Virus record (IMG/VR): IMGVR_UViG_3300043466_000438
Location: 1-22,244 of that record
Strand: one strand, 5' to 3'
Source of the DNA: a virus
DNA length: 22,244 nucleotides
A model generated the notes under the pieces. It made no database searches. It was not told where the DNA came from and saw only the letters and a list, made by a program, of their open reading frames with translations. The position numbers and the translations under genes were made by a program. How positions within the stretch are numbered: position 1 is the first letter of the stretch; the number at the start of each line of letters is the position of its first letter. Below are positions 1-22,244 of the stretch, in pieces.

Positions 1-608
1 AAATAAAGATTAGGATCATATGGAACTTCTTCAATAAACTTTCCAAATGAAAACATGAAATGGGCTGAGAAGAAACGTGTGGGGATAGGCAGCTTGTGCA
101 TATCAATTTCTTCGACACGTGCCGGCAACATGAAGACAACGCCTTCTGGTGTAAATCTATCAAATGTTAAACGCCATACCTCTTTTACTCTAGATCCTGG
201 ATCATTGTCAGGATCATATGAAGCAACATAAGCTGTTAGAAGAGGCTTAGGATAACCGGCCTCAATTAGATCGTCCATCATCTTCTTACACTTTGTATCC
301 CAGCCGCGAACAAATCTATGGTGACTGTCCAGCTGAAGCGTATACTTTTCACCGCCGTAAGCTTCGTTTAATAAGTGTCTTGCCCAACATGTACCCTGAG
401 CATCTTTATAGTCTATATCAACGATACGAAATCGAGGATCATTGTGGAATTCTTCTAACGTATCCCACTCGTCATCTTTTGATCTTTGCCAGGCAATACC
501 GAATACAAGATTTTCTGGATTGTCCGCTCTCTTGATACAGTCGCGGATGGTAGGAAGAAGCTCTGGATCACGGTAGGCGGCAATTTGCACATAGATTTTG
601 TCAGACAT
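1..608 (-). CDS. GlcNAc-type glycosyltransferase, N-terminal part (cut by window edge)
   Basis: The minus-strand frame from the ATG at 606-608 is open to the left edge (202 codons). It begins MSDKIYVQIAAYRDPELLPT and has a D-S-H motif in the context LQLDSHHRFV near residue 100. Both are characteristic of the GlcNAc transferase family related to the Skp1 hydroxyproline GlcNAc transferase, a GT-A fold in which the D-S-H replaces the usual DxD metal-binding motif. Such enzymes occur in T4-like phages of marine and soil bacteria and may modify host envelope glycans, virion proteins or other acceptors; the acceptor cannot be read from sequence. A GGAG ribosome site (complement of 615-618) supports the start. 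It is the only minus-strand gene here and is divergent from the late block. The C-terminus is missing only because the window ends. Confidence 0.85.
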   Translation of the reverse strand, partial: MSDKIYVQIAAYRDPELLPTIRDCIKRADNPENLVFGIAWQRSKDDEWDTLEEFHNDPRFRIVDIDYKDAQGTCWARHLLNEAYGGEKYTLQLDSHHRFVRGWDTKCKKMMDDLIEAGYPKPLLTAYVASYDPDNDPGSRVKEVWRLTFDRFTPEGVVFMLPARVEEIDMHKLPIPTRFFSAHFMFSFGKFIEEVPYDPNLY

Positions 609-662
609 TATATACTCCATAATAATATACATAGCTATATATAATCCCGTTGGAGATGCCTT
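609..662. promoter_or_regulatory. Divergent intergenic region with TATAAT-like sequence
   Basis: This AT-rich gap separates the minus-strand glycosyltransferase from the plus-strand block. On the plus strand TATAAT lies at 640-645 and GGAG at 652-655 ahead of the ATG at 663. No clear -35 hexamer sits 16-18 bases upstream, so a promoter is plausible but not demonstrated. The run of alternating TA also gives -10-like sequences on the minus strand. Confidence 0.35.
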
Positions 663-857
663 ATGAGAAACTTTTTTAAAAATCGCTTTAAAATTTCAGA
701 CGAAAGAATTGCAATTTGCCGAGAATGTGATAAGTTTAATCGCGTAAACTCTCAGTGTTCGGAGTGTGGATGCTTCATGGATTATAAAACTTTGCTGCCT
801 TTTGTCTCTTGTCCTCTAGGTAAGTGGAAAGAGTTTGAGGACGAGAAAGATAAATAA
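663..857 (+). CDS. Small zinc-ribbon protein of unknown role
   Basis: This 64-residue basic protein has the cysteine pattern C-x2-C (CREC) followed by C-x2-C-x-C (CSECGC) and a later single Cys in FVSCPLGKW, consistent with a structural zinc site. Proteins with this ending (FV-x-CP-x-GKW) are common small hypothetical proteins beside structural genes in T4-like phages of cyanobacteria and alphaproteobacteria. A GGAG at 652-655 supports the ATG. Its last codons, Asp-Lys-stop, coincide with a late-promoter-like GATAAATA that probably drives the next gene. The function is unknown; nucleic-acid or protein binding is the usual guess for such ribbons. Confidence 0.7.
   Translation: MRNFFKNRFKISDERIAICRECDKFNRVNSQCSECGCFMDYKTLLPFVSCPLGKWKEFEDEKDK
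849..856 (+). promoter_or_regulatory. T4-type late promoter (GATAAATA)
   Basis: GATAAATA matches the T4 late consensus TATAAATA at seven of eight positions. It lies 19 bases before the ATG at 876, with AAGGAG at 863-868 between them, giving a very short leader. It overlaps the stop codon of the preceding gene. The same octamer recurs at 12775-12782. Confidence 0.55.
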
Positions 858-875
858 GTAAAAAGGAGAAATAAT

Positions 876-1598
876 ATGGCAGGTGCGTCGGCGGAAAGAC
901 AAGAGAATGCGGTAGTTAAAGCTATTAATGATGCTGTTAAAAAGAGTAAGAAAAAATCAGTAAATGTTGTTGCTGGTAACACGAAGTTGGATAATATCTC
1001 TCATGCTAAAAAGTATACCGGTAGACAGTCGAGTGGTTCCGAACCATATACTGACGTTGTTTTTTCCACTAAGAACAAGAAAGATATAAACTTATCATTG
1101 AAAGGCGAAGCAGCTCCTTCTTTGGCCGGTGGTGGTATGAGGGGTTTGGAAGCTATTATACCTGGCATTGCCGGTAAGTTTATGAAAGCCGCTCACAAAA
1201 AGCTTTTAGCCATGGGTCTAGAAGCTGGCGACAAAGTGCCAGACGTTTATGGTAAAATTTCAAGAAATAACAAAGAAAAGATTGTCGTTGGTACAAAAGC
1301 CATGGGAGGTCCGATTGATTACATGTATATTGGGCCTATGGATGTCAGAGCAAAATATGATGAGAAAACTAATATTCTAACTCTGAACGGCACACTAACA
1401 GAATCTAGCACATATGCCAAAACTCACGATCTGTATTTCAGGTTGAGAGCAAGAAGAGAAGATCAGACTTTTGATCCTGATGCTGAACAGGGTGGTATTC
1501 CAAAGATATATGGAAAATCACCGTCAAGAGGTGATAGCGCAGGTCGTATTGTCATAACAGATAGTGTCCCGAAAAGCGCAGTAATAGTGGAAGTGTAA
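876..1598 (+). CDS. Conserved phage protein, possible PD-(D/E)xK-like nuclease fold
   Basis: This 240-residue protein has a strong AAGGAG and ATG start and ends in a TAATG overlap with the next gene, which implies translational coupling. Around residues 57-77 it reads PYTDVVF, then a short spacer, then INLSLKG. An Asp after a Thr followed by a strand ending in S-L-K resembles the metal-site strands of some PD-(D/E)xK nucleases, in which Ser or Glu precedes the x-K. The rest (a glycine-rich turn near 105-110, a lysine-rich first 50 residues) is not diagnostic. It is the first gene after a late promoter and precedes a ligase-like gene and a HAD phosphatase, which fits a nucleic-acid role but does not establish it. 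It could equally be a structural protein. Confidence 0.6.
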   Translation: MAGASAERQENAVVKAINDAVKKSKKKSVNVVAGNTKLDNISHAKKYTGRQSSGSEPYTDVVFSTKNKKDINLSLKGEAAPSLAGGGMRGLEAIIPGIAGKFMKAAHKKLLAMGLEAGDKVPDVYGKISRNNKEKIVVGTKAMGGPIDYMYIGPMDVRAKYDEKTNILTLNGTLTESSTYAKTHDLYFRLRARREDQTFDPDAEQGGIPKIYGKSPSRGDSAGRIVITDSVPKSAVIVEV

Positions 1599-2833
1599 TG
1601 ATCAATTATCAAGACTATCTAACAGAATCAAAAGAAGGTAAGAACCTTCACTTAGAACACTTGGAGGACGAAGTACTCAATGGAGGAGTTTCTGGCACAA
1701 GAGGGGCAATATCCTTTCTACAGTCTCTTCGTGATATGCTCGCTGGTCATGCTACTGGTAGAACTGTCAACTTAACAACTAAATGGGATGGCGCACCCGC
1801 TATCTTTGCTGGTATCAATCCAGAGAACGGCAAGTTCTTTGTTGGTACCAAAGGCGTGTTTGCTCAAAATGCAAAGCTCAACTATACAAATGCTGATATT
1901 GATAAAAATCATCCTGGCGAAGGACTGAAAGCCAAGCTGAAAGTTGCTCTTAGATATTTGCCTGAACTAGGCATCAATGGCGTAATACAAGGCGATATGA
2001 TGTTTACCTCAGCAGATCTGAAGACTGAAACAATAGACGGCAAGTCATATGTTACCTTTCAACCAAACACAATAGTCTATGCAGTACCAGCCGAATCTGA
2101 TCTTGCAAGATCAATAACAAGATCCAAGATGGGTATTGTGTGGCATACAACATATGTCGGAAGAACAATGGCAGATATGGAAGCATCGTTTGGCGCTGAT
2201 ATCAGTAAGTTTAAAACCTCTATGAATGTTTGGTATCGTGATGCATCATTTGTTGATGCAACCGGCACAGCGACATTCACAAAACAAGAAACAGATACTC
2301 TTAACTCTACTCTGTCACAAGCCGGATCATTGTTCCGAACAATATCTGCACGTACTTTAAACACAATTGCGACAAACGATACCTACAAGATTGCAATCAA
2401 AGCATGGAATAATTCCAAAGTGCGCGAAGGAAAAGAGATTACAAATACCTCGCAGCATGTGGCTGGACTTATTGCTTCCATTGAAGAGAAGCTGAACAAG
2501 TCTATTCTGGAAGCAAAGAAAGCTGACACGAAGCAGAAACGTGAAATGGAAAAGAAAGTGGTAATGGAATTCTACAAGTCAAATAAAAATGAGCTAAAGA
2601 AGATTTTTGACTTGCAAAATCTCCTGGTTCGTGCTAAAAATATGATTGTGAGAAAACTACAACAAGTCCAAGATTCTGTTGGAACATATCTCAGAACAGA
2701 TTCCACTGGACTTAAAGTAACAGCACCTGAAGGATTTGTTGCTATCGATAAGATCGGTAATGCAGTTAAACTTGTAGATCGATTGGAATTCTCACAAGCA
2801 AACTTCAACGCCACAAAGAATTGGTCCAAATGA
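1598..2833 (+). CDS. Ligase-like nucleotidyltransferase with capsid-targeting-like N-terminus
   Basis: This 411-residue protein carries the signatures of the covalent nucleotidyltransferase (DNA/RNA ligase) superfamily: motif I K62-W-D-G65 (the K would be adenylated), a motif III-like G132-D133 in VIQGDMMF, motif IV E378-G-F-V and motif V K391-L-V-D-R. The gap of about 240 residues between motifs III and IV is much longer than in T4 RNA ligases and holds a Lys/Glu-rich helical stretch (about 290-340), so this is a divergent or expanded version. The first ten residues (MINYQDYLTE) match the layout of the T4 internal-head-protein targeting peptide with L-x-E at 8-10, suggesting packaging in the head. 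It overlaps its neighbours by TAATG upstream and ATGA downstream. Close relatives are annotated in T4-like phages only as unknown. Activity is inferred, not shown. Confidence 0.7.
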   Translation: MINYQDYLTESKEGKNLHLEHLEDEVLNGGVSGTRGAISFLQSLRDMLAGHATGRTVNLTTKWDGAPAIFAGINPENGKFFVGTKGVFAQNAKLNYTNADIDKNHPGEGLKAKLKVALRYLPELGINGVIQGDMMFTSADLKTETIDGKSYVTFQPNTIVYAVPAESDLARSITRSKMGIVWHTTYVGRTMADMEASFGADISKFKTSMNVWYRDASFVDATGTATFTKQETDTLNSTLSQAGSLFRTISARTLNTIATNDTYKIAIKAWNNSKVREGKEITNTSQHVAGLIASIEEKLNKSILEAKKADTKQKREMEKKVVMEFYKSNKNELKKIFDLQNLLVRAKNMIVRKLQQVQDSVGTYLRTDSTGLKVTAPEGFVAIDKIGNAVKLVDRLEFSQANFNATKNWSK

Positions 2834-3513
2834 AATATAGTGAATATCAGAAAAAGCATAAGAATGAAGTTCGCACATTGAATGTGTGGGACATTGATGA
2901 CACTTTAGGTCAGACATCCGCGAAAGTGAACATTAAGAAAAATGGTAAAGTGATCAAGTCTCTCGCAGCAGGCGAGTATAACAACTATAAGCTCGGTCAA
3001 GGCGAAGAACTAGACTTCTCTCAGTTTCGTTCTGGTAAAATCTTTCGTGATACGTTTAAGCCAATCAGCAATGTTCTAGATAGGGCTAAAAGTGTTGTTA
3101 TGAATCAATCGGAAAACTCCCACTCTATCATCATTACCGCCCGAGCAGACTTCGATGATCATAAAGAGTTCCTACAAGCTTTTCGTGATCATGGGTTTCC
3201 CATTGATCATGTCTATGTTGAACGCTCTGGCAACTTGGCCAAGCTTAAACCTAGCTCACCAGCACATATCAATAAGGGCGTTATCATAAAGAAGTATCTC
3301 GCTTCTGGTAAGTGGGATCGTATTCGTATGTGGGATGATCATGAGAAGAATCTGGATATACTATACAAGGTAGCTGCTATGTATCCTGAAGTGGAAGCTA
3401 TTGGATACCTGGTAAAAGATGGCAAAGTGAGTAAGTATATGCCCAAGAAAGCATTGGTCGAGAGTATCATTTCATTAACCAAATCAACTGTCAAACGTAA
3501 AATCTACGAATAG
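2830..3513 (+). CDS. HAD-superfamily phosphatase
   Basis: This 227-residue protein shows the HAD motifs in order: motif I D21-I-D23-D-T-L (nucleophile and general acid/base), motif II T103 in IIITARAD, and a motif IV acidic pair D169-D170 in RMWDDHEKN. The arrangement resembles the phosphatase half of T4 polynucleotide kinase and other phage phosphatases, so a nucleotide or RNA 3'-end substrate is reasonable but unproven. The ATG at 2830 overlaps the TGA of the ligase-like gene (ATGA). The frame continues upstream to a TTG at 2821, but the overlap start is preferred. Its partners are a ligase-like protein and a P-loop kinase, the set of activities needed to heal and seal nucleic-acid ends. 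Confidence 0.8.
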   Translation: MKYSEYQKKHKNEVRTLNVWDIDDTLGQTSAKVNIKKNGKVIKSLAAGEYNNYKLGQGEELDFSQFRSGKIFRDTFKPISNVLDRAKSVVMNQSENSHSIIITARADFDDHKEFLQAFRDHGFPIDHVYVERSGNLAKLKPSSPAHINKGVIIKKYLASGKWDRIRMWDDHEKNLDILYKVAAMYPEVEAIGYLVKDGKVSKYMPKKALVESIISLTKSTVKRKIYE

Positions 3514-3524
3514 ATATTAAAAAC

Positions 3525-3532
3525 ACTAAATA
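3525..3532 (+). promoter_or_regulatory. T4-type late promoter (ACTAAATA)
   Basis: ACTAAATA resembles TATAAATA (six of eight) and sits in the only sizeable gap of this block, upstream of the 968-codon gene at 3567. By T4 geometry initiation would fall near 3538, inside the left arm of the hairpin at 3534-3559. Confidence 0.45.
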
Positions 3533-3533
3533 A

Positions 3534-3559
3534 CTCTATAGATAAGAGTTCCTATAGAG
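3534..3559 (+). promoter_or_regulatory. Hairpin that sequesters the Shine-Dalgarno of the 3567 gene
   Basis: CTCTATAG (3534-3541) is exactly complementary to CTATAGAG (3552-3559), giving 8 bp with a 10-base loop. The right arm contains most of the AGAGG ribosome site (3556-3560), seven bases before the ATG at 3567. Read-through RNA would hide the site; RNA started from the late-type promoter at 3525-3532 would lack much of the left arm. A shorter alternative pairing, AACTCT with AGAGTT (3532-3537, 3545-3550), competes with it. Confidence 0.55.
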
Positions 3560-3566
3560 GGAAGTA

Positions 3567-6473
3567 ATGAAAGTTTTAGCAGTATATCCGGGGCGTTTTC
3601 AGCCCTTTCATAAGGGTCACGCTCAGGTATATCAGTGGCTGAAGAATAAGTTTGGCAGTGCAGTCATTGCCACGTCTGATAAAGTAGAAGCACCAAAGAG
3701 TCCTTTCAACTTTGCAGAGAAAAAGAAGATGATGAGTCTTGCGGGAGTGCCATCATCTGATATTAAACAAGTCACAAATCCTTACATTGCCCGCGAAATC
3801 CTCAAAGACTACGATCCAAAGACGACGGTTTTAGTATTTGCTGTGTCGCAAAAAGACATGGAAGAAGACCCTCGGTTCTCATTCAAGCCGACCAAATCTG
3901 GTAAACCCGGCTATCTCCAACCATATAAAGGCAATGAAAAGAAGCTGAAGCCATTTGGCGATCAGTCTATGCCGACTGGTTATGTAGTCGTTACGCCAAC
4001 ATTTACATTTGATGTTCTAGGTAAGCCGGCTACATCCGCATCCGAACTAAGAAAGCAGTTTGTATCTTTGGATGATAAGAAGCAAAAAGAGTTCATCAAA
4101 GATTTATTTGGCAAATACGATGCCTCTGTTCATAAGCTAATGAAGACCAAGATTGGCAATATGATGGGAAAAACGAAAACATTAAAGCAATTAAAGGAAG
4201 AAATTACACGAAAAGAACTGGCGCCTATGCTAGACTCTTTTGTGTCTTTTGCTTCTGATAAACTTGGTCTAAAATCTATGCCTTCTGTCAAATATAAGAC
4301 AGAAAATGATTCTTATAATTCATTTGCGGCCTATAATCCAGGTTCAAACGAATTGTCCATATCCACAGCCAATAGACATCCGATGGATATATTCCGTTCT
4401 GTCGCTCATGAGCTTGTACATCATAAGCAGAACGAAGATGGCAGACTAGGTAAAGATATTGCCAAAGAAGGTGCCACAGGTTCTGATATTGAGAACGAAG
4501 CCAACTCCGAAGCTGGCAAGATTATGCGTTGGTTTGCTAAATCTAATCCTGACATGTTTAGTAAAAGTTATGTCTCTGAGGAAACTATAAACGAAGGCAT
4601 CAATGATCCAGGTAAGCTTAAGGCTATCTTCTTAGCTGGTGGCCCAGGTTCTGGTAAAGACTATGTTATGAATTCGGTTCTTACTGGTGAAGGCTTGAAA
4701 GAAATCAATTCGGACGTTGCGTTTGAGTATCTAATGCAGAAGAACGATCTTGATCTTGAAATGCCAGACGAAGAAAGAGTTGAACGTGATATCGTTCGCG
4801 GCCGCGCGAAGAACATTACCAAAGAACAAGAAAGATTATCTTTGGCTGGACGTTTAGGTCTTATCATTAATGGTACAGCAGACGATCTGGAAAAAATCAA
4901 GACCATCAAGAAGAATTTGGAAAATGATGGTTACGAAACTATGATGGTATTCGTAAACACTTCCAATGAAGTATCGCGTGAGCGTAACGTTGAGCGCGGT
5001 AAGATGGGTAAGCGTAAAGTGCCTGATGGTACCGATAAGCAAGGTGTGCCTGATAATTCTCCAAACATTCGTCAAGAGAAGTGGGACTTAGCACAGAAGA
5101 ATATTGGTGAATTACAGAAGATTTTTGGCAATCAAAATTTTGCAGTGATCGACAATACAGCAGACATGCGTAAGGTTGCTCCAGAAGAAAAAGAAAAGAT
5201 TCAATCAAACTTCAATCGTGTTCGTCGCATGGCACAGCAATTTGTTCGTGCTGAGAATGCGAATCCAAATGCTAAGAAGTGGATTGAGCGCGAAGCACAG
5301 AAGCGTGGCATTACAAGCTATCAAGAACCAAAGAGATATAAAAGTCTCACTCAAATTCGTCAGGATGTTCCGCAAGTTGTGCATAAGCCAGACAATGACT
5401 TGATGACACAGGCCAGAAGACTTGGCTTATCTTATTATGGATTTGGTAGATTTGGTCGTAAAGTAGGTAACGAAAACAAAGTATTATTCCACAGTAAAGG
5501 TGGTAAACTAGTAAGGGTTCAAACAATGAACGAGGAAAAGAAGATGAAGAACGATCCGTGCTGGAAAGGCTACGAGATGATCGGTAAGAAAAAGAAGAAT
5601 GGCAGAGAAGTGCCAAACTGTGTGCCTGCAAATGAAGCATTCGAGCAGTTTATGCAGTCAATGGGCAATAAGCCATCCGGAAAGAAAATAAGTGTTAAAA
5701 AGAAACTAAATCAAGAAGCATCAGAAGCTTCGGTACAGGGCGGTATGGCTTTTGGCGCTGACGGTATTGGTCCAACTATTGCTGTACCTCGCGCGGGCAC
5801 TCCATATGGCTTTGGTTATGGTTCTGCATACTCAGTTGGTTTGTCAGAAAGTATTGTTACGTGGATGAAGTCTGAAAAGACGCAACAGAAGTTTGCAGAC
5901 AAGTATGGCGATCTTTGGGAAGATAAACTTGTTGAAGCTGCACTTCGTCTTGAAGAAGCTGGTTGTGGCTGTAAGCATACCGAAAAGAAATCGATGAAGA
6001 AGTTACGCGAAGGCATGGAAGGTGGAGTCAACAATATGAGTATGATACCAACTCAACGCAAGAGTGATGATATTCATGAAAAGACATTAACTTCCAATGA
6101 AACGAATAAGCGCGAAGAGATTGTTATGGCTCTGAAACGTAAGGGTATGCCAAAAGATAAAGCTTTTGCAATTGCCACAGCAAAAGCAAAGCAAGTTGCA
6201 GAACAGCAGCTTCATGAGCGTGGTGCTGATTCAAAAGGTCTTTACAGATCAACAGAGAGTGGTGCTGGACTGACAAGAAAAGGCGCAAAGCATTTTGGCA
6301 TTCAAACAGCAGTCACAACTCCGCCATCTAAGTTAAAGAAGGGCAGCAAAGCAGCCAAGCGCCGCAAGTCATTCTGTGCAAGAATGGGCGGAATGAAAGG
6401 CCCAATGAAAGACGAAAAAGGCAGGCCAACACGTAAGGCTATGTCGCTTAGACGTTGGAACTGCGAAGAATAG
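3567..6473 (+). CDS. Multidomain protein: HxGH nucleotidyltransferase, HExxH metallopeptidase, P-loop kinase, basic tail
   Basis: This 968-residue protein is a string of modules. Residues 1 to about 200 are a cytidylyltransferase/NMNAT-like domain with G-R-F-Q-P-F-H15-K-G-H18 and a late SASELR (about 157-162). Residues about 218-335 have H281-E-L-V-H285 followed by an E-N-E-A-N segment, as in zinc metallopeptidases. Residues about 345-545 are a P-loop kinase with Walker A GGPGSGKD (358-365), similar to phage kinases of the polynucleotide-kinase or zeta-toxin type. A Cys-containing segment follows (C665-W-K-G-Y to N-C-V-P near 687). Residues about 885-968 are a basic tail with RRKSFCARMGG and ending LRRWNCEE, a motif family common in marine T4-like phages. 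Tripeptides L/I-x-E lie between modules (209-211, 341-343, 759-761, 813-815, 882-884), as if for prohead-protease cleavage. It probably belongs to the virion-associated set. Confidence 0.8.
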   Translation: MKVLAVYPGRFQPFHKGHAQVYQWLKNKFGSAVIATSDKVEAPKSPFNFAEKKKMMSLAGVPSSDIKQVTNPYIAREILKDYDPKTTVLVFAVSQKDMEEDPRFSFKPTKSGKPGYLQPYKGNEKKLKPFGDQSMPTGYVVVTPTFTFDVLGKPATSASELRKQFVSLDDKKQKEFIKDLFGKYDASVHKLMKTKIGNMMGKTKTLKQLKEEITRKELAPMLDSFVSFASDKLGLKSMPSVKYKTENDSYNSFAAYNPGSNELSISTANRHPMDIFRSVAHELVHHKQNEDGRLGKDIAKEGATGSDIENEANSEAGKIMRWFAKSNPDMFSKSYVSEETINEGINDPGKLKAIFLAGGPGSGKDYVMNSVLTGEGLKEINSDVAFEYLMQKNDLDLEMPDEERVERDIVRGRAKNITKEQERLSLAGRLGLIINGTADDLEKIKTIKKNLENDGYETMMVFVNTSNEVSRERNVERGKMGKRKVPDGTDKQGVPDNSPNIRQEKWDLAQKNIGELQKIFGNQNFAVIDNTADMRKVAPEEKEKIQSNFNRVRRMAQQFVRAENANPNAKKWIEREAQKRGITSYQEPKRYKSLTQIRQDVPQVVHKPDNDLMTQARRLGLSYYGFGRFGRKVGNENKVLFHSKGGKLVRVQTMNEEKKMKNDPCWKGYEMIGKKKKNGREVPNCVPANEAFEQFMQSMGNKPSGKKISVKKKLNQEASEASVQGGMAFGADGIGPTIAVPRAGTPYGFGYGSAYSVGLSESIVTWMKSEKTQQKFADKYGDLWEDKLVEAALRLEEAGCGCKHTEKKSMKKLREGMEGGVNNMSMIPTQRKSDDIHEKTLTSNETNKREEIVMALKRKGMPKDKAFAIATAKAKQVAEQQLHERGADSKGLYRSTESGAGLTRKGAKHFGIQTAVTTPPSKLKKGSKAAKRRKSFCARMGGMKGPMKDEKGRPTRKAMSLRRWNCEE

Positions 6474-6479
6474 TAATTC

Positions 6480-6487
6480 AATAAATA
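6480..6487 (+). promoter_or_regulatory. T4-type late promoter (AATAAATA)
   Basis: AATAAATA matches TATAAATA at seven of eight positions, 27 bases before the ATG at 6515. A second GATAAAT follows at 6490. The ribosome site is AGAGGA at 6501-6506. It is located in the gap between two large late genes. Confidence 0.55.
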
Positions 6488-6514
6488 TAGATAAATCCAT
6501 AGAGGACAACTAAA

Positions 6515-8437
6515 ATGCTTAACAAAAATGATCCATTAATTGGTGTAGTTCAAGAGGTAATGAAAAAGAACCAAGCTGAACGTGATGCAGTTAAATTAGT
6601 AAACGAAAAGTTCGGTATTCAAGACCGCAAGGTTCTTCCACATGAACGTCAGCATGAGTGGGATGCCGCTTATAAGTCTGTATTGACAGAGGGAATTAAT
6701 GTTCCTGATGTTTCTTACAAAAAAACAGAAAAGAATGGAAATTCTGATAGAACCATCATGACTAAGGACACAAAGAATGTCTTCAGTGGAGGAACCACGA
6801 CATATCATAACGTAGATAAGGACGTAAATAAGTCGGGCAGCGACTCGTTGACAACTAAGATAAAGAGTCAGGATCTAGGTAAAAACAAAGAACTAGGTGG
6901 TAAAGATTATAATATTTCAACATCGACAGTTTATAAAAGTAAGAAAGTAAATGAAGAAGAACTTGATGAAAAAGTCAAGATGACAAAGAAACAGTTTGCT
7001 AATCTTGATGGTAAACCAGAGTTCACAGCAAATGATCTAGCTCATGCAAGAGCAGGAACACATAAAAAGAAACCAATGGCGGAAGCCAATTCTATTATTA
7101 AGAAGTTCATCGCTAAAAAGAAGATGAACGAGGGTTTTAATAACCGCCATGATTCGAGCGTAACTGCTTCTGTTGAAGGACAGGTCGTGGCGGAGGCTGC
7201 AAAAGCCAGATCAGACTATGGTCTAGGTGCTGCGGCTGCTCCAAAAGATGCGGCCGCAGCAAGAGCAAAAATTGATACCGCAATGAAACCGGTTGCTGAT
7301 GTTGCAAAAGCTGTAATTCCTGGCGCAACCGCTTTTGATAAAGCAACTCAAGGCAACTATAAAGGCGCGGCTGTTGATGCCGGTCTTAGTTTGGCAGGCG
7401 GTGCTTTGGTAGGCGGTGCATTAAAAGCTGGTAAAGCAGTTTATAATGCAGTTAAAGGTGGCAGTAAAGCTGCTGCAGGATCATCAGCGGCCGCAGGCGC
7501 TACAAAAGCTCTTCCTGCACCTTCCGCTGTAAAACCTGTATCTCAAGCAGCAAGAGAACCTGCTTCTACGGCTGCTACAAAAGCACCTACTGCTGTTGAT
7601 AAGTTTATTTCAAAAGCAAGAGCAACTCCTGTATCACCTGCTGCTAAAGAAGGTGGTAGTGCTGCATCAACGGCGGCCGCAAATGTATCAAAGTATAGTA
7701 AGCCAGGCACTGCTGGTGGTAGATTTAGCGACAAACTTGCACAAGCAAGAAAAGGTAGTGAAAACTATGGACCAAGTAAAGGCGGTGTAGCTGTTAGAAA
7801 AACAACTCAACCCGCTACTGTAACTCGTCCGGGTGTTCCGGCTGTTGCTAATAGACCAGGTGTTCCGGCTGTTGCTAATAGACCAGGTCTTCCTGCTGTT
7901 GCAGGATCAGCAGCATCTACCGCTGCTAAGACAAGTAGATTTGGCGGATTAGGTAAAGCTCTTAAGTATGGTGGCGTTGCGGCGGCTGTTGGTGCAGCCG
8001 CATATGGATTGAAGAATAAGAATCAACCACCAGCAGCTCAAGCTAAACCACCAAAAGACCAAAGTAGAGTTCCTCAGTCAGGCGCTTTAGCAAAACCATC
8101 AGGAGCTACAGCACAGCCATATGGAATGAAAACACCCCAAAAACCAGCAGCACCGGCACCGGCACCGGCACCAGTCGCAGCTAAACCTGTCGCAGCTAAA
8201 CCTGTCGCAGCTAAACCTGTCGCAGCTAAGCCTGTTGCAGCTAAGCCTGTTGCAGCTAAGCCTGTTGCAGTATCAGCGGTAAGGTCTAAACCACAAACAA
8301 GAGATCAAAGAGATAACACTGTTGGTGCAAATGGTAAACCTACTAAAGGTCCGGGTGGTGTAAAATCAGGAACAACTATCAAACAGAAAGCTGCCGTTCG
8401 AGTAAAGCGTCCAGCTGGAACAGGTAGAGAAAAATAA
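6515..8437 (+). CDS. Large Ala/Lys/Pro-rich virion-associated protein
   Basis: This 640-residue protein has an N-terminal domain (about 1-60) starting MLNKNDPLIGVVQEVMKK with an L-P-H-E-R motif. This module is shared by many proteins of marine T4-like phages and is followed at 57-59 by L-T-E, a possible prohead-protease site. Residues about 250-320 form an Ala/Gly-rich helical hairpin (GNYKGAAVDAGLSLAGG) resembling a membrane-inserting or pre-toxin segment. The C-terminal third is low complexity: a near-duplicated nonapeptide with PAVANRPG, then PAPAPA and six VAAKP units, and a basic end RPAGTGREK. Lys/Ala/Pro tails of this kind occur in histone-H1-like proteins. A late-type promoter and AGAGGA precede it, and the next gene overlaps its stop (TAATG). 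The function is unknown; DNA condensation in the head or a virion ejection role are candidates. Confidence 0.7.
   Translation: MLNKNDPLIGVVQEVMKKNQAERDAVKLVNEKFGIQDRKVLPHERQHEWDAAYKSVLTEGINVPDVSYKKTEKNGNSDRTIMTKDTKNVFSGGTTTYHNVDKDVNKSGSDSLTTKIKSQDLGKNKELGGKDYNISTSTVYKSKKVNEEELDEKVKMTKKQFANLDGKPEFTANDLAHARAGTHKKKPMAEANSIIKKFIAKKKMNEGFNNRHDSSVTASVEGQVVAEAAKARSDYGLGAAAAPKDAAAARAKIDTAMKPVADVAKAVIPGATAFDKATQGNYKGAAVDAGLSLAGGALVGGALKAGKAVYNAVKGGSKAAAGSSAAAGATKALPAPSAVKPVSQAAREPASTAATKAPTAVDKFISKARATPVSPAAKEGGSAASTAAANVSKYSKPGTAGGRFSDKLAQARKGSENYGPSKGGVAVRKTTQPATVTRPGVPAVANRPGVPAVANRPGLPAVAGSAASTAAKTSRFGGLGKALKYGGVAAAVGAAAYGLKNKNQPPAAQAKPPKDQSRVPQSGALAKPSGATAQPYGMKTPQKPAAPAPAPAPVAAKPVAAKPVAAKPVAAKPVAAKPVAAKPVAVSAVRSKPQTRDQRDNTVGANGKPTKGPGGVKSGTTIKQKAAVRVKRPAGTGREK
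7835..7888 (+). repeat. Two tandem 27-bp coding repeats
   Basis: Two identical 27-base units (7835-7861 and 7862-7888), followed by a diverged third, encode repeats of V-P-A-V-A-N-R-P-G inside the 640-residue protein. They are in frame and likely to vary in copy number. Confidence 0.85.
8174..8263 (+). repeat. Six tandem 15-bp repeats encoding VAAKP
   Basis: Six 15-base units (GTCGCAGCTAAACCT and close variants) encode VAAKP six times. The first three are identical and later ones drift at third positions (GTT for GTC, AAG for AAA), so the protein repeat is conserved more strictly than the DNA. A PAPAPA stretch (about 8150-8173) precedes it. Confidence 0.9.
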
Positions 8438-8829
8438 TGAACAACAAAAAATTGGCGGCGATGATTAAATCTCTCCGTGAAGCCAAACAAAAACAGATTG
8501 GTTCGGGCGGATCATATAAAGGAAGTGGTGCGGATGTACAAGATCCTGCTAGTCCTAATAGAGCGCCCGACACATCAACAAAAGAAATTCATCATGGTGT
8601 AAAAGAAGAAACTTTGCATGAGTTTAAGAGAGGTGCTATAGCCACTGATTACAGAGTGGCTAAGAAATTAACAGCACCTCGTATGGCGTCTCAGTCTAAG
8701 TTAGGTCATCAAAGAAACAAACCCGACAGGTATAGATTTACTGAAGAAAAAAAAGAAAAATCTAATACCAAGTCAACTATGATAAATACTACACCAGAAC
8801 AAGATTCGGCTATGATAGGCACACAATAA
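8437..8829 (+). CDS. Small basic late protein, function unknown
   Basis: This 130-residue hydrophilic protein is coupled to the 640-codon gene by a TAATG overlap. It has no recognisable domain. The N-terminus MNNKKLAAMIKSLREAK has L13-R-E15 followed by Ala, a possible prohead-protease site of the L-x-E type, and a second L-x-E occurs near residue 60 (ETLHEF). The composition (Lys, Ser, Thr, Gln) and likely disorder resemble small internal or scaffold-associated phage proteins. It lies between virion-associated genes, so expression late in infection is likely. I do not recognise the family. Confidence 0.6.
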   Translation: MNNKKLAAMIKSLREAKQKQIGSGGSYKGSGADVQDPASPNRAPDTSTKEIHHGVKEETLHEFKRGAIATDYRVAKKLTAPRMASQSKLGHQRNKPDRYRFTEEKKEKSNTKSTMINTTPEQDSAMIGTQ

Positions 8830-8840
8830 GGAGAAAATAA

Positions 8841-9434
8841 ATGTCACTTTGGGGTAATTTAGATGGCAGAACTGGCAATAATAAGCCAAAGTTTGCTAAC
8901 ACTACATATAGAATTTCAAACTCTACAATCAACGGAAGCGCGGCCAATACTGCAAAGTTTTATGGTGCAACTTATGGCGTAAATGCCGAAGAAGCAGGTA
9001 ATACAGTAGCAGATGGTAAAAAAGTTGCTCACGCTGGTTGGGTATCACAGAAGATTGGCACAGGACCTGTCGCATCTATCGCCATTACAAGCGGTGGTCA
9101 GGGCTACAATGCCGCTGGCTTCTTGACAATCAGTGGTGGTGGTGATGGAACAATCAACGTTTCATATACAATTGCCAACTCACTAAACTCAATGCAATCA
9201 TATTCTTCAAATGCTCGTCAGAATGTAATCGCATCAATCACAATCAATAGTCCAGGTGCAGGATTCAACGTTGCTCCTACTGTAATCGCAGGCGGTTCTA
9301 ACATTGCTCCTGCTACATTCTCTGTAGGTCTTGGCGGTCGCGCAGGTCGCGTACAGTACGAAACCCTAGTTGCTATGGGTTCAATAACTGGCGATGATCC
9401 AGGCGATGACAAGTATTTCCCACAGAGCCCATAA
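8841..9434 (+). CDS. Virion structural protein (T4-like phage family)
   Basis: This 197-residue protein starts MSLWGNLDGRTGNNKPKF and ends with GRVQYETLVAMGSITGDD followed by a Tyr-Phe-Pro motif. Both ends match a family widespread in cyanophages and other marine T4-like phages and labelled virion structural protein. The middle is Gly/Ser/Ala-rich with repeated short beta-type segments (VASIAITSGGQGYNAAGF and VIASITINSPGAGFNVAP), two copies of one motif I-x-I-x-(S/G)-x-G-x-G-(Y/F). This suggests a beta-rich surface or decoration protein. AAGGAG directly precedes the ATG. Its exact place in the particle is unknown. Confidence 0.75.
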   Translation: MSLWGNLDGRTGNNKPKFANTTYRISNSTINGSAANTAKFYGATYGVNAEEAGNTVADGKKVAHAGWVSQKIGTGPVASIAITSGGQGYNAAGFLTISGGGDGTINVSYTIANSLNSMQSYSSNARQNVIASITINSPGAGFNVAPTVIAGGSNIAPATFSVGLGGRAGRVQYETLVAMGSITGDDPGDDKYFPQSP

Positions 9435-9453
9435 TAGAGGACGGCGGTAACCA

Positions 9454-10455
9454 ATGAAGAGATTTACAGAATATCTAAACGAAGATTTTGATCCGGCGGT
9501 ATTTAATTCTGATGGTGGTATTTCTATTAAAGATCCATCTGTATTAGATGCAATCAACTCTAATCTAGAATTGTCAACTGGTTGTGATTGTAGAACACCA
9601 TACATCGCACTTGAAGAGATTAGAAAGGTACTGGCCTATTATAAAATCTTTCTTCCAAAGAGTGTCTTTCTAGATCAAAATCACGGCAACGATGTTTTTG
9701 AGGTCTCTCAGTTTGGTGAAAAGATGGGAATGAATAATCAGGGAGAAGTTGTTTCCGCCAGCGACTCTCCACTTTTTGTTTACTTCGAATGGTCATTAAA
9801 CGAAAAAGGTATGTATGATGTATTTACATGTCTTTGTAACCAAGAAGAACTAGATGAAATTCTATCTGATTATGAATCGGAAGTAGAAAGTGATGAAGAA
9901 TTACAAGAAGAACATTCTATGGGTTCTCACTCCAAAATGCTTTATAAGCTAGTCAACAAAATGAAATCTGAAAAGCAATCAGATGACGTTGATTCCTATA
10001 TTGAGCATGAGAAGCAAGGTAAAACATTTACTCAGATGAATGAAGAACCTATGCCTGATCCTAAAAAGAAGATGGGTGCAAAGAAGGTAACACTTCCTAA
10101 CATGATGCGTAAAGAAGAAACTCTCAATGAACTTCGTGGTAAAGGATCAGTGAGTAAAGATGATATGAAAGATCATATCATGAAAAAGCATGGTGAGGCC
10201 TGGGAAAAAACTAGAAAGAAGCGCAAGAAAAATAAAAGCTCAGGACCAACCGATACAAGAGATGAAGACAAGCACAGAGATCGTCTTGGAAAAATGTACA
10301 AAAAGTTAGGTGAAGAAAAGCAGACTTATGATAATGAAAGAGCTTTTAAAGAAGTGCCGGCAAAAGAAACAAAGACGCCTACAACTTCAGCTTATCGAAC
10401 TGCAAGAAAACTAGCTCGTCAAGCAAAAAAGAAAGCAGAAGCTAAAAAGAAATAA
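9454..10455 (+). CDS. Candidate internal head protein with T4-like capsid-targeting peptide
   Basis: The first ten residues of this 333-residue protein, MKRFTEYLNE, align without gaps to the T4 internal-protein targeting peptide MKTYQEFIAE: aromatic at 4 and 7, acidic at 6, L/I at 8 and E at 10. Residues about 40-145 form a compact domain (IRKVLAYYKIFLP, VFEVSQFGEKMG, YFEWSLNEKGMYD) conserved in marine T4-like phages. A very acidic patch (about 130-155) follows, then a Lys/Arg-rich half ending in AKKKAEAKKK with further L-N-E or L-x-E tripeptides. A basic processed protein with a targeting peptide is what T4 IPI-III and Alt look like. AGAGGA at 9435-9440 supports the start; the next gene overlaps by TAATG. 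What the core domain does is unknown. Confidence 0.7.
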   Translation: MKRFTEYLNEDFDPAVFNSDGGISIKDPSVLDAINSNLELSTGCDCRTPYIALEEIRKVLAYYKIFLPKSVFLDQNHGNDVFEVSQFGEKMGMNNQGEVVSASDSPLFVYFEWSLNEKGMYDVFTCLCNQEELDEILSDYESEVESDEELQEEHSMGSHSKMLYKLVNKMKSEKQSDDVDSYIEHEKQGKTFTQMNEEPMPDPKKKMGAKKVTLPNMMRKEETLNELRGKGSVSKDDMKDHIMKKHGEAWEKTRKKRKKNKSSGPTDTRDEDKHRDRLGKMYKKLGEEKQTYDNERAFKEVPAKETKTPTTSAYRTARKLARQAKKKAEAKKK

Positions 10456-10841
10456 TGATTGAAAACTTGAATGATGAGAACTTCTTGTTATATGCAATGA
10501 AGTGCTATGACTCACCTAATGCTATAATGAGTGAATTTGAAGAAGACTTAAAGCGTATTAAGTATGTAAAGAGACTTATTAAGAGATACAAAACTAATGG
10601 GGAACTAAAAGAGAGGCTGATACTTAACCACATTATCATCCTCTCTAATGTTTTTGGAACTAGAAATGCTGTTAGAATGTTATTTTTCAAACTAGATGAA
10701 CAAGATTATGTTATACTAAAGACGTTTCTAATCTTTCTTGGTTACATGCCAGAAACAGTAACTGGAATCAAAGGTAAGAACATTCATTCGTATAATGTAT
10801 CCATTGACTTGTTTGTAGGTAAACGTCTTAGAGATATTTAA
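10455..10841 (+). CDS. Conserved helical protein of T4-like phages, unknown role
   Basis: This 128-residue, mostly helical protein contains MIENLNDENFLLYAMKCYD and GELKERLILNHIIILSNVFG, followed by a long hydrophobic stretch (VILKTFLIFLGYMPETV). This pattern is a conserved hypothetical family in T4-like phages of cyanobacteria and marine bacteria, usually located just before the lysis or structural genes. No catalytic motif is visible. It starts inside the stop of the 333-residue gene (TAATG), so coupling is expected. The hydrophobic segments look like buried helices rather than clear membrane spans. Confidence 0.7.
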   Translation: MIENLNDENFLLYAMKCYDSPNAIMSEFEEDLKRIKYVKRLIKRYKTNGELKERLILNHIIILSNVFGTRNAVRMLFFKLDEQDYVILKTFLIFLGYMPETVTGIKGKNIHSYNVSIDLFVGKRLRDI

Positions 10842-10851
10842 AGTTATTCAT

Positions 10852-11403
10852 ATGCTGGCTGACATAGCCAATATACCACGTTGTCAAGAGGTTGTCAATA
10901 CTAAAATGAAGTTAGTTAGAAAAAAGATCAAAGAGAATTTAGCAGGCGCAGGAACATCAGCAGATGGTGGAATGTCAGCTCCTTTCTCAGCTATGGGTCA
11001 AGAGATAATTGCTAGAAGAAAAGAAAAGCCAATTTCTCTAGGCAAGAATACTGCAATAGGAACATATGTTGATGAAGATGCGCCTGCGAATGCTGTTGGT
11101 GCAGGAACTGGTGTTGCAGGACTAACACCTAATAGCTTGCCTGGTCGACCTTCTGAATTAATGCCAGTAGTAAAGCGCGGCAAACCTTTTCTTGGTGTGG
11201 AAACATATATTGTTCCATCAAGAGTATTCAATCAAATTAGAGAAGCAAAGCGCAAAGGTAAACACTGGCGCAAATATCTAGATGAAGACGATACATTCCA
11301 TCACATACGTATGGAAGCAAAAAAGAATAAGAAGGGTGCTATTATTATAGAAGACGAAAACACAGGTGCGCTGTGTTTCGCAAAATATGGAAAAAACATA
11401 TGA
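10852..11403 (+). CDS. Conserved late protein, unknown role
   Basis: This 183-residue protein has a flexible Gly/Ala/Pro-rich first half (AGTSADGGMSAPFSAMGQE, NAVGAGTGVAGLTPNSLPG) and a conserved C-terminal domain (VFNQIREAKRKGKHWRKYL and GAIIIEDENTGALCFAKYGK) known from marine T4-like phages without assigned function. The start is uncertain. The ATG at 10852 has no clear ribosome site, and an in-frame ATG at 10906 begins MKLVRKKIKENLAG, which would again place I-x-E at residues 8-10, though its AAGAGG is 14 bases away. Its stop overlaps the peptidase start as ATGA. Confidence 0.65.
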   Translation: MLADIANIPRCQEVVNTKMKLVRKKIKENLAGAGTSADGGMSAPFSAMGQEIIARRKEKPISLGKNTAIGTYVDEDAPANAVGAGTGVAGLTPNSLPGRPSELMPVVKRGKPFLGVETYIVPSRVFNQIREAKRKGKHWRKYLDEDDTFHHIRMEAKKNKKGAIIIEDENTGALCFAKYGKNI

Positions 11404-11921
11404 CACATTGGCCATTACAACGCGATTGCGATTCCTTCTATGGAAATCCACGCGGTAAGAACGTAACACAACCATCAGCAAAATGGGAATCGGAATATCT
11501 GGTATTTTTTAAACCACCGTTTCGTATCACATACGCTGGCAAACCCGTAGCTCAATTCAAAGTAAACAAGAATTGTCTCGTTGGTTTCCAAGAAGCATTT
11601 AACAACTTACTCAAGGCCGCAGGCGGTAAACAAAAAACATTAGACACTTGGGGTGTATCAATCTTTGCTGGCTGTTATAACTATCGCTTGATGCGTGGTG
11701 GCAACAGCTTATCAATGCACTCATGGGGTTGTGCTATCGACCTCGATCCAGCAAACAACAGTCTCATGGACAATACTCCTCGTTTCAAACAATTTCCAGA
11801 AGTTCTGGATGCATGGTCAAGAACAGGAGCAGTTTGGGGCGGTGATTGGGATGGCGACAAAGACACACTAGACGAGCGCCGCTGTGACGGTATGCATTGG
11901 CAGTTTGCAAGATTAAGATGA
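11400..11921 (+). CDS. M15-family peptidase (endolysin-type)
   Basis: With the ATGA-overlap start at 11400 the protein has 173 residues. It carries the zinc site of D-Ala-D-Ala carboxypeptidase/endopeptidases of family M15: H107-S-W-G-C-A-I-D114 (the H-x2-G-x-A-x-D pattern) and the C-terminal G-M-H166-W-Q-F. The sequence W-G-G-D-W-D-G-D before the last histidine is typical of the VanY-like branch used as phage endolysins. The likely job is cutting cross-links in host peptidoglycan at lysis. No signal peptide is visible, so it needs the holins that follow. An upstream in-frame ATG at 11373 would add nine residues but lies inside the preceding gene. The next gene overlaps by ATGA. Confidence 0.85.
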   Translation: MTHWPLQRDCDSFYGNPRGKNVTQPSAKWESEYLVFFKPPFRITYAGKPVAQFKVNKNCLVGFQEAFNNLLKAAGGKQKTLDTWGVSIFAGCYNYRLMRGGNSLSMHSWGCAIDLDPANNSLMDNTPRFKQFPEVLDAWSRTGAVWGGDWDGDKDTLDERRCDGMHWQFARLR

Positions 11922-12220
11922 AAGAAGAAACTTGGCTGAAGTCTTATTGGAGACCAGCCATTGCATGGCAATACTTTGTTGTGTGTATATGCGACTTCAT
12001 TATATTTCCTTCGGTGTTCATGTATATTGTTAGAGAACCGTGGGATCCTATTACACTAAAAGAAGGCGGATTCTATCATCTGGCCATGGCAGCAATTATA
12101 GGTGTTGCTGCATGGACAAGAGGGCAAGAGAAGATTGTACAATTGATAGACGGCGGCGAAGAAGTGCAGAAGACAACTACGTCCATGACGCCGATAAACA
12201 GCAATAAACGAGGTAAATAA
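11918..12220 (+). CDS. Holin-like membrane protein
   Basis: This 100-residue protein has two hydrophobic spans, about residues 13-36 (IAWQYFVVCICDFIIFPSVF) and 52-66 (FYHLAMAAIIGVAAW), and a polar Thr/Ser/Lys tail. The opening WLKSYWRPAIAW recalls the R-P-x2-x-W start of phage holins of the three-span type. It sits directly after the M15 peptidase (ATGA) and before a second membrane protein (TAATG), the classic order of a lysis cassette. Holin function is inferred from size, topology and position. It could instead be an antiholin or cooperate with the next protein. Confidence 0.65.
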   Translation: MKEETWLKSYWRPAIAWQYFVVCICDFIIFPSVFMYIVREPWDPITLKEGGFYHLAMAAIIGVAAWTRGQEKIVQLIDGGEEVQKTTTSMTPINSNKRGK

Positions 12221-12783
12221 TGTTAGCATTAATAGCACCTTTTTTAGGAATTTTAGGAAGTTTACTGCCTTCCATTGTGAGAATATTTGAGCGTAAGCAG
12301 GAGTTAAAATATGAAGTTGAACTTACTAAGATCAAACTTAATGCTGCCGCAACACAGGCAAGCATACAGTATCATATTGAGGAGATTAAGGCTGACGCTG
12401 AGTCTCGACAATCAGCTCTTGATCATGATAAGTCTCTTGATGGTGGCAAGTTTATCAACGCACTACGAGCTTCTATCAGACCCGTTATCACCTATTCATT
12501 CTTTATTCTCTTTGTGGCCGTTAAATGGTCTGCGGCATATGTTATGATCAAGCAGGGTCAAGATATCCCAACTATGCTTGATGCTGTCTGGGATCCGGAC
12601 ACAATGTCTCTATTCTCTACCATTATCGCATTCTGGTTTGGTTCGCGCGTGATGGAAAAGCAAGAGAAGTTGGCCGCTGTTACAGCATCACAACAACCAC
12701 AACTCAATGTAAAAGTAATACCTAATAAAGCACCTGTTACTAAGGCTCCCAAGAAGCCTGCGGGAACAGGAAGAGATAAATAA
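12220..12783 (+). CDS. Three-span holin-family-like protein
   Basis: This 187-residue protein has an N-terminal hydrophobic segment (1-23, LALIAPFLGILGSLLPSIV), a charged helical stretch (25-85) and two further spans: about 92-112 (VITYSFFILFVAVKWSAAY) and about 127-143 (MSLFSTIIAFWFGSR). The pattern RASIRPVITY followed by FWFGSR matches the three-transmembrane holin family named for gene-transfer-agent release, well known in alphaproteobacterial phages. The basic tail ends PKKPAGTGRDK, almost the same as the end of the 640-residue protein. Its last two codons and stop form the late-promoter-like GATAAATA. Confidence 0.7.
   Translation: MLALIAPFLGILGSLLPSIVRIFERKQELKYEVELTKIKLNAAATQASIQYHIEEIKADAESRQSALDHDKSLDGGKFINALRASIRPVITYSFFILFVAVKWSAAYVMIKQGQDIPTMLDAVWDPDTMSLFSTIIAFWFGSRVMEKQEKLAAVTASQQPQLNVKVIPNKAPVTKAPKKPAGTGRDK
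12775..12782 (+). promoter_or_regulatory. T4-type late promoter (GATAAATA)
   Basis: This octamer is identical to the one at 849-856 and again coincides with Asp-Lys-stop of the upstream gene. It is 26 bases before the GTG at 12809, with TAGGAG at 12794-12799 between. Confidence 0.5.
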
Positions 12784-12808
12784 AACAAGAATATAGGAGT
12801 GAAGTGCT

Positions 12809-13282
12809 GTGTCCGAACAAGAAATTAAAGTTGATATTGAATTACTGAAAAAAGATGTAGTAACTATGTCAGCTTTATTAGAGAAATTCGACACTACGAT
12901 AGACAAGATGCAAGAGATTGCATCCAGCCTTTCTAGAATGGTATCTTTGCAAGAGCAAAGACTTGAGAACCAAGAGAAAACAACAGCGGAGATGCAGAGC
13001 GTTCTGGAAATGAGAAGAATAGAAACAAACAATAACATCAAAGATATTTACAATCGTATTAACACAGTGAACAAAGAACTGACCGATAAGATAGAAGATT
13101 CTGAGAAATCGATTCTGGCTGAACTACAAAAATTAAGACAAGAGATTCAAAAGGAAGATACCGGTATCTCTCGTCGCCTTGGGCAGATTGAAATGTGGAA
13201 ATATGGTGCAGCAGCCATCATTACATTCCTATTGTTCTTAATAGCAAACAACGCAATCAACATTGGTAAACTATTCGATTAA
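12809..13282 (+). CDS. Coiled-coil protein with C-terminal membrane anchor
   Basis: This 157-residue protein starts at GTG (12809), with TAGGAG nine bases upstream and no better ATG. Residues about 5-125 are a long Leu/Ile heptad-like helix with almost no Pro or Gly. Residues about 133-152 (YGAAAIITFLLFLIANNA) form one membrane span with a short tail. Such tail-anchored coiled coils follow holin genes in several T4-like phages. It may be a lysis accessory (spanin-like or holin regulator) or a membrane tether. A true spanin pair is not apparent: there is no lipobox or outer-membrane partner. It closes the lysis-type cassette, 58 bases before the primase. Confidence 0.65.
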   Translation: MSEQEIKVDIELLKKDVVTMSALLEKFDTTIDKMQEIASSLSRMVSLQEQRLENQEKTTAEMQSVLEMRRIETNNNIKDIYNRINTVNKELTDKIEDSEKSILAELQKLRQEIQKEDTGISRRLGQIEMWKYGAAAIITFLLFLIANNAINIGKLFD

Positions 13283-13285
13283 CCG

Positions 13286-13313
13286 TTGACTTTCTAACAC
13301 TACCTGATATAAT
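13286..13313 (+). promoter_or_regulatory. Sigma-70-type promoter for the primase operon
   Basis: TTGACT (13286-13291), a 16-base spacer and a perfect TATAAT (13308-13313) lie in the gap before the primase gene. Predicted initiation is near 13319-13321. It is the best consensus promoter in the window and marks the switch from late to DNA-metabolism genes. Confidence 0.75.
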
Positions 13314-13340
13314 GCCATCTATGTAACATTAGGTGGCATT
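13311..13340 (+). promoter_or_regulatory. Hairpin masking the primase Shine-Dalgarno
   Basis: AATGCCATCTA (13311-13321) pairs with TAGGTGGCATT (13330-13340) over 11 bp including one G-U, with an 8-base loop, ending right at the ATG. The right arm contains the AGGTGG ribosome site. The left arm overlaps the -10 box and ends at the predicted start point, so only RNA read through from upstream genes can form the full stem. Confidence 0.65.
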
Positions 13341-14351
13341 ATGTCTTTGTATATTGATCGGAAATACGTATCACTTGTTTCCACTAAGCTGGAACGTTTC
13401 AAGCAGAAATCGGAATTCTTATGGAACTTTCGATGCCCTATCTGCGGAGATTCCCATAAGAATAAGTTGAAGACGCGCGGCTATTTCTACCGCCGCAAGT
13501 CTGATTTGTTTTTCCAGTGTCATAACTGTGGCACTTCTTTATCTATTGGAAACTTTCTCAAAACGATTGATAGGTCACTGTATCGTGAGTATCAGTTAGA
13601 GCGTTACAAGAATGAGACCACTGGTAATGTGGCAAAACCAGACTTTTCCATAGCAAAGACAAAGCCTGTATTCAATATTGTACCAAAGATCAATCTGCCG
13701 ACAATCAATTCTTTACCAGAAGAACATGCGGCAAAGAAGTATCTTATATCGCGTAAGATACCGCGTGATAAAATGAACGATATATACTATACATCCAACT
13801 TCAAGGCGTTTGTTCTGGAGATGTTGCCTGATTATGAAAAGACTTTGTTTGAAGAACAACGTATCATATTCCCATTCTACGATCAAGACAAAAAGCTTCT
13901 TGGTTTCCAGGGTCGTGCTATAGGTAAATCCAAAGTTAAGTATATCACAATCAAGATGGATGAAGACTTCAAAAAAATCTACGGACTTGATCGCGTAGAT
14001 TTGACGAAGCGCGTTTATGTTGTTGAAGGCCCAATCGATAGTCTATTCTTGCAGAATTCACTTGCAACTATGGATGCCTCGTTGTATAATATTACTCTTT
14101 TGCTTGGTAATTATGATTACGTATTCATTCATGACAATGAACCAAGAAATGCTGACATTGTTAAGCAAATGAATAAGACAATTCGTCACGGTGATTATAT
14201 TTTTATTTGGCCTCAAAATATAGTAGCAAAAGACATAAACGACTGGATCCTGACTGGAACGACATCCTCTGAAATTCAGAGTATTATAGATAAACATACG
14301 TTCAATGATTTGAGAGCAAAGCTAGAATTTGAAGCATGGCGGAAAGTTTAG
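13341..14351 (+). CDS. 61: DNA primase, T4 gp61 type
   Basis: This 336-residue protein is close to the size of T4 gp61. The N-terminal zinc-binding domain has C32-P-I-C35-G-D-S and F-Q-C60-H-N-C63-G, followed by the linker typical of gp61-like primases. The catalytic TOPRIM part shows E229 in VYVVEGPIDS and D265-N-E267 in FIHDNEPRN, the metal-binding acidic residues. It makes short RNA primers for lagging-strand synthesis with the phage helicase, which is not in the window. It has its own sigma-70-type promoter and a ribosome-site hairpin. The next gene starts 16 bases before its stop. Confidence 0.9.
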   Translation: MSLYIDRKYVSLVSTKLERFKQKSEFLWNFRCPICGDSHKNKLKTRGYFYRRKSDLFFQCHNCGTSLSIGNFLKTIDRSLYREYQLERYKNETTGNVAKPDFSIAKTKPVFNIVPKINLPTINSLPEEHAAKKYLISRKIPRDKMNDIYYTSNFKAFVLEMLPDYEKTLFEEQRIIFPFYDQDKKLLGFQGRAIGKSKVKYITIKMDEDFKKIYGLDRVDLTKRVYVVEGPIDSLFLQNSLATMDASLYNITLLLGNYDYVFIHDNEPRNADIVKQMNKTIRHGDYIFIWPQNIVAKDINDWILTGTTSSEIQSIIDKHTFNDLRAKLEFEAWRKV

Positions 14352-15256
14352 TTGACATATACGACCGTCAAGGTCAAATTCTAGATCATCTTCGTATTGA
14401 TGAGCCTTTACACTACATTGATGGTAGAATTACCATCGGTATTAAAAGCGGGTTGTATTACAAAGGAGCTGGAATACCTTACACCACTCATTTTGTTTTA
14501 GAACCAACACATGAGTACACATCGATAAGATATACAGATGTAGACTATCTTGGATACGAAGTTATCAAGAAAAGCTTTGTAGACTTATCAGGAATCTTTG
14601 AAGAGAAATATCAACCACAATTCAGCGACTTTATTGGCACGTGTGGCAATAAAGAATTGAGTATTCTTGAAAACGTAGATGACTTCAAACTATCTTCTTT
14701 GCAACTTAGAAAAGTTGTCAATTGGGATAAGACGAATAGCCAATATTATTTTGTTGTTGACTATCTATGTGGTAGAAAAAAGTATCTAGACTATGGAAAT
14801 CCAGTTGATCTAAAAAATCTTTTGTCATACATGATTCAGAACAACTGGAATTTTATATGGGACAAAAGAAGTATCTCTGATGTTTCGTATAATGGATTAG
14901 TTACAGATGTGGCTGATATCTTTAAGTCAGCTTCACTAAATCATAAGATAGGAACTGTGTATTCTATCTTGTACTCTTTGTCAAAAATAGATAGTGCGAA
15001 GTATTATGATTTGCTATCTGTTTTGAAATACAAACACACCACGGACATGGATTACATTTTCAATTCTGTTCGTTTTATACGTGATAGTGGTATTGATATT
15101 AGTGAGTTGTATGTTGATGGCGGTGATGTTCGTCTATATAATCACATTCTCAAGAATTATCTAATCACAGGCAAAAATTGTGCCCATTGTTCTTATGCTG
15201 AATTGGGAGAAAAAGTTATGAATGATTATAAGAATAGACTTAATGGAATAAACTGA
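14336..15256 (+). CDS. Protein of unknown function following the primase
   Basis: This 306-residue protein begins at an ATG inside the primase gene, so it is translationally coupled. I do not recognise it. It is rich in Tyr, Asp, Ser and Ile, with a beta-rich first third (IDGRITIGIKSGLYYKGAG, YTSIRYTDVDYLGYEV), a helical middle and a C-terminal C-A-H-C motif (GKNCAHCSYAEL) that could bind metal but lacks a second pair. There is no membrane span or signal peptide. Position among replication and nucleotide genes suggests early or middle expression. The reading frame is long and uninterrupted and the coding is convincing even though the role is not. Confidence 0.7.
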   Translation: MAESLVDIYDRQGQILDHLRIDEPLHYIDGRITIGIKSGLYYKGAGIPYTTHFVLEPTHEYTSIRYTDVDYLGYEVIKKSFVDLSGIFEEKYQPQFSDFIGTCGNKELSILENVDDFKLSSLQLRKVVNWDKTNSQYYFVVDYLCGRKKYLDYGNPVDLKNLLSYMIQNNWNFIWDKRSISDVSYNGLVTDVADIFKSASLNHKIGTVYSILYSLSKIDSAKYYDLLSVLKYKHTTDMDYIFNSVRFIRDSGIDISELYVDGGDVRLYNHILKNYLITGKNCAHCSYAELGEKVMNDYKNRLNGIN

Positions 15257-15516
15257 TGAATAACGTTAGAAAATTTAGAAAGAAGCCTGTAACAATCGAA
15301 GCAATGCAATTGACAGATGCAAAGTCTGTACTAGATATAGAAGAGTGGATAAACAGTGGTGATGTAGGCTTTAGCACCAACCCTCCTACTCTGTGGATAG
15401 ATACATTAGAAGGCCGCATGGAAGCAACTACTGGCGATTGGATTATCAAAGGTGTTGAAGGCGAGTTCTATCCTTGCAAGAATAATATTTTTATCAAGAC
15501 ATATCAGGAAGTATAA
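15256..15516 (+). CDS. PGDYG-type small phage protein
   Basis: This 86-residue protein has the familiar layout of a widespread phage family: RKFRKKPVTIEAMQL at the start, then ...IDTLEGRMEATTGDWIIKGVEGEFYPCK and a short tail. Family members are annotated only by this motif (PGDYG; here TGDWI) and have no assigned biochemical function. It overlaps the previous stop as TGATG and is followed after four bases by thyX, so it is part of the nucleotide-metabolism operon. Confidence 0.8.
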   Translation: MNNVRKFRKKPVTIEAMQLTDAKSVLDIEEWINSGDVGFSTNPPTLWIDTLEGRMEATTGDWIIKGVEGEFYPCKNNIFIKTYQEV

Positions 15517-15519
15517 ATT

Positions 15520-16191
15520 ATGAAAAATGTGAGACTGATCGGCGTTACGCAGCCGACTATGATCAACCATGAGACGAATAACTTTATGACCGCAGAACAG
15601 TTGATTGCTTATTGTGCCCGCGTATCTAATCCTGCAAATCAGGACAACCCAGATAGCGAACGCCTTCTTAAGTATCTTGTGAAGAACAAGCACTGGTCGC
15701 CATTTGAAATGGTACATATTGTTATGGAGATACAGACTACCCGTGATATCGGCCGTCAGATCCTTCGGCATCGGTCGTTCTCGTTTCAGGAGTTCAGCCA
15801 GCGTTATGCTGCTGTAACTGAGATGTCCGAACCGCGCGAAGCTCGTTTGCAGGATCAGAAGAATCGGCAGAACAGTATTGAAACAAATGATTTGGGTCTG
15901 GCATTCGATTGGATTACCGTTCAAAATGATTTAATGCGAGACGCGCAAAATGCATATGAATGGGCAATAGAAAATGGAATCGCAAAAGAAGTTGCTCGTT
16001 CTGTTCTTCCTGAAGGTCTCACTATGTCACGCATGTATATGTCAGGATCACTCCGTTCATGGATCCACTACTGCGAACTACGTATGGCCAACGGAACGCA
16101 GAAGGAACATAGATTAATCGCAGAACAGTGTTGGAATGTTATCGTTGAACAATTCCCCTCACTTAAGAACGTACTAGAAAACAATCAATAA
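15520..16191 (+). CDS. thyX: Flavin-dependent thymidylate synthase
   Basis: This 223-residue protein carries the diagnostic ThyX motif R-H-R-x2-S-x4-S-x-R-Y, here R83-H-R-S-F-S-F-Q-E-F-S-Q-R-Y96. It converts dUMP to dTMP using FAD, NADPH and methylene-tetrahydrofolate. The usual FAD/dUMP contacts N-terminal to it (HWSPFEMVHI) and the C-terminal RSWIHYCELRMANGTQKEHR segment are present, and the length is normal for the family. With the downstream ribonucleotide reductase it supplies dTTP and other dNTPs for phage replication. It lies in the operon that starts at the primase promoter. Confidence 0.95.
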   Translation: MKNVRLIGVTQPTMINHETNNFMTAEQLIAYCARVSNPANQDNPDSERLLKYLVKNKHWSPFEMVHIVMEIQTTRDIGRQILRHRSFSFQEFSQRYAAVTEMSEPREARLQDQKNRQNSIETNDLGLAFDWITVQNDLMRDAQNAYEWAIENGIAKEVARSVLPEGLTMSRMYMSGSLRSWIHYCELRMANGTQKEHRLIAEQCWNVIVEQFPSLKNVLENNQ

Positions 16192-16211
16192 AAATTTAGG
16201 AGACTACACGT

Positions 16212-18146
16212 ATGTCAGGCAGTAATATGTTACCGACACTATATCAAGAGTTCATTTATAAGAGCCGCTATGCTAAGTGGTTGTGGGATGAAAATCGTCG
16301 TGAAAACTGGGATGAAACAGTTGCTCGTTATTTCAACTTCTTTGATGAACACATCAAGGAAAATACTGGCTATACTGTTACCAAGGAAGAACGTAAGCAG
16401 CTTGAAGATGCTGTATTGAACCTTGAAATCATGCCATCTATGCGCTGTCTAATGACTGCTGGTGAAGCACTCAAGCGCGAGAATGTTGCTGGCTACAATT
16501 GCTCTTATGTTGCTGTAGATAATCCTCGTTCATTCGATGAAATCCTCTACATTCTTATGAATGGCACTGGTGTTGGTTTCTCTGTTGAGTCTAAGTTTGT
16601 TGATCAACTGCCTATTGTATCGGATTCATTTCACGACACTGAAACAAACATCGTAGTGGCCGACTCAAAGCTTGGTTGGGCAAAGTCTCTCAAGGAACTT
16701 ATTCATCTTCTTTACGCTGGTCAGGTTCCTCGTTGGGATCTTTCTAAGGTACGCTCAGCTGGCGCGCCGCTTAAGACCTTTGGTGGTCGTGCTTCTGGCC
16801 CAGCACCGCTTGAAGACCTATTTAAGTTTTGCGTATCAACATTCAAGAAGGCTGCTGGTCGTCGTTTGACCACATTGGAGGCACATGATATCGTTTGTAA
16901 GATTGCTGAAATCGTGGTTGTCGGTGGCGTTAGACGTTCTGCACTTATTTCTCTTTCTGACCTTAGTGATGATAGAATGCGCGTTGCAAAGTCTGGTGAC
17001 TGGTGGAAAGAAAATGTCCAACGCGCTCTCGCAAACAACTCATTTGTGGCTAAAGAGAAGCCTGATGTGGGCATCTTCATGCGCGAGTGGCTTTCCCTCT
17101 ATGAGTCGCGCTCTGGCGAACGCGGCATTTTCTCGAGAGCAGCGTCGAAGAAGCAGGCTGAGAAGTTTGGAAGACGAGATCCGAATCACGATTTCGGCAC
17201 CAACCCATGTAGTGAAATCATTCTACGTTCCAGAGAGTTCTGCAACCTCACAGAGGTTGTCGTTAGAGGAGATGACACCCCAGAAACTCTCAAACGAAAA
17301 GTCAAACTCGCAACTATACTTGGTACATTTCAATCCTCACTTACCAACTTCAAATACTTGAGCAAGAAGTGGTCTGAGAATTGCGAAGAAGAGCGTTTGC
17401 TTGGTGTGTCTTTGACCGGTATCATGGACAATGAGTACACGAATGGTACTGGGGCTAAAGTAATACTTGATGGCGCACTCGAATCAATGTTGGAGGATCT
17501 ACGCAATGAAGCAGTCAAAACTAACGCTACTTGGGCTGCGAAACTTGGTATTCCTGTATCTGCTGCTATTACTTGCGTCAAACCTTCTGGCACCGTATCT
17601 CAGTTGGTCGATTCGGCTAGTGGTATTCATGCTCGTCACAGTCCCTATTATATTCGTACTGTTCGCGCAGACAAGAAAGACCCACTAGCACTAATGATGA
17701 AGGACATGGGGTTCCCTGTTGAAGACGATGTAACAAAGCCTCAGCACACTTATGTCTTTTCATTCCCGCAGAAGTCTCCTGATCATGCTGTGTTCCGTAA
17801 GGATCTAACTGCTATTCAACAACTTGAACTGTGGCTTACATATCAGCGTCATTGGTGTGAGCATAAGCCATCTGTTACTGTGTCCGTCAAGGAAGAAGAA
17901 TGGCCAGAAGTTGGTGCTTGGGTTTATAATCACTTTGATGAAATGTCTGGCGTATCATTCTTGCCATTCTCAGATCACGTATACAAGCAGGCTCCTTATC
18001 AGGATTGCACCAAGGAAGAATATGATGCTCTTGCTGCTAAGATGCCTAAGTCAGTTGACTGGACAAAGTTAGCTACATATGAGAAGCAAGACGCAACAAC
18101 TGGCTCACAAGAATTAGCGTGTGTAGCCGGTGGTTGTGAAATCTAA
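16212..18146 (+). CDS. nrdJ: Adenosylcobalamin-dependent (class II) ribonucleotide reductase, monomeric type
   Basis: All five catalytic cysteines of the Lactobacillus-type triphosphate reductase are in register. C97 (AGYNCS) and C344 (FCNL) form the reducible pair; C333 in NPCSE is the thiyl-radical cysteine, 11 residues before C344 exactly as C408/C419 in the lactobacillus enzyme. C637 and C642 in the tail CVAGGC are spaced by five like C731/C736. Other matches are GVGFSVE and CVKPSGTVSQLVDSASGIHA. At 644 residues it is shorter than the 739 of the lactobacillus enzyme, as usual for phage forms. It reduces ribonucleotides to deoxyribonucleotides without oxygen and needs vitamin B12 from the host. 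TAGGAG at 16197-16202 supports the ATG. Confidence 0.93.
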   Translation: MSGSNMLPTLYQEFIYKSRYAKWLWDENRRENWDETVARYFNFFDEHIKENTGYTVTKEERKQLEDAVLNLEIMPSMRCLMTAGEALKRENVAGYNCSYVAVDNPRSFDEILYILMNGTGVGFSVESKFVDQLPIVSDSFHDTETNIVVADSKLGWAKSLKELIHLLYAGQVPRWDLSKVRSAGAPLKTFGGRASGPAPLEDLFKFCVSTFKKAAGRRLTTLEAHDIVCKIAEIVVVGGVRRSALISLSDLSDDRMRVAKSGDWWKENVQRALANNSFVAKEKPDVGIFMREWLSLYESRSGERGIFSRAASKKQAEKFGRRDPNHDFGTNPCSEIILRSREFCNLTEVVVRGDDTPETLKRKVKLATILGTFQSSLTNFKYLSKKWSENCEEERLLGVSLTGIMDNEYTNGTGAKVILDGALESMLEDLRNEAVKTNATWAAKLGIPVSAAITCVKPSGTVSQLVDSASGIHARHSPYYIRTVRADKKDPLALMMKDMGFPVEDDVTKPQHTYVFSFPQKSPDHAVFRKDLTAIQQLELWLTYQRHWCEHKPSVTVSVKEEEWPEVGAWVYNHFDEMSGVSFLPFSDHVYKQAPYQDCTKEEYDALAAKMPKSVDWTKLATYEKQDATTGSQELACVAGGCEI

Positions 18147-18156
18147 GGATAGAAAA

Positions 18157-18321
18157 ATGACAAAAGAAGTAGAAAAGATAAAATGCAACTACTGTGAGTC
18201 ATCATACAAAGTGCTTTACAACTACGAAGAAACTCAGGGACAGCCACGTTTCTGTTCCTTCTGCGGTGAAGAATGTTTTGATGAAAATGAAGTAGACTTA
18301 GAGGATGATGAAAATGAGTAA
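18157..18321 (+). CDS. Small acidic zinc-ribbon protein
   Basis: This 54-residue protein starts at ATG 18157, behind AAGGAT. C-N-Y-C near residues 9-12 and C-S-F-C-G-E-E-C near 33-40 make a likely four-cysteine zinc site; the tail is strongly acidic. It follows the reductase by ten bases and is probably in the same transcript. The frame extends upstream into the reductase gene but the ATG is the natural start. The role is unknown; a redox or nucleic-acid binding accessory is possible. Confidence 0.6.
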   Translation: MTKEVEKIKCNYCESSYKVLYNYEETQGQPRFCSFCGEECFDENEVDLEDDENE

Positions 18322-18412
18322 GATATTGAGATGGATTTTTAGACCTTATAAACCAAACATTGAAGGAATGTATATTCACAACGGTGTTGGATATGGCGGT
18401 CTAGATGAGTGA
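18314..18412 (+). CDS. Very small basic protein
   Basis: This 32-residue reading frame starts MSKILRWIFRPYKPNIEGM and ends YGGLDE. It overlaps the preceding gene by eight bases and the following gene by eight. The tight overlap on both sides is the main support, with the GGATGAT before the start as a weak ribosome site. The N-terminus is amphipathic and basic. No family is recognised. Confidence 0.45.
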   Translation: MSKILRWIFRPYKPNIEGMYIHNGVGYGGLDE

Positions 18413-18773
18413 TGACTACGCGAAAGGATTCAAAGATGGCTTTAAAATCGGTCTAGAAGAAGGTAAGAGGCATCAGAATTTGAATCCTGTTCCATATACT
18501 CAACCTTATGTACCTTTAAGCTTGATGAAAGACAAATGCCCAAAGTGTGGCATTACAATCAGCGGTGTTATGAATTATACTTGTAGTAGCATTAACTGTC
18601 CTACATTTTATCAAGCATCATATGCATATGGTGCAGTTGGTAGTGATATGTCAACATCAAGTGCAGTTGGCGCTAACGGCCCAGCCGGACCTTCTCTTGA
18701 AGAAGAAAAAGATCAACTTGATAGACACAATCAAGTTTGGGTTAACGGCACTTGGGTTAGTTTAGGAAACTAA
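18405..18773 (+). CDS. Zinc-ribbon phage protein of unknown role
   Basis: This 122-residue protein begins MSDDYAKGFKDGFKIGLEEG, a start seen in many small T4-like phage proteins. A zinc-ribbon follows with C-P-K-C-G near residues 46-50 and C-S-S-I-N-C about 15 residues later, and then a flexible Gly/Ser/Ala section. The end (LDRHNQVWVNGTWVSLGN) looks like a short beta hairpin. The function is unknown. It overlaps the 32-residue frame upstream. Confidence 0.65.
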   Translation: MSDDYAKGFKDGFKIGLEEGKRHQNLNPVPYTQPYVPLSLMKDKCPKCGITISGVMNYTCSSINCPTFYQASYAYGAVGSDMSTSSAVGANGPAGPSLEEEKDQLDRHNQVWVNGTWVSLGN

Positions 18774-18776
18774 CAT

Positions 18777-18798
18777 ATATACCTTTAAAGGGGTATAT
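18777..18798 (+). promoter_or_regulatory. Hairpin masking the ribosome site of the GIY-YIG gene
   Basis: ATATACCTT (18777-18785) pairs with GGGGTATAT (18790-18798) over nine bp, two of them G-U, with a four-base loop, ending two bases before the ATG at 18800. The AAAGGGG ribosome site is in the loop and right arm. The TATATA of the left arm could itself be part of a -10 box or a late-promoter-like CATATATA (18774-18781). Confidence 0.5.
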
Positions 18799-18799
18799 C

Positions 18800-19204
18800 A
18801 TGTGGTTATATAACGGCAAAGAAATTGGTGATGATGATACAGTAGGCTACGCAGCTTTCGTGTACATCATCACCAATCTTAAAGACAACAAGAGATATAT
18901 CGGCAAGAAAATCTTCAAGTCTATTCGTCGCAAGAAAGTGAAGGGCAAGACAAGAAGAAAGAAAGTCGAAAAAGAATCTGACTGGAAATCTTACTATGGT
19001 TCTAATCTAGAACTCATCGCAGACGTTGAAAAGCATGGTGCTGAAAACTTTGAGCGTGAGATAGTTAAACTTTGCAAGACCAGAGGCACAGCCAACTACT
19101 GGGAAGCAAAACTCCAAATGCAGCAAGAAGTTTTGGAAAATCCAGATAAATTCTACAATGAATGGATAATGGTAAAAGTTCACCGCTCTCACATTAAGTC
19201 ATAA
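18800..19204 (+). CDS. GIY-YIG-type nuclease-like protein
   Basis: This 134-residue protein has the two halves of the GIY-YIG signature, V21-Y-I-I-T-N and R-Y33-I-G35-K-K, followed by a basic loop and SDWKSYYGSN. It then has ENFEREIV and a Glu in NYWEAKLQ that fits the metal-binding Glu of this nuclease fold. Stand-alone proteins of this shape are common in T4-like phages; some relatives are homing endonucleases, but there is no DNA-binding domain after the catalytic module, so mobility is not implied. Its ribosome site is held in a hairpin, as in T4 I-TevI. It would cut DNA if active. Confidence 0.75.
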   Translation: MWLYNGKEIGDDDTVGYAAFVYIITNLKDNKRYIGKKIFKSIRRKKVKGKTRRKKVEKESDWKSYYGSNLELIADVEKHGAENFEREIVKLCKTRGTANYWEAKLQMQQEVLENPDKFYNEWIMVKVHRSHIKS

Positions 19205-19211
19205 TGTCGCA

Positions 19212-19240
19212 TTGATTTCGCAGTTGCGAAACACTATATA
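19212..19240 (+). promoter_or_regulatory. Sigma-70-type promoter with palindromic spacer
   Basis: TTGATT (19212-19217), a 17-base spacer and TATATA (19235-19240, or TATATT at 19237-19242) precede the small gene at 19281. The spacer contains TTCGCAGTTGCGAA (19217-19230), a 6-bp inverted repeat with a two-base centre that could be an operator. Confidence 0.6.
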
Positions 19241-19280
19241 TTAGTAGACAATCACACAAGACTTGAAAGGAGTCCCTACC

Positions 19281-19460
19281 ATGATCGCATGGGGAAGAGC
19301 AGTAATCGGTGCCATGAACGGCTTTAAGAATACAGAAGAAACCGGCCTGACCAGAATGTTCCGAACAGAATACTCGAAAGAATACCAAATGATGAGAAAA
19401 AACGGATATGAAATTAATGACAGCTTTGTGAGAACATTCTTAAATATGAGAAAGAATTGA
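19281..19460 (+). CDS. Small basic phage protein, unknown role
   Basis: This 59-residue protein starts at ATG 19281 after AAAGGAG (19266-19272). The frame extends upstream to a TTG at 19263 but that would place the ribosome site inside the gene. The sequence includes TGLTRMFRTEYSKEYQMM and ends VRTFLNMRKN; the R-M-F-x-T-E-Y pattern recurs in small proteins of marine T4-like phages with no known function. It is a single-gene unit: its own promoter lies upstream and a strong terminator follows. Confidence 0.65.
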   Translation: MIAWGRAVIGAMNGFKNTEETGLTRMFRTEYSKEYQMMRKNGYEINDSFVRTFLNMRKN

Positions 19461-19505
19461 TAATCGTCAAAATGTAGTCTTCGTACTACTTTAAGCTGTA
19501 TAATG
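19461..19505 (+). promoter_or_regulatory. TATAAT-like box directly before the terminator hairpin
   Basis: TATAAT (19499-19504), preceded by TG, gives an extended -10 look without a convincing -35. An inverted repeat GTAGT/ACTAC (19474-19478 and 19485-19489) lies upstream. Initiation from it would start inside the left arm of the terminator stem. Confidence 0.3.
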
Positions 19506-19545
19506 TAGCAGGTATGCGCCAAAAGCATACCTGCTATTCGTTTTT
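19506..19545 (+). terminator. Strong Rho-independent terminator
   Basis: TAGCAGGTATGC (19506-19517) and GCATACCTGCTA (19525-19536) form a perfect 12-bp stem with a seven-base loop, followed by ATTCGTTTTT. It separates the nucleotide-metabolism and GIY-YIG part from the early small-gene cluster. Confidence 0.85.
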
Positions 19546-19550
19546 AGGCG

Positions 19551-19596
19551 TTGAAATTCCGGGTTGCCAACCCCATCTATAGTGTATGATGATGAC
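19551..19596 (+). repeat. 46-base repeated element, copy A
   Basis: It aligns without gaps to copy B (19677-19722) with 38 of 46 identical bases. The most conserved core is CCCCATCTATAGT. It runs into three consecutive ATG codons (19586, 19589, 19592). Confidence 0.85.
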
Positions 19597-19669
19597 CCAC
19601 TCCCTCTATCGCAAGTTGTATCGCTTCTTTATTGGACCCATGCGTCCGGTGCATAGCAGATATGCGTAA
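19586..19669 (+). CDS. Possible 27-residue leader peptide
   Basis: An in-frame reading frame starts with three ATG codons at the end of repeat copy A (MMMTHSLYRKLYRFFIGPM...) and stops at TAA 19667-19669. It is basic and aromatic. There is no ribosome site; if transcription starts from TATAGT the message would be nearly leaderless. It is placed between two copies of the same promoter-like element, so it may be a decayed or very small gene, or chance. Confidence 0.25.
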   Translation: MMMTHSLYRKLYRFFIGPMRPVHSRYA

Positions 19670-19676
19670 ACTGCCC

Positions 19677-19722
19677 TTGAAAAACCGACTTGCCGACCCC
19701 ATCTATAGTATATGACAATGAC
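19677..19722 (+). repeat. 46-base repeated element, copy B
   Basis: This is the second copy of the element, immediately upstream of and reaching into the first codons before the 19733 gene. TATAGT is at 19705-19710, and an in-frame ATG at 19712 follows at the same relative position as in copy A. Confidence 0.85.
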
Positions 19723-19732
19723 TGAGGATACC

Positions 19733-20023
19733 ATGAGCTACGTTGTTTTCGAGACTGCCACCACCCGCTACGCTGGGAAAAAGGCTAAGTACAATGACCC
19801 GATTTTCCCGACCATGGCTGCTGCTAAGTCTCACATGACGCGATTAATCAAGTCTGGGAAGTATACGGCCGAACAGATTGCCGTTGCTGACCGCAGTTAT
19901 TTCCATGATGAGATTGAAGCGATTGTAGAGCGTACCAACATCATGAGCGGGAAGCCGTTCTTTGAGCGTATCAATGTCCCTTACTACTGCTCGCCGTCGA
20001 GCGAAACTTACTGGAGCATGTAA
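19733..20023 (+). CDS. Small early-cluster protein, unknown role
   Basis: This 96-residue protein starts MSYVVFETATTRYAGKKAKY. The ATG at 19733 is chosen because GAGG (19724-19727) lies five bases upstream; the frame continues to an ATG at 19712 that would be leaderless from the upstream element. The sequence FPTMAAAKSHMTRLIKSGKY is a predicted helix and the end is beta or coil (FERINVPYYCSPSSETYW). It resembles small proteins found in the early gene clusters of many large phages, without known function. Confidence 0.6.
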   Translation: MSYVVFETATTRYAGKKAKYNDPIFPTMAAAKSHMTRLIKSGKYTAEQIAVADRSYFHDEIEAIVERTNIMSGKPFFERINVPYYCSPSSETYWSM

Positions 20024-20025
20024 GA

Positions 20026-20148
20026 ATGACCAACTCTGAAATCCGTGATTTGTTTGATTCGAATCCCAACTTGACTGTCGCGCACATTGCGCGCCGCACA
20101 GGCAAGTCTACCGCACAGATTGTCAAGATCCTTATGGAGAAGAACTAA
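20026..20148 (+). CDS. Mini helix-turn-helix protein
   Basis: This 40-residue frame starts right after the preceding stop (two bases) and ends one base before the next ATG. LTVAHIARRTGKSTAQIVKILM has the spacing of a helix-turn-helix, with Ala in the first helix, Gly in the turn and T-G-K-S in the second. Single-HTH micro-proteins with a T-G-(K/R)-S motif are common in phage early clusters. It may bind DNA as an oligomer or act as an adaptor; no target is known. Confidence 0.55.
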   Translation: MTNSEIRDLFDSNPNLTVAHIARRTGKSTAQIVKILMEKN

Positions 20149-20149
20149 T

Positions 20150-20419
20150 ATGGAACGCCGCGAATATAACGGTTGGACTAACTACGAAACTTGGCTCGTC
20201 AACATGTGGTATGGCGATTATCTTCAGGATATCGTTAATGAGGGCGAGACTCTTGATGCCGATCAGATTGAAGCTATTGTGGTTTCTATGATGTCCGATT
20301 ATGATCAGCTTCCCGAAAATGGTTTCGTGGCTGATATCATGAATGCCGCGCTCCGTCAGGTTGACTGGGAAGACCTTGCTTCTCACTATGAACTGGAAGA
20401 GGAATCGGAAGATGCTTAA
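20150..20419 (+). CDS. YNGWxNYETW-type phage protein
   Basis: This 89-residue acidic protein begins MERREYNGWTNYETWLVNMW. The N-G-W-x-N-Y-E-T-W signature defines a small family found in many phages and plasmids and has no known function. The ATG at 20150 is one base after the previous stop; GGAG at 20135-20138 serves as a distant ribosome site. A longer in-frame start at 20087 would overlap the mini-HTH gene and is less likely. The C-terminus is strongly acidic (ELEEESEDA). Confidence 0.75.
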   Translation: MERREYNGWTNYETWLVNMWYGDYLQDIVNEGETLDADQIEAIVVSMMSDYDQLPENGFVADIMNAALRQVDWEDLASHYELEEESEDA

Positions 20420-20621
20420 GACCGAATATAGCCAGCGACACGGCGGCCCGTATGATCGTGGTGGCGCGGACTCTTACTACCGTCGCAACTTTGATCCGCA
20501 CTATTTCGTTGGTGCGACATACTCAACTCCTCGCCGTGATTGTGAGCCGGACTCTTATGAGTGGGAAGCCTATGCAGCAGGATATAGTGACAATGAAGCG
20601 TCCGGCAACTTCAAATATTAG
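20412..20621 (+). CDS. Small conserved phage protein (RGGADSYY type)
   Basis: This 69-residue protein starts at the ATG overlapping the end of the previous gene. The motif YDRGGADSYYRRNFDPHY, followed by a later EWEAYAAGYSDNEASGNFK, is a conserved pair seen in small proteins of many phages, often beside the NYETW protein. The function is unknown. The overlapping arrangement argues for coupling. Confidence 0.7.
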   Translation: MLKTEYSQRHGGPYDRGGADSYYRRNFDPHYFVGATYSTPRRDCEPDSYEWEAYAAGYSDNEASGNFKY

Positions 20622-20628
20622 GAATCAT

Positions 20629-20727
20629 GTGGCGAAAGCCTTGTGGACACCAAAGTTCCGTCCGCAAGTGACGAAGAACCCTAAGGCCTATACTCGGAAA
20701 GTAAAGCACAAGGTGAAGTATGCGTAA
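20629..20727 (+). CDS. Micro-protein with KFRPQV motif (GTG start)
   Basis: This 32-residue very basic frame starts at GTG 20629, preceded by TAGGA. It reads ALWTPKFRPQVTKNPKAYTR and continues with Lys residues. The T-P-K-(Y/F)-R-x-x-V opening recurs in tiny basic phage proteins. It overlaps the next gene by eight bases. No function is known. Confidence 0.5.
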   Translation: MAKALWTPKFRPQVTKNPKAYTRKVKHKVKYA

Positions 20728-20902
20728 GCCCTATATTACCTATAATGAAATTCCTCAGTTGATGCGCGAATATCTCTTGACCGTGGCCGAGAAGCGCGAT
20801 ATCATGGAGATACCGATTGAAGATATCAATTCCTATCTGGAAGGTCTTCATACATATTACAGCACACAAAAGGAAGAGTATTCGGAAGGTTGGATTGAGT
20901 GA
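20720..20902 (+). CDS. Small acidic phage protein, unknown role
   Basis: This 60-residue protein (MRKPYITYNEIPQLMREYLL...) has AAGGTG just upstream. It is mostly helical with an acidic tail and no family that I recognise. Its stop overlaps the next ATG (TGATG). It is part of the uninterrupted early cluster. Confidence 0.55.
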   Translation: MRKPYITYNEIPQLMREYLLTVAEKRDIMEIPIEDINSYLEGLHTYYSTQKEEYSEGWIE

Positions 20903-21060
20903 TGGTTTCATATTTTTGGGAGTTACAGCCAAATGCTGTTGACATGGAATGGGTTACCATATATACTCCCTACTATAGACACTTTTTGTTCTACGGAAGT
21001 AACGAAGGTGTTATGTTCGTTCCCGGTTCTTATCAGGAGATGATGGAAGATTATGGTTAA
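20902..21060 (+). CDS. Small protein, unknown role
   Basis: This 52-residue frame starts MVSYFWELQPNAVDMEW and is rich in Tyr, Phe and Met. It overlaps both neighbours (TGATG upstream; eight bases downstream) and fills the space exactly, which is the main evidence for it. No domain is recognised. Confidence 0.5.
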   Translation: MVSYFWELQPNAVDMEWVTIYTPYYRHFLFYGSNEGVMFVPGSYQEMMEDYG

Positions 21061-21226
21061 GTTGAAGGAAAAGATTGTTCTCAAGACCCGCAATAGTTCT
21101 TTTGTGGTATCTACTCTTGAAAATCGTATTGAGCCTGCTGTTGGTAAGGTTCTTTCGGCTGATGACGTTTCAAATCTTTTGCTTGAAGCAAAGGTTCATG
21201 GTGCCCTCACTGTAAAGGTTTATTAA
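21053..21226 (+). CDS. Small protein, unknown role
   Basis: This 57-residue frame (MVKLKEKIVLKTRNSSFVVS...) is preceded by GGAAGA and linked to the next gene by a TAATG overlap. Predicted secondary structure alternates strand and helix, ending in a beta strand (GALTVKVY). No recognised family. Confidence 0.5.
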   Translation: MVKLKEKIVLKTRNSSFVVSTLENRIEPAVGKVLSADDVSNLLLEAKVHGALTVKVY

Positions 21227-21588
21227 TGGCACTGCTATATACTAAGACTTCCTCAGGCCGCAAGAAGCCGTCTAAGAAGACCTTGCGTCTCCGTGAAGAG
21301 CGTAAAGCATACTTTGCTGGCATTCTTAAGGATCGGCCGCGAAAGGAACGTATGCTGAATATTCCTGAGCGCCCTGTGAGTAATCTGCCGCCGCTTTCTA
21401 ACTCGGTTGGCAATGGCTTCAAGCGTTCGGTTGAGGACTACAAGTGGAAGCGCGACCGTGAGGAATCTGCTGCTACTGTTAAGGCTATTGAAGAGAAGAA
21501 GAAGCGCCTGGCGCCTATCGCAAACAAGACCGGCTACCAGTATATTACTGATGGTGCCGATGTTGAAACTCTTGGAAGGAAAACGTGA
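21226..21588 (+). CDS. Basic conserved phage protein, unknown role
   Basis: This 120-residue protein is Lys/Arg-rich through most of its length. The segment VEDYKWKRDREES, the helical ATVKAIEEKKKRLAP and the ending ANKTGYQYITDGADVETLG match a family of small basic proteins in the early clusters of large phages. No catalytic motif is visible; nucleic-acid binding is possible from the charge. It overlaps neighbours on both sides. Confidence 0.65.
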   Translation: MALLYTKTSSGRKKPSKKTLRLREERKAYFAGILKDRPRKERMLNIPERPVSNLPPLSNSVGNGFKRSVEDYKWKRDREESAATVKAIEEKKKRLAPIANKTGYQYITDGADVETLGRKT

Positions 21589-21947
21589 TGGAAGTTTATG
21601 ATGGACAGTTTGGATCTTGGGCTGACGTTCAACGTGAGTTTGATATAGACTTGCCTGAGCCTGATGATGTAATATATGCCGAGTACGATACTCCGTATTA
21701 CGAAGGTTACGCCAATGTGATCTATCGCAACGGTGATCGCTATTACTGGGCGTATGGTTCCCACTGCTCTTGCTACGGGCTTGAGAATCAGTGGAATCCT
21801 GAAGAGTATGATGCGCGTCAACTCGTTGAGGTACTTCGTCGTGGTAACCACTGGCGCTTAAATGAAAGCGGCCGTGAAGTACAAAACTACATAATGGATG
21901 CCGTGCTGGCTTATCCTGGCAACGGTCAGTTTGGAGGACATGCGTGA
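21588..21947 (+). CDS. Conserved phage protein (GSHCSCYGLE type)
   Basis: This 119-residue acidic protein starts at ATG 21588 (an in-frame GTG is one codon upstream). It contains VIYAEYDTPYYEGYANVIY and GSHCSCYGLENQW, a recognisable conserved core of a small phage and bacterial family without assigned function; the paired Cys may bind metal or be redox active. It overlaps the next gene by a TGATG. Confidence 0.7.
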   Translation: MEVYDGQFGSWADVQREFDIDLPEPDDVIYAEYDTPYYEGYANVIYRNGDRYYWAYGSHCSCYGLENQWNPEEYDARQLVEVLRRGNHWRLNESGREVQNYIMDAVLAYPGNGQFGGHA

Positions 21948-22090
21948 TGAAAAAGTATACTGTTAGTTATAACATCGGTAATCACTGGTATCAATCTGAG
22001 GTCTTTACAACCAGTTCAAGTTCTGCTATTCTATGGGCAGAGACAATTGGCGGATCTAATCCGATGGTCGTGAAGGAAGAGGAAGTATAG
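21947..22090 (+). CDS. Small protein, unknown role
   Basis: This 47-residue frame (MKKYTVSYNIGNHWYQSEVF...) is preceded by GGAGGA (21933-21938) and coupled on both sides. The pattern of a beta hairpin followed by a Ser-rich helix start (SSSSAILWAE) resembles small early phage proteins, but no family is recognised. Confidence 0.5.
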   Translation: MKKYTVSYNIGNHWYQSEVFTTSSSSAILWAETIGGSNPMVVKEEEV

Positions 22091-22244
22091 TGAAATTCGG
22101 TATCTTTTCAGACCTACATCTAGAGTTTGCTCCGTATGAACTTACGGTCGATCCTGATGTGTTTTATCTTAATGCTGGCGACACGCATCCTGATGTTCAA
22201 CTTCGGGATGCTTTTCATTTTCAGTTTAAGAGTAAAGTCTTTTT
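22090..22244 (+). CDS. Calcineurin-like metallophosphoesterase, N-terminal part (cut by window edge)
   Basis: The frame starts at GTG 22090, which overlaps the preceding stop, and GAGG (22080-22083) stands upstream. The sequence VKFGIFSDLHLEF gives the D-x-H metal motif and YLNAGDTHPD gives a G-D motif with the expected spacing for a metallophosphoesterase. Only about 51 residues are in the window, so whether the full enzyme is a nucleotide phosphoesterase or something else cannot be decided. Confidence 0.8.
   Translation, partial: MKFGIFSDLHLEFAPYELTVDPDVFYLNAGDTHPDVQLRDAFHFQFKSKVF

Follow-up and report, generated by a model that had tools for sequence, protein, structure and literature searches.

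In the T4-like aquatic phage analysed here, translation of the DNA primase gene is probably confined to RNA that starts at the gene's own promoter. The DNA is IMG/VR record IMGVR_UViG_3300043466_000438, a 22,244-base virus record taken at its whole length (the window). We propose that the stretch of the primase promoter between its −10 box and start point also encodes one arm, the 5′ one, of an RNA hairpin, and that the SD sequence and the AUG lie in the opposite arm. RNA polymerase coming in from the lysis region would copy both arms, the resulting hairpin (about −20 kcal/mol) would exclude 30S subunits, and primase would be silenced late in infection. On the other hand, RNA begun at the primase promoter would lack the 5′ arm and be translated.

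A first-pass annotation of the window had claimed that read-through RNA is untranslatable and own-promoter RNA translatable. Sequence and comparison support this by the conserved geometry, the joint change of both arms and the co-orientation of the upstream gene, which are found along with the stem and its overlap with the promoter, and by the lysis genes upstream and a late sigma factor of relatives. The start point, the late read-through RNA, the drop in its translation and the late silencing of primase are what we infer.

Results

Genes around the primase

The primase gene (13341–14351, + strand) encodes a 336-aa protein of the T4 gp61 type, which matches the phage primase family phrog_47 (E 3.3e-81) and Pfam DNAG_N over the cut-off. 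It is called early because of its function and promoter type. Its upstream neighbour (12809–13282, + strand) encodes a 157-aa protein with a coiled coil and a C-terminal membrane segment, DUF7201-like below the Pfam cut-off and present also in many relatives. Further upstream is the lysis region (11373–12783, + strand), with an endolysin (M15 peptidase, 11373–11921), a holin-like protein (11897–12220) and a phrog_6637 protein (12220–12783). The gap of 58 nt between the stop of the upstream gene (13282) and the primase holds both the promoter and the hairpin.

Closely spaced genes follow on the 3′ side (14336–18146, + strand), encoding a 306-aa protein of unknown type, an 86-aa protein, ThyX (15520–16191) and a B12-type ribonucleotide reductase (16212–18146). 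Because the window has no other promoter-SD-ATG candidate of comparable quality, these genes may be transcribed from the primase promoter as a putative operon. Incidentally, phrog_451 (461 positions) spans both the primase and its upstream neighbour (window 12809–14351), aligning to the neighbour through its N-terminal part and to the primase through its remainder, so these two may be fused into one protein in some phages.

Among cultured phages, none was found with a primase at least 60% identical to that of the window or to those of the three relatives tried. One distant relative from a contig scan was located in a Chloroflexi MAG.

Promoter and hairpin at the primase start

The promoter TTGACT-16-TATAAT (13286–13313, + strand) has its −35 box at 13286–13291, a TG at 13305–13306, one base 5′ of the −10 box, and the −10 box at 13308–13313. 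It matches the consensus at 11 of 12 positions, and is the top site between 12000 and 15000; almost every relative in groups A to C has a promoter at the corresponding position. It was scored by sigma-70 rules, which are assumed to apply in the host. Promoter-like sites between 12000 and 15000 occur at a chance number (11 versus 9.7 expected), so the promoter claim is based on quality, position and conservation. Transcription is predicted to start at 13319–13322 (+ strand), ~7 nt past the −10 box, A13321, a purine and the final base of the left arm, being the likeliest start. The first-pass annotation had named the same promoter and a start near 13319–13321, past nearly all of the left arm, with which our reading agrees.

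The hairpin has 16 pairs (13306–13321/13330–13345, + strand). Its left arm (13306–13321) includes the −10 box and would be absent from own-promoter RNA if the start is ~13321. Its loop (13322–13329) has 8 nt, and its right arm (13330–13345) includes the SD sequence AGGTGG (13331–13336) and the AUG (13341–13343), both inside the stem. The minimum free energy of 13286–13360 is −23.6 kcal/mol (z = −5.6), and none of 200 shuffles was as good. Rfam gave no RNA family at or above the gathering score in the window. An 11-bp stem (13311–13321/13330–13340) burying AGGTGG and abutting the ATG had been described earlier. Those 11 pairs, one of them U-G, are present and the SD is buried, but they are only the inner part of the longer stem, and the AUG lies within the stem rather than next to it.

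The two kinds of RNA differ when folded. In read-through RNA with start points from 12760 to 13260, the stem has a pair probability of 0.93–0.99, and the predicted unpaired probabilities are 0.001 for the SD and 0.0013 for the AUG. In own-promoter RNA starting at 13317–13322, they are 0.29–0.41 and 0.56–0.74, respectively. Own-promoter RNA, too, has some structure, which counts against the mechanism. Ribosomes halting at the upstream stop (13282) would cover to ~13297 with a normal footprint, and should therefore leave the stem closed.

Specificity and sources of read-through RNA

Promoter-SD-ATG candidates were compared within single genomes, 3 in the window and 13 and 19 in two contigs of its own type (G001 and G002), and a duplex of −9 or lower was found at the primase only. 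In G001 and G002 the primase duplex is −17.0, while the next best among the 13 and 19 candidates are −5.9 and −7.8, respectively. We rejected the idea that such a hairpin is a general feature of early promoters, as it is not so in G001 and G002. Another contig (G004) gave one weak match, where a GATAAT box precedes an ORF of 56 aa.

The upstream gene is co-oriented with the primase in all loci checked, its stop lying 37–92 nt before the primase ATG. Its type varies among group A loci, being DUF7201-like or lysine-rich. Apart from the hairpin, there is no terminator-like site on the + strand between the upstream gene and the primase. Genes for a late sigma factor of the gp55 type (phrog_234, E about 1e-53) are present in relatives and were reached via PF04542; phrog_275 proved not to be the sigma family and had no matches anywhere.

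The late promoter box ATAAATA is enriched upstream of genes in related contigs (7 and 11 versus about 2 expected), and 12 of 28 loci have it 17–46 nt ahead of the primase's upstream neighbour. In the window it occurs at a chance number, and there are no TATAAATA late promoters. A weak candidate for a T4-type late promoter (12776–12782, + strand) is located 33 nt before the GTG at 12809 and coincides with codons at the end of the preceding gene. Because ATAAATA overlaps codons of a conserved protein end in several loci, it is a candidate only.

Retained pairing in close relatives

Relatives were gathered by an IMG/VR protein search and a pattern search. The pattern search of IMG/VR returned 57 loci, of which 35 have the same stem, all at primase starts; the other 22 matches are unrelated to primase and look like chance palindromes. 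Conservation of the stem in relatives, a check suggested by the first-pass annotation, thus extends to 35 primase loci, and it is complemented by joint changes of the arms at greater distance.

The promoter, arm and SD geometry is kept in 22 distinct leaders of close relatives (group A, primase identity of at least 73%). With the −10 box fixed, the duplex of left and right arms gives z of −4.8 to −8.7 against shuffles. Seven apical pairs lie outside the −10 box, and among them pairing is kept via G-U in 16 of 17 variant cells. No pair has changed on both sides within the group, and the shuffle control was flat. Group A by itself is a case of retained pairing in the aligned leaders, not of covariation.

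Changed arms in distant relatives

More distant primases (54–65% identity, group B) were obtained by profile search. Their promoter is in the same place, the predicted start falling 17–32 nt before the ATG in nearly all, but their arms have other sequences, for example GACAGATC/GATCTGTC (L120), ACTCTTC/GGAGAGT (L119), GAACTCTTT/AAGGAGTTC (L126) and ACAATCC/GGATTGT (L152). In an arm-swap test, a leader’s own arms should pair no better than arms from two phages if there is no selection on pairing. For 23 leaders at this distance, own arms gave −6.1 kcal/mol and swapped arms −4.1 kcal/mol, and none of 5000 permutations was as good. When one leader per cluster was used, 1 of 100,000 permutations was as good with the window’s group and 6 of 100,000 without it. 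The clusters were drawn by eye, and relatedness is not fully removed. The geometry is retained in about half of the distant clusters, their arms changing together. When the test was narrowed to the segment from −10 to start, about half of the group B representatives had no own-arm advantage.

With 41 still more distant leaders (group D), 57 of 10,000 permutations were as good. Some of these (L260, L262 and L264) look leaderless, with the AUG inside the read-through hairpin. In the same three and in L244 and L249, the primase ATG is 1–2 nt from the predicted transcription start, which suggests that their primase mRNA is leaderless.

This stem is absent from group C (primases at 49–54% identity). 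In its leaders L142–L162 (e.g. L147, L151 and L144), a palindrome at the −35 box, TTGAC-N5-GTCAA, replaces the −10/SD hairpin. It extends outward with joint changes and G-U pairs, and its own halves outpair swapped halves (3 of 20,000 permutations as good), while it is too distant from the SD for hiding it. Leaders L144–L162 contain a conserved TTCATTATGNNCAGGTGA between the start point and the primase ATG. In many of them it reads ATG NNN AGG TGA, which is a frame of three codons with its stop overlapping the SD, but the frame is broken in L142, L143 and L154.

Other roles for the hairpin

A near-perfect dyad over a core promoter could be a DNA operator, bound by a repressor over the −10 box and the start point, and the −35 palindrome of group C would fit such a role. 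However, loops of 7, 8, 10 and 16 nt in close relatives would shift the half-sites on the helix, and group B arms are unrelated in sequence, so fixed half-sites with fixed spacing do not describe these leaders. Moreover, nearly every variant among the paired bases is C to T or A to G, which keeps RNA wobble pairs and spoils DNA symmetry. Both the differing loop lengths and the wobble changes point to RNA rather than to a DNA operator, which we regard as very improbable. The RNA hairpin could instead be a landing site on long RNA for a regulator or nuclease controlling the dosage of primase, such as a RegA-like repressor, the primase protein or RNase III/E. In T4, gp43 and other replication proteins act on their own mRNAs through leader structures (PMC3014915). 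This is just as improbable, since arm and loop sequences are unconserved across relatives and the structure is missing from own-promoter RNA. Least probable of all, the pairing would be functionless, the −10 TATAATG being complementary by chance to CATTATG where the gene begins. Any TATAAT can pair with ATTATG, and in the fetched loci ATTATG is enriched 5–45 nt past the −10 boxes of strong promoters (21 versus 5 in a downstream control), partly due to the primase starts themselves. But the pairing extends past the −10 box via GCCATCTA/TAGGTGGC, with the z-scores given above, group B arms change together, and other promoters of G001 and G002 have no such pairing.

Transcription termination deserves more weight. 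The hairpin could mainly be a terminator or a 3′-end stabiliser for lysis or late RNA, sharing DNA with the next promoter and hiding the SD incidentally. A simple scan flags 13306–13345 with TTTGTATATT as terminator-like, a weak match, and a T-run follows the hairpin at the right-arm end in L022 (GGCATTTTTTT) and in L018/L133 (GGATTTTTTGTTTT). In cultured Synechococcus phage S-B68 (L284, MK016664.1), a strong stem before position 151 is followed by TTTT right before the primase. Against this, the base of the window’s stem is A-U/G-U, only 5 of its 16 pairs are G-C, and the T’s that follow are primase codons. A T-run 3′ of the right arm is lacking from most leaders in groups A and B, and termination alone would not require a stem that covers the SD and AUG. 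We consider this reading unlikely for the window. Hiding of the ribosome site, as proposed in the first-pass annotation, is the best-supported mechanism, but it may not extend to every relative, as L022, L018/L133 and possibly S-B68 look terminator-like.

Thus, in some relatives (L022, L018 and S-B68) the read-through RNA may be terminated and not merely closed at the start site. Either way the outcome would be the same, no primase from read-through RNA. The logic shared across relatives, as far as their leaders tell, is blocking of read-through expression rather than strictly hiding of the ribosome site.

The stem of S-B68 coincides in part with a weaker promoter-like site, TTGATA-17-TACAGT. 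Five annotated cyanophages have the primase directly behind the preceding gene or overlapping it (gap of at most 12 nt) and so lack a comparable spacer, which S-B68 does have.

Discussion

In T4, a sequestering structure lowers synthesis from gene e about 100-fold, and promoters just 5′ of the gene yield RNA without the 5′ arm (PMC3014915). The primase start resembles T4 e, soc and 49 in that folded long upstream RNA has the SD and/or AUG in a helix, and in that a nearby promoter is predicted to give RNA without the 5′ arm. In the window, the −10 box itself lies within the arm, which distinguishes it from these genes. They also differ in timing: T4 e, soc and 49 are late genes shielded from early RNA, whereas here a replication gene, primase, with a sigma-70-type promoter would be shielded from lysis-gene RNA. 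The first-pass annotation aptly called this a reversed time order, as the T4 genes so regulated are all late, on RNA also carrying early and middle genes (PMC2988022).

For I-TevI, I-TevII, I-TevIII, segB and mobE, the promoter position keeps the short transcript from forming the RBS hairpin (PMC2988022). These homing endonucleases are alike in having a short own transcript without the RBS hairpin, and differ in being mobile genes with middle or late promoters. In the IS10/Tn10 transposase, outside read-through RNA hides the start site and own-promoter RNA does not. There the arm comes from the transposon end, whereas here it belongs to a phage replication gene and the arms turn over.

The principle is thus known from T4 e, soc, 49 and I-TevI, and what would be new is an early-type gene shielded from late RNA. 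A replication gene is apparently hidden from lysis-region RNA in many phages, with changed arms, which suggests that primase made from late RNA is costly. The design is compact, as the −10 region of a promoter would double as a translation lock against read-through.

We give even chances to a broader rule, by which many and diverse T4-like aquatic phages would express primase from its own promoter only. The −10/start region would act as an antisense arm built into the promoter and directed at the translation start, and would have been remade again and again from new sequences in SD-hiding, AUG-hiding leaderless or terminating forms. Primase would thereby be insulated from late transcription, and the nucleotide-synthesis genes downstream might be as well. 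With thyX and the reductase gene lying close behind the primase, an untranslated primase could speculatively lower both on read-through RNA by polarity.

A second promoter-straddling hairpin was seen in L166 (6380–6440, + strand). There a strong promoter, TTGACA-17-TATAAT, precedes a 245-aa gene; GGAGAGA lies in the spacer of this promoter, and TCTCTCCTTT follows its −10 box.
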